Shown here: positions 1 through 64,000 of the stretch, piece after piece
Numbering within the stretch: position 1 is the first letter of the stretch
Layout of the letters: the number at the start of each line of letters is the position of its first letter
NCBI GenBank assembly: GCA_030432565.1
Contig: JAUIGV010000019.1
Span: forward strand, 1-64,000
DNA: 64,000 bases
Origin: Verrucomicrobiia bacterium
GTDB lineage: Bacteria; Verrucomicrobiota; Verrucomicrobiia; Verrucomicrobiales; Akkermansiaceae
Reading direction: 5' to 3'
Made by a program: the position numbers and the translations under genes
Notes under the pieces: generated by a model
The model's input: only the letters and a program-made list of their open reading frames with translations
What the model was told of the DNA's origin: nothing
Database searches by the model: none

Positions 1-1
1 G

Positions 2-283
2 AACGAATCGTCTCTTGAGGAATCCAACAGCTTCGCCCTTTACGACTCTGGCATCATGTTTGGGGAAGATAACCAGCTTGGTCTCGGAGGAACCGAAGTT
101 TACATCACCGACCCGGTCGACGGCCTCGTCAGAGGAAGCATTGTCGGGCCAATCGATCTTGATCTGGGCGTCGTCTTTCCCTCGGCAATCCAACTCGAGA
201 AGGTCCCCGAACCTAGCTCTACCATTTTGCTCGCCTTCTCTCTGGCGATTCCGGTTTGCTTCCGAAGGCCGCGGACGCGCTAA
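2..283 (+). CDS. PEP-CTERM sorting-signal protein, C-terminal fragment
   Basis: An open frame enters from the left edge and ends at TAA 281-283, so only about 93 C-terminal residues are visible. The last 27 residues have the tripartite PEP-CTERM layout: a VPEPSS motif, a hydrophobic stretch (about 15 residues) and an arginine-rich end (RRPRTR). In this family the signal directs export and processing by an exosortase, usually to the envelope or exopolysaccharide matrix. No exosortase gene lies in this window. The part before the tail is acidic and glycine-rich and resembles no domain I can name. The upstream body is outside the window, so function is unknown. Confidence 0.75.
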   Translation, partial: NESSLEESNSFALYDSGIMFGEDNQLGLGGTEVYITDPVDGLVRGSIVGPIDLDLGVVFPSAIQLEKVPEPSSTILLAFSLAIPVCFRRPRTR

Positions 284-325
284 TTTGCAAAAACGCAAAA
301 ACTCGCCTTGACGCCGCATGTCATT

Positions 326-344
326 AACGCAAGTTAGTTGCGTT
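326..344. promoter_or_regulatory. 19-bp inverted repeat overlapping the start region of the His-rich barrel gene
   Basis: AACGCAA (326-332), five spacer bases, then TTGCGTT (338-344) form a perfect 7-5-7 dyad ending 1 bp before the ATG at 346. A third half-site AACGCAA lies at 292-298. A possible -35 (TTGACG, 308-313) would place the -10 inside the dyad. The position fits a repressor operator, possibly metal-responsive given the His-rich product; the regulator is not identified. A translation-blocking RNA hairpin is an alternative. Confidence 0.5.
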
Positions 345-345
345 T

Positions 346-1551
346 ATGAAAATCTTTCCTGTCCTGGCTCTTTCGACGAGTCCCCTGCTTGCAGACATCA
401 GTCTTGATCCCACCTTTCATTTCAATGGCGTCATCGGCGACACCTCGGCTGACTCGTTCAGCGAGATCGGGGGCCATGCCCACGATCCCAATGACAATTT
501 CGCTGTTCAGGGTTTCGAGCCGGGACTGAACCTCCGGGTCGATGATTGGCTCGCCGGCTTCACCAATATTAATGTTTTTACGGACTCGAATCACGAGGTC
601 GACTGGGAACTCGAGGAAGCATTCCTGAAGTTCAAGAATCTCCCGGGAGGCTTTGAACTCCGGGGCGGGCGCATGCTTGCCCGGATTGGGCTCCAAAACA
701 ACCAACACCTTCACGCCTGGACGCTCGTCAATTCCAACCTCACTACTTCCCAGTTTTTGGGCGAAGAAGGCCTCATGAGTGAGGGAATCGAGCTGACCTG
801 GCGAAAGGACTTCGACAAGGGATTCTTCGCAATCTCGACCAACTTCAGCAACACTGCCTCCCATCATCATCACGCCGACGAAGATGACCATGGAGATCAC
901 GAGGACGAGGATGATCACGGGGACGAAGACCATCACGGGGACGAAGACGATCATGAGCACGAGCACTCCTCCGAGGACGCCTTCATGGAAGACAACGTCT
1001 TCGTGACCCGCGCTCTCTTCGGCTACAACCAAAGCGATTTCCATCAACACCGCCTTGGAATCAACACCGCTTGGGGTAAGAACGGATACGGCCGCGACAC
1101 CTCCATGCACTCGATTGACTACGTTTACACCTGGCGGGAAAACGGACTTGAACTGGGTGGGCGGGAGTTCTCGGTCGGTGCCGAGTATTTCTATCGCGAT
1201 GTGGAATGGATCGGTGAAGAAGATCCCACGCTGCGAGGGGCAACTTCTCAAAACAGCTTCATGGCCTTCGCCAACTACCGTTTTCACCCGCAATGGATCG
1301 CCGGCATCCGCTATGAATACCTCGAAGGAGCCATTGGCGGTGCCGACATTCATATGGGCGAAACCGAATACGCCTTTGAATCCTCCGGGCGCGAGCGCAT
1401 CACCCTCGCCCTGACCCGCGAGTTCCGTCACAGCGACATCATGCTCTCCACCATCCGCCTGCAATATTCCCACGATAATCTTGAGGAGGAGAGTGCCGAT
1501 TCCATCTGGCTGCAATTCGGCTTCGACTTTGGTGGCCCCGAAGTCCGGTAG
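346..1551 (+). CDS. Outer-membrane beta-barrel protein with His/Asp/Glu-rich loop (putative metal-related porin)
   Basis: The 401-residue product has a short signal peptide (cleavage after about residue 16, SPLLA) followed by alternating amphipathic strands typical of bacterial porin-like barrels. Residues 173-208 form a striking loop of His, Asp and Glu (a run of four His, then repeated HGDED-like units), a likely surface or periplasmic zinc, nickel or copper binding segment. Such loops occur in zinc-associated outer-membrane proteins; metal specificity is inference. The C-terminus is strand-like (IWLQFGFDFGG). There is no clear Shine-Dalgarno because the 19-bp dyad occupies that position. 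The gene stands alone between the PEP-CTERM gene and pheT. Confidence 0.7.
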   Translation: MKIFPVLALSTSPLLADISLDPTFHFNGVIGDTSADSFSEIGGHAHDPNDNFAVQGFEPGLNLRVDDWLAGFTNINVFTDSNHEVDWELEEAFLKFKNLPGGFELRGGRMLARIGLQNNQHLHAWTLVNSNLTTSQFLGEEGLMSEGIELTWRKDFDKGFFAISTNFSNTASHHHHADEDDHGDHEDEDDHGDEDHHGDEDDHEHEHSSEDAFMEDNVFVTRALFGYNQSDFHQHRLGINTAWGKNGYGRDTSMHSIDYVYTWRENGLELGGREFSVGAEYFYRDVEWIGEEDPTLRGATSQNSFMAFANYRFHPQWIAGIRYEYLEGAIGGADIHMGETEYAFESSGRERITLALTREFRHSDIMLSTIRLQYSHDNLEEESADSIWLQFGFDFGGPEVR

Positions 1552-1627
1552 TCGATTTCCCGCCCGGCCGGGATTTCTTTGATTTGCGATTGAAAAAAAC
1601 CTCGCGGGGCCTTCTCCTCCCGGCCTC

Positions 1628-4012
1628 ATGAACGTTTCGCTCAACTGGCTCAAAGAACGCCTCGATTTCGGCTCCCGCTCCCTCGAAGAAGTCTGCGACC
1701 TCCTCACCTTTGCCGGCATCGAAATCGAAGGACTCCAGGAGATGGGCGTCAAAAGCGACCAGATTGTGGTCGCCGAGATTAAGGAGGCGGTTCAACATCC
1801 GGACGCCGACCGCCTCAAAGTCACCCAGGTGGATGCCGGTGAAGGCTCGCTACGCCAAATCGTCTGCGGTGCCACCAACTACAAGGTCGGCGATAAAGTC
1901 CCCTGTTGCCTCCCCGGCGCGGCCCTCCCCGGCGGATTCAAGATCGGCGAAACCAAGATGCGCGGGGTCGAATCCAAGGGAATGCTCGCCGCCGGATCCG
2001 AGATCGGCCTTACCGACAAGGAAGACGGCCTCCTTATCCTCGACCCTGATTTTAAGATCGGCACTCCCGTCAAAGACCTCTTTGATTCCGACACTCTCAT
2101 CGAAGTCGAGATCACCCCAAACCGCCCCGACCTCCTCTCCCACTCCGGTCTTGCCCGGGAACTGGCAGCGCTGCTTCATACCGAAACCAAGCCGGTCGAA
2201 AAATCACACGAAACTGAGATTGCCGAAAACTCCGCTGTTGTCACCGTCGATTCAGCGACCTGCCCGTTCTACTCTGTCCTGAGTATCAAAGGTGTCAAAG
2301 TCGCTCCAAGCCCGGATTGGCTCGCCAAGAAGCTTAAAGCGATCGGCCTCCGCCCCATCAACAATATCGTTGATATCACCAACTACGTTCTCCACGAGAT
2401 CGGGCAGCCGCTTCACGCCTTCGATGCGGGCAAAGTCGATGGAGCCATTCACGTCCGCCAGGCTTCCGAAGGAGAAGCTTTCAAAGCGCTCGACGAAGAA
2501 ACCTACGATCTCAAAGACGTCGACTGCATCATCTCCGACCAATCCGGCACTCCCCTCGCCCTCGCCGGAGTGATGGGCGGGCTCGACAGCGGAGTGACTG
2601 ACTCTACCACCGACATCCTCCTCGAGTCTGCATACTTCACCACTTCCGAGATTCGCCGCACCTCACGGCGCCTCTTTTTAACGTCAGATTCCTCCTATCG
2701 TTTCGAGCGCGGAGTCGACCCGCAACAAGTCCTGCCCGCCTCGGCCCTGGCCGCAGCCCTCATTCTTGAAGTCGCCGGAGGGGAAGTCGTGGACAAAACC
2801 GTGACCGCCGGACAACTCCCCGGAGCGCTTCCCGCAGTTGAACTCGATGTCGATCGCATGCTCCAGCTTATGGACAACAGCATCTCGCTTGAAGACGCCG
2901 GAGCCATCCTGACCCGCCTCGGCCTTTCTTCATCCGATCTCAAGACCTGGGAGATTCCAAGCTGGCGCGGCGATCTCGAGCGCTCGGCCGATCTCGTCGA
3001 AGAGATCGCCCGTACCCACGGGCTCGAAAACGTCCCTTCCCGCACCGGCGGAACAGCCGTCGACGAAAGTAAGATCGACCACGATTATGATCGGCTCCTC
3101 GATCTCAAAAAGAGCCTCGTCGCCCTCGGATTTTACGAGACCCAGACCATCAAGCTCATCGCCGAAAACCAACTCCGGGACTGTCTTCCGCTTCGACCTC
3201 TGCAAGAGGGCGATCTCGTCAAGGTCGCCCGTCCGCTCAGCGAAGATCACGCCATCCTTCGCCCCGCACTCACTCCCGGACTTCTTGCCACAGCCGAAAA
3301 CAATCTCCGCCAGGGGGCCAAGACCTTACGCTTCTTCGAGGCCGGCCGCCAATTCCGGAACGTTGGCGGCGGTAAAGCTACCGATCTCGAAGCCGATTCC
3401 ATCGCGCTTCTACTAGGCGGTGAAGCCAGCCCCCTTTCCTGGACACGAGGTGAGAACCGTCTGCTCGACCTTTACGATCTCAAAGCCGCCATCCAGGCCG
3501 TGCTTGGAAATCGCTCGATTCAGTTCACGACCCGCGCTCGCGATGGCTTCCTCCTCGCCGGCGACATCCAACTCGGGGGCAAACCAATTGGCACTTTTGC
3601 CCAAGTCATGCCATCCCGAGCCCGGGAGATTGGCTTCCGAGCTCCCATCTACCTTGCTGAACTCGATCAGAAAAAGATCCTTGGAATCAAACAAGATATG
3701 TTTCAGGTCGAGCCCCTTCCGCAATTTCCGGGATCCAGCCGCGACATCGCAATGGAACTCCCCATCAAAACCAGCAATGCCGAAATTGAGAAAGTTCTCT
3801 CCAAACACAGCGATCCCCTGCTGGTATCGGCAATCTGCTTTGATCAATTCCACGATCCATCCGGCGAGAAAATGCCCGCCGACAAGCGCTCCATTGCTTA
3901 TTCATTCGGCTACCGATCCGAGAAAGGCACGATGAAACAGAAGGAAATCGACACCGCCCACGACAAGCTCAGAGCGCACCTCCAGAAGTCACTTCCAGTG
4001 ACCTTCCGTTAA
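1628..4012 (+). CDS. pheT: Phenylalanine--tRNA ligase beta subunit
   Basis: The product forms the beta part of the alpha2-beta2 enzyme that charges tRNA-Phe in the cytoplasm. The 794-residue length is normal for bacterial PheT. Recognisable in order are the EMAP-type tRNA-binding domain (about 39-150, with VCGATNYKVGDKVP), the B3/B4 editing region (about 210-380, LRPINNIVDITNYVLHEIGQ), the B5 domain (about 400-470), the catalytic-like core and the C-terminal FDX-ACB anticodon-binding domain (from about 698, PQFPGSSRDIAMELP). pheS, usually adjacent, is not in this window. The next gene is convergent and a hairpin terminator lies between them. Confidence 0.97.
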   Translation: MNVSLNWLKERLDFGSRSLEEVCDLLTFAGIEIEGLQEMGVKSDQIVVAEIKEAVQHPDADRLKVTQVDAGEGSLRQIVCGATNYKVGDKVPCCLPGAALPGGFKIGETKMRGVESKGMLAAGSEIGLTDKEDGLLILDPDFKIGTPVKDLFDSDTLIEVEITPNRPDLLSHSGLARELAALLHTETKPVEKSHETEIAENSAVVTVDSATCPFYSVLSIKGVKVAPSPDWLAKKLKAIGLRPINNIVDITNYVLHEIGQPLHAFDAGKVDGAIHVRQASEGEAFKALDEETYDLKDVDCIISDQSGTPLALAGVMGGLDSGVTDSTTDILLESAYFTTSEIRRTSRRLFLTSDSSYRFERGVDPQQVLPASALAAALILEVAGGEVVDKTVTAGQLPGALPAVELDVDRMLQLMDNSISLEDAGAILTRLGLSSSDLKTWEIPSWRGDLERSADLVEEIARTHGLENVPSRTGGTAVDESKIDHDYDRLLDLKKSLVALGFYETQTIKLIAENQLRDCLPLRPLQEGDLVKVARPLSEDHAILRPALTPGLLATAENNLRQGAKTLRFFEAGRQFRNVGGGKATDLEADSIALLLGGEASPLSWTRGENRLLDLYDLKAAIQAVLGNRSIQFTTRARDGFLLAGDIQLGGKPIGTFAQVMPSRAREIGFRAPIYLAELDQKKILGIKQDMFQVEPLPQFPGSSRDIAMELPIKTSNAEIEKVLSKHSDPLLVSAICFDQFHDPSGEKMPADKRSIAYSFGYRSEKGTMKQKEIDTAHDKLRAHLQKSLPVTFR

Positions 4013-4024
4013 ATCAGCAAGCTT

Positions 4025-4061
4025 CAAAAAAAGCCCCCGTTCGGATCTCGAGCGGGGGCTT
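4025..4061 (-). terminator. Intrinsic terminator between pheT and the DUF1287 gene
   Basis: AAGCCCCCG (4031-4039) pairs perfectly with CGGGGGCTT (4053-4061). Read on the minus strand the stem is followed by a run of T (complement of 4025-4032), so it terminates the DUF1287 gene. It may also stop pheT readthrough, though no T-run follows on the plus strand. Confidence 0.85.
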
Positions 4062-4089
4062 CCTATAACAAGTAATTCTGTGGAGCATC

Positions 4090-4776
4090 CTACTCGCTGT
4101 AGCGGTAGTGCCCCTTGATGGTGTAATCGAAGAGCTTTTTCTCCCACTCGGGACCATCACCAATATTGTGGACCACCCACTTCTCGGTCTTTTTGGCACC
4201 CGGGCCAGGAACAACGATTCCGATGTGCTTGTTCCCATCGAGCAACTGCCAAATAACAATATCACCGAAGCTGTAGTCCTCTGGATCCTGGCTCACACCC
4301 AGAACCTGCCCCTTGCGAGTGAAGAAACGCTGAAGGTTTTGAACCCGCCGATGATCAATATTGGTATCCGGCTCTTTGGAACCAAATATCTGGGGATAAG
4401 AATAGAAGTTCTCCTTAATATCGGCGTGAACACGCACTTGGAGGTCGATATCGAGGCTCCGATAGGCCCGAACGATCAAATCCTCGGCTTTGCCACGAGT
4501 CGGAGCGATATCACCGTTGGGAAAACCAATCTTGAAGTAAGAACCATCGTAGTTGACTTGAGCCTGCGTCCGCTCAAGAGCCGCAGCCGCTAATCGGGAT
4601 CCAAAATCGCCATCGGATTCCAGAGTTGTAATGGCCTCGCGAACATTCGCGGGTGAAGTAAGGTCGGTTTGGGCGCGGAGAAACGGAATCAACGGGCGAA
4701 GAAAAAAACCACCCAAAACAATCGCAAACGCGACAAGAAGCCATCCACCCAGTGAGCTTCTGCGCTTTTTTTTCAT
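4090..4776 (-). CDS. DUF1287 family membrane-anchored protein (YijF-like), putative catalytic Cys replaced
   Basis: The 228-residue protein has one N-terminal membrane segment (about 11-33) and a DUF1287 domain with the family signatures YFKIGFPNGD (81-90), NIDHRRVQNL (139-148), GDIVIW (171-176) and HIGIV (184-188). As I recall, the family belongs to the papain-like NlpC/P60 grouping and normally has a Cys in a GVCTD-type motif; here the equivalent segment reads GKAED (95-99), so the presumed nucleophile is Ala. It may be a non-catalytic or differently acting cell-wall protein. The start is set at 4776 because GGAG lies 8 bases upstream; an in-frame ATG at 4809 has no ribosome site. Expressed alone. 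Confidence 0.8.
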   Translation of the reverse strand: MKKKRRSSLGGWLLVAFAIVLGGFFLRPLIPFLRAQTDLTSPANVREAITTLESDGDFGSRLAAAALERTQAQVNYDGSYFKIGFPNGDIAPTRGKAEDLIVRAYRSLDIDLQVRVHADIKENFYSYPQIFGSKEPDTNIDHRRVQNLQRFFTRKGQVLGVSQDPEDYSFGDIVIWQLLDGNKHIGIVVPGPGAKKTEKWVVHNIGDGPEWEKKLFDYTIKGHYRYSE

Positions 4777-4915
4777 CGGAGCAGCTCCGATATACTCGAT
4801 TGGTCTCATTTAACTTTGATTAACTATTAAAGATTGTCATGTTTTGATACGCGTGGCGAGCGAAAACCTGTCGTTCTCCTTGAGAAAGTAGATTTTTTTT
4901 CGTCCTGTTGCATTG

Positions 4916-5521
4916 ATGGAACAAATCCCGGTCATTTTTGCAGAAAAAACCCCGACCTTCGATGAGCTTCATCGGCACGGCGTCGAGCTTCTTACGGATT
5001 GGTCGGGTTCGCAAATCACAAAATTGTCAAAGTTTCTTTTCTGGGTCGATCGCACTCACTTCCACTTTCTGGCCAGCCAGAAAGGCACTTCGGGAATGAA
5101 CCATCCGGACAGTCGACCGGGGCAATATCAAGCCGAACTTTGGAAATATGACGTCGCTGAATTCTTCCTTCTGTCGTCCGATAAAAGCCGATACCTCGAG
5201 TTCAACCTCGCTCCAAATGGCGGATGGTGGTCGAGCGCCTTTACCGCGCCTCTCCAGGCAGCTCCCGGCGAACCCTCCCCGATTCCCGACGTCAAAACAT
5301 CAGCGGAAGCGACCAGCGAAGGGTGGCAGTCTCGCGCAAGTATTCCTTTGTTCTGGCTGCAGGAATTCTATGGTTTCGGCGAATCCTCCCACCTGAACGC
5401 CTGCTTTATTCTTAACTCCCCTGACCAAATCTTCGTCACTGCGGGAGATCCTCCGGAGGGCAAACCCGATTATCACCGCCCCGATCTCTTTCCCCCCATC
5501 AATCCAATCGCTCTCGCGTGA
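4916..5521 (+). CDS. Carbohydrate-binding family 9-like (CBM9/DOMON-type) protein
   Basis: This 201-residue protein lacks a signal peptide. It has the pattern of CBM9-like domains found beside glycan-acting genes: early F.VDRTHFHFLAS strand pairs, WKYDVAEFFL (an ELW..DVAEFF core), YLEFNLAPNGGWW, and a late IPLFWL..FYG.GE segment. Members bind sugars or sit on enzymes that do; binding specificity is unknown. The start is the ATG at 4916, preceded by an in-frame TTG at 4913 that seems less likely. The next gene is a glycosyltransferase 31 bp downstream on the same strand, so the two may be co-transcribed. Confidence 0.65.
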   Translation: MEQIPVIFAEKTPTFDELHRHGVELLTDWSGSQITKLSKFLFWVDRTHFHFLASQKGTSGMNHPDSRPGQYQAELWKYDVAEFFLLSSDKSRYLEFNLAPNGGWWSSAFTAPLQAAPGEPSPIPDVKTSAEATSEGWQSRASIPLFWLQEFYGFGESSHLNACFILNSPDQIFVTAGDPPEGKPDYHRPDLFPPINPIALA

Positions 5522-5552
5522 CATCGCGCTCCTTCCAGACTAGCCTCCCGAC

Positions 5553-6569
5553 ATGCCCGAAATGCCAAAGGCCGCGCCCCTTCCGGACCGCCCACCGCTC
5601 CACCTCAAAGGAGGATACCTGGCGATCGCCTCGCCCGATTCGATCTCTGAGGCCGGCTTCAGCATCCCGGCGGTTCGGGGCATTCGCGATATCCGGCCAA
5701 ACAGCACCATCGTAGTCGTAGCGAACCACGAAACTGCTCCGTTGTGGCGAAAGGTCGACGCCGTTAATCTCGTCATCGAGCACTCGCCCTCCGATTCGGC
5801 CCGTAAAATTGGCAAACTTTTGAAAGCGGCGGATATCCCTTTCGATTCCTCAATTGCCTGGGAGGACTGTTCTGCCGCCCAGGCTTTCGCCAAGATCGGA
5901 ATTAAGGATCGCCTTGGTTACCCCGCCGGAAAACTGGCCCGATTCCTGACCGATCCTGTCAAAGTCGAGCGTGAGGCGGGCCCAATCGAACATCGGGTAA
6001 AGCACTACCTGCTTTTTGTCGAAAAGCTCGGTGCCGAACCTTTTCAAGCAGCTTATTTCACCCATCCATCCAGACCACCGGCCCCGGAGAAACCAATCCT
6101 CGCGATCTCACCCGGATCCGACTATGGCCCCGCCGCCGAGTGGTTGCTCGATCGTTTTCAAGCACTCGCCGAAGAGCTCTCCGGGACATTTGATCTCGCG
6201 ATCGTCCCGCACCCTGATCGGCCGGGCCCCGCCTCTGCCTTGGCAAAATCCCTTGGAAAACAAATCACCTCCATTGAAGGAGCCGAACTTATCGACTTTC
6301 TCGCAACCTGCCATGGCCTCATCGCAAGCGATGGCTCCATCCCCCATCTGGCCTCCTTTGTCGGCACTCCCTCACTCGTTTTCTTCGGCCCGAACGAACC
6401 CGAATGGCGAAGACCTCTCGGAAAAATTCACCGCGTGATTCGCGAGCACGTTCCCTGCAGCGGCTGCCTCCTGAACAAGTGCCCCCTCGATCATCGCTGC
6501 ATGAAGGAGATCACGGTCGGGCAAGCGCTGGCCGAAGCCCGCTCACTCTTCGGAGAAGTAGTCTCCTGA
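5553..6569 (+). CDS. Glycosyltransferase family 9 (ADP-heptose:LPS heptosyltransferase-like)
   Basis: The 338-residue protein follows the heptosyltransferase (WaaF/WaaC) plan. The N-terminal Rossmann-like half has PAVRGIRDIRPNSTIVVVAN. The C-terminal half has AISPGSDYGPAAEW, the nucleotide-sugar site around LIASDGSIPHLASFVGTPSLVFFGP, and the cysteine-rich tail CSGCLLNKCPLDHRCMKEIT typical of GT9 enzymes. It would add heptose or a related sugar to lipopolysaccharide core on the cytoplasmic face of the inner membrane. The usual NDSG motif reads ASDGS here. The donor and acceptor cannot be assigned. No other LPS genes are nearby. Confidence 0.85.
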   Translation: MPEMPKAAPLPDRPPLHLKGGYLAIASPDSISEAGFSIPAVRGIRDIRPNSTIVVVANHETAPLWRKVDAVNLVIEHSPSDSARKIGKLLKAADIPFDSSIAWEDCSAAQAFAKIGIKDRLGYPAGKLARFLTDPVKVEREAGPIEHRVKHYLLFVEKLGAEPFQAAYFTHPSRPPAPEKPILAISPGSDYGPAAEWLLDRFQALAEELSGTFDLAIVPHPDRPGPASALAKSLGKQITSIEGAELIDFLATCHGLIASDGSIPHLASFVGTPSLVFFGPNEPEWRRPLGKIHRVIREHVPCSGCLLNKCPLDHRCMKEITVGQALAEARSLFGEVVS

Positions 6570-6590
6570 ATGCCCGCTTGCAGCACTTGG

Positions 6591-6610
6591 CGCCCGGGAG
6601 GGCGTCACTC
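6591..6610 (+). repeat. Dispersed 20-bp hairpin-forming repeat, copy A
   Basis: The sequence CGCCCGGGAGGGCGTCACTC lies 21 bp after the glycosyltransferase stop. It matches copy C (19019) at 19 of 20 positions and copy B (10083) at 17 of 20. With G6590 it can fold into a 6-bp stem (6590-6595 with 6600-6605) with a GGGA loop. Confidence 0.5.
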
Positions 6611-6614
6611 TCTA

Positions 6615-7067
6615 TCAGTAGTCAATCATGACATACTGAAGAAGCATGCCCTGAACGTGACTGTAAAAGTTGTTGCGGAAGTAGGCCGCTCGCGCCGACG
6701 AATCTTCAAACACTTCGGGGTCCACTTCTTCGCTGGCTCCGAACTTGTATTTGTCTTCTAGAGCGAGTCGGGCTTGGTTTAGAGCGCCATACCAGAACTC
6801 CGCGTTGCTCTTTACGATATGAATATCCTCCTCCTCCTCCCTGGCCTTAAGCACCTCCTTCACCACGGCGATTCGCTGCTTTGAAAACTCCTCGGTCAAC
6901 TCGGGTGCCACAATCTCATCCCACATCGAGTCCTCATCCATCAAACCCGCCAGTCTGCCCGCCAGATCGGAATCACTATCTCCCGCGATCCCAATGAGAA
7001 GCATCCAATCGTGCTCGGTCTCGGGGACCAACTTTAGGCCACCTGCAACTGTCGGGCCTACTGTCAT
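6615..7067 (-). CDS. DUF2017 family protein, translation-coupled to clpS
   Basis: A 150-residue acidic cytoplasmic protein. Its middle (EFWYGALNQARLALEDKY) matches the conserved WL.DLRLALG-type segment of DUF2017, a family known mainly from actinobacteria, where it sits directly after clpS. Here it overlaps the clpS stop by 4 bp (ATGA), so it is translated in coupling with the ClpS adaptor and probably works with it in N-degron proteolysis or its control. That role is inferred from context; no biochemical function is established to my knowledge. The C-terminus ends close to the convergent glycosyltransferase. Confidence 0.65.
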   Translation of the reverse strand: MTVGPTVAGGLKLVPETEHDWMLLIGIAGDSDSDLAGRLAGLMDEDSMWDEIVAPELTEEFSKQRIAVVKEVLKAREEEEDIHIVKSNAEFWYGALNQARLALEDKYKFGASEEVDPEVFEDSSARAAYFRNNFYSHVQGMLLQYVMIDY

Positions 7068-7354
7068 TCCGCCTTCTCAAGAGTGGCATGCAGCTGCGCG
7101 CTGTGTAGTTGATTCACATACATTTCTGCTTTCTCACGATTCCCACTCCAAACAACCGCCTGCCCTCTTTGATGCACCGCCATCATCAACTCCTCTGCCT
7201 TCTCCTTCGAAAATCCAAAAATTCGGATCAGGACACGACTGACATACTCCATCAAATTGACCGGATCATCGAGAACGATGACCTGCCAGGGTCTATCGGT
7301 TTTCTCCTTGCTCCTGGTTTTGGTTTGGTGAGCCGGGGCATCTACCGCATTCAT
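7064..7354 (-). CDS. clpS: ATP-dependent Clp protease adaptor ClpS
   Basis: The 96-residue product binds N-terminal degron residues and delivers proteins to the ClpA/ClpC-ClpP protease. The signature is WQVIVLDDPVNLMEYV, then LIRIFGFSKEKAEELMMAVHQRGQAVVWSG and the closing AEMYVNQLHSAQLHATLE helix. The usual VLNDD reads VLDDP, the form common in actinobacterial ClpS, which fits the DUF2017 partner. The start at 7354 is preferred over an ATG at 7357 because GGAGGT inside the end of ispG gives 7-base spacing. It follows ispG without a gap and overlaps DUF2017 by 4 bp, making a three-gene operon. Confidence 0.9.
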   Translation of the reverse strand: MNAVDAPAHQTKTRSKEKTDRPWQVIVLDDPVNLMEYVSRVLIRIFGFSKEKAEELMMAVHQRGQAVVWSGNREKAEMYVNQLHSAQLHATLEKAE

Positions 7355-7357
7355 CAT

Positions 7358-9130
7358 TTAGACCTCCGCCACTTGTTCCGGTGCATCGACCCAGCGCCCG
7401 TGTTCCCGAATTAAATCCTGAAGTCTCTCCACCGCTTCACCTTCCGGAATGTTAAACTTCACCGCCTGTTTCCCGACGTAGAGGTTGATCTTCCCGGGAG
7501 CTCCCCCAACATAACCAAAATCGGCATCCGCCATTTCGCCGGGCCCATTCACAATGCAACCCATCACGGCAATCCGCACCCCTTTCAAATGACCGGTCGC
7601 CTCACGGATCTTCTGGGTCGTCTCTTGCAGATTGAAGAGGGTCCGCCCGCAACTCGGGCACGCAACATAGTCAGTCTTAAAGATTCGGGCACCTGCCGCC
7701 TGAAGAATGTTGTAGGAAAGTCGCAGTGACTGCCCCGGAGCCTCTTCCCCCTGCACCAGGATGGCATCACCAATTCCATCACAAATCAAGGAACCCAAAT
7801 TCATGGACGCATTCAGTAAAGTTGGCAGGAAATCAGCCGCCTCATCGCTCGAGGGAACAAGGGTATCCTTCAATAAAATCGAATGGCGGGCATCAACCTT
7901 TGCGGCCAAAAGCCGGAAAGCTGAAATGGTCGGAAGCTTCAGCCCGTTTTTCACCGTGAGCAACCTTGGCTCATCCGCCTGGTTGATTTCCGAAATCGCC
8001 TCGTTGTCCTGCGGATCAAGCTCCACCACCCCCGAATCCTCGGCAACGATCTCAGGCTTAAAATCGCCCATCTGATCGATCTTGTGAGCCACCGCCTCCC
8101 ACTTCTTGCGGGAAGTAAAGACCCTCATCAATTCCGTGCCGCCCAAAGACAAACCACCAACCTCCTGGACCTCGCTCTTGCGACGCTCGTACTCGAAAGG
8201 ATTCCACGATTCCTTCACTCCCGTGTCACAGCCGCCTTCCGGAATCGCTTTTACCAATGCTTGCGCCACCGGAACCTCATGCACGGCATCCTCGGTTAAA
8301 CTCACCCTGATGGTATCACCGATTCCGTCCGCCAAAAGACTTCCGATTCCAATCGCGCTTTTAATACGTCCGTCCTCGCCATCGCCCGCTTCCGTCACGC
8401 CCAAATGCAAGGGGTAATTCCAATCCGAACCCTCCGCTTCAAGACGGGCGACCAAAAGACGGTAAGCCTCAATCATGACCTTCGGATTCGAGGCTTTCAT
8501 CGAGAAAACAAAGTTGTGAAAATCCTCCTCTCGCGCAATCCGCGCGAACTCCAGCGCACTTTCCACCATCCCGAGCGGGGTGTCGCCGTAGCGGTTCATG
8601 ATGCGGTCGGAGAGCGAACCATGATTGGTCCCAATTCTCACCGCACGACCCAGATCCTTGCAAAGAGTCACCAAGGGTGCGAATTCCTCCCGAATGCGGC
8701 CCAGCTCCTCCTCATACTGGTCATCCGTGTATTCCCTGATCTCGAATTTCTTCTTATCCGCGTAATTCCCCGGGTTGACCCTGATTTTCTCCACCCATTT
8801 TGCCGCCTCAAAAGCAGCATCCGGCTTGAAGTGGATGTCAGCCACCAACGGAACATCACAATGGGCGGCGCGAACCCCATCACGAATATTTTCGAGATTC
8901 TCGGCATACTTCCGGGTCTGCGCCGTGATCCGCACCACCTCGCAGCCGGCATTCGCCAGCTGCAACACTTCTTTGACACAAGCATCGGTGTCCCGGGTGT
9001 CCGAGGTGATCATGGACTGCACCACCACGGGGTTGCCGCCACCCATTTTCACGTTTCCAACCGTCACCTCCCGCGACTCGCGACGGGAGTAATTGAAGAG
9101 ATCTTTGCAATAACGTAATTCGGGTGCCAT
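7358..9130 (-). CDS. ispG: 4-hydroxy-3-methylbut-2-en-1-yl diphosphate synthase, large type
   Basis: IspG (GcpE) converts MEcPP to HMBPP in the non-mevalonate isoprenoid pathway using a [4Fe-4S] cluster. The 590-residue protein has the N-terminal TIM-barrel (VQSMITSDTRDTDAC, VADIHFKP, RVNPGNYADKKKF, RIGTNHGSL) and the C-terminal cluster domain with CPSCGRTLF and GCIVNGPGEMADADFGYVGG. Between them lies an extra middle domain of roughly 200 residues, as in chlamydial and plant enzymes, against about 370 residues in E. coli. The frame stays open upstream to 9658, but family alignment starts at MAPELRYCKDLFNYSRR, so 9130 was chosen. It heads the ispG-clpS-DUF2017 operon. Confidence 0.95.
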   Translation of the reverse strand: MAPELRYCKDLFNYSRRESREVTVGNVKMGGGNPVVVQSMITSDTRDTDACVKEVLQLANAGCEVVRITAQTRKYAENLENIRDGVRAAHCDVPLVADIHFKPDAAFEAAKWVEKIRVNPGNYADKKKFEIREYTDDQYEEELGRIREEFAPLVTLCKDLGRAVRIGTNHGSLSDRIMNRYGDTPLGMVESALEFARIAREEDFHNFVFSMKASNPKVMIEAYRLLVARLEAEGSDWNYPLHLGVTEAGDGEDGRIKSAIGIGSLLADGIGDTIRVSLTEDAVHEVPVAQALVKAIPEGGCDTGVKESWNPFEYERRKSEVQEVGGLSLGGTELMRVFTSRKKWEAVAHKIDQMGDFKPEIVAEDSGVVELDPQDNEAISEINQADEPRLLTVKNGLKLPTISAFRLLAAKVDARHSILLKDTLVPSSDEAADFLPTLLNASMNLGSLICDGIGDAILVQGEEAPGQSLRLSYNILQAAGARIFKTDYVACPSCGRTLFNLQETTQKIREATGHLKGVRIAVMGCIVNGPGEMADADFGYVGGAPGKINLYVGKQAVKFNIPEGEAVERLQDLIREHGRWVDAPEQVAEV

Positions 9131-9223
9131 GTGGTTCTTCGGACTTCTAAGCCAAAAACGCCCCGCCCGCAACGCCCACATTCCCTGATTGCGCCTGCGG
9201 CAGATCTGGCGAATGCTTCCGCC

Positions 9224-10042
9224 ATGAAACCTTTCATCCCAATTTTTGCGATCCTGACCCTCGTCACCGCCGCAAAGGAACCCCGGACAGCCACCGATTT
9301 CATCCGAGTGGAGCGGTCTGAAGAAAAAGTCCTCCTCCAGCCCGCACTCGCGACCTACGAGAAGGATGGCGTGAAGGTTTCGCTCATCGGCGCAGTCCAC
9401 ATCGCCGACAAAACCTACTACACCGATCTTAATAAACGCTTCAAAAGTTACGATCGCATCCTTTTTGAAATGATCGGCGGAGATCAACTGGAAAAGGTCC
9501 GCAAGCAGGAAGCCGAAGGAAAAAAGGCCGAAGAATCGCCTCTTGGGAAGATCTACCAAATGATTTCCACCTTTCTCGCTCTCGCCGACCAAAAGACCGA
9601 AATCGATTACACTGCCGAAAATTTCATTCACGCCGACCTCACCATGGCGGAATTCCAAACTCTGCAGGAAGAACGCAGTGAATCTCTACTCGGCTTCGCC
9701 ATGGAAGCCGCTAAAAACAGTGATCTGAAGAAGCAACCTTCCACCATGGCCTTGATGCAGGCCGTGATGACGGGTGATTCAAAGAGAGCAAAACTCCTCC
9801 TCGTCGACGCCCTCGCCGGAGGCGACGAAGCCATGGGCGGCCTTGTCACACCCACCGTTGTCATCTCTGATCGTAACGCCAAGGCGCTCAAAGTTCTCGA
9901 TGCTCAAATCGCCAAAGGCGACAAAAACCTCGGCATCTTTTACGGCGCGGCCCACTTCCCTGCCATGGAGAAAACCCTCCTGGAAAAAGGCTACAAGAAG
10001 ACCAAACAGGAATGGCTCACCGCCTGGACTGTCGAGAAATAA
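9224..10042 (+). CDS. Secreted TraB/PrgY-TIKI-like protein
   Basis: A 272-residue product with a signal peptide (about 1-16, MKPFIPIFAILTLVTA). It contains two GxxH motifs, GAVHIAD near the start and GAAHFPAMEK near the end, plus a conserved Glu in ILFEM. This pattern is shared by the TraB/PrgY, GumN and TIKI group, proposed metal-dependent proteases. The catalytic activity of bacterial members is poorly known, so the role is left open. The start at 9224 was chosen for the signal peptide; the frame is open to a GTG at 9131. It is divergent from ispG across 93 bp. Confidence 0.7.
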   Translation: MKPFIPIFAILTLVTAAKEPRTATDFIRVERSEEKVLLQPALATYEKDGVKVSLIGAVHIADKTYYTDLNKRFKSYDRILFEMIGGDQLEKVRKQEAEGKKAEESPLGKIYQMISTFLALADQKTEIDYTAENFIHADLTMAEFQTLQEERSESLLGFAMEAAKNSDLKKQPSTMALMQAVMTGDSKRAKLLLVDALAGGDEAMGGLVTPTVVISDRNAKALKVLDAQIAKGDKNLGIFYGAAHFPAMEKTLLEKGYKKTKQEWLTAWTVEK

Positions 10043-10044
10043 AC

Positions 10045-10072
10045 GGAGGGCTGCCTCCAGGCTGTCCTTTTT
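10045..10072 (+). terminator. Weak hairpin after the TraB-like gene
   Basis: GGAGG (10045-10049), a GCTG loop and CCTCC (10054-10058) form a short stem, followed after about 9 bases by five T residues. It lies just after the TAA at 10040-10042. The gap between stem and T-run makes it a weak terminator candidate. Confidence 0.3.
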
Positions 10073-10082
10073 CATTTGCAGT

Positions 10083-10102
10083 CGCCCGGGAAAGCCTCAC
10101 TC
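10083..10102 (+). repeat. Dispersed 20-bp repeat, copy B
   Basis: CGCCCGGGAAAGCCTCACTC differs from copy C (19019) at 2 of 20 positions and from copy A (6591) at 3. It starts 40 bp after the TraB-like stop and overlaps the end of the convergent sialate O-acetylesterase gene (stop 10097-10099). Confidence 0.45.
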
Positions 10103-11917
10103 CTTTCCCAGCCGGGTTTCCAATGCCTCGGCTGCTTGTGATTTGAGCACCTTCACCGCTGCCGAATTTTTCTTCCCACCCTCCGGATCCTGATGCGTCA
10201 CCTCGGGTGAGAAATCGATCTTGTCGGTGCGGAAACTATAAAGCGGCTGCCAGGGAATTCCGTTGATCTTGAGATTTCCCATGGGCGCCCGGGACCACGC
10301 GTAGCGCACGGAGACCGGTTCATCCTTGACGAGAGGGCTGGAGACAAGGATTTGTTTAAAGCGCTCGTCCTTATCCTTCGTCTCTACATAGACGGCCTCG
10401 GCCATGTAGTAGATTCCCGAACTGTCGGCGATGGAAAAGCCTTCGATCTCGGACCCGAAGTCATCGACCCGGACGGGCTTGTCGAAGGTGAGTAACATCT
10501 TGCCCTTTGCAGTCACCTTGGAGACAACATTTCCGGTTTCCCAGACCACGCTCTCGATACCATAGATCTCGTTCAGTGCCCACCGTGCCGTGCGGAGGCC
10601 CAGTTCCTTTTTCTTCTTGGTGTGGAGCTGGGGGATCTTTTGATCATAGGCCGGAATGAAGACGGTGTTGCTTTGATCCTCTGCATCCATGAGACCCAGC
10701 CTCTGGGATTCGCGAATATAGGCGGCTGAAGAAAGACCCTTTTCTTCAAAGTTCAGGCGAGTTTGAGCATCGCCACCGGCGCACAACCCGATGACCGCGA
10801 CAGGCAGTTCCTTGCCGAAGTCCTCGCGCCATCCATCGACCATGAGCTTCATGAGGGTGCGGTAAAACTTCGGTTTACAACTCGTGTTCATCATGGCGTT
10901 GTTAAAGCCTTGGTGGAAGGCAACGCCTTTGATGTTGAGGCCCTTGAACACGCCGAACATCCCATTATAACACGCGGCGGCATCGCTGGGGCTGCGACCG
11001 GGAACGGACCAGGTGCGAATGCTCCCGTCCGGCTTATTGGGACGGCGGCGCTTCTTGGTCACCCCCTTCTCTTTGTCCGCGGCCAGCTCTTTTTGATACC
11101 TTTCCTCCGCCGATTTCCACTTGTCCATTTGGGCTTTGTGGAAGTCTTCGAAGCTAAACTCCGCGCGACGACCATCGACCCATTCCAGGTATTCGGCAGC
11201 CCGGGGATCATCGGCAAACTTGTGGCGGGGAACAAGACTCTCAATGGAAGCCCCTCCGCGCGAGTTGTCGATGATGCCAATAGGAATTTGCAAGGCACGC
11301 TGCAATCGCGAACCGAAGATGAAACCAATCGCTCCCATATCGAGCGAAGTTTCCGGCGTGACCACCCGCCAGTTCTTGTCTTCGACGTCCTTGCCGAAAA
11401 TAAAATCTTCATTGAGGTCCGCCTCAACATACTCGGACTCCGCGCCCGCTTGGATTTTGAAATGACGCATAAGCGGCAAGTGAGCCTGGGCAGATTCAAA
11501 ACCAGCCTGATAAACAGCCTTAAGACCAAAGGCCATATTACTCTGACCATTCATGACCCAGACGTCGCCGATCAAGATGTCCTCCATTCTGATGGTAGTA
11601 TTTCCTCCTTTGACGCTCAAGGTTTGCGGCACGGAAGTCGCAGCTTGCGGGGCAAACTTCACTTCCCATCGTCCCGCTTCACCAGCGGCCTTGCTCGTCG
11701 CGATGTTTTTGCCGAAAGTGACTTCCACTTCGGTGTCCACCGGTGCCCAGCCCCAGATGGTGATGGGCTCGTCACGCTGAATCACCATGTGACTGCGAAA
11801 GATGCCATGGACCTTCAGTGTTTCCGGAACAACCCATGGCTTGGTGGGAGCAGCCAGGACCGGCAGGAAAGAGAGAATGGCGAACGTCAGTGCGACGATC
11901 GGAGACAAGAATTTCAT
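10097..11917 (-). CDS. Sialate O-acetylesterase-like secreted esterase (SGNH/DUF303)
   Basis: A 606-residue exported protein. A signal peptide (1-22) is followed by a beta-sandwich segment (FRSHMVIQRDEPITIWGWA) and the SGNH hydrolase domain with GDVWVMNGQSNM (nucleophile Ser126) and DNSRGGASIESL. A late Asp...His pair (YDQKIPQLH, about 426-434) fits the catalytic dyad. The block usually reading QGESN is QGFNN here (336-340), so one conserved Glu is lost. A long basic insert (about 265-310) separates the halves. The family removes acetyl groups from sialic acids or other glycans; the substrate is unknown. It is last in the minus-strand run with DUF1552 and cytochrome genes. Confidence 0.85.
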   Translation of the reverse strand: MKFLSPIVALTFAILSFLPVLAAPTKPWVVPETLKVHGIFRSHMVIQRDEPITIWGWAPVDTEVEVTFGKNIATSKAAGEAGRWEVKFAPQAATSVPQTLSVKGGNTTIRMEDILIGDVWVMNGQSNMAFGLKAVYQAGFESAQAHLPLMRHFKIQAGAESEYVEADLNEDFIFGKDVEDKNWRVVTPETSLDMGAIGFIFGSRLQRALQIPIGIIDNSRGGASIESLVPRHKFADDPRAAEYLEWVDGRRAEFSFEDFHKAQMDKWKSAEERYQKELAADKEKGVTKKRRRPNKPDGSIRTWSVPGRSPSDAAACYNGMFGVFKGLNIKGVAFHQGFNNAMMNTSCKPKFYRTLMKLMVDGWREDFGKELPVAVIGLCAGGDAQTRLNFEEKGLSSAAYIRESQRLGLMDAEDQSNTVFIPAYDQKIPQLHTKKKKELGLRTARWALNEIYGIESVVWETGNVVSKVTAKGKMLLTFDKPVRVDDFGSEIEGFSIADSSGIYYMAEAVYVETKDKDERFKQILVSSPLVKDEPVSVRYAWSRAPMGNLKINGIPWQPLYSFRTDKIDFSPEVTHQDPEGGKKNSAAVKVLKSQAAEALETRLGKE

Positions 11918-11936
11918 TTTGAGATGGGGGTCTGAA

Positions 11937-13319
11937 TCAGGCCATGAATTGCTTGATCGGCCCGGTTTGATCGAGCTTCTTGCGGGACATTTCGAGATCC
12001 AGGTCACCGTAGTGCTCCATGGAATTTCCGTGGGCATTTAGCAAGGTTGTATACCAATTGCCGAGAGTCTTGTGTCCCTCGACGCCGAGGACCGGCAGGC
12101 GGACATATCGTCCCGCCATGTTGAGGTTGCACTTCCTGCCGGACATGATCACGAAGGGGGATTCCAGCCCAATCCCGTGATGAGTCTCTCCGTTCTCCGG
12201 GAAATACATAATCATGGTGTTGTCGAACATCGTGCCATCTCCCTCGGGAGTCTTCTTTAGCTCCTCTACGATGGTTTTAATCTGATTGACGTGGCTGATT
12301 CTGATTTGCTCCCTCGTCTTCCAGGCCGGCACTCCGCCGAAGGCTTCATCATGACCCAGCGGGTGAATGCCCACCCGGTCGGCCTCGTTTCCGGGCAGTC
12401 CGGTGATCGGAGTACCAAGATCATCGATGGTGTAGGTCACGACGTTGGTGAGATTTGCTTTCAATGCGGAAACCATCACTTTCGTCATGGCCGCCTGCTT
12501 CTCAGGGGTGCTGGCATTTGGCCCTCCATCGGCATGAACGGGATCGATTTCGGGAAGAAATTTCGCTAGCGAACCGGAAATCTCAATGAGCTTCTCATTG
12601 CGCTCACGAATCGACTCGATCGATTGTAAGTGGACTTCCTGCCGGCGTTTCTCACGGCCTGCGATACCACTCTCCTTCAGGCCTTCCTTGCTCCGTAAGA
12701 ACGAAAGCATATCGTTATCGGAAGTAACCGCTTCCGGATTGAGAACCGACTTGAAAAGCTCACTGCGCGCTGTTTCTGGATCGGCGTAGCAGTAATTTCT
12801 CGTCTGGGGCGCGGGTGCGGAATACCCAGAGACAATCCCGGTCCGCCCACCTGCGAAGGACAGCTCAACGTGACCAAAAGGTGATGGAAAAAGCTTGGCC
12901 AATTCGAAATCAATCGTGGCCCGCTTGATCGCGCTCAGGGTGTTGCGGTTCGATTTAAAGCAACCCATTACCGAAGAAAAAGAGTAGTGAACATTCTCAC
13001 TCATCTTCGCCGAAAGACCCTGTAAGATGGTCAAATTTTCCTTGTGATCGTCCAGACCACGCAACCAGTTCGGAAGTTCGTGTTGGTCGAGATCAACTTC
13101 CAATGCCTCCTTCTTTTCATCCAGGGCCTTGTCCTTTTCCGAAAAACTCGGAAGGGCCAATTCCAGCGGGCGAATACCGCTCGACTTACGAATAAAGATG
13201 AAGCGTTTTGGCTCTCCAACAGTCCCGGTGGCCGCGAACAACTGGCTGAAGGAGGGGGCCAGAGTCATGGCACCCGCCCCAAGGGCTGATGCTTTGAGAA
13301 AATGTCGTCTGCTGGTCAT
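11937..13319 (-). CDS. DUF1552 family Tat-exported protein
   Basis: A 460-residue protein with a twin-arginine signal (SRRHFLKASALGAGAM, RR at 4-5), then KRFIFIRKSSGIRP and LTILQGLSAKM, which match DUF1552, a family abundant in planctomycetes and verrucomicrobia and almost always next to a DUF1592/1588/1585 cytochrome protein. Later blocks MMTV-like and IDDLGTPITGLPGNEADRV also fit. It probably folds and takes a cofactor or metal before export to the periplasm; biochemical function is unknown. It starts 4 bp after the cytochrome gene stop, so the two are co-translated. DUF1501 is a less likely alternative. Confidence 0.8.
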   Translation of the reverse strand: MTSRRHFLKASALGAGAMTLAPSFSQLFAATGTVGEPKRFIFIRKSSGIRPLELALPSFSEKDKALDEKKEALEVDLDQHELPNWLRGLDDHKENLTILQGLSAKMSENVHYSFSSVMGCFKSNRNTLSAIKRATIDFELAKLFPSPFGHVELSFAGGRTGIVSGYSAPAPQTRNYCYADPETARSELFKSVLNPEAVTSDNDMLSFLRSKEGLKESGIAGREKRRQEVHLQSIESIRERNEKLIEISGSLAKFLPEIDPVHADGGPNASTPEKQAAMTKVMVSALKANLTNVVTYTIDDLGTPITGLPGNEADRVGIHPLGHDEAFGGVPAWKTREQIRISHVNQIKTIVEELKKTPEGDGTMFDNTMIMYFPENGETHHGIGLESPFVIMSGRKCNLNMAGRYVRLPVLGVEGHKTLGNWYTTLLNAHGNSMEHYGDLDLEMSRKKLDQTGPIKQFMA

Positions 13320-13323
13320 GGAA

Positions 13324-16300
13324 TTAATTCGTGGGAGGTTTGCGGTAAATGAAGGAATCGGAGGTCAAAAGAGATACAATGACCGCGTCGAAGCTACCAT
13401 CATTTTCGAGGTAGGCATTTTCGGCATCGATGAGAGTTTTGGAGTCTGACAGAAATTCGTTCCGCCCAAGGAAATAGCGAAACGCATGCCGAATGATCGA
13501 TTGCCTCACCCGGCGCGATCTGGCAAGACGACCAGCAAGGTCGACCGCATTTTCAACCCTGCCATCAAGTGCGACTTCTCCGGTGCCGGCGAGGAAGCCG
13601 GAGGCATCAACCGGAAGGGTTTTGTAGATGTCCCGCAGATCAACAAGGTGGTTGCGACCGGGAAGTTTGTCTGGCTTTTTCTCGATCACGTTCTCCGGAT
13701 ACTCAAGTGATTCCTGAACGCGGAAGCGCCCGAAGTCGTCGTAACACTCAAAGGAATAGCCGAGCGGATTCATCCTCTCATGGCACTTCCAGCAGTAGTT
13801 GGTCTCGGTAGCGGAGGCGAGGCGGGAGCGAAGAGTCCGTTGATGATCTTCCGGAATTTGCGCGTCAACCGCGATTGGAATATCGGGAATGGTTCCGGCC
13901 AGGAGCTTCTCGCGGACGAACTTGCCACGACGCACCGGATCGGTCTCGGTGTTAAAAGCGTGGGCAATGAGCCAGGCCGGATGGGTCAACATCCCCTTTC
14001 GGTTGGAAACCTTCATTGGTTGCTCCGGTGTCCAGTCCCAGCTATCCTTCCGGTAACCCCAAAATTTTGCAACATTGCCTCCCCACATAAAATCCGTGCC
14101 ATAACCACGATAAAGATCAAAAGGCGGGGCATGTTTCTGCCCCTTGTCGAGACGTGCCGCGATGGTGGTCATTGATTTCTTGAAGAGCTTGAGTCCATCT
14201 CCCTGACGATTCCCCGATTTGAGCTTGTCGGGGTTGATACTGCGCATCGGTTCCTTGCGCAAAAACTCCTTGTGCTTCTCGAGCTCGGGGTAACCGAAAT
14301 CCTCCCAACCGGTATCCTTGAAGTAAGCATAAATACGTTTGATTTTCTCTGAAGCTTCACGCATCCGCTCATTGTCTCCATCGTGATAGACGTAAAATTT
14401 CTCGGTCCCGATGAGCTCCTCGAAGACGTTCTTATCTTTCTCGAGGATGAATTCCACGATACGATCCGCCTCATTGACCAAACGATTCGTCGACTGGTCA
14501 AGGCGATCACTTCCAAATCGTTTCTCGTCCTTGAAGACTTCAAGCGCTTTGGGATAACCGAAGAATTCGCGGAAAAAGCGCAACTCGCGGATGGGCAAAT
14601 CCGTGCTGTTGTCGGCATAGTTTTTGTCTTCAAGAATAGGATCGATGATGGTCCGAACATCGCGCCGGGCCAACATTCGCTCAACCTCGCGGCGATAGTC
14701 CTCCCGGGTATTCAATTTCCCTGATTGCGCGGCTACCACCAATTCCTCGTCCGGGCTCTGATCGGTCAAAGCATAAGCCAAAGCATAGCTGGCATCACGC
14801 GGCGCCATCATACGCCGACCATGCTCATCAGCCTCACCAATTCCGAACTCGTTTCGATAGACAAATTCGGAGCTCAGCAGGAATGTCTGAATGAGCTTCT
14901 GCACCGCCTTGCGGCGCCCGAGTTTATCGGTGTAAATTTTGACCTGCTGCAGGTATTGGGCGGACTCCTCACCGTTAGGAGGCCGTTCGAGAATCAAGGT
15001 GGACAGTTCCGTAATCAGCTGTCTGAACAATTCCTCGCCCGGGGGGCCGGCATCATCACGCTCTTTTTGAAAGTCCAACTCCCAAGCAGCCATGCACTTT
15101 TCGATGATGTCAGAATAAAAATCTCCTCTCTTTCGATGCTTCAGGATCGCCGTGCGGACGGCCTCCATATCATCGTCTTCGAGTGGGTCATAAACCACCT
15201 TCTTAATCCGCTTTCCGTTTTTCCCGGCAATCTCGCGAAAATCCGGAACGTATTCGCGAAGCAAAGCCATCCGGCTTTGAATGGTCCGCTTGTGGTGGCC
15301 CCGGAAGAACCAAATTCGCTCACAGAACCCGCGAAATTCATTGTCATCAAGGTGCGAGTATTCCGGGTCCGAAAGGGTATGATAGACCAGGCGATCAGCC
15401 TCCAGCTTCTTGAGCATGCCGGTCGAAACATTCATCGGCGCACGCTTGTATTTTTCTCCATCCTTTAATTCGGGCAGAGGCTTGAGCACAACGGGAACAA
15501 ACTTCGGCAACAAGGACTCGTTTTTGCTCCCATAAATATCCTCGCAGATTCGCTCGATGTGGTCTTCAAGAAAGTCGCGACGCAGGGCGAGTGTTTCCTT
15601 GTGAGCATCCTCCATTTTCAGGATTTCAACAACAGAAGGGAGATAGGGAGTTCGCCCTTTGCCGTGTCTGGGAACCAAATACTCGGTGATCTGCTGCGAA
15701 ACTTTCTGTGAGTTGGTCAGCATGCTCGAGAGATGTCCGGCAGTCAGATCCTCATTGGCATAGTAGCGCACCCCGATGGTCTTCGGCAGCAGGAACGGGT
15801 TGGAAATATCCAACTTATCGAAACGCTTGCTCCCCTTCCCTTCGGAGCGCTTCTTCCCGTGGTTGATCATGGTCCGGCCATTAAGGATCCGCTGAAATTT
15901 CGCGTTATAAATAAATTCGCTGATGAGCCAGCGACGATCCGTGGTGAAAGCCGGGAGGTCGAGGTATTCACCGGAGAACAATTTTTCATGGTCCACGTAG
16001 TTCCCGAACTCGGCCTTCTGAAGCTTCCCCTCAAGAGTCGACGCACCGTATTTGGCCAGCTCCCCGGAAAGAAAATCGAGAAGAATCTTTCGCTCCTTCT
16101 CATCAGGCTGGTCCTTCTTCTTTGGCGGCATGTGCCGGAAGTAGACCTGCTCCTGAATTCGATTCAGAAGATCCAGGCGCTTGGGATTGTCCAGCGCCGC
16201 CAGATTGTCCAAGCGAATATCACCCTTCTGGGTCTCGTCGTGGCAGTCGTAACAATAATTCTCAAGAAAGCCAGCCACAGGTCCTTGAACCTCAAATCGA

Positions 16301-16422
16301 TGACCGGAGCCGGACAGGGCTCCCGGGAAAAGGGTCCAGACAACCATGCCAATGGAAAACAAGAACCCGCGAAAACGGACATTCGGCAGAGATTTCTGAA
16401 TCTCGTTCCCACAAACAGACAT
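13324..16422 (-). CDS. Large planctomycete-type c-cytochrome protein (DUF1592/DUF1588/DUF1585)
   Basis: A 1032-residue exported protein. After a signal sequence (about 12-36) the first heme motif CYDCH (57-61) lies in the PSCyt domain with HMPPKKKDQP. The middle holds DUF1592-like repeats (LLSSEFVYRNEFG, YALAYALTDQSPD). A second CxxCH (CWKCH, 877-881, followed by ERMNPLGYSFECYD) marks DUF1588, and the C-terminus (QSIIRHAFRYFLGRNE..DSKTLIDA) is DUF1585. These proteins are thought to take electrons in oxidation of polymeric or sugar substrates. The start at 16422 is preferred because GGAG sits 10 bases upstream and a signal peptide follows; the frame is open to 16593. Confidence 0.85.
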   Translation of the reverse strand: MSVCGNEIQKSLPNVRFRGFLFSIGMVVWTLFPGALSGSGHRFEVQGPVAGFLENYCYDCHDETQKGDIRLDNLAALDNPKRLDLLNRIQEQVYFRHMPPKKKDQPDEKERKILLDFLSGELAKYGASTLEGKLQKAEFGNYVDHEKLFSGEYLDLPAFTTDRRWLISEFIYNAKFQRILNGRTMINHGKKRSEGKGSKRFDKLDISNPFLLPKTIGVRYYANEDLTAGHLSSMLTNSQKVSQQITEYLVPRHGKGRTPYLPSVVEILKMEDAHKETLALRRDFLEDHIERICEDIYGSKNESLLPKFVPVVLKPLPELKDGEKYKRAPMNVSTGMLKKLEADRLVYHTLSDPEYSHLDDNEFRGFCERIWFFRGHHKRTIQSRMALLREYVPDFREIAGKNGKRIKKVVYDPLEDDDMEAVRTAILKHRKRGDFYSDIIEKCMAAWELDFQKERDDAGPPGEELFRQLITELSTLILERPPNGEESAQYLQQVKIYTDKLGRRKAVQKLIQTFLLSSEFVYRNEFGIGEADEHGRRMMAPRDASYALAYALTDQSPDEELVVAAQSGKLNTREDYRREVERMLARRDVRTIIDPILEDKNYADNSTDLPIRELRFFREFFGYPKALEVFKDEKRFGSDRLDQSTNRLVNEADRIVEFILEKDKNVFEELIGTEKFYVYHDGDNERMREASEKIKRIYAYFKDTGWEDFGYPELEKHKEFLRKEPMRSINPDKLKSGNRQGDGLKLFKKSMTTIAARLDKGQKHAPPFDLYRGYGTDFMWGGNVAKFWGYRKDSWDWTPEQPMKVSNRKGMLTHPAWLIAHAFNTETDPVRRGKFVREKLLAGTIPDIPIAVDAQIPEDHQRTLRSRLASATETNYCWKCHERMNPLGYSFECYDDFGRFRVQESLEYPENVIEKKPDKLPGRNHLVDLRDIYKTLPVDASGFLAGTGEVALDGRVENAVDLAGRLARSRRVRQSIIRHAFRYFLGRNEFLSDSKTLIDAENAYLENDGSFDAVIVSLLTSDSFIYRKPPTN

Positions 16423-16528
16423 TCGCAGAATACTCCGAATGATCAGTCGCCCTATCAGCACAACGCAAAGAAGGGACACCTTTCGAAGACCCCTGCTGGA
16501 GTCGCTTGATCGGGAGAACCGGCCTCTT

Positions 16529-17437
16529 TTAAAAAACCTTCGCCAACTCACTTGGGTCCATCTTGCTGAGAAGGAAGAAAGTGTGCTCGGCATCAGCCCA
16601 TCGGGTCACGGCCCATTCATCATTCTTATCACAATGGCGGCACTTTTGACACGCGGTGTCGAGCCCATTGATGTCGTCAACATTGATCGCCGTACGCTCC
16701 ATCATTACCAGGTGAACCACTTTGTCGTTTCTCTTGTAGCAGACCAAGGAGCCCCGATGCTTCCTCTCGCCAATCTCAAGGAGTTTACACCCGACTCCCT
16801 TTACATCCTGCAAGCCTTTCGGCAATTGCGCGGGCGTCGGAAGATCTTTCCCGTCAAGCCACTCATAAAGGGCGGCCTGTCGATCATTTTGGAGATCGAG
16901 CGAAAAGAAAGGAGACTCCAGCATCGCAATCGCGGAATACTCCACTTCCTTAGGAGTGGTTCCGGCGAGCGCATTTCCACCGGCACCGGCAAAGAATGCC
17001 CCAACTGCGACCATGATTGCGATGACGGCCGCAGCAGAAGTTGTCCAGACCGCAGCCTTGAAAAACCCTCGTTTGTGACGCGGTGGCATCTCCACCACAT
17101 TCTGCTCCACTTCCATGGCTCCGAGAATCTGATCACGAAGTCCTTCCGGAGCTCGGACGGAAGCCAATGCCCCCACGAAGTCCGCATCAAATTCCGCCGG
17201 TTGATCCTGGGCACCTTCCAAAACTCCAAAAATAGCGTCACGAAGATCTTCCGGGATTTCGACATCCGCAAGCATGGCTGCGAATGCTGCATCCTGCGCC
17301 CGCTCGACTGCGAGCCATTCTCCCAGCTCACGGTCCCGGGCCGCCAGCTCCAGGGCCTCGGCGAAAGCAGGCTCATTTGCGTCCTCGCCGTCGGGACGAT
17401 AGCTCTGAAGGACGAATTTTGCGCGTTCCTTATCCAT
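16529..17437 (-). CDS. Anti-sigma factor-like membrane protein
   Basis: A 302-residue protein with an acidic cytoplasmic N-terminal region (1-125), one membrane span (about 128-150) and a periplasmic C-terminal domain containing a Cys cluster CQKCRHC (263-269) that could bind zinc or sense redox. It has no classical ZAS HxxxCxxC motif. Its start codon overlaps the sigma gene end by 8 bp (ATGGATAA), a typical sigma/anti-sigma coupling, so it probably holds the ECF sigma factor at the membrane. The repeated segment EDLRDAIFGVLEGA / EGLRDQILGAMEVE (64-77 and 98-111) suggests duplicated helices. Confidence 0.7.
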   Translation of the reverse strand: MDKERAKFVLQSYRPDGEDANEPAFAEALELAARDRELGEWLAVERAQDAAFAAMLADVEIPEDLRDAIFGVLEGAQDQPAEFDADFVGALASVRAPEGLRDQILGAMEVEQNVVEMPPRHKRGFFKAAVWTTSAAAVIAIMVAVGAFFAGAGGNALAGTTPKEVEYSAIAMLESPFFSLDLQNDRQAALYEWLDGKDLPTPAQLPKGLQDVKGVGCKLLEIGERKHRGSLVCYKRNDKVVHLVMMERTAINVDDINGLDTACQKCRHCDKNDEWAVTRWADAEHTFFLLSKMDPSELAKVF

Positions 17438-17975
17438 TGTTTCGTTGAATCGTTTCAGGTTTAAAATCAACAATGCGTGTCGGAGCACTCGCTGTTTCCG
17501 ATGTCATCTTCTTACGGAGCTGATCCTTCCCGCGCGAAATCCGCGACATCACTGTGCCGATCGGCACATCGAGAACCTCGGCAATCTCCTTGTAGGAATG
17601 TTGTTGCAGATAAAAAAGAGTCAGGGGTGCGCGGAAGGTTTCGTCCAATTCGCTCAAAAGCTTGACCGCTCGCTGGGCATCCAGCTTCCGGCCCGAATCC
17701 TCTTCTTCGAGAGGCAACTCATGCTCAGCCTCCGTGATCTCGGTCTCGGGATGTCGTTGGGAACGACGGGCATTCCCAAGGTGCTCGCGATACAGCGTCG
17801 TAAAAAGCCAGGTTTTGGCCTTCGAGCGATCCTTGAGCTGATGCCCTTTCTGGGCCCAGATCACGAAAGTCTGCTGCACGAGATCCGCCGCGCGGTCGGG
17901 GTTCTTGGCCAGAGAAAAGCCAAAACGGTAAAGCGCCTGGTAATACTGGTCCACCAAATCTTCGAATTCGTCCAT
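17430..17975 (-). CDS. ECF-type RNA polymerase sigma factor
   Basis: A 181-residue sigma-70 family protein with only region 2 (about 8-75; DLVQQTFVIWAQKG and KTWLFTTLYREHL) and region 4 (about 105-160; TLFYLQQHSYKEIAEVLDVPIGTVMSRISRGKDQLR). It directs RNA polymerase to a small regulon. It is followed by, and overlaps, an anti-sigma gene, then the cytochrome, DUF1552 and esterase genes, so these are the likely first targets. The C-terminal 25 residues extend beyond region 4. It is divergent from the DUF6807 gene across 99 bp, so both may be controlled from that region. Confidence 0.9.
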   Translation of the reverse strand: MDEFEDLVDQYYQALYRFGFSLAKNPDRAADLVQQTFVIWAQKGHQLKDRSKAKTWLFTTLYREHLGNARRSQRHPETEITEAEHELPLEEEDSGRKLDAQRAVKLLSELDETFRAPLTLFYLQQHSYKEIAEVLDVPIGTVMSRISRGKDQLRKKMTSETASAPTRIVDFKPETIQRNNG

Positions 17976-18074
17976 CGCTTTGATCTTCTGGCATTAAGAG
18001 AAGTCTGTCGCGCAATTATTCCCGCGATTTCCCTTCTTTATTTTTCATCCACTGCAGATTATTGCTGGGCAGCT

Positions 18075-18980
18075 ATGAAATCGATTTTCCTCCTAGTTCC
18101 CGCCCTTCTTGCCCAATCCGCGCTCGCTGGCTTTCGTCAGGAAAAAACCGACTCCTCACTGAAGCTGTTTGACGGCGACACTTTGATTACGGAATACCGC
18201 ACCGACCACCACCTCCCCTATCTTTACCCGCTCGTGGGACCCACCGGAGTTGGACTCACCCGGAATTTCCCGATGAAAAAGGACGTGGAAGGCGAGCAGC
18301 CGGATCACCCCCACCACCGTTCCTTTTGGTTCACCCATGGCGATGTCAACGGCCACGATTTCTGGCACTCGAAAGACCACAATTCAAATATTGTCCACAA
18401 ATCCTTTGGTGAATCCAGTGAAGGAGTATTTTCAGTCAACCTCGAGTGGCAGCAGGACAAGGTGGTGCTTCTCAAGGAAACCCGCACCTATCGTTTCAGT
18501 AAACAAGACGACCAATCGCTCTTGGTTGAGGTTCAATCGACTCTCACCGCAGCCAGCGAAGTGAAATTTGGCGACACCAAGGAAGGATCCTTCGCTCTTC
18601 GCGTCTCACCCACTCTCCGTCACGAAGGCAAGGTCGCCAAAGGCCACATCGCGAACTCCGAAGGATTGACCGACAAAAAAGCGTGGGGCCAGCGCGCCCG
18701 CTGGGTCAGCTACTATGGCCCCGACAGCTCGGGCAAGGACGTCACCATCACCATGATGGACCACCCGTCAAACCTCAATCATCCCACCTACTGGCATGCC
18801 CGGACTTATGGCCTCTTGACCGCCAACCCCTTTGGTGAAAAGAGCTTTACCAAAAAAGGCAACGGTGCCCACGTCCTCAAGAAGGGCGATTCCCTGACTC
18901 AGAAATACGCTCTTCTCATGCAGCCCGGTACCTTCGAAAAGGACTCGGTCGAAAAAACTTACCAGACCTTTGCCAAATAA
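18075..18980 (+). CDS. PmoA-family (DUF6807) secreted protein
   Basis: A 301-residue product with a signal peptide (1-18, MKSIFLLVPALLAQSALA). The body has the PF14100 pattern: LPYLYPLVGPTGVGLTRNFP, a DHPHHRSFWFTHGDVNG block rich in His, and YYGPDSSGKDVTITMMDHPSN with a final TYWHARTYGLLTANPFG. The family is called PmoA in some databases, but it has nothing to do with membrane methane mono-oxygenase and its function is unknown; it is common in PVC-group sugar and glycan loci. It is divergent from the ECF sigma factor gene and may share its regulation. Confidence 0.8.
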   Translation: MKSIFLLVPALLAQSALAGFRQEKTDSSLKLFDGDTLITEYRTDHHLPYLYPLVGPTGVGLTRNFPMKKDVEGEQPDHPHHRSFWFTHGDVNGHDFWHSKDHNSNIVHKSFGESSEGVFSVNLEWQQDKVVLLKETRTYRFSKQDDQSLLVEVQSTLTAASEVKFGDTKEGSFALRVSPTLRHEGKVAKGHIANSEGLTDKKAWGQRARWVSYYGPDSSGKDVTITMMDHPSNLNHPTYWHARTYGLLTANPFGEKSFTKKGNGAHVLKKGDSLTQKYALLMQPGTFEKDSVEKTYQTFAK

Positions 18981-19015
18981 TCCCGTTGGGTCTGTCTCCC
19001 GTCCCCGGACTCCGC

Positions 19016-19050
19016 TGACGCCCGGGAGAGCGTCACTCATTCTCTTTTTT
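19016..19050 (+). terminator. Hairpin containing dispersed repeat copy C, followed by T-run
   Basis: TGACGC (19016-19021) pairs with GCGTCA (19030-19035) over an 8-base loop; a run of six T lies at 19045-19050. It is 35 bp after the DUF6807 stop and is a plausible weak terminator. Positions 19019-19038 (CGCCCGGGAGAGCGTCACTC) are copy C of the dispersed repeat also found at 6591 and 10083. Confidence 0.45.
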
Positions 19051-19118
19051 CGTGAGTTGGCACATTAAACGCGATGAAAGTTGCAGAACTCCCGTCATAA
19101 CAGGAGAATTGCAGTGCG

Positions 19119-22100
19119 ATGCCACCTCGAGAGGAAAAACCCGAAGACCCACCAAAGACCCGCCGGCGTTGGAAACGGCGGCTGGTTTATGGCCTCCTCG
19201 TGCTCATTGGCTTTCTGATCTGGGCAAACGGCCCCGGTATTCGCTGGGGCTTGAAGAAGGTCATTTCACAACAAATCGCTGCACAGGACCTTTCGGGAAG
19301 TTTCAAAGTTGAGGGCACCGCACTCTCCGGGATTTCCATTCATGACATCTCGCTGAATGGGAAATCGACTATTCAAAGCGTCAAATCAAACTTGATTCAG
19401 GTTGAGTGGTCACTTGGTTCGCTCATCGATCAGGAACTTGAGGGGATCACCCTCAATCGGCTCCACCTTGTCGTCGATCCCAAAGCGCCCAAGCCCGCCG
19501 GCGCCCCGTCCCCCGAGGCACCGGAAGATTCCTCCGACTCCGGCACTTCTCTCGCGGACACCTTGAACCTGGTCCGGGGCTTTATTCAACCGGCCAAAAT
19601 TTCCGTCACCGATCTCAACGTCGAAATCGTCGAGGTCACCCAAGTTTCGTTGGCATCGATCAGCCACACCGCTGGCGAGTTTACCTACCTCATTTCGGAC
19701 CTCCGTTCTGTCGATCATCTCGATCGCCCCGTTCACAATCCGCAATCAACCCTGACGTGGAATGAGGACGGCTTTGCCATCGACCAAGTCACCCTCAATC
19801 CCCGGCTCGCCATTCACGATCTTTCCTTCAAACCGGAGAGATCAGCCTCATTAATAATCTCTGTTGCCGAAAGCGAGATCCTTGTGAAATCCGACCTCGC
19901 CTCCTCACACCGGATTTTGCTCCAATCTCCCGCACTCTCCATCCCAGATCTCATCCAGCTGGCCAAGCCCGGAATCGAAGCAACGGGCGAAATCACGCAA
20001 CTCGAAATCAACACCGCGACCGGCTTGGTGACTTTCGAGGGTCAAAACCTGAAGTATCAGGATCAAGAGATCTCACGTGCGTCGATCGAAGCCACAACCA
20101 AGGATCTACTCTCGCCCTTCGAGCAGCCAATCAACCTCGAGATCGCCATTGATGAAAAACTTAAAGTCGACGGATTTGTCGAGCTGGATCAATCAATTCT
20201 CGACTCTTCGGCTGAGCTCAACCTCGTCGTCAATTGGCCGGAAGTCCCCATCGTCAATGCTGAATTCGCCTATGACTCCCGCGAGGCCAGGATCATCGCC
20301 AACACGCTCGACGACCTCCGCGCAACGGCTCGCTTTCAAGTCGATCCGCAAACCTACCAGGCCGAGATCCTGGGAAGGATCAAAGACGCCTCCGATCTTG
20401 AAAAGCGCTTGGAAGGCCCCCTGGAATTTACCGCGACCGCCAATGGTGATCTCAAATCAGCCAAACACTCCGGCACCCTGAATCTGGAAACACTCGGATT
20501 CCGCCAACCCGACTTCCCCGAAGCAATCGGCCGGGGAAAAATCACCTGGAATTGGCCGGAGAGCGTGAACATCGAAACTCTTGAAATGACCACGCCGGAA
20601 GCCAGCGCACAGGCCAGTCTGTCTTGGTCCAACGACACGCTAAATATTAGCCACATCAAATTGTTCGAAGGCACCGATGAGCTCCTCCTGGTCCAGGCCA
20701 GCCTCCCGGCACCTCTCGAGACACGTTCGCTGGACGATCTCTTGGAATCGCCGGAAAAGATTTCAATGGAGATCTCGTCGAAGCCCCTGACTTTTGAGCG
20801 ACTCGCTTCATTTCTCCCGATCCCAGAAAACCTCACCGGTGTCCTGCAACTTACAGATCTCAAACTGGCAGGCACCCTCGAAAACCCGGCGCTGGACGGT
20901 GAAATTACGCTCAAGGGATTCAGCTCCGCCTCCACCCCCGACCTTCCTCCTGCAGATCTTGATCTTGCCTTTGAAACCTCCGATGAAAAGCTCAGCGTCA
21001 ACCTCGACGCAAAGGATGCCGAAGGCCAACTCTTAAAGATTGATGGCGTGCTGCCCTTTCTGCCCCGCCAATGGATTGACCTTAAAACCATCCCTCTCGA
21101 CACCCCAATCTCTCTCGTCGTCTCCAACGACAGCCTTGACCTGCGCCGCATTCAACCCTTCGTCCCCACCCTCCCGGGAATAAAGGGAAAGCTCGATCTC
21201 GAATTCAGCTTCTCTGGAACAATCGAAACTCCGGTCATCGGAGGAAACCTGAACCTAAGCGGATTCAACACCACATTGCAGAACAAGTTACCAGACCTTG
21301 GACTGAACGTGAAACTCGCGACAGAGAACCGGACTCTCGCCTTGTCCGGCTCGGCACAAGAAGGCCGGGATCAATTCTTCACCGTTGCCGGCAAACTCCC
21401 TCTTGAATCAGGGCTTCTGACCGGACGCGCAAAAGAGCTGCCGGAAAAGCCGATCTCTCTCGACATTACCGGAGCCCGCATCGACCTGGTGCGAATCCGC
21501 CCATTCGTTCCACAGATTCAACTTATTCGCGGGGATCTCGCCGCTGACGTCTCCGTCAGCGGCACTCTCGCCAAACCTGAAATTACCGGTAACGCTCTTC
21601 TCCGCATCGAGAAGATGCGTCTCAAGGACTCACCAATCTCGGACTTCAAAGACACCCGGATCCAGGTAGATTACGCCGAAGACATTGTCACCATATCCGA
21701 AGGCAGAATCGTCGCTTCCGGAGGAATGGCTGATCTCAAGGGGACGATTGACCTCCGCAACAGGAAGCCTGAATTTGATCCTGTTTTCAACCTCAGTCTC
21801 GACGGAAAATTCATCCTGCTTTACCGGAACAAGGATTTCACCTTCCGCGGCCACCCGAATCTCAGGGTCGAAGGACCACTCTCAAAAGCAAACGTTTCAG
21901 GCACCCTCGAAATCGCCGACAGTCTTATTTACAAGGACGTTGAAATCCTTCCACTCGGCGTCCCTCGCACCACTGAAATCCCAAGACCAAACCTTCCTTC
22001 TTTCTCGCAGAAGCCGGTCAAGAAGCAGCAAAGTAGACCTCAGACAGGGATCATGACCTGGGGCCTGCAAATCGACGTGAAAATCGAGGATCCCATCCTC

Positions 22101-22715
22101 ATCCGCGGCAATCTCGTCAAAGGTTCGGTCACCGGACAAAACCTCCGCATACGGGGAACGATCGGAGACCCACAAACCTCAGGTACGCTGGTTGCGAAAG
22201 ACCTCGAGGCAGACCTTCCATTCAGCACGCTGGAGGTGCAAACCGCTGTCGTCACCCTGCGTCCGGACGCGCTCACCAATCCATATTTCGATATTCGCGG
22301 CAGCTCGGAAATCAGCTCACATCTCATTCAAGTTTACCTCTCCGGCTCCGTTCAAAATCACAACCTCGTTCTCACCTCCGACCCTCCTCTTCCGGAAAGC
22401 GAAATTTTGCTCCTTCTTGCCACCGGCTCCTCCTCGGCCCAGTTGGCCGATCAACAAATTGCTTCGCAAAAGGCCCTTCAATATCTGTTCGAAACCCTCA
22501 GACGCCGAAACGGAGAAAAAGATAAATCAGTCTTCCAGCGCCTTCTCAAAAACTCCGACCAAATCGAACTCTCACTCGGTGAAACGAATCAATATTCCGG
22601 TCGTAATTTCTCCTCCGCCACCCTTGATCTCGGCGATCATTTCGACTTCACCACTCAGATCGACGAACAAGGACAAACCAGGGCTCTCGTCGTCTTCTCG
22701 ATCCGCTTCAAATAA
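19119..22715 (+). CDS. tamB: TamB-like translocation and assembly module protein (AsmA/DUF490)
   Basis: A 1198-residue protein with one N-terminal inner-membrane anchor (about 19-37) after a basic stretch, then a long run of short beta-strand repeats (SGTIETPVIGGNLNLSG, SGTLAKPEITGNALL, EGPLSKANVSGTLEI) forming the expected periplasmic beta-taco. The C-terminal part (about 880-1198; MTWGLQIDVKIEDPILIRG, LLATGSSSAQLADQQ) is the DUF490 domain. TamB-type proteins span the periplasm and carry phospholipids and/or help insert outer-membrane proteins. The Omp85 partner gene starts 5 bp after its stop, an operon. E. coli TamB is similar in length (1259). Confidence 0.9.
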   Translation: MPPREEKPEDPPKTRRRWKRRLVYGLLVLIGFLIWANGPGIRWGLKKVISQQIAAQDLSGSFKVEGTALSGISIHDISLNGKSTIQSVKSNLIQVEWSLGSLIDQELEGITLNRLHLVVDPKAPKPAGAPSPEAPEDSSDSGTSLADTLNLVRGFIQPAKISVTDLNVEIVEVTQVSLASISHTAGEFTYLISDLRSVDHLDRPVHNPQSTLTWNEDGFAIDQVTLNPRLAIHDLSFKPERSASLIISVAESEILVKSDLASSHRILLQSPALSIPDLIQLAKPGIEATGEITQLEINTATGLVTFEGQNLKYQDQEISRASIEATTKDLLSPFEQPINLEIAIDEKLKVDGFVELDQSILDSSAELNLVVNWPEVPIVNAEFAYDSREARIIANTLDDLRATARFQVDPQTYQAEILGRIKDASDLEKRLEGPLEFTATANGDLKSAKHSGTLNLETLGFRQPDFPEAIGRGKITWNWPESVNIETLEMTTPEASAQASLSWSNDTLNISHIKLFEGTDELLLVQASLPAPLETRSLDDLLESPEKISMEISSKPLTFERLASFLPIPENLTGVLQLTDLKLAGTLENPALDGEITLKGFSSASTPDLPPADLDLAFETSDEKLSVNLDAKDAEGQLLKIDGVLPFLPRQWIDLKTIPLDTPISLVVSNDSLDLRRIQPFVPTLPGIKGKLDLEFSFSGTIETPVIGGNLNLSGFNTTLQNKLPDLGLNVKLATENRTLALSGSAQEGRDQFFTVAGKLPLESGLLTGRAKELPEKPISLDITGARIDLVRIRPFVPQIQLIRGDLAADVSVSGTLAKPEITGNALLRIEKMRLKDSPISDFKDTRIQVDYAEDIVTISEGRIVASGGMADLKGTIDLRNRKPEFDPVFNLSLDGKFILLYRNKDFTFRGHPNLRVEGPLSKANVSGTLEIADSLIYKDVEILPLGVPRTTEIPRPNLPSFSQKPVKKQQSRPQTGIMTWGLQIDVKIEDPILIRGNLVKGSVTGQNLRIRGTIGDPQTSGTLVAKDLEADLPFSTLEVQTAVVTLRPDALTNPYFDIRGSSEISSHLIQVYLSGSVQNHNLVLTSDPPLPESEILLLLATGSSSAQLADQQIASQKALQYLFETLRRRNGEKDKSVFQRLLKNSDQIELSLGETNQYSGRNFSSATLDLGDHFDFTTQIDEQGQTRALVVFSIRFK

Positions 22716-22720
22716 GAATC

Positions 22721-24658
22721 ATGTTCACTCGAAGCATCTGCTTGATCCTGCTTCTCGCCACCCTTCCGGGGATGGCGGCGAAACTGGATTTCGTGGGCCT
22801 GCAGTCATTCACAAAAAAAGGCCTTCTCGAGGCGGTTGGAGGTCGACTCGATTACATTCTGGACCGGCCTGCAACCGACTTCCGGGCCGACGACGCTGCG
22901 TTTCTGGTTGAGTCTTATCTCCGCACCCACGGACTTGTCGATGCCATGGTTTATGGCCAGAAACTACCCGACAACAGGATTCGACTCACCGTCGAAGAAG
23001 GCATTGCCCAATTTCTTGGTGCAATCACGGTGAAAGGCTTCGACGACAAAGCCAGCATTCAGGACCAATTCAAGGCCCCCTTCCCCGAGACCGGGGACAG
23101 ACGGGCCTATGAAGCCGAGGCGACCGAAGAAGGGTTGGAGCGAGTCAGGGATTTATTGCACACCGATGGATATTGGGAGGGCACCGTCGCCGCCACCAAG
23201 GGAACCCGACAGGCCAACGGAGACATTCCATTTACCTTGATCGTCAACGCCGGACCGGTCTTCACACTCGAAAAGCCCGAACTCAAAAGCCGGGTTCCCC
23301 CATCCCCCTCCTTGCTCAAGGATCTAATCGCAAACAAAGGAAACAAGGCCACCGCTGAGAACATCGTTGCGATCCGCCAAAAGATCACAGAGGACTTCCG
23401 GCGCCGTGGCTATCCCGACATTTTTCTAATCATGTTAAAGGAGACGAAGGACAATCGACTCACCCTCACATTCCTAATTACTCCCGGCAAAAAATTCGTG
23501 GTTCGTTCCTTTCAATCGGCCGGACTTAAAAAGACGAGGCCGCAGAATGTCAGCAATAGATTCAAGGGGCTGGTCGGGAAAAACTTCGATGAAAAATTTG
23601 TCCACGAGGAGATCAAAAAACTTCTCGCCACGGGCGCGTTTTCCAGCGTGCGTCTCGAAAAAACAGAGATCAATGAAACCGAGCTGGACCTCACCCTGCA
23701 CCTCGAAGAAGCGGAAGCACGAGGCTACTCGGTCTCTATGGGTTACGGATCGATCGAAGGCTATATTGTGGGACTTCGTTACTTTGATCGTAATCTCTGG
23801 GGAAGACTTTGGAACCTCTCTGCTGGAGCGGAATTCACCGGGCTCGGAGGACTTGGGGAAATCTCACTAACCGACCCCTCTTTTCTGGACGGGGACCTCA
23901 GTCTCTCCAGCCGTGCCTTCCTGATCAGCCGCGACTTTAATAACTACAATAAGTTGGAAGGTGGCCTCGGAAGCGAGCTGACCTGGAAATGGGGTGAGCA
24001 TTACACAGGAACAGCGGGGCTTACCGTTTCGCGGACCACCATCGACAGCCCAATACCCGACAATTTAATTGGGTCCGACGAATACCTGGTTTCCCGGGTA
24101 AGCCTCCGTCAAGTCTTTGACTGGAGGGACGATCCCGCTCTTCCCTCGAAAGGCTGGTTCGCGAGCCTTGAGACCTCGATCGGTCTCTCAAGCGGAGACG
24201 AAAGCGTCGGCTTCACCGAAGTGGAAGGTCAGATCAGCTACTATCGAAGCCTCGGAAAAAACACCTCCTATGCTCTCGGACTCCGGGGGGGCTTCATTTC
24301 ACCATCTGTCGACGACCAAAGACTCCCCATAGACCTCCGAAAATTCCTCGGCGGCGCCAACACCATCCGCTCCTTTCCCGAACTGGAGATGGGGCCCTCG
24401 TTCAATGGGCTCGCACTGGGGGGAACAAAGTGGTGGCTTGCGAATGCCGAATACATGCACACTCTTGTCGGCCCGGTGAGGGGACTGGTCTTTATTGATG
24501 CAGCTGGACTCGATTCGGAAGTCGAGCTGGCCGCTGGCGTGGGAGTCCGCATCAACCTCCCAGTGGGACCGATCCGATTCGAATACGGCAGATCGCTTTC
24601 GCAGGACAGTGGCGAGCCCGGGGGCGCGTTCCACTTCGCGATCGGTACCACCTTCTGA
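22721..24658 (+). CDS. tamA: Omp85/BamA-superfamily outer-membrane protein, TamA-like
   Basis: A 645-residue protein with a signal peptide (1-19), POTRA-like repeats (about 20-335; LTVEEGIAQFLGAITVKGF, FRRRGYPDIFLIML) and a C-terminal 16-strand barrel (about 340-645) ending in FHFAIGTTF. Loop 6 reads FLGGANTIRSFPELEMGP; the conserved VRGF is IRSF, retaining Arg. Together with TamB it forms an envelope-spanning assembly or lipid-transport module. It follows tamB by 5 bp with no evident ribosome site, suggesting coupled translation. BamA is unlikely because of the three-POTRA size and TamB partner. Confidence 0.87.
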   Translation: MFTRSICLILLLATLPGMAAKLDFVGLQSFTKKGLLEAVGGRLDYILDRPATDFRADDAAFLVESYLRTHGLVDAMVYGQKLPDNRIRLTVEEGIAQFLGAITVKGFDDKASIQDQFKAPFPETGDRRAYEAEATEEGLERVRDLLHTDGYWEGTVAATKGTRQANGDIPFTLIVNAGPVFTLEKPELKSRVPPSPSLLKDLIANKGNKATAENIVAIRQKITEDFRRRGYPDIFLIMLKETKDNRLTLTFLITPGKKFVVRSFQSAGLKKTRPQNVSNRFKGLVGKNFDEKFVHEEIKKLLATGAFSSVRLEKTEINETELDLTLHLEEAEARGYSVSMGYGSIEGYIVGLRYFDRNLWGRLWNLSAGAEFTGLGGLGEISLTDPSFLDGDLSLSSRAFLISRDFNNYNKLEGGLGSELTWKWGEHYTGTAGLTVSRTTIDSPIPDNLIGSDEYLVSRVSLRQVFDWRDDPALPSKGWFASLETSIGLSSGDESVGFTEVEGQISYYRSLGKNTSYALGLRGGFISPSVDDQRLPIDLRKFLGGANTIRSFPELEMGPSFNGLALGGTKWWLANAEYMHTLVGPVRGLVFIDAAGLDSEVELAAGVGVRINLPVGPIRFEYGRSLSQDSGEPGGAFHFAIGTTF

Positions 24659-24723
24659 CCCGCATCGCAACCCGCCCATCGCTTCCCCCTTGTTTCTTTT
24701 GGCTGATTCGTCATTCTTCCGGT

Positions 24724-26409
24724 ATGGCCATCTCAGGTTCAGACCAACAACTTGTCGATCAGTGGAAGAACGAACCCGCCCCGCTTCTCCCGCTGCTTCA
24801 CGCATTCCATGATCGTGACGGCTACCTTTCCGATGACGCCCTCCGCGCAGTTTCCGAAGGATTAAAAACCCCCTTGGCCGACCTCTACGGCACGGTCACC
24901 TTTTACCATCACTTCTCACGCACTCCCGGCGGATTGGAAGCCCCCCGCGTCTGCACTGGAAACATCTGCTGCCTTCGAGGCGGAAACGAGATTCTCGAAA
25001 CTCTGAAATCCCAAGGCCAGGACGCAACCGCAATGCCCTGCTCCGGTCGCTGTGACGCGCCTGTTCCGGTGCTCACCGGTCACACCACTTTGGCCGGAAA
25101 ATCGGCAGCCGGTCTCACGCCGACTCCTTCCCCGCTTCCTCCCGTCAATCCCGGAGACAGTGAAGAAGCACTCTTTTCAAACATCCGTAAAGAGGGGCAA
25201 AACACCTTAAAAGGCTACCGCGAAAACGGCGGCTTCGTCGCTCTCGAGGCAGTCCTCAAAAGAGAGCCTGCTTCAGTCATCGATACGGTCACCGAATCAA
25301 AACTCGCCGGGCGTGGCGGTGCCGGGTTCCCGACCGGATTGAAATGGAAAGCGGTTGCCGAGTGCGATCGCCACCCGAAATCCATCGTCTGCAATGCAGA
25401 TGAAGGCGAGCCTGGATGTTTCAAGGATCGCGCCCTCATGGACTATGACCCTTTCGCCTTGATCGAAGGCATGATCATTGCCGGATTTGCCACCGGAGCT
25501 CCACGCGGATTCATCTACCTTCGCTACGAATATCCCGAGACCAATGCCCTTCTCGAAAAATGCCTTGCCGAAGCGAGGGAAGCCGGCCTTCTGGGAAACA
25601 ACATTCTCGGATCCGGGTTTGAGTTTCACCTTTACATTCGCCGTGGAGCCGGGGCTTACATCTGCGGTGAGGAAGGCTCCCTGCTCAACTCGCTGGAAGG
25701 AAAGCACCCGTTTCCCCGCAACAAGCCACCTTTTCCCGTCACTCACGGATTCGAAGACAAGCCGACCGCAGTCAACAATGTCGAGACCCTTTGTGCCATT
25801 CCGCACATCATCAACAATGGGCCGGAATGGTACCAATCTCTCGGCATGGGAGGGCTCGCCGGGACCAAACTCATCTCGCTTTCCGGCGACATCAAACATC
25901 CGGGCAACTACGAGATTCCCATCGGCCTTCCTCTAAGAACCCTCCTGTACGATTGGGCGGGTGGACCACTCGAGGGGCGCTCAATTCAAGCCGTCACCAT
26001 GGCCGGGCTTTCCGGAGGGTTCCTCGGTCATCAAATCCTCGATGACCTCACACTCGACGATCCCTGCATTCGCTCGCACGGCTCCTTCCTCGGAGCCGGC
26101 GGCATTATGGTCTTCGACGACTCACGCAATATGGTAAAGGCTGCCCACGATGCCATGGCCTTCTTCGCACATGAATCCTGCGGCAAGTGTTTCCCGTGTC
26201 GCATCGGCACCCAACGACTCACCGAACGCTTGAATGGCGAAGCCAAGCACCTCGACCTGACAGCCTGGACCGAGGAAGTGAACGACATCAACGAGGCCAT
26301 GAAAGCAACCTCGGCTTGTGGACTCGGTATGGCCGCACCACACGTCACGGAATCACTAATGAAGTATTTCCCGGAGCAGGTGGAAGCCGCCACCAATTCG
26401 AGTTCGTAG
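24724..26409 (+). CDS. NuoE-NuoF fusion, NADH-oxidising diaphorase subunit
   Basis: A 561-residue soluble protein. Residues 1-115 form a NuoE-type four-helix and thioredoxin-like domain with [2Fe-2S] ligands C77, C82, C106 and C110. From about 165 it is NuoF-like: FMN/NAD site GRGGAGFPTGLKW, GEPGCFKDR, GAGAYICGEE, SLBB-like region, and [4Fe-4S] ligands C486, C489, C492 and C532. Such fusions occur in HoxF, FdsB-type formate dehydrogenase and electron-bifurcating hydrogenases. No hydrogenase, formate dehydrogenase or other nuo gene is near, so the partner is unknown. The gene stands alone between tamA and a terminator. Confidence 0.85.
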   Translation: MAISGSDQQLVDQWKNEPAPLLPLLHAFHDRDGYLSDDALRAVSEGLKTPLADLYGTVTFYHHFSRTPGGLEAPRVCTGNICCLRGGNEILETLKSQGQDATAMPCSGRCDAPVPVLTGHTTLAGKSAAGLTPTPSPLPPVNPGDSEEALFSNIRKEGQNTLKGYRENGGFVALEAVLKREPASVIDTVTESKLAGRGGAGFPTGLKWKAVAECDRHPKSIVCNADEGEPGCFKDRALMDYDPFALIEGMIIAGFATGAPRGFIYLRYEYPETNALLEKCLAEAREAGLLGNNILGSGFEFHLYIRRGAGAYICGEEGSLLNSLEGKHPFPRNKPPFPVTHGFEDKPTAVNNVETLCAIPHIINNGPEWYQSLGMGGLAGTKLISLSGDIKHPGNYEIPIGLPLRTLLYDWAGGPLEGRSIQAVTMAGLSGGFLGHQILDDLTLDDPCIRSHGSFLGAGGIMVFDDSRNMVKAAHDAMAFFAHESCGKCFPCRIGTQRLTERLNGEAKHLDLTAWTEEVNDINEAMKATSACGLGMAAPHVTESLMKYFPEQVEAATNSSS

Positions 26410-26561
26410 ATCGGCAAAACACCGTATCGGCAGGCAACAGCACGCGGGTAGTTTGGATCATCAAAACAAGACGAAAATCTTTTCAAACTTTTGCTGTCAT
26501 CGGTCGGAGTTTTTTGTCTGAATGTAGGGGAACGGGAAATTAATCCAGCCTGTTCTTCAAT

Positions 26562-26616
26562 GCGTCCCGGGCGGTCCTCCTTTTTCGCAGGCAGTTCGTC
26601 CGGGACGCCCTTTTTT
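26562..26616 (+). terminator. Intrinsic terminator after the NuoE-NuoF fusion gene
   Basis: GCGTCCCGG (26562-26570) pairs perfectly with CCGGGACGC (26600-26608), with T-rich bases (26611-26616) following. The 29-base loop is long for a terminator. It sits between convergent genes. The 26410-26561 stretch before it holds no ORF or recognisable element. Confidence 0.6.
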
Positions 26617-26621
26617 AAAAA

Positions 26622-27632
26622 CTAGGCACAAGCCTCTTCAAAGGCATCCACGACAAAGTCAATGTCCTTGGAAGAAATTCCCAAGTGAGTCACGAGGCGT
26701 TGTTTGGCTCCGGTGTATCCTCCAATTTTGATCCCCTTCTTTTCAAGGGTTTGGGACACCTGCGACCCATCCACTTGAGCAAAATCAACAAAGACCATGT
26801 TGGTCTGCACCGGGTCCACCTTAAGCCCCGGAATCCCGGCGAGTCCGTCACACAGTTTGCGGGCATTTTCGTGATCCTCCGCCAGTCGCTCGATATGATT
26901 CTCCAAAACAAAAATTCCGGCTGCTGCCAACATCCCGGACTGGCGCATCCCGCCCCCGAGCATCTTCCGCCATCTTTTTGCCTCCTTAATAAAATCCGCT
27001 GAGGCAAGCAGAACAGAGCCCACCGGCGCACCCAGTCCTTTGGACAAACAGATCGAAACCGACTCAAAGGGTCCCGCCAATTTGATGGCGGATTCTCCCG
27101 TCGCAACCGACGCGTTGAAGAGCCGGGCCCCATCGAGGTGAAGGGAAAGTTGATGATCACTTGCAAAGGACCGAACCGCATTCAAATAGTCCCGTGGGAG
27201 AATCTTACCCCACGTCGTATTCTCAAGACACAAGAGCTTCGTGCGCGCGAAGTGAAAGTCATCGGGCTTTACCAGTGCCGCCAACTTATCCAGAGCCAGC
27301 GTACCGTCTTCATCCTGAGCGAGAGGTTGCGGTTGGATACTGCCAAGGATCGCGGCTCCCCCGCCCTCGAAAAGATAGGTGTGGGCAGTCTGACCAACGA
27401 GATACTCATCTCCCCGCTGACAATGAGTAAGCAACGCGCAAAGATTGCTCTGGGTTCCACTCGGAACAAACATTCCCGCCTCTTTCCCCAACATCCCGGC
27501 AGCCAATTCCTCAAGCCGGGCCACCGTGGGATCATCCCCCATGACATCATCTCCCACCTCTGCACGGGACATGGTCTCCCTTATGGCCGGAGTAGGTTTG
27601 GTGACGGTATCACTTCGCAAGTCGATAAACAT
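26622..27632 (-). CDS. Low-specificity L-threonine aldolase (beta-eliminating lyase family)
   Basis: A 336-residue PLP enzyme, fold type I, that splits L-threonine or allo-threonine to glycine and acetaldehyde. Evidence: the start IDLRSDTVTKPTPAIRETM, AEVGDDVMGDDPTV, FVPSGTQSNLCALL, LHLDGARLFNA, and the Schiff-base lysine in SICLSKGLGAPVGS (K198). Length matches the family. The gene is alone, with a FKBP gene upstream on the same strand separated by a terminator. Serine hydroxymethyltransferase and alanine racemase families are excluded by the motifs. Confidence 0.93.
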   Translation of the reverse strand: MFIDLRSDTVTKPTPAIRETMSRAEVGDDVMGDDPTVARLEELAAGMLGKEAGMFVPSGTQSNLCALLTHCQRGDEYLVGQTAHTYLFEGGGAAILGSIQPQPLAQDEDGTLALDKLAALVKPDDFHFARTKLLCLENTTWGKILPRDYLNAVRSFASDHQLSLHLDGARLFNASVATGESAIKLAGPFESVSICLSKGLGAPVGSVLLASADFIKEAKRWRKMLGGGMRQSGMLAAAGIFVLENHIERLAEDHENARKLCDGLAGIPGLKVDPVQTNMVFVDFAQVDGSQVSQTLEKKGIKIGGYTGAKQRLVTHLGISSKDIDFVVDAFEEACA

Positions 27633-27689
27633 GGTTCCGCTCCTAAATAAGCCGGGGCAGGCTCACAAGGATTTACGGCGGAAATCACC

Positions 27690-27730
27690 ACAAAAAAAAC
27701 AGCCCGTCGCGAATACGCAAAGGGCTGTTT
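27690..27730 (-). terminator. Intrinsic terminator after the FKBP gene
   Basis: AAACAGCCC (27697-27705) pairs with GGGCTGTTT (27722-27730). On the minus strand the stem is followed by a run of T (complement of 27692-27699). It ends the tetR-to-FKBP array and separates it from the threonine aldolase gene. Confidence 0.85.
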
Positions 27731-27752
27731 GAAAAATGGAAGAAAAGTCGAG

Positions 27753-29513
27753 TTACTCGGCTGGTTTCTCAGTCGGCTTTTCGGCTGATCTCTCTTCCTT
27801 CGGCTTGACCGGCTTCACTTCGATAGGCGGAGTGACGGCCTCGATCTTTTTAGGAGCCTCGGGAGTCACAATTTCGAAGAGTTCGATATCGAACACCAGC
27901 ATTCCCGCCGGACGTCCGGGCTGGTTGTTATATGCCAGCTCGACTGGGATCCAGAAGCGGGTTTTTTCACCCTCAACCATGAGCTGAACTCCTTCGGTCC
28001 AACCCTTGATCACTCCGTTCAGAGGAAACTGGGCCTGTTCGTCACGCTCAATGGAGTTGTCGAAGAGTTTTCCGTCAGTGGTCCAACCGGCATAGTGCAC
28101 CTTGACGGTGTCAGTCTCAATTGGCTTGCGCTTGCCAGTTCCTGCTTTGAGAACCTTGTAGGCGAGGCCGGAGGCCGTCTTCTTGGCATCTGCCGGCGGA
28201 GCTGCAACATCGGCCGGTGCCTTCGGAGCCACCGGCTTGGGCTTAAACTCGACCAATTCAAGATCGAAGGTCAACGCGCCCTCGGGAGCTCCGCGTCCTT
28301 TGGTTTCGAAGGTAAGGTTTTCCGGAACCCAGACACGGCGGCTTTCACCTTTTTTCATGGTCTTCAAGATCTCCACCCATCCTTTGATCGGAGCCTGGTC
28401 GAGGGAAAGTGCCATCGGCCCACCCATCGCTTCACTGGAGCCAATCGATGCGCCATTGGCATCCCAACCTTTGAAGCTCACCTTCAGAAGATCAGTTTCG
28501 GTTGGAGAAGCGTCTCCTTCACCGGGCTTGAGAACCGTGTATGCGATTCCAGATTCAGTCTTGGTCGCACTTTCGGGGGCAGCCGCAACATCCTTGGGAG
28601 CATTGGGGTCCTTCGGCGGCGGTGGCGGCTTGGGAACCGGCTGGAACGAAATGAGTTCAAAATCAAAGATCAAGTCGCCGGTCGGAGCACCTTCAGGCGC
28701 TTCACCCTCCTTGCCATAAGCAAGGCTGGCGGGAATCCAGAAACGGCGCTTTCCACCCTTCTTCATCAGCTGGACGCCTTCGGTCAACCCCTTGATAGGA
28801 ACTTGGCCCAGCGCAAACTGAGCTGGCTGCGGGTTGCGGGTCGAAGTCATGATGAATTCGCCATCCGCTTTCCAACCCGTGAACTGGCAGGTCACAACAT
28901 CCTCAGGTCCGGGAGAGGTCTCTCCTTCACCTGCTTTAAGGATCTGATATTTGAGACCGGATTCCGTCGCCACGGCATCTGCCGGGGCGGTGAGATCTTT
29001 GGGAGCAGCGGGCGGCTTGATGATTTCAAGCAATTCCACATCGAAAGTAAGATTTCCAGCCACCCGGCCCTGGTCACCATAGGCCAGATCGGAAGGAATC
29101 CAGAAACGGCGCTTTTCGCCAACCACCATGAGTTGCACACCCTCGGTCCACCCCTTGATCACCTGGTCCAGGGCAAACTCAGCAGGCTGCCCGCGCTTGA
29201 GCGAACTATCGAACATTTGCCCGTCGGAAGCCTGCCACCCGGTGTAATGAACCCGAACGGTATCGGTAGCCGATGGCTTCTCGGTTCCGGTTCCCTTTTT
29301 AAGAACCAATGAGGCAAGACCTGATGGGGTCTTTTCGGCATCGGCAGGAGCAGCTGCCACATTGGCAGGCGCTTTGAAGGGGTCTTCAGCCGGCTTCGCG
29401 GGCTCTGCTGGTTTGACCGGCTCGGCGGGGGCCGCGGGCTCTTGCGCGATCGCGGTCACCCCGAGGGCGCCACTGAGGATGCCGGACATCAGCCGGCGTT
29501 TTCTGTTAATCAT
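27753..29513 (-). CDS. Periplasmic FKBP-type peptidyl-prolyl isomerase with four FKBP domains
   Basis: A 586-residue exported protein (signal 1-23, cleavage near AIAQ) with a Pro/Ala-rich linker and four FKBP domains at about 60-165, 185-290, 320-425 and 448-550, then an acidic Pro/Lys tail. Domains 1 and 4 keep the pocket pattern (VHYTGW..FDSS, VIKGW, IPSDLAYG). Domain 2 has IMTS in place of FDSS and GL for GW; domain 3 has IGSS and no AYG, so these two are probably inactive or binding-only. Start 29513 chosen for the signal peptide. It follows the type III PKS gene by 34 bp. Confidence 0.9.
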   Translation of the reverse strand: MINRKRRLMSGILSGALGVTAIAQEPAAPAEPVKPAEPAKPAEDPFKAPANVAAAPADAEKTPSGLASLVLKKGTGTEKPSATDTVRVHYTGWQASDGQMFDSSLKRGQPAEFALDQVIKGWTEGVQLMVVGEKRRFWIPSDLAYGDQGRVAGNLTFDVELLEIIKPPAAPKDLTAPADAVATESGLKYQILKAGEGETSPGPEDVVTCQFTGWKADGEFIMTSTRNPQPAQFALGQVPIKGLTEGVQLMKKGGKRRFWIPASLAYGKEGEAPEGAPTGDLIFDFELISFQPVPKPPPPPKDPNAPKDVAAAPESATKTESGIAYTVLKPGEGDASPTETDLLKVSFKGWDANGASIGSSEAMGGPMALSLDQAPIKGWVEILKTMKKGESRRVWVPENLTFETKGRGAPEGALTFDLELVEFKPKPVAPKAPADVAAPPADAKKTASGLAYKVLKAGTGKRKPIETDTVKVHYAGWTTDGKLFDNSIERDEQAQFPLNGVIKGWTEGVQLMVEGEKTRFWIPVELAYNNQPGRPAGMLVFDIELFEIVTPEAPKKIEAVTPPIEVKPVKPKEERSAEKPTEKPAE

Positions 29514-29547
29514 GTCGGGATGACGGTCATCTGCGGATGCAGATGTG

Positions 29548-30555
29548 TCAACGCCACATCTCACAAGAATGTGCCGCAAATCCGGCGCCAAAACTGGTCA
29601 ACCAGTAGCGGGAATCGTCCTTCGATTTCTTCAAACGCTCTTCGAGAGCAAAGAGAACACAGGGACTGGAGCAGTTTCCGGCGCTATTTAGAACCTCACG
29701 GGTTTCGGGCAAATCCCACCCCATTCGCTTCTCGAGCGCCTCAATCACGTCCCTCCCACCGGTGTGAGCGAGGACCTGGTCAGGATCGTTTAGCCGCTTC
29801 TGCCAGAGTTTTTCGACCGCTTCCGCCGCCAATCCGGGAACAGTCCGATGAAGTTTATTTTCCAATTTCCCACCGGAATTGATGAAGCGGATCTTCTCCC
29901 GCTCCTCCGGAACATGAATTGTATCAAAGTTGCCGACCTGCCATTTACCCGCTCCTCCCTCATCAGACCAAACAGCCGCGGCAGCTCCATCACCAAACAA
30001 GCACATGCTAATGAGGACACCGGGTTCTTCGTTCACGTAAAGAGCCGCCGAACAGACTTCGACCGCGATTGTTGCAACCTTCTTTCCGGGGTTTGCCGCC
30101 AGAAAACCCTCGGCAGCCCGCATCATGGGAAGCGCGGCACCGCACCCGAGGCCTACGATATCCTGAAGATAAACATCATTGCGCATCCCCAACTGCTCGG
30201 CGACATGGCTGGTCACCCCCGGGCACAGGTATCCGGTGCAAGTGCATATGATGAGGGCGTCAATTTCAGACGGATCGACTCCCGTCTTTTCCAAGGCCGC
30301 AATCGAAAGCTCCGGGGCCTCCTTCTCGAAATACTCATTGAGCTCCTGCGCCCCCGCGTCAAACATCGCTGCCGGATCGTCCGCACAAAAGTGGCGTTTG
30401 CTAATCCCGGAGTCCCCCAACAGAACTTTCCCAATGATCCCGCGTCCGCGTGCGCTCAATGATTGATAGGAAGAAGTCGTCCGGGTGAATTCAAAGCACT
30501 CTTCTTGAGAATAGGCATTTGAGGGGAAGGCGCTCGCAAGAGCTTCAAGAAACAT
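29548..30555 (-). CDS. Type III polyketide synthase (chalcone/stilbene synthase family)
   Basis: A 335-residue thiolase-fold enzyme. The catalytic triad is visible: Cys138 in [20 protein letters not shown], His264 in [14 protein letters not shown] (usually HPGGR) and Asn294 in [17 protein letters not shown]; spacings match chalcone synthase-type enzymes rather than Fab[12 protein letters not shown] is also conserved. Such enzymes extend acyl-CoA with malonyl-CoA to give alkylresorcinols, pyrones or similar aromatic lipids. No methyltransferase or oxidase partner is adjacent. The start overlaps the RND gene end by 11 bp with AGGAG upstream, so it is part of the efflux operon; the pump may export or respond to its product (inference). 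Confidence 0.85.
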
Positions 30556-33500
30556 GTTCCGAACGTCTCCTAGTTTGGGAATTTTCCAAAGGTTTATTTC
30601 CGTTGCTGATGAAACGGATCAAATGAGTGACAAGGTTGCGGACATCTTCAAGGATGACGTAGAGCGAAGGAACCAGGATCAGGGTGATTGCAGTGGCAAA
30701 CAGAATGCCAAAACCCAGGGAAACCGCCATCGGAATGAGGAACTTGGCCTGCATGTCATCCTCCAGCAACATCGGCATGAGACCCACGAAGGTTGTGAGC
30801 GAAGTCAGAAGGATCGGACGGAATCTTCTCACCCCCGCATTGCGGGCTGACTCCAGGATACCGAGCCCGTCATTCCGGTGACGGTTCATGTAGTCGACCA
30901 GCACCAGGGAGTCATTCACCACCACCCCGGCCAGCGCAACAATCCCGCACATCGACATAATACTCATATTCAAGCCCATGAAAATATGCCCTGCGACCGC
31001 ACCAACCATGCCAAAGGGGATCACACTCATTACAATTAAGGGCTGTACGTAACTCTTCAGGGGAATTGCCATCAAGACGTACATCAGCAGGAGTGCTCCC
31101 AAAAAGCCGATGCCCATCTCACGGATACTGTCGCGCTGGTCGCTTTGTTCCCCTTCGAAGGAATACCGGACACCCGGAAATTTATCGGGAATCCTGTCGA
31201 GCACCTCCTCGGTATATTTCTCAACAATCTCATTCGCATTATAACCACCGGCAAGATCAACATCGGCCTTCAGGCTGATTGTCCGAAAACGATCCACCCG
31301 GGTCACCGTCGCCGGCCCGCGTCCGTATTCCGGAACGACCACATCGAGAAGAGGAACCTCCTCCCCCCCGGGAGTTCTTAGCTTCATGTTCTCAAAATTA
31401 GCAAGTGACCCGCGCTCAGCCTCCGGGTAGCGCACCATGACCTTCACTTCGTCACGTCCCCGCTGCAGTCGCTGTACCTCGTTCCCATAAAAGGCATTGC
31501 GAACCTGGTTCATCACCCCGTTGAGATCAAAACCCAGGGCCTTGCCCCGCGGGGTGAGATCGCGAACGATCAACTCCTCCCGGCCACGCCGATCGGAGTT
31601 GGAAACATCCACCACTCCTTTGTAGTCGTTGCGCAAACGCTCTGTCGCCCAGGTTGCTGCGGCCACCAATTGCTCGTTGTCCGGACCGGTCAGATTAATG
31701 TCAATGGCATTTCCACCCGCTGCTGTCTCGGCCCTGAAAGAGAGAGAAACCACTCCGGGGATATCGCCCGCAAGGTCCTGCCACATCGATTTCAATTGCT
31801 CACTGGAAAGATCCCGGTCCTTAGCCGCAGTCAGTTCCAGAGTCACTTCACCGAGATGGGTTCCCGTAGGAACAGCGGGTGAGAAGCCACCCTGAAATGG
31901 CTGCATTCCCGCTGTCGCCAGCTGGTTGACCACAATGGGATTTCCTTTGTTGTCCTGCTCCGTCGCGCCGAGCTCAAGAGCCGCCGCCTCCAAGCGCTTC
32001 ACCACTTCCCGGGTCTCGGCAAACGGGGCACCCAGAGGCATCTCGAGTTTCGCCGAAAGAATCTCACCCTCTACTTTCGGGAAAAATTGAAAAGGCAACC
32101 AACCGGTGCTCACCAGCGATACCGAGAGCACCACGAGAGCAATAAACATCACCCAAACCAAATAGCGAAACCTCAAACACACCTTTAGGAACGGTGAATA
32201 AACGGCCTTCACAAATCGTTCGAGCCCTCCCGAAATACTCCGCTGCAAGCGAGTCAGGGGATTCGCACTTCGATTGGCGGAATGCGGTTTGAGAAGGGCC
32301 AGGTGCGCAGGCAGAACAAACTTGGACTGCAACAGCGAAAAACCCAAAACCGGAATCACCACCAAGGGAATATTGGGCCAAATCTTCCCACTCACGCCGC
32401 TCAACCCGAGCATTGGCGTGAAGGCGGTCATGGTGGTGAGAATCCCAAAAATCACCACAATCCCCACCTCGTGGGTGCCTTTCCAACTCGCTTCCCTCGG
32501 GTGCTCGCCTCCTTGAATGCGGGTGTAGACATTCTCACCGACCACGATGGCGTCATCCACCACAATCCCCAACACCAGGATGAAGGCAAAGGCGGAGATC
32601 ATATTGATCGAGATCCCAAGGCCAGGCATCAGCCAGAGTCCGCCGGCAAAGGAAACCGGAATGCCCAGTGCCACCAAGAACGCCAAACTTGGCCGCAGAA
32701 AAAGGGCCAAAACCACAAGGACCAAAATAAGCCCAATCCCGATATTGCTTTTCAGGAGATCCAATCGTCCTTTCAGAATGACACTCTGGTCATTCCAAAT
32801 ATCGATCTCCACGCCTTCAGGCTTCTCGAGCGATTGAACATAGTCCCGGGCAAGCTTGGCAATCGTAAGAGTATCCTGTTCGGAGACACGGAAGACATGA
32901 AGCACAACTGCCGGGCGTCCATTGAAGGTCGACACGAGTTCAATATCCTCGAATCCATCAATCACCGAGGCAATCTGCCCCAACTTCAAATCAGATCCAT
33001 CGGACAGCTTTTTGACAGTCACCTCACGAAATTCCTCTCCCCGGTACATCCGCCCGAGAGCCCTCACCACAATCTCACCCGAGTCGGTCTTAACCGATCC
33101 ACTGGGCAGATCCAAAGAAGCACTCCGAACAGCCATTGCCACCTCCTGCAAAGTGAGGTTGTACTGCCTGAGTGTATCCTCCGGCACTTCGATTGAAATT
33201 TCATAGGGTCGGACCGAGGCCAGCTCGACCTTCTTGATCGTTTCCCTCCCCTTGAGGAGGGTCTGCACAAAGCCCCCGGGGTCGTCGAAGAATGCCTCTT
33301 TTTTTGACTCCGGCTTCGGCGGCACATAATTCAGCAGCCCGTCACGAATCCCCTCCGCATACTCCCGGAGACTGGCCTCATCGGTATCGGCGGTGATGGC
33401 CAGGCTGAGGATCTGCCGATTCACCACCAGCTCTTCGAAGACCGGCTCTTCGGCGTTCTCGGCAAAGTTATCAATGGCATCGACGTTGGTCTGGACGTCG

Positions 33501-33820
33501 CCCATGACATTCCGGGTATTGTATCCGGTCTCCACCTCGACCGTCAGTGTCGCCATATTGCGAACCGCCGTCGAAGTGACCCGCTTTATGCCCTCCACTT
33601 CCGCAATCGCTTCCTCAATCGGAATAACGACTCCGCTTGTCACCTCCTCCGGAGTGGCATTGGGATAGGGAACGCTGACGATGACCGCGTCAAAGGACGT
33701 TTCCGGAAAGACTTCCTTGCGCAGCTTGAACCATGCGGTAAAGCCGGCAAGCAAAACCGCGAGCATGAGAAAATTGGCCGCAACGTGATTGCGACTGAAC
33801 CATTTGATCGACTTCTGCAT
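30545..33820 (-). CDS. RND-family efflux pump inner-membrane transporter (AcrB-like)
   Basis: A 1091-residue inner-membrane proton antiporter with the RND plan: N-terminal span ([17 protein letters not shown]), two large periplasmic loops, and two groups of membrane spans. The TM4 region carries the paired acidic residues in [18 protein letters not shown]. The first porter domain has [24 protein letters not shown], common in HAE-type exporters. Substrates are unknown. Start 33820 lies 4 bp after the HlyD stop; the frame is open to 33862 inside hlyD. Operon with TetR, TolC and HlyD upstream and type III PKS downstream. Confidence 0.93.
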
Positions 33821-33824
33821 GGCT

Positions 33825-34985
33825 CTAATTTGGTGACGTGGATTGTTCTTCCTGTTGATCACCCTTTGGGAGTTCGAGAGTCATCCCGGCAATTGGCATA
33901 TCCAGCTTCGTCAGGATTACTTTCTCGCCATCAGCAATTCCTTGTGTCGCGAAAACCCAATCGGCCGTGCTCCGGGCAATCACCAATTCACGAACTTCCA
34001 ACTTGCTCTCCTCACCAAAAACAAAGACCCGGTTCTCACCTCGGATCGCAGACCGGGGAACCCCCACCACTCCCGGCAGAAGCGCTCCTTCTAAAGAGGC
34101 ATTCAAAAAGATGCCCGGAGAGGGCAAACGGAAACGGGACGAATCATCCTTTTTGGGCAGGATTTTCGCCAGAACGTATGCCGACAGGGTCCGTTGATCA
34201 ACCTCTCCAAGTTCCCACATCACCTCGGCGTCCCACTCGTGCAGGCGTCCCCCGATTGTTGATGACAACCGGATCTCTGCATTATCGGGGAGCTGTGCAT
34301 AGTCATCCAACGAAAACGGAAGACGAATCATAAGCTCCCCGGGATCATAAACCGTTCCCAGTTGAGCCCCGGGAACAACCGTTGCCCCAACGTTCAAATT
34401 GACCGCCCGCACCCGGCAATCGAAAGGAGCAAAAATCCTGGTCCGCGCCAGATCGGCCTCAGCCTTCTCAAGCGCCGCCACCGCCGCCGCCAGCCGTGCC
34501 TTCGCACTATTCAAAAATGGAATGCGCAACACCAACTCGCTCGCATCCTTGCCACCACCTATCTTCTTCCAGTCGCGCTCCGCTTGCTGGGCCCTCGCTG
34601 TCTCCTGAACCAGGGCCAGCTCAGCTTCGGCCAAAGTCGATTCCGATTGCGCAACAGCCGCCATGTAGTCAACCGGGTCGATCTCGGCAATCAGGTCGCC
34701 CTTATTGAAAGTCGCACCGACTTCAAAATTTTCATCCACCTTAACAAGCTTTCCTCCCACTTGTGCGGAAAGAATGATATCCCGACGGACCAACACCACA
34801 CCTTCGCTTTTGAGAGCAAACTCCTGATCACCCTTGCTGACTACCTGGACTTCAACAACAGGAGGCTTTTCCACCCGTTCCTTCTTCTCGGCTTCAGGGG
34901 CATTCTCCTCAAGGAACCTGACTCCCAAAATAGTCAAACCAAGCACAATGGCGATGGCGACGATGGTTGTGATGACAATTTTCAT
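33825..34985 (-). CDS. RND periplasmic adaptor (HlyD/AcrA-type membrane fusion protein)
   Basis: A 386-residue protein with an N-terminal membrane anchor (about 5-22). It has the lipoyl-like half motifs around VSKGDQEFALKSEGVVLV and PFDCRVRAVNLNVGATVVPG, an alpha-hairpin (about 115-200; ALVQETARAQQAERDW) and a C-terminal membrane-proximal domain (GVPRSAIRGENRVFV). It links the RND pump to the TolC-like channel. Start 34985 chosen for the membrane anchor; the frame is open to 35090. It starts 4 bp after the TolC-like stop and is followed by the pump after 4 bp, so all are co-translated. Confidence 0.93.
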   Translation of the reverse strand: MKIVITTIVAIAIVLGLTILGVRFLEENAPEAEKKERVEKPPVVEVQVVSKGDQEFALKSEGVVLVRRDIILSAQVGGKLVKVDENFEVGATFNKGDLIAEIDPVDYMAAVAQSESTLAEAELALVQETARAQQAERDWKKIGGGKDASELVLRIPFLNSAKARLAAAVAALEKAEADLARTRIFAPFDCRVRAVNLNVGATVVPGAQLGTVYDPGELMIRLPFSLDDYAQLPDNAEIRLSSTIGGRLHEWDAEVMWELGEVDQRTLSAYVLAKILPKKDDSSRFRLPSPGIFLNASLEGALLPGVVGVPRSAIRGENRVFVFGEESKLEVRELVIARSTADWVFATQGIADGEKVILTKLDMPIAGMTLELPKGDQQEEQSTSPN

Positions 34986-34989
34986 AATT

Positions 34990-36408
34990 CTATTTACGAG
35001 GGCGATAGTCCCCGCCCAGAGCGAGGTGAAGGGTAATACGATTATCGAGACGCAGCCTCTTGAGAGTGGTTTTCTGGGACGCCAAGGCAACCCGGTTCCC
35101 TTGGGCGGTGATCAAAGTCAAAGCATCACCGACTCCGCTCGAATACTCGCTGGACGCAGCATCGGCAGCCTCCTCGGCCGATTTAAGGGCCTTGGTAATG
35201 GCCCGTTCCCGGGCAACGAGGAACTTCTCCGCAACCATTGCCTGCTCCACTTCGCCAAATGCTTTCAGCACCGTGCTTTGGAGCCTGGCGAGATTCGAGC
35301 GATCATCTGCCTTGATCCTCGCAATTTCCGTCCGCAACTTCCCGCCGGCCCAAATCGGTTGGGTGAGCCCCCCGGCAAGCGACCACACTCCAAAGTCGGA
35401 ATTAAAAACCTGCCGCATGGTGTCGGTGGTGGTTCCCGAACTCCCGGTGATCGCGAAGCTGGGATAGAAGGCCCGCTTGGCCTGCTTCACCAGACTGCCA
35501 GTTGAGGCAAAACGACGCTCCGCCTCAAGGATATCGGGCCGACGCAACAGCAACTCGGAGGGCAATCCGGATGGCGGCATGGCCGGAACATCCGGGAGTG
35601 CTGTCGCAGCCTGCAGTATCCCCTTGGGATAGCGCCCCAAAAGCAACTCAAGTTGCCTGATTGCCTGCTCCCGTTCTCCCGTTCGCTGCGCAATCAAAGC
35701 TTCATTGTTCGCGATCTCACTCTCGGCCAACCGGACCTCGGCCGCAGACCCCCCTTCGGCGGCAAGGGCATTGTTATAGCGATCAAGTACGATATCTTTC
35801 GTAGCGACAAGAAGTTCCTGCGTCTCGGTCGCCAACGCAATCTGCTCGTTCGCCTCGGCCAAGGCCAGCCAGGCTCTCATCACTTGCGCCGCCAGCGAAG
35901 CCCGCGCCGCACGGTAAGCATTCCCCTCGGCCTGGGCATCCGCAATCAGGGCAGCTTGCCCAGCTCTCCGGAACCCCCAGATATCAGGCTCCCACGAAAC
36001 CGTCATATTGGCCCCAAAGTTGTTAAAATTCGCGGAAGGGATCCCGCCTCCCCCGGGCCCTCCCAGCGGAATCCCGACGAAAATTTGCTTCTGACGGGCT
36101 GCGTTGAGGCCCGCTGAAACCTGGGGATTCATTGCTGCCCCGGCACTCTTTGCGGAGTTTATGGCACGATTGACCCGCTCGGCGGCAACCCGCATATCGG
36201 GATTTCGAAGAAAGGCTTCATTGACCAGTGCTTCAGCCCGGGCTCCTCCGAGACGACCCACCCAATTTGTATCAATCCCAGCTTTCGCTTCGGGAGTGGC
36301 CGACCAACGCGGCGGAGCCTCGTTTTTCACCGCACCAATTCGCGAATCGGGCACGCTGGCCGAGCACCCGGCCAGCACGGCCGCTATGACTGGGAGAATC
36401 TTTTTCAT
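34990..36408 (-). CDS. TolC/NodT-type outer-membrane efflux lipoprotein
   Basis: A 472-residue lipoprotein with lipobox LAGC (Cys15) and two tandem OEP repeats. Features include RVNRAINSAKSAGAAMNPQV, WEPDIWGF, RRPDILEAERRFAS and the second-repeat LQSTVLKAFGEVEQAM, all typical of the NodT family. It forms the outer-membrane duct for the HlyD-RND pump downstream. It overlaps the tetR stop codon by 4 bp (ATGA-type), linking regulator and pump translation. Confidence 0.92.
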   Translation of the reverse strand: MKKILPVIAAVLAGCSASVPDSRIGAVKNEAPPRWSATPEAKAGIDTNWVGRLGGARAEALVNEAFLRNPDMRVAAERVNRAINSAKSAGAAMNPQVSAGLNAARQKQIFVGIPLGGPGGGGIPSANFNNFGANMTVSWEPDIWGFRRAGQAALIADAQAEGNAYRAARASLAAQVMRAWLALAEANEQIALATETQELLVATKDIVLDRYNNALAAEGGSAAEVRLAESEIANNEALIAQRTGEREQAIRQLELLLGRYPKGILQAATALPDVPAMPPSGLPSELLLRRPDILEAERRFASTGSLVKQAKRAFYPSFAITGSSGTTTDTMRQVFNSDFGVWSLAGGLTQPIWAGGKLRTEIARIKADDRSNLARLQSTVLKAFGEVEQAMVAEKFLVARERAITKALKSAEEAADAASSEYSSGVGDALTLITAQGNRVALASQKTTLKRLRLDNRITLHLALGGDYRPRK

Positions 36409-37034
36409 TGTCTAAAACCTGCTTCGCAGAAATCGATGACGCGTTTGAGCGTAACGGGAAGTTTTTCGTCGCCAACTTTTCCGTCACTGATCTTCTTGAC
36501 GAGATCCCCATGGGTCAGCGTATTGGCGAGCACCCCGAAGGAGAAATGAATACGCCAAAAGACTTCTTCGGCAGACACCCCCGGGCAGGCCTTCATGAAG
36601 GCGGGAACGTAGCGGGAAGCCACCTCGCGAAATTGCCCCATCACCTCCTCTGAAAATTCATAAGGACGATCCCCCACCACACGCCCCATCAGCTTGATGA
36701 AAAGCTTCTCGCTGAGCGGGCTGTTCTTGATCTGCGAACAGAGAGGCTCGAAAAAAGCCACAATCAATTCCCGAACCGTTGTCCCCCCACGTTCCTCAAG
36801 TTCCTTGATTCGCCGCAGACGCTCGTCGTTCACCGGCTTCGCCATGCGAGCCACCACCGCATCAATCAATCCCTCCCGCGACCCAAAATGGTATTTCACC
36901 GACGCCACATTCGCTTTTGCCAGTGTCGTGATCTCCCGAACCGACACCACCTCGAATCCTTTCTCCGCAAATAAAACCGAGGCCGCCTCCATCAGAGCCG
37001 TCTTGGTTGCGTTTGCGTTTTCAGTTTTCACCAT
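36405..37034 (-). CDS. TetR-family transcriptional repressor of the efflux operon
   Basis: A 209-residue regulator with an N-terminal TetR helix-turn-helix (about 10-58; MEAASVLFAEKGFEVVSVREITTLA, then YHFGSREGLIDAVV) and a helical ligand/dimer domain. It is the first gene of the tolC-hlyD-RND-PKS-FKBP array, so probably an effector-released repressor of it. Start 37034 was chosen because it puts the HTH at the normal position; the open frame to 37364 crosses the operators. Two 20-bp operators at 37038 and 37071 lie immediately upstream, indicating autoregulation. Confidence 0.9.
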   Translation of the reverse strand: MVKTENANATKTALMEAASVLFAEKGFEVVSVREITTLAKANVASVKYHFGSREGLIDAVVARMAKPVNDERLRRIKELEERGGTTVRELIVAFFEPLCSQIKNSPLSEKLFIKLMGRVVGDRPYEFSEEVMGQFREVASRYVPAFMKACPGVSAEEVFWRIHFSFGVLANTLTHGDLVKKISDGKVGDEKLPVTLKRVIDFCEAGFRQ

Positions 37035-37037
37035 CGA

Positions 37038-37057
37038 ATTCAAACAAGTGTTTAAAT
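37038..37057. promoter_or_regulatory. TetR-type operator, copy 1
   Basis: ATTCAAACAAGTGTTTAAAT is an imperfect palindrome (ATT.AAAC-4-GTTT.AAT) starting 3 bp upstream of the tetR start. It matches copy 2 at 18 of 20 positions, in the same orientation, with 33 bp between copy starts, about three helical turns. Confidence 0.7.
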
Positions 37058-37070
37058 CGGCTTCAGAATA

Positions 37071-37090
37071 ATTCAAACGAATGTTTAAAT
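37071..37090. promoter_or_regulatory. TetR-type operator, copy 2
   Basis: ATTCAAACGAATGTTTAAAT has the same dyad (ATT.AAAC-4-GTTT.AAT) as copy 1. It is upstream of tetR on the minus strand and 94 bp upstream of the divergent methyltransferase start, so it could affect both. Confidence 0.7.
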
Positions 37091-37184
37091 TATTTTCCCA
37101 TCGCAAACTGAGCGCGGATCCGAATTTGTCAAATTTGCTCGACGCGAAGCTTTCTTTCCCGCTCCTGTAAAGGGAGACTCCCGC

Positions 37185-38012
37185 GTGCACGAACTCCACC
37201 AAAAAGACTGCCTGGAAGGCATGAAGCAACTTCCGTCCAACTGCGTGGACCTTGTCGTCACCTCCCCACCCTACAATCTCGACATTAAGTATAGGACTTA
37301 CCGCGACAATCTGGATCGTAACGATTTCATCGCTTGGTGCCAGGACTGGACGACCGAGATTCACCGCCTCATGACCAACGAGGCCTCATTTTTTCTCAAC
37401 GTTGGCGCCGCGCCAAAGGATCCACTGCTTCCACACCAGCTCCTCCTCGCCATTACCCGGGAGGCACCCAATTTTATCCTCCAAAACACCTTTCACTGGA
37501 TCAAATCGATCAGCGTTGAGACGCGCCGGGGCGAAACCATTTCGGCCGGCCACTTCAAACCCATCAACTCAAAGCGCTTCGTCAACGATTGCCACGAGTA
37601 TATTTTCCACCTCACAAAAACCGGCGAAGTCCCGCTGGAACGCCGCGCCGCCGGGGTCGAGTACGCCGACAAATCAAACATCGCCCGCTGGGGCCACACC
37701 GGAGGTGAAGATCAAAGGTGCCGTGGCAACAACTGGTTCATCCCCTACGACACCATTATGTCCCGCAACAAGCAACGGCCCCATCCCGCCACTTTTCCCG
37801 TCGCCCTTGTCGAACAATGCATCCGTATTCACGGGCTCGAACGCACCCATCACCTTCTCGATCCTTTTGCCGGTATCGGCACCTCCGCCGTCGCCGCCCA
37901 GCGGATGAAAGTCGAAAAATTCACCGGCTTCGACATCGATGGTGAATATCTCAAAACCGCTCGAGAAAGACTCGCCATTGACGCAGCCGAAAGTTCGCAA
38001 CACCTTCTCTAA
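37185..38012 (+). CDS. Orphan beta-class DNA methyltransferase (N4-cytosine or N6-adenine)
   Basis: A 275-residue enzyme with motif order IV then I, the beta class: TSPPYN (26-31) and the SAM-binding DPFAGIGTSAVAAQRM (from 226). TSPPY favours N4-cytosine specificity but N6-adenine is possible. The central region (FHWIKSISVETRRGET) would be target recognition. No restriction endonuclease or helicase is near, so it is probably a solitary epigenetic methylase. GTG start at 37185 with GGGAG 8-9 bases upstream, giving the family N-terminus (MHELHQKDCLEGMKQLP). The next gene starts 5 bp later. Confidence 0.85.
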   Translation: MHELHQKDCLEGMKQLPSNCVDLVVTSPPYNLDIKYRTYRDNLDRNDFIAWCQDWTTEIHRLMTNEASFFLNVGAAPKDPLLPHQLLLAITREAPNFILQNTFHWIKSISVETRRGETISAGHFKPINSKRFVNDCHEYIFHLTKTGEVPLERRAAGVEYADKSNIARWGHTGGEDQRCRGNNWFIPYDTIMSRNKQRPHPATFPVALVEQCIRIHGLERTHHLLDPFAGIGTSAVAAQRMKVEKFTGFDIDGEYLKTARERLAIDAAESSQHLL

Positions 38013-38017
38013 GACCG

Positions 38018-38821
38018 ATGCAAGAGCCCGTCCCCGAACCAGTCCAGGAATTCACCAAAACCGAATCCATCTTTGTCCGCCATCGCAACTGCCTGATGGT
38101 CCGCGCCGAATTCACCCCCATCTTCACCGACTACTACCTCCACCTCATGGACATCGGGGAACGCCACCCGGAAAACCTCGACACCACCCTCAAGGACCTT
38201 CTGGCAACCCTCACCCTGCACCTCACCGCAAGACCGTGGGCCGAGACCATCGCCTGGACCGCAAACCTCCGCGCACCCCGCGTCAACTTCTTCGCCACCG
38301 GATCCTCGGTCCACGAATACATCACCGGCCGGCTGTTCACCAAGGACGTCCGCGAACCCGATCGCAACTTCCTCTACTCGCAAACCACCACACAGGGAAA
38401 GGAGCCCCGCACCTCCACCATCGAGGTCGACTCCTCCGATCCGATCGAGTGGCTGCAACATTTTTACGACCAATCCGAACAACGGCCCGGTCGTGCCTTT
38501 AGGCTCCAAAATGACACTTATGTCCTGATTGCCGCCCAACCCGATTTCGACGAAGAATGGTTCGGCGCCCTGGATGCCGAACAAGTCGCTAAAATCACTG
38601 ACAACGAGCAAACCAAGGTCCTTGAAACGCGAAGGTTCAAATTCTCCTGCGGGTGCTCGCTGGAAAGAATACTCCCCACCCTCAGCGCCTGGAAAGACAA
38701 ACCCGGAGAACTCTTTGGCGACGACGCCACCCTGTCCCTGCAGTGCCCCCGCTGTGCCAAAAAATATTTAATCACCCGGGATGATCTCGGAAAAGAATCG
38801 GAGGAAAAGGATCAAGATTGA
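38018..38821 (+). CDS. hslO: Hsp33-like redox-regulated chaperone (HslO family, divergent)
   Basis: A 267-residue cytoplasmic protein. The C-terminus has the Hsp33 zinc switch: CxC (Cys211, Cys213; FSCGCSLERILPTL) and CxxC (Cys243, Cys246; LQCPRCAKKYLI), with 29 residues between pairs as in Hsp33. The family releases zinc and unfolds on oxidative stress to hold unfolding proteins. The N-terminal domain is poorly conserved relative to E. coli Hsp33, so assignment rests on the switch and length. It follows the methyltransferase by 5 bp, perhaps one transcript. Confidence 0.75.
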   Translation: MQEPVPEPVQEFTKTESIFVRHRNCLMVRAEFTPIFTDYYLHLMDIGERHPENLDTTLKDLLATLTLHLTARPWAETIAWTANLRAPRVNFFATGSSVHEYITGRLFTKDVREPDRNFLYSQTTTQGKEPRTSTIEVDSSDPIEWLQHFYDQSEQRPGRAFRLQNDTYVLIAAQPDFDEEWFGALDAEQVAKITDNEQTKVLETRRFKFSCGCSLERILPTLSAWKDKPGELFGDDATLSLQCPRCAKKYLITRDDLGKESEEKDQD

Positions 38822-38899
38822 GGTTATCGTTGAAAAAAACTTGACCAAACCCTCTCCGTCACAAAGAAACACCGCCTCGCAGGAAGCTCCTGCTTGACC

Positions 38900-38905
38900 T
38901 ATAAT
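38900..38905 (+). promoter_or_regulatory. Candidate -10 element of the rpoD promoter
   Basis: A perfect TATAAT lies 44 bp before the rpoD ATG. The position where a -35 is expected (about 38877-38882) reads TCGCAG and does not match. A TTGACC directly precedes the -10 but is too close. No other promoter match was seen. Confidence 0.4.
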
Positions 38906-38949
38906 AGGTGAGGTGTGCCCAACGCATCTCAATTCCCAAGTTCCCCGTC

Positions 38950-40836
38950 ATGGCAAAAAAGAAAACCACCGCTAAGAAGGCTGCCAAAAAAGCACCTGCT
39001 AAGAAAGCTCCCGCCAAGAAGGCCGCAAAGAAAGCTCCTGCTAAAAAAGCTGCCAAGAAGGCCCCTGCCAAAAAAGCTGCCAAAAAAGCAGCTAAAAAAG
39101 CTCTCGTGAAAAAGGCACCGGCTAAGAAAGCAGCAAAGAAAGCTTCCCCCAAGAAAACGGCAAAAAAACCTGCTGCCAAAAAGGAAACCACCAAGCCTGC
39201 CGACGCCGCTCCCGCGCCCGAGTCCAAGTCTGGCAAGAAGCCAAAAAATCGCATCGACACTCCCGAAATCCGGGAAAAGATCCGGGAACTTATCAAGCTC
39301 GCCAAAGAGCAGGAATATCTCACCTACGATGATATTCACGAGATCCTCCCCAACAACCTCATCGAAGAAGAAGATATCAAGGCTATTCTTGACCGGCTGC
39401 GCCAGATGGAGTTCGAGATCATCGACGCCTCCGAGGTCGACCGCTTCAAGGATAAGAAAAAGGGAGATCTTGATTCCGAGGAAGATACCAAGGATCAAAA
39501 GCTCGACATCCTCGACGACCCCGTCCGGATGTATCTCAAGCAAATGGGCCAGGTTCCCCTTCTCACCCGCGAGCAGGAAGTTGAAATCTCCAAGCGTATC
39601 GAAGATGCTGAAATCGAGGTTCAGAAATACCTCCACCTCTTCGGCTTTACCGCAAGCGGATACCTCGCCCTCGCCGACAAACTGATGCGCGGCAAGGAAC
39701 GCTTCGACCGCGTTATCCTCGACAAAAAGATCGAAAGCCGTGAGCGCTACATGAAGGCCCTCCCAAAACTTTGCGATCAGGTTCGCACAACTCACGAGGA
39801 GACGACCGCGATCATCAAGAAACTTTCGGCCAAGGCACCCCGCGGTAAAAAGAAGCTCGAGACCACTCTCTCGAAGAATCTTCAAACCATCGCCCGCCTT
39901 TACAGCCGGTTCTACTTCAAGCAAAAGGTCATCGAAGACTTCTGCGACGTCGTCGCCGAGTATCAGGAAAAGATCTGGAAGTATTCCCGCAAGAAAGGCA
40001 TCGAGGCCGAGACTGCAATCAAGGAGCTTTCCCTGGAATCCTGGCACAACGTCGAGCAATTCGAGGACACAAACAAGGATCTCCGTCTTTGGATGCGCAA
40101 GGCCCTCAAAGCCAAGACTGAAATGGTCGAGGCCAACCTTCGCCTCGTCATTTCCATCGCGAAGAAATACACCAACCGCGGACTTTCATTCCTGGACCTC
40201 ATTCAGGAAGGAAATATGGGCCTCATGAAAGCGGTCGAGAAATTCGAGTATCGTCGCGGCTACAAATTCTCCACCTACGCGACTTGGTGGATCCGTCAGG
40301 CCATCACCCGCTCCATCGCCGATCAGGCCCGGACCATTCGTATCCCGGTTCACATGATCGAGACCATCAACAAGCTCATGCGCGTGCAGAAACAACTCGT
40401 GCAGGAATACGGCCGTGAACCGACCCCCGACGAGATCGCCGAGGAGATCCACCTGCCCGTCGAGCGTGTTCGTGCCGTGCTCAAGATGGCCCAGCAGCCG
40501 ATCTCGCTCCAAGCGCCTGTTGGCGATTCCGACGACACCTCCTTCGGTGACTTCATCGAGGACAAATCAGCCGAAAACCCGATGGAGGAAGCTGGCTTTG
40601 CCATGCTCAAGGACAAGATCATCGAAGTCCTCGACACTCTCACCGAGCGGGAGCGCGAAGTTCTTGAACAGCGCTTTGGGCTCAAGGATGGCTACTCCCG
40701 GACTCTCGAAGAAGTAGGCCGCCAATTCCAGGTCACCCGTGAGCGCATTCGTCAGATCGAAGCCAAGGCACTTCGGAAGATGCGGCACCCGACCCGAATC
40801 CGGAAGCTGGAAGGCTTCATCGAATTGCCCATGTAA
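38950..40836 (+). CDS. rpoD: Primary sigma factor RpoD with histone-H1-like N-terminal extension
   Basis: A 628-residue sigma-70 protein. Residues 1-100 are an Ala/Lys/Pro extension built on AAKKAPAKK units, starting [14 protein letters not shown], then a Ser/Pro linker. Region 1.1 (about 103-180), 1.2 ([20 protein letters not shown]), region 2 ([34 protein letters not shown]), region 3 and region 4 ([32 protein letters not shown]) are intact. The extension resembles chlamydial histone-like Hc2 and eukaryotic H1 tails and should bind DNA or RNA non-specifically; effect on promoter use is unknown. Start at 38950; the earlier in-frame ATG 38908 lies near the -10. Confidence 0.95.
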
Positions 40837-40846
40837 GGAAATTTCC

Positions 40847-40881
40847 AAAAGCCCGCCGGTTGAAACACCGCGGGCTTTTTT
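40847..40881 (+). terminator. Intrinsic terminator after rpoD
   Basis: AAAAGCCCGC (40847-40856) pairs with GCGGGCTTTT (40870-40879), with inner GGT/ACC pairs and a T-run to 40881. It lies 10 bp after the rpoD stop. The Minf_1886 gene begins 18 bp later. Confidence 0.9.
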
Positions 40882-40898
40882 GAAGTAGATATTTTCAG

Positions 40899-41285
40899 AT
40901 GCAACACAACCAGTTCGAGCACGCCGTTGCCTCCATCATTGAGAAGGAAAAGCGCTTCCAGCCGGGAGCCTATTTTCTGGTCAGAGAGACTCTCGACTTC
41001 ACCGTCGACCGCCTCGCAAAGGACACCAGCAACGAAAAACGTCACGTCAGTGGCCACGAACTTCTCCTTGGATTTCGCGACTACGTTCTTCAGGAATATG
41101 GACCGATGGGCGCCACCATCCTTGAGGATTGGGGGATCACCAAATGCCGTCACGTCGGAGAAATCGTCTTCCTCTTCATTGAGCACGGAGTCTTTGGAAA
41201 ACAGGACTCGGACAAACTCGAGGACTTTGACGAAGCCTACGATTTCGACGAAGCCTTTAAGGCCCCGTTTCTCGCCAAGGCTTAG
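40899..41285 (+). CDS. Minf_1886 family protein
   Basis: A 128-residue soluble protein matching the Minf_1886 family of verrucomicrobia and planctomycetes: an N-terminal helix (FEHAVASIIEKEKRFQPGAYFLVRE), then HVSGHELLLGFRDYVLQEYGPMGATILEDWGI and GEIVFLFIEHGVFGK. The function is unknown. The compact all-helical pattern and lack of a signal suggest a cytoplasmic role. It follows rpoD but a strong terminator lies between, so it likely has its own promoter or some readthrough. The next gene is convergent. Confidence 0.8.
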   Translation: MQHNQFEHAVASIIEKEKRFQPGAYFLVRETLDFTVDRLAKDTSNEKRHVSGHELLLGFRDYVLQEYGPMGATILEDWGITKCRHVGEIVFLFIEHGVFGKQDSDKLEDFDEAYDFDEAFKAPFLAKA

Positions 41286-41306
41286 CACCCAGGCATCCTG
41301 CCTGTC

Positions 41307-42362
41307 CTACCCATCCTTCCAGTCGCGCCAGAGCCATTTCATCATCTCCGGCAGCTTCGTGCCCGCCTCCTTTGATCCGTGGAAACACCTGCCGTAGTGA
41401 AAGTGAAAGTCGTAGCCTGAATATTTGAGCGCCGCCGCCATCTGCTTGTTCGCGAGCGGCCAGTTTCCGAACTGATTATCGAGATCGTTTTCACCCGCGA
41501 GCAGGTAGGCGCGGATTGGCTTCTTTTCTGTCTTCCGAACCATCGGCGGGTAATTGTGACCGCCCCGGATATCGACAAAAGTCCCCACCCAGATTAGAGC
41601 CTTCCGAAACGATTCCGGCTTCTCCCAGCAAACCGTCCACGCACAAATCCCGCCCGAAGACCCACCCGCAATCCCGCGCATCTCCGGATCATCGCTGATC
41701 TTATAATCCTTCTCCACCTCGGGCAAAATTTCCTCCAAAAGAAAACGCGCATAGGTCTCTCCCAGCGAATCATATTCCACACTCCGGTTCCTTGGCTTCT
41801 CCTTCGGTCCTTGCTTTGCAAAGCGACCGGGATTGACAAACACCCCTATCGTCACCGGCATTTCGCCACTCGCGATGAGATTGTCCATCACCGTTGTTGC
41901 TCGTAAATTCCCCTCCGGATCTGCGTGCCGAAGTCCATCCTGAAAGACCATCAACGCCGCCGGCTTTGATGCATCATACTGGGCCGGAACATAAACCAAA
42001 TACTCCCGCTCCGTTCCCGGATAGATCTTGCTCTCATTCCAGGTGTGTTTCGTCACCTTTCCTTGCGGCACCTCCTGAACCAGCGAATCTCTGGAATACT
42101 CGTAATTCTCCACCTTCGCCGTCCCCATTTCCAAAACCTTCTCGTCTCCATCTCGGATCGACCAATCAATCGCCTGAAAATTTTCAAAGACCTGCTGAAG
42201 TCTCCCATTCTTTAAATCACCAATTCGTTCCCCGGTTTTCTCGTTAAAGACCGATACCGCCTTGGGATTCTCCGTCACCCAATGAACCGTCAGCCCCCTC
42301 GTCCAGCTCCTCGCCGACAAACTCCCCACCCCGCACAGTAAAATCAACAAGTAACGCTTCAT
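41307..42362 (-). CDS. Secreted esterase of the enterochelin esterase-like (PF00756) family
   Basis: A 351-residue alpha/beta hydrolase with a signal peptide (1-17). The N-terminal 100 residues form a beta-rich pre-domain. The catalytic domain has YLVYVPAQYDASKPAALMVFQDG, then the nucleophile in GIAGGSSGGI (Ser236) and a late His in GRCFHGSKE (about 329). The pattern is that of esterase-D/enterochelin esterase-like acetyl- or feruloyl-esterases, which cut ester bonds on polysaccharides or siderophores; the substrate is unknown. Start 42362 chosen for the signal peptide; open frame continues to 42476. The neighbouring UbiA gene is divergent. Confidence 0.85.
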   Translation of the reverse strand: MKRYLLILLCGVGSLSARSWTRGLTVHWVTENPKAVSVFNEKTGERIGDLKNGRLQQVFENFQAIDWSIRDGDEKVLEMGTAKVENYEYSRDSLVQEVPQGKVTKHTWNESKIYPGTEREYLVYVPAQYDASKPAALMVFQDGLRHADPEGNLRATTVMDNLIASGEMPVTIGVFVNPGRFAKQGPKEKPRNRSVEYDSLGETYARFLLEEILPEVEKDYKISDDPEMRGIAGGSSGGICAWTVCWEKPESFRKALIWVGTFVDIRGGHNYPPMVRKTEKKPIRAYLLAGENDLDNQFGNWPLANKQMAAALKYSGYDFHFHYGRCFHGSKEAGTKLPEMMKWLWRDWKDG

Positions 42363-42464
42363 CCCGCAAGTCTGCCTTCTGCGCACACGTTCTGACGAGC
42401 AAAGAAACCACCTCACGATTAGACTTCCAAACTCCACCCCTGCTTGCTCTTCTCCAAACCAACC

Positions 42465-43382
42465 ATGACCCGCCAAAAAGTCATCGACCTGCTCGCCATG
42501 AGCCGCTTCGCCAATCTCCCCACCGTCTGGTCAAACGGACTCCTCGGCGTCCTACTCGGCTTGACCATCTTTCGCGACTCGGCGCATCTGTGCCCGACCT
42601 GCCTCACCCTCACGGGCCTCGCCCTTTCATTCCTCTACCTCGGTGGCTGTTTTTTTAACGACTGGCACGATCTCGACTTCGATACCAAAACCCGCCCCGA
42701 CCGGCCCATCCCCTCCGGTCGCTGGTCCCGCCAAACCATTCTCACCCTCTCCATTCTCCTCATGGGAGGCGGCCTTGTTCTTAGCTCCCTCGTGAGCCTG
42801 CCCGCCGGACTCTTCGCCCTTGGCATTGTCATCTGCATCCTCGCCTACACCAAGTGGCACAAGGTCCACCCCGCCAGCTTCTTTTTTATGGCCGGGGCAC
42901 GCGCCCTTATTTATCCGACGGCTGCGCTCTCCCTAATCTCATGGGATCAGATGACCCTGACTTCCATTGACAACACCCTCGTCGTTCTCGTCGTCGGAAT
43001 CGGCCTTGGTGGATACATCCTTGGAATTTCCCTCACCGCCCGCGCCGAAACCTCCAAGGATCCCGTCAGTGATGCCCGGAAGACCTTTCCCATCCTTTGC
43101 CTTTGCGCCCCCGTCTTCTTTTTCTCCGGCCCTCTGCTCCTCACCAACGTCGGTAACGCAATCCCGCCGCTCGCCCTTTTTATCATCGTCATCGCGATCA
43201 TCGTGCGACAACTCCGCGCCAACCACGATGTCGGAGCTTTCGTCTCCCGGACCCTTGCCGCCATTCCGCTTGTAGACTACCTGCTCGTCTTCGTCCTGGC
43301 CCCGCACGTCATCTTTTGGGTTCTTTGCCCGCTCCTTGCCCTTGCCGCTCTTGGACTTCAAAAAATCGCTCCCGCCACCTAG
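42465..43382 (+). CDS. UbiA-family prenyltransferase, integral membrane protein
   Basis: A 305-residue membrane protein with about eight or nine spans. The first aspartate motif NDWHDLDFD (N65-D73; NDxxDxxxD) followed by TKTRPDRPIPSGR is diagnostic of UbiA enzymes, which attach an isoprenoid chain to an aromatic or other acceptor in the inner membrane. The second Asp motif (KDPVSDARKTFP) is degenerate. It could act in menaquinone, heme O, chlorophyll-like or archaeal-type lipid routes; no clue from neighbours. The stop of ubiA and the start of tsaD are 1 base apart. Confidence 0.85.
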   Translation: MTRQKVIDLLAMSRFANLPTVWSNGLLGVLLGLTIFRDSAHLCPTCLTLTGLALSFLYLGGCFFNDWHDLDFDTKTRPDRPIPSGRWSRQTILTLSILLMGGGLVLSSLVSLPAGLFALGIVICILAYTKWHKVHPASFFFMAGARALIYPTAALSLISWDQMTLTSIDNTLVVLVVGIGLGGYILGISLTARAETSKDPVSDARKTFPILCLCAPVFFFSGPLLLTNVGNAIPPLALFIIVIAIIVRQLRANHDVGAFVSRTLAAIPLVDYLLVFVLAPHVIFWVLCPLLALAALGLQKIAPAT

Positions 43383-43383
43383 C

Positions 43384-44397
43384 ATGATCCTCGCCATCGA
43401 ATCTTCCTGTGACGAAACCGCAGTTGCCATCATTCGGCGGGAGGACCAAACGCCCAAACTCCTCAGCTCGCTCATCTCATCACAAATCGAGATCCATCGC
43501 GAATACGGCGGCGTCGTTCCCGAAGTCGCCTGCCGCAATCACGCCCAACGAGTTCGCCCCCTCGTGCAGCAAGCCCTCGATGACGCCGGAGTCACCCTCG
43601 AGGACATCACCGCTTTCGCCGCCACCCGCGGCCCCGGCCTCGCTTCCTCCCTTCTCGTCGGACTCGCTTACGCCAAAGGTCTCGCCGCCTCCTCCGGAAA
43701 ACCCTTCTTCGGAATCAACCACATGGAAGGACACCTTCTCTCGCCTTTCCTCGAAGAAGGAGCAATCCCTCCCCACCTCGGTCTTATCGTCTCCGGCGGC
43801 CACACCATGCTCATCGACGTCCAGGCGCACGGACAATACCAACTCATCGGCCGCACCATCGACGACGCCGCCGGCGAAGCCTTCGACAAAGTCGGCCGCA
43901 TGCTCAAGCTCCCCTATCCCGGTGGGCCCGAAATCGAAAAGCACGCCCGCGAAGGCGACCCAAAAGCCTTCGCCTTCCCACGCGCTCATCTCAACGACAC
44001 GCCCTTTCATTTTTCCTTCTCCGGCCTCAAGACCGCCGTCCTTTATCAACTCCAAAAGCTCGACGATCCCCAGACACACCTCGCCGACATCTGCGCATCT
44101 TTCCAAGCTGCTGTCATCGATGCCCTCGTTAAAAAAACGATCAAGGCCGCCCGCCAAACCGGCCACACCTTGATCACCCTTTCCGGCGGAGTGGCCTGTA
44201 ACCGCACCCTGCAGGAGGCCCTCACCGTCGCCGCCCAAAACGTGGGCATAGGAGTGCAACCCACCCCTCCTTCGCTCACCACCGACAACGCCGGCATGAT
44301 CGCCTTCGCCGCTCTCCTCGCTTCCGAAAACCGCCCCGCCGACCCACTCGATATCGGAATTAATCCCAACCTCGCCCTCGCAACAATCCCAACGTAG
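43384..44397 (+). CDS. tsaD: tRNA N6-adenosine threonylcarbamoyltransferase
   Basis: The 337-residue enzyme installs t6A37 on tRNAs reading ANN codons together with TsaB, TsaC and TsaE. Recognised features: IESSCDETAVAI, EVACRNHAQRV, the metal motif HMEGH (HxxxH), GLIVSGGHTMLI, DDAAGEAFDKVGRML, GGVACNR and TDNAGMIAFAAL. The start at 43384 follows the ubiA stop by one base. Its TAG stop overlaps a 28-bp palindrome. An essential housekeeping gene in most bacteria. Confidence 0.97.
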   Translation: MILAIESSCDETAVAIIRREDQTPKLLSSLISSQIEIHREYGGVVPEVACRNHAQRVRPLVQQALDDAGVTLEDITAFAATRGPGLASSLLVGLAYAKGLAASSGKPFFGINHMEGHLLSPFLEEGAIPPHLGLIVSGGHTMLIDVQAHGQYQLIGRTIDDAAGEAFDKVGRMLKLPYPGGPEIEKHAREGDPKAFAFPRAHLNDTPFHFSFSGLKTAVLYQLQKLDDPQTHLADICASFQAAVIDALVKKTIKAARQTGHTLITLSGGVACNRTLQEALTVAAQNVGIGVQPTPPSLTTDNAGMIAFAALLASENRPADPLDIGINPNLALATIPT

Positions 44398-44421
44398 CGG
44401 AAAGCTGGAGCTTTCGGCTAC
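44394..44421. repeat. 28-bp palindrome over the tsaD stop codon
   Basis: Thirteen bases (44394-44406, GTAGCGGAAAGCT) pair with 44409-44421 (AGCTTTCGGCTAC) over GG with a single mismatch. The stop codon TAG (44395-44397) lies inside the left arm. No T-run follows, so it may be a REP-like element, an mRNA-stabilising hairpin or a weak terminator. Confidence 0.5.
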
Positions 44422-44431
44422 CTCCCCCGCC

Positions 44432-45607
44432 ATGATCACCCCCAAAACCATTGCACGCTTCCTCGTCGGGAAACGCGATGCCATCGAGGAAGTCGCCACC
44501 TCAAAGGGCACCTTTTTTTTGGCAGCCCTCTTCATCGTCTCCGCCGGCCTCGCCAGGAACTATGATCACCACATCCTGAGCCAGGAACCACTTTGGGTTT
44601 TCGGACCCTTCGCGATGACCTTCTTTTCATCCCTCTTCATCTTCGCCTTTGTCAAAGCGCTGGGAGGATTACGCCGCGGTGCTTTAAAATGCATCCCAAC
44701 TCCCTGCTCAAACTACTTTCCCTTTCTCCGCTGCTTCGCCATGACCGCGCCGCTGGCTTGGCTTTATGGCATTCCGGCAGAGCAATTCACGACCGCCCTC
44801 GTTGCCACCCAATTTAACTTCGCGGTTCTTCTCCTCGTCTCTTTCTGGAGACTTGCCCTCATGGTTCGGGTTCTCGTTGTTCTCTTCAACTTCACTCCGC
44901 TCCGAGCCTTCTGCCTCATCAGTATCCCGGCCTCGATCGAGATGTTCTTTGCCACCCTGGTCAAATCCATGGACATTGTCGGCATCATGGGTGGAATGAA
45001 ACTCACCACCGCCGAAAGGTTCCTCTACGAAGCCACTCAAACCGTCACTGCAGGCTCCTTCTTCCTTTTCGTTGCCGCCTGCCTTCTCATCTTCTGCTCA
45101 AAGCGCGGCGAAATTCGTGCTCTGACACCTTCCGAAAATCCACCCAAAATTTCCCGTCTGACCTGGCTCGCCGCCACTTCGATCATCGCACTCTGGCTGC
45201 TCGCCTCCGCCGCTCCCCAGCAAAGGCTCCGAAACCTCAAACAATTTCAAACCCTTGTCCACCAGGGGCAATATAAGGAGGCCCAGGCTTTCACCGAATC
45301 GCTGACCAAGACCGATTTCCCGCCCCACCGGCATCTCCTTGGCAAGTCTTTGAGTTACAACCCACCCCTTGCCATTAATGCCCTTGTTTATCACAACTCA
45401 TGGCCGGAATGGGTTGAAGTCGAGCTGAATGAAGGTGCTGAAATCTGGCTCGAAGATCTTGACCCAGACCGCGAAGATTACCGCATCTCGGCTCTCCGCG
45501 AGGAATTCCAAAAGGCCCCATACATCGAAGAATTCGCTGCAAAATTCACGCCGGGATATGACTTGAAACTTCTTCCCACCGGGCACACGGAAGATCAACC
45601 TGAATGA
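44432..45607 (+). CDS. Multi-span membrane protein of unknown function
   Basis: A 391-residue protein that I do not recognise. Roughly six hydrophobic spans are seen: around 27-43, 55-80, 98-118, 128-160, 210-228 and 246-262, then a soluble C-terminal domain (about 265-391), acidic and Pro-rich, with tandem Trp/Glu motifs (NSWPEWVEVELNEGAEIWLE). The region SFWRLALMVRVLVVLFN resembles Yip1-like or DUF1282 spans but not convincingly. It follows tsaD by 34 bp and begins a run of four plus-strand genes ending at 48598. Possibly in one transcript with the next three. Confidence 0.6.
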   Translation: MITPKTIARFLVGKRDAIEEVATSKGTFFLAALFIVSAGLARNYDHHILSQEPLWVFGPFAMTFFSSLFIFAFVKALGGLRRGALKCIPTPCSNYFPFLRCFAMTAPLAWLYGIPAEQFTTALVATQFNFAVLLLVSFWRLALMVRVLVVLFNFTPLRAFCLISIPASIEMFFATLVKSMDIVGIMGGMKLTTAERFLYEATQTVTAGSFFLFVAACLLIFCSKRGEIRALTPSENPPKISRLTWLAATSIIALWLLASAAPQQRLRNLKQFQTLVHQGQYKEAQAFTESLTKTDFPPHRHLLGKSLSYNPPLAINALVYHNSWPEWVEVELNEGAEIWLEDLDPDREDYRISALREEFQKAPYIEEFAAKFTPGYDLKLLPTGHTEDQPE

Positions 45608-45665
45608 TTCTCCCACCTCCTTTTATCGATACCCGCCTCACTCTCCTCCGTGATAAAACCCAATC

Positions 45666-46049
45666 ATGGAATCAGAACTTCTCGCCCTCAAGCTTGGCTG
45701 GACCGGCATGCTTCTCGGCGTCATCAGTGGAGCCATTATGGGCCTCTTCTTTCACAACGAGAATTGGCTCGGCGGATATGGCTCCCACCAACGACGCTTC
45801 CTCCGCCTCGGCCATATTTCTTTCTTCGGAATCGGACTGATCACCCTCTTTTACGGACTCTCCATCGGACCAATGAGTGTCGCTCCAGAGCACGCCCGCA
45901 TCGGAGTCACCGGCCTCGCCGTCGCCCTCTTCGGCATGCCCTCCATCTGCAGCCTCACCGCGTGGAAAAAGCCCTTCCGACATCTCTTCTTCATCCCCGT
46001 TCTCGGAGCGGCCACCGGCATTTGCATCATCCTCTTTTTCTCAAGCTAA
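45666..46049 (+). CDS. Small four-span membrane protein of unknown function
   Basis: A 127-residue hydrophobic protein with four predicted spans (about 12-30, 48-68, 78-95, 105-125) and a short basic loop SHQRRFLRLGH. No known family was recognised, but small 4-TM proteins like this occur in verrucomicrobial genomes. It starts 58 bp after the previous membrane gene and ends 3 bp before the radical SAM gene, suggesting a common transcript and functional link, e.g. as a partner or membrane scaffold (inference). Confidence 0.65.
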   Translation: MESELLALKLGWTGMLLGVISGAIMGLFFHNENWLGGYGSHQRRFLRLGHISFFGIGLITLFYGLSIGPMSVAPEHARIGVTGLAVALFGMPSICSLTAWKKPFRHLFFIPVLGAATGICIILFFSS

Positions 46050-46052
46050 GTC

Positions 46053-47423
46053 ATGAAAATCGGACTCATTGCCATCAGCGGACTCCGCGTTTGCGACGCC
46101 GAGATCCTCGCCAAAGGACTCAGCTTCCCCAGCCTCAGCGGACGCGCCAAGGAAATCGAAGCCCTTCCCTCGCTCGGCCTGCTCACCCTCGCCGGAATGA
46201 CACCCGACGAAATTGACGTCGAATACCTCGAGGTCCGGGACGTCGATCTGGACAACCTCCCCACTCACTTCGATGCCGTCGCGCTCTCCACTCTCACCGC
46301 CACCGCCAAAGAGTCCTACCGCCTCGCCGCCCGGTTTCGTGAGATCGGCACCACCGTCATTCTCGGAGGATTGCACGCCACCCTCAATCCGCTCGAAGCG
46401 GAAAAGCACGTCGACTGTCTCGCCATTGGCGAGGGCGAAGTGATCTGGCCCCAAATGATGGCCGACCTCCTCGCCAATCAGCTCAAGCCCACCTATAACG
46501 CGAAAGAGATCGGCTCTTTCGATTTTTCAGAATCCCCCATCCCGCGCTTCGAGCTTCTCAACCCCGACCGCTACCCGCGCTTCACCGTGCAAAGCCAACG
46601 CGGCTGCCCTCTTTCCTGTGAATTCTGCGCCGCCTCGATGCGGCTCTCACCCAAATTCCGCGTCAAACCCGTGGAGCGCGTCATTGCCGAAATACGCCTT
46701 CTCAAAGAACTCTACCAACGCCCCTTCATCGAGTTTGCCGACGACAACACCTTCGCCGACAAGCGCCACGGGAAAGCCCTCATGAAGGCCCTCGCCAAAG
46801 AGCAAGTCCGCTGGTTTACCGAAACCGACCTCTCCGTTGCAGACGATGAAGATCTCATTAAAATGATGCGAGACGCCGGCTGCCAACAAATCCTGATTGG
46901 CTTCGAAAGCCCCACCTTCGCCACCATGGACGGCGTGGAAAAGAAATCAAACTGGAAGGCTCGCCGCACCGACCAATATTTGCGGGCCGTCGAGACCATT
47001 CAGAAACACGGCGTCACCGTGAACGGATGTTTCATCTTCGGCATGGATGGCGATGGCCCCGAGAGCTTTAGCAACGTCCTCGACTTCGTCGAAAAGAGCG
47101 GACTCTACGATGTCCAGATGACCTACCTCACCCCCTTCCCCGGCACCCCGCTGCATCAGCGCCTCACCGATGAAGGCCGCATCCTTGTCGAAGACGCTTC
47201 GGAAACCTGCACCTTGTTTGACATCAACTTCCAGCCCGACTCCATGTCCGTCGAAGACCTCCGAACCGGCTACATGAATCTCCTCACCAAAATCTACGAC
47301 GAAGAATTCGTCGCCCGGCGCTATCGCAGCTTCCGGCGTCACCTCCGGAAAAATGTCAAAGAACGCCAACAAAGACGGGCGCATGAGAGAAACTCTCGCT
47401 CCCAGGCGTTCCCATCTCGATGA
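46053..47423 (+). CDS. B12-binding-type radical SAM enzyme
   Basis: A 456-residue protein with an N-terminal Rossmann-type B12-binding-like domain (about 1-150; AVALSTLTATAKESYRLAA, TVILGGLHATLNP) and a radical SAM domain with the CxxxCxxC motif RGCPLSCEFC (Cys185, 189, 192), FIEFADDNTF, GCQQILIGFES and NGCFIFGMDGD. It resembles class B methylases and hopanoid C2-methylases (HpnP), but the substrate is unknown. The DxHxxG cobalamin motif was not found, so cobalamin may bind differently or not. It overlaps the next gene by 4 bp. Confidence 0.85.
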   Translation: MKIGLIAISGLRVCDAEILAKGLSFPSLSGRAKEIEALPSLGLLTLAGMTPDEIDVEYLEVRDVDLDNLPTHFDAVALSTLTATAKESYRLAARFREIGTTVILGGLHATLNPLEAEKHVDCLAIGEGEVIWPQMMADLLANQLKPTYNAKEIGSFDFSESPIPRFELLNPDRYPRFTVQSQRGCPLSCEFCAASMRLSPKFRVKPVERVIAEIRLLKELYQRPFIEFADDNTFADKRHGKALMKALAKEQVRWFTETDLSVADDEDLIKMMRDAGCQQILIGFESPTFATMDGVEKKSNWKARRTDQYLRAVETIQKHGVTVNGCFIFGMDGDGPESFSNVLDFVEKSGLYDVQMTYLTPFPGTPLHQRLTDEGRILVEDASETCTLFDINFQPDSMSVEDLRTGYMNLLTKIYDEEFVARRYRSFRRHLRKNVKERQQRRAHERNSRSQAFPSR

Positions 47424-48598
47424 GAATCCTTCCCCTTCTTTTTCTTGCCGCACTGCCCTTCGCCCGGGCATCCAACCCCGAATTCTCCATCATTCACCAG
47501 CCTGCCAACCTGGTCTCAGACTCGCTCTCCGGTTGCATTCCCCTCACCCAGTCACTGATTTACAACAACTATGGCTACGGAATCCACAGTAAGATTTCCG
47601 CTCCCCGTCCCTTTTTCAAAGGAGCCATCGAATGGGATAAAGGCATCGAGACCAACCACAACCTCGCATCGGTTTTTGGCATCTTGGTTCGACCGATCGA
47701 TGGGACAAACGTCCCGGGAACACCGGTCGAAATTCACATCAAGGACTGGCCCGTTCCGGCATACAGCCCACACACCAGGGCGGACGTTCTGGCAGCCACC
47801 ATTCACTGTCTTCTTCAGTCGTGTTATGCCAGCCCCGACCTCCCGCTCGACCTGCGGATCGTCACCGAAAACAAGAAGGACGATGCTTGGGCGAAGCCTT
47901 ACGCAAAAAAATACATCACCAGACCCGGCAAGGACAACAAGCCCATCACTCCCACGCCTGTCGGTGAGAGTATTTTAAAAACCGACCCGTTTGGAACGCG
48001 TCATGTCATCTTTCCCGGGAAAAATCCCAAACATCTCACCCCGGAAAAGAAGCCACTGATCCTTCCTGTCACAACCGGAGGTTTTGAACAAGAAGCCAGA
48101 CCATTCCACCTCATTCCGATCTGGGTTGGGAATTCGACGGAAGTTATCAAGAACCTTTCCCTGCCTCACAGTCACTTCTACAACATCTTCCCTGGTTTTC
48201 AGTTCTCACTTGAACTCAATCCCCTCCTTGGACACCAGAAGGCCATTTCGATCGGAACCTCCATCAAAAAAGATGCCGTTGAAACATGGCTTAATATTGC
48301 CAATCAAAGCGCGATCGACTTGGGGAGTGGCATCGCGGCAGCCGCTATCAATGCCAGACTTCACCACAACAAGCCTTTGAAGATCACAGTGAGATCTGAT
48401 GCCGGATCAGAAACCATGGCCAAGCTCTTGAAAACCCCGGGCTGGGAACCAGTAGAGGCCCGCTACGGCAAAGCTGCTACCACCGTCCTTGAATATGACC
48501 CCGAAAGACGCACACTTTCAAAGGGCCTTCTTCCGGACGGCCTGACCATCAAATCAAGACCCGATGGCTCGATCTACTTTGGAAGCAATCACCCGTGA
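47420..48598 (+). CDS. Secreted protein of unknown function, translation-coupled to radical SAM gene
   Basis: A 392-residue product with a signal peptide (1-17, MRILPLLFLAALPFARA) and no further span, so periplasmic or exported. I do not recognise a family. Features: two Cys in HCLLQSCYAS (about 129-134), a Lys/Pro-rich middle (about 165-215) and a C-terminal half with VETWLNIANQSAIDLGSG and RPDGSIYFGSNHP. It starts in an ATGA overlap with the radical SAM stop, suggesting the enzyme and this protein act together; whether it is the substrate or a downstream handler is not known. Confidence 0.6.
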   Translation: MRILPLLFLAALPFARASNPEFSIIHQPANLVSDSLSGCIPLTQSLIYNNYGYGIHSKISAPRPFFKGAIEWDKGIETNHNLASVFGILVRPIDGTNVPGTPVEIHIKDWPVPAYSPHTRADVLAATIHCLLQSCYASPDLPLDLRIVTENKKDDAWAKPYAKKYITRPGKDNKPITPTPVGESILKTDPFGTRHVIFPGKNPKHLTPEKKPLILPVTTGGFEQEARPFHLIPIWVGNSTEVIKNLSLPHSHFYNIFPGFQFSLELNPLLGHQKAISIGTSIKKDAVETWLNIANQSAIDLGSGIAAAAINARLHHNKPLKITVRSDAGSETMAKLLKTPGWEPVEARYGKAATTVLEYDPERRTLSKGLLPDGLTIKSRPDGSIYFGSNHP

Positions 48599-48670
48599 GC
48601 TCCAAACCGTCTTGACCACCCAGCACGATTTCAGGTTGGATGACTGCGGTCTCCCAATGTCAATGCCAGG

Positions 48671-51600
48671 ATGCCTCTCTTGTCTTCCAGAGAGGTCACG
48701 GCTATAAGTCCACCCGAAATCATGCGCCTGCGGAGACTTCTCGCCCGAACCAAACGTCTCGTATTCCGGGATTCGCTTGAGAGGCGACATGAGCGAACGG
48801 CCGGAGCGCTCTCCCAGGTCTTTGCATCCTTCATTAATCATGACGGTCATGCATCGCGACGGGAACTCGAGATTGTTTATGACTTTGTCCGTAATGTTTT
48901 CCCGGATGTTGATCATGGCATCCTCGGGAAATCGCTGGAGTCCGCAGTCGCACGCGCCCAGCCCATTGATCCGGCACTGAAACATCTCAAGAAAAGCCTA
49001 AACGCCGAGCACCGGATCCCTTTTGCCCTGCAGCTCTATTCGGTCATCAGGGCTGGCGGAGATGTTCCGGAGGAAAAAGAACGATTCTCCGAAGTGATGC
49101 AAGCGATCGGCAGTCGCCAGATCACGGAGGCCGTTCTCCGGGAACTCGGACAAGTCGACGCCCCCAAAGACAGCCTCTTGACCCGGGTGGACTTTGGCAC
49201 CGATCAATCCTGTGACGTACGCCTGAGCGACAAGGACTCTCCTTCCCGTTTCCGCTGTTACCAGGCTGGAGCTCTCATTCTTATTCGCAATCTTCGCAAA
49301 CACCCGCTTTGGGTCCGGGGATATCAACTGGACCCGGATCGGCTCTTGCAAATCCGACCTTCCGACGAAGTGCTCGCGGGAGGATGGCGCTTAAGCTACA
49401 ACGAGCTCGCCTTCTTTTTACAAGTCGAAGAAAAAGGCATTCCTCCCGCACTTTTCCTCATCAAGGAGGAAAAGGGAGTCACCTTGAGCCGAAGCAAGTC
49501 GCGCCTCGCCCTCGCAAAAATCACCTTTGGACACCGCATCCACTTCACCCCGCTTCAGGGCGGTCAATTCACCGATGGCTTGCGAAACGCACTCGGTGCC
49601 GGAACGACTTATGAGTTCGACTACCACGACGTCATTCACGTCGGCGAAAAAGAACCTCTCGCGCTGGAAGCCCTAAGACGTCTCACCCAACAGACCGGAC
49701 AGCGGTTTGTGCTTCCGGCGGGTCGCCGCAGGGTTCGTGTTTCAAATGACCCCAATCAACTCTCCGGCGACAGCCTGCTCGTCACTCCGGGACTGGCGGG
49801 CCGCTTCGTCCTGGATCTGGAATTTGATCCCAAGACAGGGTTTGGGGAGATCGAAATCATCGAGTCCACGGAAACGATTCTCGTCAACGGTCAACCGGTC
49901 AAGGAAGAGCCGTTGCCGGATGGCTCGATGATCCGTCTGAGCAACCGACAAGCCCTCCGCTGTCGTTTCTCGGACAATATCCTCGATGAGGAGCGAAATC
50001 TCGTTCGCCACCTCGAGGTCGAGAATCTCAATCACCGTTTTTGGAAAGGCGGCAAAGCCATCGACAGCCTTTCCTTCCGCCTCGAGCGAGGTCAAATGAT
50101 GTGCATCATCGGCCCCAGTGGAAGTGGCAAAAGTACCCTTCTCGAAATCCTGGCGGGCCAGCGGAGACCCAAAAGCGGGCAAGTCAAACTGAACGGGATT
50201 TCACTCTACGACCGTCCCAAGCGACTTGCCCCCTTGATTTCATTCATGCCGCAGGAGGAGGCCTTGTCCGAGCAACTCACCGTTTTCGAACACCTGGCTC
50301 ATGCTGCGGCCATCCGTCGCCCCCATCTCTCGGTCGAGTCGATCGACAAGCGCGTGAATTTCCTCATCGGCGAACTGGGGCTGGAGAGGACCGGACATCG
50401 CCGGGTGGGCAGCCCGGAGTCAAAAAGCCTCAGCGGCGGCGAGCGCTCGCGCCTCAATGCGGGCCTGGACTTGATCGGTGGCGGCGAAATCTTCCTGTTC
50501 GACGAACCCATCTCGGGGCTTTCCTCAAAGGATGCCGAAAACGTGGTGGATGCTCTCCACAGCTTCGCTCAAGACAAGATCGTAGTGGCATCCCTCCACC
50601 GCCCCAGTGAGAAAGTCCTGGAAGTATTTGACACGGTCCTGCTGTTGGATCGCGGAGGCAAGATGGCCTACCTCGGACCACCGAAGGATCTCGTGGGCTA
50701 CTTCGAGCAAGCGGCCGAAGATCTTCAGATTGAGCGTCAACCCAACATCACCCCCCAGGGAGCGGACTTCGTTTTTGATGTCCTCGAAAGCGCGATGCTC
50801 AAGCTTCACACTCCGGGCAAAACGCGCAGACGTTTCCAGCCCGAGTTTTGGCAGGAAAGATTTGAGAACCGCCGGGTGATGGATCATCTCTCACTTTCGC
50901 AAGCCAACCCAAGCACCGGAGAAATGGACTTGCCCACAGCAGAGGACCAGGTCGCAGCCCCGGAACCTCCGGCTCACGGGCGTCGGCAAAAGTGGATGAT
51001 TTTCAAGACCCACCTGGCACGGGCCGCCAAATCAAAGTTCCGGCACCGGGGAACCTATAACTCCATCTTGCTGGAGGCACCTCTGCTCGCCGGCCTCATC
51101 GGTCTGACCCTGAGAGCTTCACCCGATGGCAGCTATCAGTTCCACTCAGCTCTTCACCTGCCTTCCTACCTGTTCCTGGCGGTGACTGTGGCGATGTTTT
51201 TCGGTCTCACCAACAGCGCAACCGAGGTCCTGAGGGACCGTCCGGTTTTAAGACGTGAGCGCAACTGCCGGCCACACCCGATTCTTTATTTGGGTTCGAA
51301 ATTCCTGGTGCTGCTTCTGACCGTCGCGGTTCAATCCGCAGTCTTTATCGCGGTCGCAAACCAGATTCTTGATCTTCATTACATGTTTTGGAACCACCTC
51401 GGCTGGATGATTCTCACCGGCTGCTGCGGGACCGCGCTGGCGCTGATGATCTCGGTGATTTCTCGATCCGAGCGCACCGCATTGGGCTCCATCCCGTTGA
51501 TTCTCGTTCCACAAATCCTTCTCGCCGGAGCCCTCATCCCCTTTACCGAGATGAACCGCGGACTCTTCATTGGTGGTGATGAAGGGCGTGACAACGGAGG

Positions 51601-52159
51601 CGAACCTGTTCCATCCACCATCATGCCGCTGCGTTACGCCTTCGAAGGCAGTATCGTGAGCCAGGCCACCGCCAATCGTTTTGAAAAAACACGGCGGCCC
51701 ATTCAGGAAAAAATCGACGCGCTCAAAGACAAGGAAGAGCTCAGTGCGTCAGAAAAGGAGGAACTTAAGGAAGCTGGAGATGAGATCAGGGTCCTCTTTG
51801 CCGCGGTCGCAAAAGACTCGGTTCAGGCAGAGAAAATCATGCGTGATCCCCTCGGAGAATTGCAACGACTTCAAGAGGAGGAGATGGCCGGACTGGAGCC
51901 CGACCTTGATCGCGATACCCGTTCGGTTTCTCAATTTTTCGTCAACGAGCGGGTTGAAAATATGGTGGAGCTTGCCGAAACCCTGCGACTCGATGGCAGG
52001 AGAAAGGATCAACCCAACATCTTCCTCGCGAAGGAAAAACCGCTCCTAGGCATAAATCTGAGCACTCAATGGTACTGCCGGATCTTATTAATCTTTCTCA
52101 CGATCACTTTTCTCCTCCCGGCCGCGAGCTTTCTCAACTACTCACTCACCCGGCGTTGA
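48671..52159 (+). CDS. Multidomain ABC-2 transporter: TerB-like, FHA-like, ABC ATPase and membrane domains
   Basis: A 1162-residue fusion. Residues about 45-150 look like a TerB/DjlA N-terminal domain (FINHDGHASRRELEIVYDF). About 170-250 (DQSCDVRLSD) and 370-450 (SDEVLAGG, ETILVNGQPV) resemble FHA-like beta-sandwiches. The ABC ATPase has Walker A GPSGSGKST (481-489), signature SLSGGERSR (about 586), Walker B EIFLFDEPISGL (about 606) and the H-switch in ASLHRPS. About six spans follow from 798 to 1160, with a long hydrophilic insert (about 970-1120) between spans five and six. ABCG-type architecture; substrate unknown. Its end overlaps the convergent roadblock gene by 18 bp. Confidence 0.85.
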   Translation: MPLLSSREVTAISPPEIMRLRRLLARTKRLVFRDSLERRHERTAGALSQVFASFINHDGHASRRELEIVYDFVRNVFPDVDHGILGKSLESAVARAQPIDPALKHLKKSLNAEHRIPFALQLYSVIRAGGDVPEEKERFSEVMQAIGSRQITEAVLRELGQVDAPKDSLLTRVDFGTDQSCDVRLSDKDSPSRFRCYQAGALILIRNLRKHPLWVRGYQLDPDRLLQIRPSDEVLAGGWRLSYNELAFFLQVEEKGIPPALFLIKEEKGVTLSRSKSRLALAKITFGHRIHFTPLQGGQFTDGLRNALGAGTTYEFDYHDVIHVGEKEPLALEALRRLTQQTGQRFVLPAGRRRVRVSNDPNQLSGDSLLVTPGLAGRFVLDLEFDPKTGFGEIEIIESTETILVNGQPVKEEPLPDGSMIRLSNRQALRCRFSDNILDEERNLVRHLEVENLNHRFWKGGKAIDSLSFRLERGQMMCIIGPSGSGKSTLLEILAGQRRPKSGQVKLNGISLYDRPKRLAPLISFMPQEEALSEQLTVFEHLAHAAAIRRPHLSVESIDKRVNFLIGELGLERTGHRRVGSPESKSLSGGERSRLNAGLDLIGGGEIFLFDEPISGLSSKDAENVVDALHSFAQDKIVVASLHRPSEKVLEVFDTVLLLDRGGKMAYLGPPKDLVGYFEQAAEDLQIERQPNITPQGADFVFDVLESAMLKLHTPGKTRRRFQPEFWQERFENRRVMDHLSLSQANPSTGEMDLPTAEDQVAAPEPPAHGRRQKWMIFKTHLARAAKSKFRHRGTYNSILLEAPLLAGLIGLTLRASPDGSYQFHSALHLPSYLFLAVTVAMFFGLTNSATEVLRDRPVLRRERNCRPHPILYLGSKFLVLLLTVAVQSAVFIAVANQILDLHYMFWNHLGWMILTGCCGTALALMISVISRSERTALGSIPLILVPQILLAGALIPFTEMNRGLFIGGDEGRDNGGEPVPSTIMPLRYAFEGSIVSQATANRFEKTRRPIQEKIDALKDKEELSASEKEELKEAGDEIRVLFAAVAKDSVQAEKIMRDPLGELQRLQEEEMAGLEPDLDRDTRSVSQFFVNERVENMVELAETLRLDGRRKDQPNIFLAKEKPLLGINLSTQWYCRILLIFLTITFLLPAASFLNYSLTRR

Positions 52160-52939
52160 GGAACGCACGAGGGCTGTTTCAAAACTCCGGCGGATCGTCG
52201 CCAAGGCCTCGGAAGCCAACGGACGGGCGACAACAAGACCGGCAATCGAATGTCCCTCGTCGGATTTCAGCGGGAGAATTTCCATCACCCGGTCCTTGGC
52301 GATTTCGACCTGCAGAAGTCCGCCGGATCCGGCAGCTCCTTTGCTGATGGAAGCCAACGAAAGCGACCTTGCCACTTTGATCAGTTTCTCGCTGCCGATT
52401 TCATCGAGAACAATCCTGCCATTGGGATCACAGAGAAAAGCGGACTGGATGGGCCCCTGCTTCTTAAGCCAATTGGCGAACGTGTCTAGAGCGCGCGGCA
52501 GCGATGGAGGCCCCGAGGAGCGTGCGGGCACTGGATTTTCCTTTGGTGCGACCTTGAAGGGTGAAGCTTTTTTAACGGGCACGGCCGGAACGACACGTGC
52601 GTGATCTTTTCGGAAAGGATCAGGCTGGGTTGGGGGCTTGACCTCTTCACCAACGGGTGGAGCGGGCGCGGGTTGAGGAACCGGGGTGACTGGCTCGGCA
52701 ACAATCCTGGCCGGTTTTTGCTCGGCGGGAACTGCTTGCACCGGTGGACTGGGAGGCTCCACTGGCACCGGAACATTTTTGGAAGCAGCCGGATCACCGT
52801 CGAAGCCTTCAAAGCGATCTCCAAAAACCGACTTGTGAGACGGGATTTGCGACACCGGTGTTTTGGCAAGCAAGCCTTCGGCAAGCGCCCTGACTTCGTC
52901 AGGGTCGAGCCATTGACTCAAAACTTCGTTTTCGCTCAT
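52142..52939 (-). CDS. Roadblock/LC7-like domain protein with Pro-rich linker
   Basis: A 265-residue protein with a short acidic N-terminus (MSENEVLSQWLDPDEVRALA), a long Pro/Val/Ala-rich linker (about 55-150) and a C-terminal roadblock-like domain (about 155-262; FLCDPNGRIVLDEI..GGLLQVEIAKDRVMEIL). Roadblock proteins (e.g. MglB) regulate small GTPases or ParA/MinD-type ATPases. It starts 4 bp after the ParA stop, so they form one operon, probably a positioning or polarity module. Start 52939 chosen; an in-frame ATG at 52999 overlaps parA. The 3' end overlaps the ABC gene by 18 bp. Confidence 0.7.
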   Translation of the reverse strand: MSENEVLSQWLDPDEVRALAEGLLAKTPVSQIPSHKSVFGDRFEGFDGDPAASKNVPVPVEPPSPPVQAVPAEQKPARIVAEPVTPVPQPAPAPPVGEEVKPPTQPDPFRKDHARVVPAVPVKKASPFKVAPKENPVPARSSGPPSLPRALDTFANWLKKQGPIQSAFLCDPNGRIVLDEIGSEKLIKVARSLSLASISKGAAGSGGLLQVEIAKDRVMEILPLKSDEGHSIAGLVVARPLASEALATIRRSFETALVRSSTPGE

Positions 52940-52943
52940 GATT

Positions 52944-53720
52944 CTAGGTTGGGATTGGTGGACTGATGCGCTGCTCCAGTTCGAGACGGAGCTGCTCAAA
53001 AGTCGATAAAGTCTCCGCGCCTTCCTCCATCACACCAACCGGAAGCCCCCTCGCACTGGCTTGCACATAGAGATCATTTCGGGGGATTTCAGTTTTCATC
53101 ACCATTTCCTCGGGAAGCAGGCCCCGGAGCGCTTGAGCAGATTCCAGACTTTCGGAAAGCTCCTTTTTCACCATGGTCAGAACGACGCCGAGCACCTGAA
53201 GACTGGGATTGACAGCGCGCGTCCGGGTCAGCGCTTCCAGCATCTTGGGAACCGAGCGAACACCGAGCGGCTCGGATTGCTGCGGCACAATGACCCCGTT
53301 GGAGACTCCAAGGACATCCGCAGTAACGCCAAAGAGCCCCGCCGCCGTGTCAAAGATACAAAGATCATAATTCATGGCCCGGATCTGCGAAACAAAGCCC
53401 TTGATGCGGTGGAGATTTCCCGAAACAGGACCGCTCCCGAACTCGTAAGCGCTGCTCTGCCCGGCCGCGACAAGACTGAAAGTTGGAAGGCGGGTTGGGA
53501 CTATGAGCTCCTCGACATTCATGGCCGGGTTTTCGAGAAAATCGTAAAAGCCCGAAAGGTGGCGCGATTGACGCGTCAACGAAAGCCCCACGGAACCCTG
53601 CGGGTCGGAGTCGACGAGCAGGGTTTTCCGCCCACTGCGAGCGAAGGCATAGGCTAGGTTGATGGCGAGAGTCGTCTTTCCGACGCCTCCCTTTTGGCTG
53701 GTGATGGCTAGAGTGGTCAC
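52944..53720 (-). CDS. ParA/MinD-family ATPase
   Basis: A 258-residue P-loop ATPase with the deviant Walker A KGGVGKTT (10-17), LLVDSDPQGSVG, the Walker B-like DLCIFDTAAGLFG and SNGVIVPQQSEPLGVRSV. This group partitions plasmids, chromosomes, carboxysomes or polar complexes. No ParB and no nearby parS were seen, so a chromosomal ParAB role is unlikely. GTG start at 53720 gives MTTLAITSQKGGVGKTT, the family N-terminus; an upstream ATG at 53780 would add a non-conserved stretch. It works with the roadblock protein 4 bp downstream. Confidence 0.9.
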   Translation of the reverse strand: MTTLAITSQKGGVGKTTLAINLAYAFARSGRKTLLVDSDPQGSVGLSLTRQSRHLSGFYDFLENPAMNVEELIVPTRLPTFSLVAAGQSSAYEFGSGPVSGNLHRIKGFVSQIRAMNYDLCIFDTAAGLFGVTADVLGVSNGVIVPQQSEPLGVRSVPKMLEALTRTRAVNPSLQVLGVVLTMVKKELSESLESAQALRGLLPEEMVMKTEIPRNDLYVQASARGLPVGVMEEGAETLSTFEQLRLELEQRISPPIPT

Positions 53721-53863
53721 TGAAACAAATCTAAAATGAAATTCGGGAAACCTATTCCTGATTGGCCTCGGGCAATGCAACCATTTAGAAGCTCCTTTGT
53801 CTGGTCATTTTCTCCCTATTTCTTACTTTCACCCGGCCCAACCCCGTCTAAAGACGATTAAAC

Positions 53864-56083
53864 ATGCGCTCTTATTTTTCAATTCTGCCCCTTCTGCACT
53901 GCATGCTGGTGGCATCCTGTTCTGACAACAAGGACTCCAAGAAAGAACGAAGCAATAAAGACTTTTTCACCGAAACCAAGATCGCGGTCGATTTTGAAAA
54001 TGAAATGGCCACAGGCGAGACTGATTTTCTCAGGGCACTTACCGGACACACGATCAGCTGGCAAAAGTGGGATCAAAAGATTCTACAGAAGGCGAAGGAC
54101 ACCCAGCGCCCGATCTTCGCGCTCTTGTGCTCCCCTCTGGGAGATTCCTCACGCGCCGTCGCAAATGAATTGAACGAGAATCAGGCTCTCAGAGAAATGG
54201 TTTCCCGTCTCCCGGTCTGCACCGTGATCGACGCGAATGTAAACCCCGAAATGGCGATACTCGGGTATCATTTATCCAACGAGATCGGAAGAGCCACCGC
54301 TTTCCCCATGATGATTTGGCTGAGCCACGAAGGCTCGCCCATTGCCTGGATTCCGGTGGGGCAAACCTCCGGCCGCGAACTGGAAAGCCTTGTTTCAAAC
54401 TCTGTTGCCATGGTCGAAGATACCTGGACAAAATCCTCCCGCTACGCGGTTGAACACAGCCGTATCGACAATGAGAGCAGGCAATTGCGCCTCACACCAA
54501 AGACCGAAGAACCTGAGGAACCTCTTTCCCGCGACGAACTCTTTCGCCGGGAAACCCGCCAGCTCAGCTCTCTTTACAGTTTTGGCGACAAGGATCTCGA
54601 TTTTATCGGAGGCTTGATTCCCACGAACAGCATCGAACTTCTGGCCATCGGATCACACTCGGCAAGCCTCGCCAAAGATGTGCGTGAGCAAAGCAGGGCA
54701 GCTGCCAAGGAACTGACCCGGGAACTCACCTCCGGAGCACTTAAGGACCCACTTGATAGCACCTATTTTTACGCACGGCGCACCGGCGATTGGACACTCC
54801 CATCATTTTCAAAGGATCTTTTTTCCCAAGCCAAAGTCGCCACAATGTTGCTCAGGGTCGGCAAGCTTCTCGATGAAGACCAGTTCACCACGCAGGGATT
54901 GGACTTACTTGCGGTTCTGGAAGATGAGTGGCTTACGAAGCAAATTTCCAGCATCAGCCCGAAAGGCGACGCCGATCTCCCAGGAGCTTTCTTGTGGGAT
55001 TTCAGGACTCTTAAAAAGATTCTCAACGAAGATGAACTCAAGGTGGCGACCACGGCATTCTCTCTCGAACCGACCGGCAACATTCCTCTCGAAACCGATC
55101 CACTCGGCAACTACTTCAATCTGAACTCCCTTCGCAGCAAAATCTCAAACGAGGAAGTCGCCGACAAACACCAACTCCCGGTCGAAGTCGCTTCGAAATC
55201 CTTGGAAGCCATTCGTTCCAAACTACTCGCCCACCGCAAGGAGCAACTTGGAACAACAACAGAGACCACTTTGACCGTGAAAGACTGGGCACTGGTTTTG
55301 CGAGCCCAAATCCTGAGGGCGAATCACACCGGATCACCCGCCCACCACCTTGCCGCTGCCGCCACCGCCGACAAAATTTTATCAGATTACTGGAAAGCCG
55401 GGGAAGGGCTGTCCCGCATCAACACCGGCAGCACGTTGATTCCCGCGCGCTGCGAGGACCATATGACCGTTTGTCGGTCTTTGACTGAACTTTACCAGGC
55501 GACTCTCGACCAGCGCTGGCTTAAAACAGCAACCGAAATCGCAGACCATTCCCTCAGGGAATTCGGATCTGAAACCGAGATTCTGGCCGAACTCGCCCCG
55601 GACGAACGGATTATTCCCTTAAGGCTGCACAGTGTGGGAATGATTTTCGGCGAGTCCACTCTGGGGATCGCCGATCAGGTGCTGGGGCGGCTCCACGCTC
55701 TCACCGGCAAGAAGAGCTATCGAAATCTTCTCACCTCCCACCTCAAAGTCATCGCCCCAATGGAAAGAAGGACCGTAGTCAACCATACGGATTACATCTC
55801 ATCCTGCGCGCTCGGCGAACCCGCTCTGGTGGCTGTCCTTCAAGGAGATCACACCAGCGAGCTGGGCAAGAGCTTTATCGCTGGTCTCAATGCGCCGAAA
55901 TACCTTTCATTCCTCACCATCCGCCCCGAATCCGGAAGTCCGCTCCTGAGTCCTCTCGCCGGACTTCCAACACCCAAAGGCTCTTCTTCGGTCGTCCTGA
56001 CTCGAGCCGGCGATTCACTCGGACAAGCGACCACCCTCGAGGAACTCACTGAACTTCTTGACTCGGTCATCTCCGGCGAGTGA
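53864..56083 (+). CDS. DUF255-like lipoprotein, thioredoxin-fold and (alpha/alpha) domain, cysteine-free
   Basis: A 739-residue protein with a lipobox LVASC (Cys19). The N-terminal part (about 60-190) resembles the thioredoxin-like DUF255 domain of YyaL/SPATA20 (SWQKWDQKILQKAKDTQRPIFALL, then VSRLPVCTVIDANVNPE), but the usual CHWCHVM-type active site reads CSPLGDSS, so the CxxC is gone. The C-terminal half has the helical repeat style of (alpha/alpha)6 glycosidase-like domains (DKILSDYWKAGEG, VVNHTDYISS). Role unknown; probably an envelope lipoprotein. It is divergent from parA and precedes hisB by 38 bp. Confidence 0.65.
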   Translation: MRSYFSILPLLHCMLVASCSDNKDSKKERSNKDFFTETKIAVDFENEMATGETDFLRALTGHTISWQKWDQKILQKAKDTQRPIFALLCSPLGDSSRAVANELNENQALREMVSRLPVCTVIDANVNPEMAILGYHLSNEIGRATAFPMMIWLSHEGSPIAWIPVGQTSGRELESLVSNSVAMVEDTWTKSSRYAVEHSRIDNESRQLRLTPKTEEPEEPLSRDELFRRETRQLSSLYSFGDKDLDFIGGLIPTNSIELLAIGSHSASLAKDVREQSRAAAKELTRELTSGALKDPLDSTYFYARRTGDWTLPSFSKDLFSQAKVATMLLRVGKLLDEDQFTTQGLDLLAVLEDEWLTKQISSISPKGDADLPGAFLWDFRTLKKILNEDELKVATTAFSLEPTGNIPLETDPLGNYFNLNSLRSKISNEEVADKHQLPVEVASKSLEAIRSKLLAHRKEQLGTTTETTLTVKDWALVLRAQILRANHTGSPAHHLAAAATADKILSDYWKAGEGLSRINTGSTLIPARCEDHMTVCRSLTELYQATLDQRWLKTATEIADHSLREFGSETEILAELAPDERIIPLRLHSVGMIFGESTLGIADQVLGRLHALTGKKSYRNLLTSHLKVIAPMERRTVVNHTDYISSCALGEPALVAVLQGDHTSELGKSFIAGLNAPKYLSFLTIRPESGSPLLSPLAGLPTPKGSSSVVLTRAGDSLGQATTLEELTELLDSVISGE

Positions 56084-56121
56084 CTGTTTCCCCGCCCGAC
56101 GATTTTCATTCATCCTATTCT

Positions 56122-56712
56122 ATGAGCACCCGCACCGCATCACAGGCACGCGATACCGCCGAGACTAAAATCAAGCTCAGCCTCGATCTCGATGGCTCCG
56201 GCAAATCCACCATTGCCACCGGAATTCCATTCTTTGACCACATGCTCACGCTCTTCTCGCGTCATTCCCTCGTCGATTTGAATGTTGAGGTCGATGGTGA
56301 TGTCGAAGTCGACTTCCACCACACCGTCGAAGACACCGGAATCGTCCTCGGCGAGTGCCTTAAGGAAGCGCTCGGAGACAAAGCCGGTATTCGCCGCTAC
56401 GGACACGCTTACGTGCCCATGGACGAAACTCTCTGCCGCAGCGTCATTGATCTGAGCAATCGCCCGCAGCTCGAACTCCGGTCCCCGGAACAAACACCCG
56501 ATGCCCAGAACTTTCCCTTCACCCTCGTGGAGGAATTCTGCCGGGCACTCGCCTCAAACCTTCGCTGCAACCTCCACATCGAGGTGCTTTATGGCCGGGA
56601 CGGACATCACATTGCCGAGTCGATTTTCAAATCCATGGCCGTCGCGCTTCGGATCGCCTCGGAGAATGATCCTCGCCGCGAGGGAATCCCATCCACCAAG
56701 GAAGTTCTCTGA
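56122..56712 (+). CDS. hisB: Imidazoleglycerol-phosphate dehydratase
   Basis: The 196-residue enzyme removes water from IGP in histidine synthesis. It has the metal-binding His motifs: DHMLTLFSRHS, DFHHTVEDTGI, GHAYVPMDE and GRDGHHIAESIFK. It is the single-function type (no phosphatase domain). Start at 56122 with MSTRTASQARDTAETKIKL; the open frame continues to 56080 within the previous gene. It is followed without a gap by hisH. Confidence 0.97.
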   Translation: MSTRTASQARDTAETKIKLSLDLDGSGKSTIATGIPFFDHMLTLFSRHSLVDLNVEVDGDVEVDFHHTVEDTGIVLGECLKEALGDKAGIRRYGHAYVPMDETLCRSVIDLSNRPQLELRSPEQTPDAQNFPFTLVEEFCRALASNLRCNLHIEVLYGRDGHHIAESIFKSMAVALRIASENDPRREGIPSTKEVL

Positions 56713-57330
56713 ATGGAAATGAAACTCGGAATGATCGACTACGGTCGGGGAAATTTGCGCAGCGTCATCAATGCCTGCAAGGTCCTGGGCCACGATCCCA
56801 CCCTGATTACAAAACCGGAGGAACTGGAGAATTTCACCCATCTGATTTTCCCCGGCCAAGGTGCCTTCGGAGACTGCATGGATAGTCTTCACCGCCTGGG
56901 ACTGGCCAAGCCGCTTCAAGAATGGATCGCGGCAGGAAAGCCCTACTTTGGGATTTGTGTCGGCTACCAACTCCTTTTTGAAGCCAGCGAAGAATCTCCC
57001 GGAACCGCCGGTCTTGGAGTTGTTGCCGGAACAGTAAGGCGATTCACCAGCAACCACCTCAAGATCCCTCACATGGGATGGAATGCCACCGTCCACACAA
57101 AAGAAAATTCCCCCTATTGGGTGGGATTTGACGAAGCACCCTACTTCTACTTCGTCCACTCGTATTATCCGTCCGAAGTGGACCCCGGGCTCGTTTCGGC
57201 CACCTGCGACTATGGTGGCGAAACCTTCTGCGCGGCCATTGAACAAGGGAACCTGTTTGCCACGCAATTCCACCCGGAGAAAAGCCAACACGCCGGTCTC
57301 AAACTGCTCGATAACTTCTTCAACGCCTGA
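56713..57330 (+). CDS. hisH: Imidazole glycerol phosphate synthase glutaminase subunit
   Basis: A 205-residue glutamine amidotransferase that feeds ammonia to HisF. The nucleophile is Cys82 in GICVGYQLLFE, with His and Glu in QFHPEKSQ. The start MEMKLGMIDYGRGNLRSV is conserved. It starts at the base after the hisB stop, so both are co-translated. hisF and other his genes are not in the window. A terminator follows at 57352. Confidence 0.97.
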   Translation: MEMKLGMIDYGRGNLRSVINACKVLGHDPTLITKPEELENFTHLIFPGQGAFGDCMDSLHRLGLAKPLQEWIAAGKPYFGICVGYQLLFEASEESPGTAGLGVVAGTVRRFTSNHLKIPHMGWNATVHTKENSPYWVGFDEAPYFYFVHSYYPSEVDPGLVSATCDYGGETFCAAIEQGNLFATQFHPEKSQHAGLKLLDNFFNA

Positions 57331-57344
57331 ATTTTCAATGACGG

Positions 57345-57380
57345 CGCGAAAAAAGCGGGTCGAATCCGACCCGCTTTCTC
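57345..57380 (-). terminator. Bidirectional terminator between hisH and rpmB
   Basis: AAAGCGGGTCG (57352-57362) pairs with CGACCCGCTTT (57367-57377) over an AATC tetraloop. On the minus strand a T-run follows, ending rpmB; on the plus strand the sequence after it is pyrimidine-rich and weaker. Confidence 0.85.
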
Positions 57381-57403
57381 AAAACTAGAATTTGCGAAGG
57401 AAC

Positions 57404-57667
57404 CTAGATCAGGCCCGCCTTCTTCAAAGTGACGTAAGCACCATTCTTATTGATGGTCTTGAACGCCTTGGCGCTGGCCTTCACGCGGACGTGTTTGCCA
57501 AGTTCGGGAACCCAGACCCGTTTCGTGTGAAGGTTCGGAGAAACTTTACGTTTCACCGTCTTGGTGACGTGACGGCCAATGCCGCCTTTTTTCTTGGCCA
57601 AACCAGAACGGTGGATTTTACGTCCAACTCGAACTTTGGAACCGCGGATGCTGCATACTCTTGCCAT
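57404..57667 (-). CDS. rpmB: 50S ribosomal protein bL28
   Basis: An 87-residue basic ribosomal protein. The start MARVCSIRGSKVRVGRKIHR and the central KRKVSPNLHTKRVWVP are the L28 hallmarks. It lacks extra zinc Cys pairs (only one Cys), the C-minus form. It is usually next to rpmG, which is not here. A terminator lies downstream and 142 bp of divergent spacer upstream. Confidence 0.95.
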   Translation of the reverse strand: MARVCSIRGSKVRVGRKIHRSGLAKKKGGIGRHVTKTVKRKVSPNLHTKRVWVPELGKHVRVKASAKAFKTINKNGAYVTLKKAGLI

Positions 57668-57809
57668 AGGTCTAAAAACTGGTGAAGGGGTGAGATAGGC
57701 GAATTTCAGGATGGGTCAAGCGGTTTCCGAGAATTCCCCGAGGTTTTTCATTCCCATTATTTGACCGGATGAACTGGAAATCCCCTTTCAGGTGTGATTT
57801 TCTCGCTCC

Positions 57810-58625
57810 GTGGCCACCGCGACTCTCCTCGATTATCTGAAACAGCTCGAAAATCAGGGAGTGACCCATGTGGAAATCGACGACCACGCGCGCTCGGTCC
57901 TTCGCGAACTCTACACCCGGGGGAGCGCCCGCCGCACCGCAAAGACCACCCCGAAAAGCCCTCAACAGCCCTCTCAGCCGGATGCAATCATTGCCCGGGG
58001 CCATACCGCCGCGGAAAAAATTGCCTCACTGGCCGCCATTGCTGAAACCTGGCAACCCGCCCGAGCTCTCGGCAGCCTGCGCGACACCATGGTTTTCTCC
58101 ACCGGTAATCCCGAAGCAGATTTTATGTTGGTTGGTGAAGCCCCTGGATTTCAGGAAGAGCAGAAAGGCGAGCCTTTCGTCGGCCCGGCCGGAGAGAAAC
58201 TGAATCAAATTCTAAAGGCCATGGGGCTGGCACGGGACAAAGTCTACATTTCCAATGTCTGCAAATTTCGGCCCGCCACCCGGAATCAGACCACCAACAA
58301 CCGCAAACCCTCCCCCGAGGAAATGGCCACCTCGCTTCCCTTTGTGAAAGCCGAGATCGATGTCGTCAAACCCCGCGTCATTGTCGCGCTCGGTGGCAGC
58401 GCGGCCCAGGGCTTGCTGGGCTTGGAAAAACCAGTCGGCCAACTGCGCGAATGCTGGCACCAATTTCAAGGAATCCCGCTCCGCGTCACCTATCATCCCT
58501 CTTATCTTCTAAGGCAGGAAGATGGCCTCGGCGAAAAACGCAAGGTCTGGGAGGACATGCTCGCCATCATGGAGAAACTCGGCCTGCCCGTTTCCGAAAA
58601 ACAACGCGGCTTCTTTAAAAAATGA
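57810..58625 (+). CDS. Uracil-DNA glycosylase superfamily protein (family 4-like, no Fe-S cysteines)
   Basis: A 271-residue protein with the family 4/5 motifs: GEAPGFQEEQKGEPFVGPAG (109-128), ISNVCKFRP and YHPSYLLR (228-235). It should excise uracil from DNA. However the four [4Fe-4S] cysteines of family 4 are absent: the normal C..C.L...R segment reads WQPARALGSLR (81-91) and the later Cys is in ATSLPF. Only Cys151 and Cys215 exist. This suggests a cluster-free variant. GTG start at 57810, in the spacer with rpmB. A basic, Pro-rich linker (38-57) precedes the fold. Confidence 0.85.
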   Translation: MATATLLDYLKQLENQGVTHVEIDDHARSVLRELYTRGSARRTAKTTPKSPQQPSQPDAIIARGHTAAEKIASLAAIAETWQPARALGSLRDTMVFSTGNPEADFMLVGEAPGFQEEQKGEPFVGPAGEKLNQILKAMGLARDKVYISNVCKFRPATRNQTTNNRKPSPEEMATSLPFVKAEIDVVKPRVIVALGGSAAQGLLGLEKPVGQLRECWHQFQGIPLRVTYHPSYLLRQEDGLGEKRKVWEDMLAIMEKLGLPVSEKQRGFFKK

Positions 58626-59447
58626 TCAGGCTTGGCTAAAGTAGATCATCCCCGCGATTCCGGCCACGAAGCAATAATAGGAGAAATACTCCAGCTTCCC
58701 CCTCTTCACCGCTCCCATCACCACATAAATCGCGAAAAGGCCTACCACCCCGGCTGCGATCGCTCCGGCCACATAAGGACCGTTGAAACAAGACTTGAGA
58801 GCATCGCCAAATGATCCCGTCTCTTCCATCTGGTCTTTCAAGGTCAGCACAAAACCGCCTGCAATCGCTGGAATCGACATCAGGAACGAGAACTCAGCAG
58901 CCCTCTCGGCCTTGACCCCGCTCACCAGGCCGGCCGCGATGGTCGATCCGGAGCGGGAGATTCCGGGCAAAATGGCGAAAGCCTGGCCAATCCCCATAAT
59001 CACAGAACTCCTCAGCCCAACTTTGGCTGCTTTCCCTTTTAAGAGGCGCGGGACGAAGAGAACCAATCCCGTCACAATCAAAAGCCCCGACACAAAAACC
59101 GGCTTCCCCGGCGCCGCATCGAAGAAATCCTTAAACAATAACGCAGCAATCACCGCCGGAACGGTAGCCACCCCAAGCCACAAAATCATCATCCGATCCT
59201 CCTTCATCTGGCGATTGAAGAGCGACAGGGTCAATCGCCACAGGCTCTTTCGAAAGAAGATCAACACACTCACCAGAGTTCCAAGGTGCAGGATGATTTC
59301 GAAAGAAAGATCAGGCTGATGCTCCGCCCCCACCTCCCGAATCCCCAAAAGATACTGGGTCAGCACAATATGCCCCGAAGAAGACACCGGAAGAAATTCC
59401 GCCAATCCCTGCACAATTCCCACGATGATCGCCTTCCAAAGTTCCAT
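58626..59447 (-). CDS. uppP: Undecaprenyl-diphosphate phosphatase (BacA/UppP)
   Basis: A 273-residue inner-membrane enzyme that recycles undecaprenyl diphosphate for peptidoglycan and LPS synthesis. Diagnostic motifs: GIVQGLAEFLPVSSSGH near the start and PGISRSGSTIAAGL mid-protein, plus about eight spans. Start 59447 was preferred because the best ribosome site (AGAGGTG) lies 9 bases upstream; ATG 59456 and GTG 59459 are alternatives. Single gene, convergent with the glycosylase gene. Confidence 0.95.
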   Translation of the reverse strand: MELWKAIIVGIVQGLAEFLPVSSSGHIVLTQYLLGIREVGAEHQPDLSFEIILHLGTLVSVLIFFRKSLWRLTLSLFNRQMKEDRMMILWLGVATVPAVIAALLFKDFFDAAPGKPVFVSGLLIVTGLVLFVPRLLKGKAAKVGLRSSVIMGIGQAFAILPGISRSGSTIAAGLVSGVKAERAAEFSFLMSIPAIAGGFVLTLKDQMEETGSFGDALKSCFNGPYVAGAIAAGVVGLFAIYVVMGAVKRGKLEYFSYYCFVAGIAGMIYFSQA

Positions 59448-59551
59448 AAATTTCATCACCTCTAACCGCCCCCCCTCCTCCCGACAAGCCCAGCGTCACT
59501 TCCCCGAAAATTTTATTTCGCATTTCCGGATCTCTCAGGTATGCTAATGCT

Positions 59552-59977
59552 ATGAAAGCAACACTTCTATTGCTCGTTCCGATTTCACTTCTCGTCTCCT
59601 GCACCCAGAATCAAGGTCAGGCCGCCCCGCCCGTCGCACCCGCGGCGAACATGGGGAATGAATACGGTGTCCCGGCTGCCGGAGCATACGACCCGGTCAA
59701 CCCACCCTACCAGCCGGTTGGTCCCATTAACCCTCCCGCAGCCCCGGTTCCTGCAGCTGACCCGTATGGTACGCCTCCCCCGGTTGCGGTCACCCCTTCC
59801 ACGCCAGCGCCTGCGGCTGCTGATTTGAACGGAAATGTTTACACGATTAAGAAGGGAGACTCCCTTTGGGGAATCGCGCGCAAATATGGAACCTCCGTCA
59901 GCGCCATCAAAGAAGCCAACGGAATGACCAGCGACACCATCATTGATGGACGGACCCTGATTATTCCCGGACGATAG
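59552..59977 (+). CDS. LysM-domain lipoprotein
   Basis: A 141-residue lipoprotein with lipobox LLVSC (Cys17), a Pro/Ala/Gln-rich linker (20-92) and one C-terminal LysM domain (about 95-140; YTIKKGDSLWGIARKYGT). LysM binds peptidoglycan N-acetylglucosamine, so the protein links the outer or inner membrane to the wall. No catalytic domain is present. Divergent from uppP across about 100 bp. A strong terminator follows at 60008. Confidence 0.9.
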   Translation: MKATLLLLVPISLLVSCTQNQGQAAPPVAPAANMGNEYGVPAAGAYDPVNPPYQPVGPINPPAAPVPAADPYGTPPPVAVTPSTPAPAAADLNGNVYTIKKGDSLWGIARKYGTSVSAIKEANGMTSDTIIDGRTLIIPGR

Positions 59978-60007
59978 CCACCTTCCATTACGAAACTTTC
60001 ATTTCTC

Positions 60008-60041
60008 GGTGGGCCGGACTAAAATCCGGCCCACCTTTTTG
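60008..60041 (+). terminator. Intrinsic terminator after the LysM lipoprotein gene
   Basis: GGTGGGCCGGA (60008-60018) pairs perfectly with TCCGGCCCACC (60025-60035), and TTTTT follows (60036-60040). The next gene begins at 60049, only 8 bp later. Confidence 0.93.
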
Positions 60042-60048
60042 TGTCACG

Positions 60049-61029
60049 ATGAAACTTATCCTTATCACCCTTCTTTCCCTCCTCCTTCCGGCTTTCTCCC
60101 AGAAAATGCCGGACGACAAAGAACAATTACTCGAGGCACTAATGAACGCCCCCGATCTGGCCTCCCTGGACCAAGCAATCGAAAAGGGCAAGAAAGCCGG
60201 ACTGCCCGAACAAATGTTTCTTGAAGCACGCTTCGTCTTTCTGGTGAACCAAGACAATCGTGCCGCACTCGCTGCATTGTCACCACAACTGGCGGCGCAT
60301 CTTCCAAAGTTCTCCCCCGACAACACCATGCTGTTTGCGGTCGAGGAAGACTTCGCGAGCATCGTGGAATACACCAGGGCACTTGCGGCACTTGAGAAAA
60401 ACGATACCGCTCTTTTCAAAAAGCACATCATGGAAGCATTTTGGCTCAGCCCGTCTCATGCCGCCCAGTTTGCTCCCTTGATTAACGAGCTGCGAATGGA
60501 GGAGGCCATGAAGAAAATCACACTCGATCTGGACCGCAAGTTCCCTGATCAAAAATCAGAAGGAAAAGAAATGTCCCTAAGATCCATTGCCGGAGAGTCA
60601 GCAGCCGTCCTCATCCACTTTTGGAGCCCCTGGGTGCAACAATCCATGGCAGCCATGGAGGAAATCGCAACCGTTTCAAACACCCTCATCAAAAACAAGA
60701 TCCCCGTAGCTTCGATTCTTTTGAGCAGCACCAATGAAGCCAGGAAGGATGCCGACAACTTCCTCGGAACCGATGGAGCGAAGAATCCCGGCCACTGGCT
60801 CATTGATCATGAAAAATCCTCTTTGGGTTCCTTGATGCGTGTCTCCTCATTCCCTACCGTGGTCCTGGCATCGCGAGAAGGAAAGATCCTCTTCAACGGC
60901 GACCCCGCCGATGGCCGTCTTTGGAAGATCCTGGCAGGACTTAATCCAAAAATCACACCACCTACGATAGATCCCGTACTCCCGGAAACCGGCTCAAACA
61001 CCCCTCCATCCGGTGAAAAAGGCAAATAA
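60049..61029 (+). CDS. Exported thioredoxin-like (TlpA/ResA-type) protein without the CxxC
   Basis: A 326-residue protein with a signal peptide (1-17). Residues about 20-165 are helical, tetratricopeptide-like. From about 180 it has a thioredoxin-like fold: SLRSIAGESAAVLIHFWSPW, then cis-Pro region VSSFPTVVLASREGKILF. The redox site, normally WCxPC after the FW, is WVQQS, so both Cys are missing and thiol-disulfide exchange is unlikely. It may be a chaperone-like or binding protein. It lies between the LysM terminator and the BlaI-type gene. Confidence 0.7.
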   Translation: MKLILITLLSLLLPAFSQKMPDDKEQLLEALMNAPDLASLDQAIEKGKKAGLPEQMFLEARFVFLVNQDNRAALAALSPQLAAHLPKFSPDNTMLFAVEEDFASIVEYTRALAALEKNDTALFKKHIMEAFWLSPSHAAQFAPLINELRMEEAMKKITLDLDRKFPDQKSEGKEMSLRSIAGESAAVLIHFWSPWVQQSMAAMEEIATVSNTLIKNKIPVASILLSSTNEARKDADNFLGTDGAKNPGHWLIDHEKSSLGSLMRVSSFPTVVLASREGKILFNGDPADGRLWKILAGLNPKITPPTIDPVLPETGSNTPPSGEKGK

Positions 61030-61056
61030 GGGCAAAAATCTTTGATCACAACTATG

Positions 61057-61070
61057 CAAGTTTAAACTTG
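61057..61070. promoter_or_regulatory. 14-bp perfect palindrome upstream of the BlaI-type gene
   Basis: CAAGTTTAAACTTG is a perfect dyad 53-66 bp before the GTG start of the BlaI-type repressor. Such regulators often repress themselves by binding dyads of this length, so this is a candidate operator; it does not contain the TACA/TGTA core of known BlaI boxes. Confidence 0.4.
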
Positions 61071-61122
61071 AACTCTTGTTAGGTATCCGTCTTTCTTCTC
61101 TCAACCACTTCACAAAACACAA

Positions 61123-61929
61123 GTGCCACAATACGACGAACCATCTCCACAAGAGCTCCACGCCCTCGCCATTCTCTGGAACGAGGGTCCAAGTACAGTC
61201 GGCTTCGTACATGAAATGATGAACGAGGACGCCGGTGATCGGACCTACACGACCACACTAGCCGTGATGCGTAATCTCGAGAAAAAGAATCTCGCCGCCC
61301 GCAACACCCAGGGCCGGGCGCACGTCTACGAAGCAAAGGTGGATCGCGAGATCATTCTCAAGCCACGCTTGCAGGACCTCGTTCATAACAGTTTCGGAGG
61401 AAGCCTTGGACAGGCGATCCTCTCCCTAATCTCAGTTGGTGTCATGACGCCCGACGAGAAAACCGCGGTAACCCGCGTAATCAAACAGCACAAAGCCATG
61501 GCTGCGAAAAAGAAGACCACAAAAAAGAAGGCCGCTAAAAAGGCCGCTAAAAAGCCCGTGGCTGCCAAGAAAAAGGTAGCCAAGAAGAAAGTCGCCAAAA
61601 AAGCGGCTACGAAAAAAGTCGCCAAAAAGGCGGTTAAGAAGGTAGCTAAGAAAAAAGTCGCCAAAAAGGCAGCCCAGAAAAAGGTCGCCAAAAAAGCCGC
61701 TAAAAAGAAGGTTGCCAAGAAAAAGGTAGCCAAGAAAGCCGCCAAGAAAAAAGTCGCCAAAAAGGCTGCCAAGAAGGTCGCTAAAAAAGCGGCCAAGAAA
61801 AAGGTAGCCAAAAAAGCGGCCAAGAAGGTGGCTAAGAAAGCCGCCAAGAAAAAAGTCGCCAAAAAAGCGGCCAAGAAAAAGGTAGCCAAAAAGGCTGCTA
61901 AAAAGAAAACCGCCAAAAAACGCAAGTAA
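61123..61929 (+). CDS. BlaI/MecI-type repressor fused to a histone-H1-like Lys/Ala tail
   Basis: A 268-residue two-part protein. Residues 1-123 are a full-length BlaI/MecI/CopY winged-helix repressor (PSPQELHALAILWNEGPST, YTTTLAVMRNLEKKNLAAR, HVYEAKVDRE). Residues 124-268 are almost only Lys, Ala and Val in KKVAKKAAKK units, ending TAKKRK, resembling chlamydial Hc2 and eukaryotic H1 tails. The tail should bind DNA strongly and non-specifically. An internal ATG at 61498 (MAAKKKTTKKK) could produce the tail alone. No BlaR1-type sensor is near. The GTG start at 61123 has no clear ribosome site. A terminator follows. Confidence 0.9.
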   Translation: MPQYDEPSPQELHALAILWNEGPSTVGFVHEMMNEDAGDRTYTTTLAVMRNLEKKNLAARNTQGRAHVYEAKVDREIILKPRLQDLVHNSFGGSLGQAILSLISVGVMTPDEKTAVTRVIKQHKAMAAKKKTTKKKAAKKAAKKPVAAKKKVAKKKVAKKAATKKVAKKAVKKVAKKKVAKKAAQKKVAKKAAKKKVAKKKVAKKAAKKKVAKKAAKKVAKKAAKKKVAKKAAKKVAKKAAKKKVAKKAAKKKVAKKAAKKKTAKKRK

Positions 61930-61957
61930 GGATCTCGATCCCTACCTGGTAATTTTC

Positions 61958-61988
61958 AAGGGACACTCCAAACGGGGTGTCCCTTTTC
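61958..61988 (+). terminator. Intrinsic terminator after the BlaI-H1 fusion gene
   Basis: AAGGGACAC (61958-61966) pairs with GTGTCCCTT (61977-61985), extended by inner UCC/GGG pairs with an AAAC loop. The T-rich continuation makes it a good intrinsic terminator. Confidence 0.85.
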
Positions 61989-62027
61989 TCTTTTCTCCAA
62001 TCCTCCTTCAGCTACATCCTTCTCATC

Positions 62028-63572
62028 ATGTTTTGTCATTCTAAAATCCTTACCACTCTTCTGGGCATCCTCGCCATCGCATCCGCCTCAGCAGAGAAGA
62101 AACCCAACGTCATCGTCATCATGGCCGACGACTTGGGCTACGGCGATCTCTCCTGTTACGGAGCCACCACTTTCAAAACACCTCACATCGACAAACTCGC
62201 CGCCGGAGGCCAACTCTTCACCAGTGGATACTGTTCCGCCTCCACATGCACACCCACCCGCTACTCCCTGCTCACCGGCAATTACGCCTTCCGTAAGAAG
62301 GGAACCGGAATCGCGCCCCCTAACGGACACCTCATCATCGATGCTGACACTTTCACCCTGCCCGACCTCATGAAGAAAGCTGGCTACCGGACCGCCGTCG
62401 TCGGCAAGTGGCACCTCGGACTTGGAGAAAAAGGCAAAGGTCCGGACTGGAACGGCGAACTCAAACCCGGCCCCCGCGAGATTGGCTTCGACCACCACTT
62501 CCTTCTTCCCACCACCAACGACCGCGTCCCCCAGGTCTACGTCACCGATAGCCGTGTCCTCAACCTCGACCCCAAAGACCCCCTCTGGGTCGGCAACAAG
62601 AAGCCATCTCCGGATCACCCCACCGGGATCACCCATCGCGACTCCCTCAAAATGGACTGGTCTCACGGTCACAACTCCACCATTCACAACGGAATCTCTC
62701 GCATCGGATTCTATACCGGCGGAGAAAAAGCCCGCTTCCGGGACGAAGACCTCGCCGATAAGTGGGTCGAGAAATCAGTCGAATGGATCGAGAAAAACCA
62801 GGACGATCCATTTTTCCTCTTTTATGCTTCGCACGATCTCCACGTTCCCCGCATCCCTCACGAGAGATTTCAAGGAGTGACTCCGCACGGCTTCCGCGCC
62901 GATTCCATCGTCCAACTCGACTGGACGGTCGGCGAAATCATGAAGACCCTCGATCGTCTCAAGCTCACTGAAAAAACTCTCGTGGTCTTCTGCTCCGACA
63001 ACGGCCCTGTCATGGATGATGGCTACAAGGACGGCGCGGTTGAAAAAGTGGGAACACACAAAGCCGCAGGTCCCTACAAAGGTGGCAAATACAGTGTCTA
63101 TGAGGGCGGAACCCGCACCCCTTTCATCACCTACTGGAAAGGCCAAATCCCGGCAGGAAAATCAGATCAAATGGTCTGCACCATCGACCTCGCCACCAGC
63201 CTTGCCAAGCTCACTGGAACTGAAACGCCGAAAGATGCCTTCAAGGACAGCTTCGACGTATCAGAAGCCCTGCTCGGCAAGCCCGACTCGAAAGGCCGGA
63301 CACACCTCATCCAGCAGGACAACGGGGGACGAGGAAAATTTGGCTTTCGCAAGGGCGACTGGAAGTTAACCAAACATCCCGGCGGATCAGCTCGAAATAC
63401 CGTCGTCGAAAAGCAACTCGCCAACACCAAGGTTCCCGAATTTCAACTTTACCATCTCAGCAAGGACCCGGCTGAAAAAAAGAACGTCATTAAAGACCAG
63501 CCCAAGATCGCAGCCGAGATGAAAGCTGAATTGGAAATCCTCGTGAAGGCAGGCCGATCACGTCCGGAATAG
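62028..63572 (+). CDS. Secreted type I sulfatase
   Basis: A 514-residue formylglycine sulfatase, exported (signal about 1-21). The active-site motif is CTPTR (Cys74-Arg78), where Cys is converted to formylglycine by FGE. Metal ligands appear in VIMADDLGYGDLS, then KWHLGLG, SHDLHVPR and FCSDNGPVMDDG. It removes sulfate from sulfated polysaccharides or related compounds; substrate unknown. No FGE/sulfatase-maturase is in the window. Start 62028 chosen for the signal peptide; an upstream in-frame GTG at 61977 lies in the terminator. Confidence 0.95.
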   Translation: MFCHSKILTTLLGILAIASASAEKKPNVIVIMADDLGYGDLSCYGATTFKTPHIDKLAAGGQLFTSGYCSASTCTPTRYSLLTGNYAFRKKGTGIAPPNGHLIIDADTFTLPDLMKKAGYRTAVVGKWHLGLGEKGKGPDWNGELKPGPREIGFDHHFLLPTTNDRVPQVYVTDSRVLNLDPKDPLWVGNKKPSPDHPTGITHRDSLKMDWSHGHNSTIHNGISRIGFYTGGEKARFRDEDLADKWVEKSVEWIEKNQDDPFFLFYASHDLHVPRIPHERFQGVTPHGFRADSIVQLDWTVGEIMKTLDRLKLTEKTLVVFCSDNGPVMDDGYKDGAVEKVGTHKAAGPYKGGKYSVYEGGTRTPFITYWKGQIPAGKSDQMVCTIDLATSLAKLTGTETPKDAFKDSFDVSEALLGKPDSKGRTHLIQQDNGGRGKFGFRKGDWKLTKHPGGSARNTVVEKQLANTKVPEFQLYHLSKDPAEKKNVIKDQPKIAAEMKAELEILVKAGRSRPE

Positions 63573-63649
63573 GCTCATCACTTAAATTGCTCCAAAAAAG
63601 GCATTTTCCTGTTGCCAGATCCCGGCTCTCCTCCTAGTTTTCGCCCGCC

Positions 63650-63724
63650 GCTCGGCTAGCTCAGGGGTAGAGCACCACATTGACATTGTGGGGGTCGCTG
63701 GTTCAAATCCAGCGTCGAGCACCA
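63650..63724 (+). tRNA. tRNA-Val (anticodon GAC)
   Basis: A complete cloverleaf. The acceptor stem GCTCGGC (63650-63656) pairs with GTCGAGC (63714-63720) with one G-U. The D arm GCTC...GAGC, the anticodon stem CCACA/TGTGG with loop TTGACAT (anticodon GAC) and the T arm with GGTTCAAATCC are intact. The 3' ACCA is encoded (63721-63724). Confidence 0.97.
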
Positions 63725-63740
63725 TCTTCAAAACCCTATG

Positions 63741-63776
63741 AAACGCTGCAACTGTAAAGGTTGCAGCGTTTTTTTT
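63741..63776 (+). terminator. Intrinsic terminator after tRNA-Val
   Basis: AAACGCTGCAAC (63741-63752) pairs perfectly with GTTGCAGCGTTT (63760-63771) over a 7-base loop, followed by a T-run to 63776. It ends the tRNA transcript. Confidence 0.93.
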
Positions 63777-63843
63777 GCTGATTTGCATCAACCCAAAGGC
63801 AAAGGCTAAGCCCTCCCGCCAAGAGCAAACTCCTGGCAGTTAG

Positions 63844-64000
63844 TTATCCATCATTTCTAGAAAGAATTTCGTAAAACGAAACAGGCTCTCGACGCGCCAC
63901 CCTTCGTCCAGCCACATTTGCCAAACGCAAAAGCAGATGTTCTTCCCAGTGGCGGCCAATCGCCTGCATCCCAATAGGGAGTCCTTTCCCGGTATAGCCC
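63844..64000 (-). CDS. Amidase-signature-family protein, C-terminal fragment
   Basis: An open frame enters from the right edge on the minus strand and stops at TAA (63844-63846). About 51 C-terminal residues are visible, with GLPIGMQAIGRHWEEHLLLR, the conserved end of amidase-signature enzymes such as GatA and related amidases. The catalytic Ser-Ser-Lys part lies outside. Which amidase it is (GatA or a paralog) cannot be decided. Confidence 0.75.
   Translation of the reverse strand, partial: GYTGKGLPIGMQAIGRHWEEHLLLRLANVAGRRVARREPVSFYEILSRNDG

Follow-up and report, generated by a model that had tools for sequence, protein, structure and literature searches.

Positions 61123-61929 of the window, by which we mean the whole 64,000-nucleotide stretch of DNA that was analysed, encode a BlaI-type repressor that runs on in frame into a lysine-rich tail resembling histone H1. 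The locus raises the question of whether this tail is only an appendage of the repressor, or whether it is also made as a protein in its own right. Work on bacteria usually treats chromatin proteins and sequence-specific repressors as two distinct classes. If the two-product reading proposed below is true, a conserved gene makes both in cultured, harmless genera, and one could test directly whether a single gene and a single mRNA can set both targeted and bulk packing of DNA. The locus also bears on annotation, in that choosing the longest frame can conceal a separate protein.

A BlaI/MecI family repressor with a histone H1-like tail

Read on the forward strand, the frame passes from the BlaI part into the tail with no intervening stop codon.

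61123-61929, + strand: whole BlaI-H1 fusion, a single open frame of 268 residues with a GTG start and a TAA stop
61123-61491, + strand: BlaI/MecI-type winged helix with C-terminal helices (residues 1-123), assigned from Pfam, AlphaFold2, Foldseek and profile matches

Both profile and fold place the fusion protein in the BlaI/MecI family. Residues 8-122 match Penicillinase_R (PF03965) in a Pfam scan with an E-value of 9.8e-19; the score of 68.2 bits exceeds the cut-off of 22.6. Modelled with AlphaFold2 from an alignment of 17 rows, the BlaI part has a mean pLDDT of 88.7 and consists of a winged helix and then three helices, the last of which ends at residue 122. MecI (1okr) is the closest solved structure in Foldseek (E 9.8e-7), and MecI and BlaI chains fill the first six rows (E 9.8e-7 to 2.2e-5), a comparison of fold only. 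Profile matches of the BlaI part are also MecI/BlaI chains, with the top score going to an uncharacterised mycobacterial relative. The CopY model TIGR02698 reaches 29.4 bits against the fusion protein, below its cut-off of 121.95, and the Cys-X-Cys metal motif of CopY is absent from the protein, which is free of cysteine altogether. The PF03965 match and the fold match to MecI 1okr bear out the identification of a BlaI-type repressor made in the sequence-only reading.

The tail extends from approximately residue 124 to residue 268 (145 residues), and is composed almost exclusively of Lys, Ala, Val and Thr. The earlier description of a repressor of about 123 residues that continues in frame into a Lys/Ala/Val tail agrees with the single open frame and with the last helix ending at residue 122. 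The likeness to chlamydial Hc2, which had also been claimed, holds for composition and variable length and does not extend to a profile match: no histone-type Pfam family is found at E 1e-3, with PF03965 as the sole match, in a search whose filters may suppress such biased sequence.

Lysine- and alanine-rich stretches were also seen in other proteins. In the window, the housekeeping sigma factor RpoD (38908-40836, + strand, named from its sequence) has an H1-like K/A stretch as its N-terminus, and a sigma-like protein at locus L060, from genus g3 of the same family, has a longer N-terminal stretch of K, P and A. A separate small protein of two same-genus genomes (G018 and G002, loci L049 and L056) is H1-like in its N-terminal half (MAAKKKS...), while its C-terminal half is conserved and has SDWLQAEKALSK or MSDWLQAEKALSK at its end.

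The fusion is conserved among relatives

Fifty-eight relatives were searched, and 41 of them gave matches. Among the same-family loci L004-L031 (n=28), 25 continue in phase into a K-rich tail, and the other three (L007, L010 and L031) are cut by contig ends. A K-rich tail is likewise present in 78 of 80 named loci, with L064 and L067 cut at the junction by contig ends; these 80 are the best of 133 loci and come from uncultured Akkermansiaceae and Verrucomicrobiales, Luteolibacter, Haloferula and Roseibacillus. Cultured species represented in this search include Luteolibacter pohnpeiensis, Haloferula rosea, Haloferula luteola and Roseibacillus persicicus. The 28-locus and 80-locus sets share many organisms. 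A frameshift or stop codon between the two parts, which the sequence-only reading had named as the observation that would speak against it, occurs in neither set. An assembly artefact is ruled out along with them, since the same in-phase fusion is found in many genomes. The BlaI repressor running on into an H1-like tail is real and conserved.

The distribution of the fusion was followed in samples of relatives that are non-exhaustive. Within the genus of the window, two of 27 genomes (G018 and G024) give weak matches only, and both assemblies fall short of completeness (78 and 85%). Across the class, a match better than 1e-45 was obtained in 19 of 285 sampled genomes, all of them from the window's own family and with frames of 170-305 residues; the next best match is 9.3e-31, with a frame of 158 residues. 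None of the 20 genomes of genus g3 listed in the class-wide sample matches at 1e-8. Fused forms also occur among order-level relatives, in families f2, f3 and f6. In a tree of the BlaI part the tails of the fused rows span 26-178 residues, and the fused rows are set to one side by a branch that has support 0. One fused gene from family f2 (L225, genome G410) clusters tightly with genus g173, which belongs to family f1, by transfer or through a misplaced contig. No description of a BlaI-H1 fusion was found among the listed titles of open-licence literature, one of the searches being unspecific and showing 8 of 10,746 titles, in line with the earlier remark that no named family has this architecture.

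A conserved start codon where the tail begins

An ATG codon in the frame of the fusion lies where the tail begins, and would open a nested gene.

61498-61929, + strand: proposed nested gene for a histone H1-like K/A/V protein of 143 residues, starting with an ATG in phase with the fusion

The ATG is present in 78 of the 80 named loci, the other two being those cut by contig ends. In a second set of 79 distinct rows from genome searches, for which loci were picked in part for long frames, 67 have the junction Met, seven have a tail without it, three are cut and two are tailless. Five of the seven Met-less rows belong to genus g10 (L156, L160, L239, L240 and L241) and have the shortest tails (26-37 residues), the others being L162 (118 residues) and L247 (72 residues). 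Where two of the g10 rows were viewed as DNA, the Met position is TTG (L156) or CTG (L160). The neighbour of L160 on the opposite strand, which by eye resembles pyruvate phosphate dikinase, likewise begins with a short run of K and A.

Around this codon the sequence is strongly conserved. Most family members open the tail with HK(A/T)-M-A-A-K-K, and the tail varies beyond this point. The DNA at the junction, cacaaa(a/g)cc ATG GCT GCA AA, is nearly invariant: the codon following the ATG is GCT in 72 of the 73 rows with Ala, and the remaining six rows have Pro. In families f3 and f6 (seven rows) the linker before the Met is different and M-A-x-K-K still follows; Shine-Dalgarno-like letters precede the Met in three of these seven. 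A Shine-Dalgarno tetramer precedes the nested ATG in none of 79 rows. This carries less weight against a start site because such a tetramer is also found at none of the seven stand-alone genes described below, and at 11 of 80 presumed BlaI starts, which were picked by a crude rule.

Stand-alone H1-like genes occupy the same place in sister genera

Two syntenic genes lie upstream of the fusion.

60049-61029, + strand: TrxL, a thioredoxin-like syntenic upstream gene (Thioredoxin_8, E 5.4e-05, 23.9 bits, below the cut-off of 27)
59552-59977, + strand: syntenic gene farther upstream with a LysM-like stretch at its end, named by eye

By tblastn, TrxL is present in 68 of the 80 named loci, and the gene at 59552-59977 has matches in 116 loci, overlapping copies included. 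The 30 best TrxL loci were taken from 82 genomes with a match; in these loci TrxL is followed by the fused BlaI-H1 gene in 19, by a stand-alone K-rich gene in seven and by neither in four. The seven genomes with a stand-alone gene come from three sister genera of the same family, have it in the same syntenic place and have no BlaI in the stretch. The encoded proteins begin with MAAKK or MATKK (five of the seven with MAAKKK). Seven further loci, from family f4, have TrxL with neither the fused nor the stand-alone gene in the fetched stretch.

BlaI-protein matches in five of the seven stand-alone genomes are weak only (1.9e-23 or weaker), and the other two (G444 and G450) are not among the matches listed. 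In the TrxL tree six of the seven fall in one group (support 83), in a tree whose deep part joins two long branches. Extra stand-alone copies were sought with a hand-written Lys/Ala query, which is insensitive; three of 12 genomes matched, and two of the four matches are the fused gene itself. In three g10 genomes (two of the Met-less ones, and G035, in which the Met is kept), TrxL is either at a great distance from the fused gene or on a different contig.

Selection on the junction DNA and alternative explanations

Synonymous variation was analysed in 79 rows aligned on the ATG. These rows were selected for the junction Met, and the frequency of the Met given above comes from the other sets (80 loci and 79 rows).

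61450-61506, + strand: constrained region of putative translation initiation, codons -16 to +2 around the internal ATG, from synonymous observed/expected ratios and mRNA openness

The synonymous observed/expected ratio is 0.37 over codons -16 to +2 (column median 0.29). Farther 5' it is 0.81 for codons -85 to -65 and 0.98 for codons -64 to -41, and then falls to 0.65 and 0.59 within codons -40 to -17; 3' of the start it is 0.56 for codons +3 to +7 and 0.88 from codon +8. Columns -16 to +2 differ from columns -85 to -17 (median 0.88) with p = 2.9e-6, a statistic that, like those on folding, ignores the kinship of the aligned rows. Columns before approximately codon -85 were omitted, as they lie behind a loop of variable length and are possibly out of register. 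The minimum 18-codon window (0.33) is at the junction and starts at codon -15, compared with a minimum of 0.77 in the control gene TrxL (64 named loci). The constraint reaches back to approximately codon -40, beyond the needs of a start site alone.

The mRNA at the ATG is predicted to be less folded than synonymous shuffles, with a mean z of +1.84 at codon 0 (se 0.13; 78 of 79 rows) and +1.87 at codon +1 (79 rows). Some 90 bases 5' of the ATG, folding is stronger than in the shuffles (z -1.83 at codon -29). In a subset of every second locus (38 rows, one of them possibly misregistered) the corresponding z values are +2.04 (codon +1) and -2.10 (codon -29). Taken together, these patterns indicate that selection acts on the junction DNA itself. 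Ribosomal slippage at A-rich heptamers was considered and dropped, as the base completing the heptamer varies.

The first alternative is that the fusion alone is made, its tail strengthening or spreading repression by the BlaI part as in the anchor model of the sequence-only reading, and that the junction Met is a relic of an old gene fusion. The frame is continuous in the tailed relatives, seven of 74 rows kept the tail after losing the Met, and the BlaI protein sequence is well conserved, all of which would suit such a protein. However, a relic is not expected to retain its ATG, the GCT codon next to it, a synonymous minimum and an open mRNA, and we regard this explanation as unlikely. The fusion may in itself function as the sequence-specific anchor for a condenser that the sequence-only reading proposed.

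The more folded upstream part of the mRNA is predicted to form two hairpins, and a small stem was seen by eye nearer to the start.

61397-61422, + strand: predicted RNA hairpin 5' of the internal start, from alignment folding, pair counts and z -1.83 at codon -29
61430-61459, + strand: second predicted RNA hairpin, with one pair covarying at synonymous third positions
61464-61477, + strand: small stem CGCGG-TAAC-CCGCG before the A-rich start region, seen by eye in alignment rows and shifted in register in some

Both hairpins are predicted in two alignments, one of 22 rows and one of 31 of the 57 loci L087-L143. In the second hairpin, the pair at alignment columns 69-78 is C-G in 41 rows, U-A in 22, U-G in eight, A-U in three, G-C in one and unpaired in four (79 rows). 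Scored by double change it comes out top among 1504 pairs, with background pairs close behind. This is moderate evidence that hairpins are conserved upstream of the internal start.

The same stretch bears on a second alternative, in which a free H1-like protein would be translated from its own mRNA, made from a promoter within the 3' end of the BlaI part. Constraint back to approximately codon -40, some 120 bases before the ATG, leaves room enough for a promoter; against this, no -35/-10 pair was seen by eye in the consensus, and RNA hairpins are the better description of the upstream part. We therefore consider such a promoter improbable, while noting that it and internal initiation are not exclusive and can coexist. 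The constraint could also reflect a signal in the RNA for elongation, with hairpins and particular codons ahead of the lysine-rich stretch aiding translation of the tail, and with no start site. The two conserved hairpins with some covariation, and the A-rich runs within K-rich tails, would fit, but a signal of this kind predicts neither a conserved ATG nor the matching first residue of the stand-alone counterparts, which makes it highly improbable. Release of a free tail by proteolysis of the fusion is scarcely credible: BlaI is regulated by proteases according to the accessible portion of one paper (PMC7253601), but proteolysis leaves the constraint on the junction DNA unexplained, and a Pfam scan of the two flanking genes alone returned Thioredoxin_8 (below cut-off) and Sulfatase, with no BlaR1-type or other protease match.

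Candidate operators upstream of the gene

One further feature lies between TrxL and the GTG start.

61057-61070, no strand: 14-bp palindrome CAAGTTTAAACTTG upstream of the gene, a weak candidate regulatory site recognised in the sequence only

Less perfect forms of CAAGTTTAAACTTG were seen by eye in some same-genus loci. The promoter was surveyed in those 56 of the named loci L087-L143 that have enough upstream DNA, which represent the larger part of the family. The region is conserved, with CTTGAC in 54 of the 56 and an exact AACTACTAGYT in 19. A CTAC-N2..12-GTAG dyad occurs within 300 bases upstream in 26 of the 56 loci, compared with 1.2 in crude shuffles of two-base blocks; it is found at none of 55 loci in a mostly coding control region, and at none of 22 loci in the window's own genus group.

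Ten fused genomes, chosen from genera g7 and g27, were scanned for AACTACTAGYTT. It occurs once per genome in seven, always directly 5' of the fused gene, and is absent in three; a reversed control pattern occurs zero to four times per genome. Neither AACTACTAGYTT nor the dyad is found within 350 bases of the seven stand-alone starts. TACA/TGTA operators are reported for BlaI and MecI in the available part of a published account (PMC7253601). The BlaI domain would bind the CTAC...GTAG dyad and the AACTACTAG element of its own promoter, and the gene is probably autorepressed in the sister genera with recognisable operators.

Proposed two-product mechanism

The conserved start codon, the local synonymous constraint, the open mRNA and the stand-alone syntenic genes together suggest that the tail is probably made on its own as well. 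We therefore part from the sequence-only reading on one point: it had treated the tail as an appendage only, and the in-phase fusion stands, whereas the conserved ATG, the constraint and the stand-alone counterparts point to a protein of its own.

We propose, and consider rather probable, that one gene gives two products, a BlaI-H1 repressor and a free H1-like protein made by internal initiation. Translation from the GTG at 61123 would yield the BlaI-type repressor with its long H1-like tail. As a dimer, this protein would recognise a specific operator through its BlaI part, and its tail would contribute non-specific DNA binding or condensation. Starting instead from the ATG at 61498, ribosomes would make the free H1-like part, a small nucleoid protein of linker-histone type that corresponds to the product of the gene standing alone at this locus in sister genera. 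Where operators are recognisable, again in sister genera, the repressor would control its own promoter, and hence the supply of both products. We infer use of the internal ATG by ribosomes, DNA binding by both products, autorepression and condensation from these comparisons. The full picture, for and against which we find the case evenly balanced, would be a linker-histone-like gene nested in phase in an autoregulated repressor gene and started without a Shine-Dalgarno sequence behind hairpins, with local repression and global nucleoid packing under one control.

Comparison with known systems

The repressor part shares with the BlaI/MecI/CopY family (PF03965) the winged helix, the C-terminal helices and a full-length fold match to MecI and BlaI. 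In repressors of this family the C-terminal helices dimerise; the BlaI/MecI branch has a BlaR1/MecR1 sensor protease encoded next door, and the copper repressor CopY has a Cys-X-Cys metal motif. The protein described here differs in its 145-residue H1-like tail and in its lack of a Cys-X-Cys motif, and neither of the two flanking genes gives a BlaR1-type match.

The tail looks like those of the Hc2, BpH1 and AlgP kind, with membership by profile unsupported. Chlamydial Hc2 and Bordetella BpH1, as far as the consulted section of the source describes them (PMC2848022), have similar Lys/Ala-rich repeats of variable length and number, whereas the tail here is fused in phase to a repressor and has no histone-type Pfam match. 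AlgP and PhaF of Pseudomonas have a comparable layout, in which a disordered DNA-binding tail rich in Lys and Ala comes after an N-terminal domain, the tail being so described for AlgP in the portion of the article at hand (PMC9239181). The N-terminal domain of AlgP is described there as putatively alpha-helical, in contrast to the sequence-specific repressor found here. Production of a full-length and a shorter protein from an in-frame internal start has reported parallels in the ClpB isoforms (PMC6168691) and the Rep proteins of plasmid pIGRK (PMC6854812). In contrast to these cases, the short product proposed here would be a different kind of protein from the repressor that precedes it, with stand-alone counterparts in sister genera.
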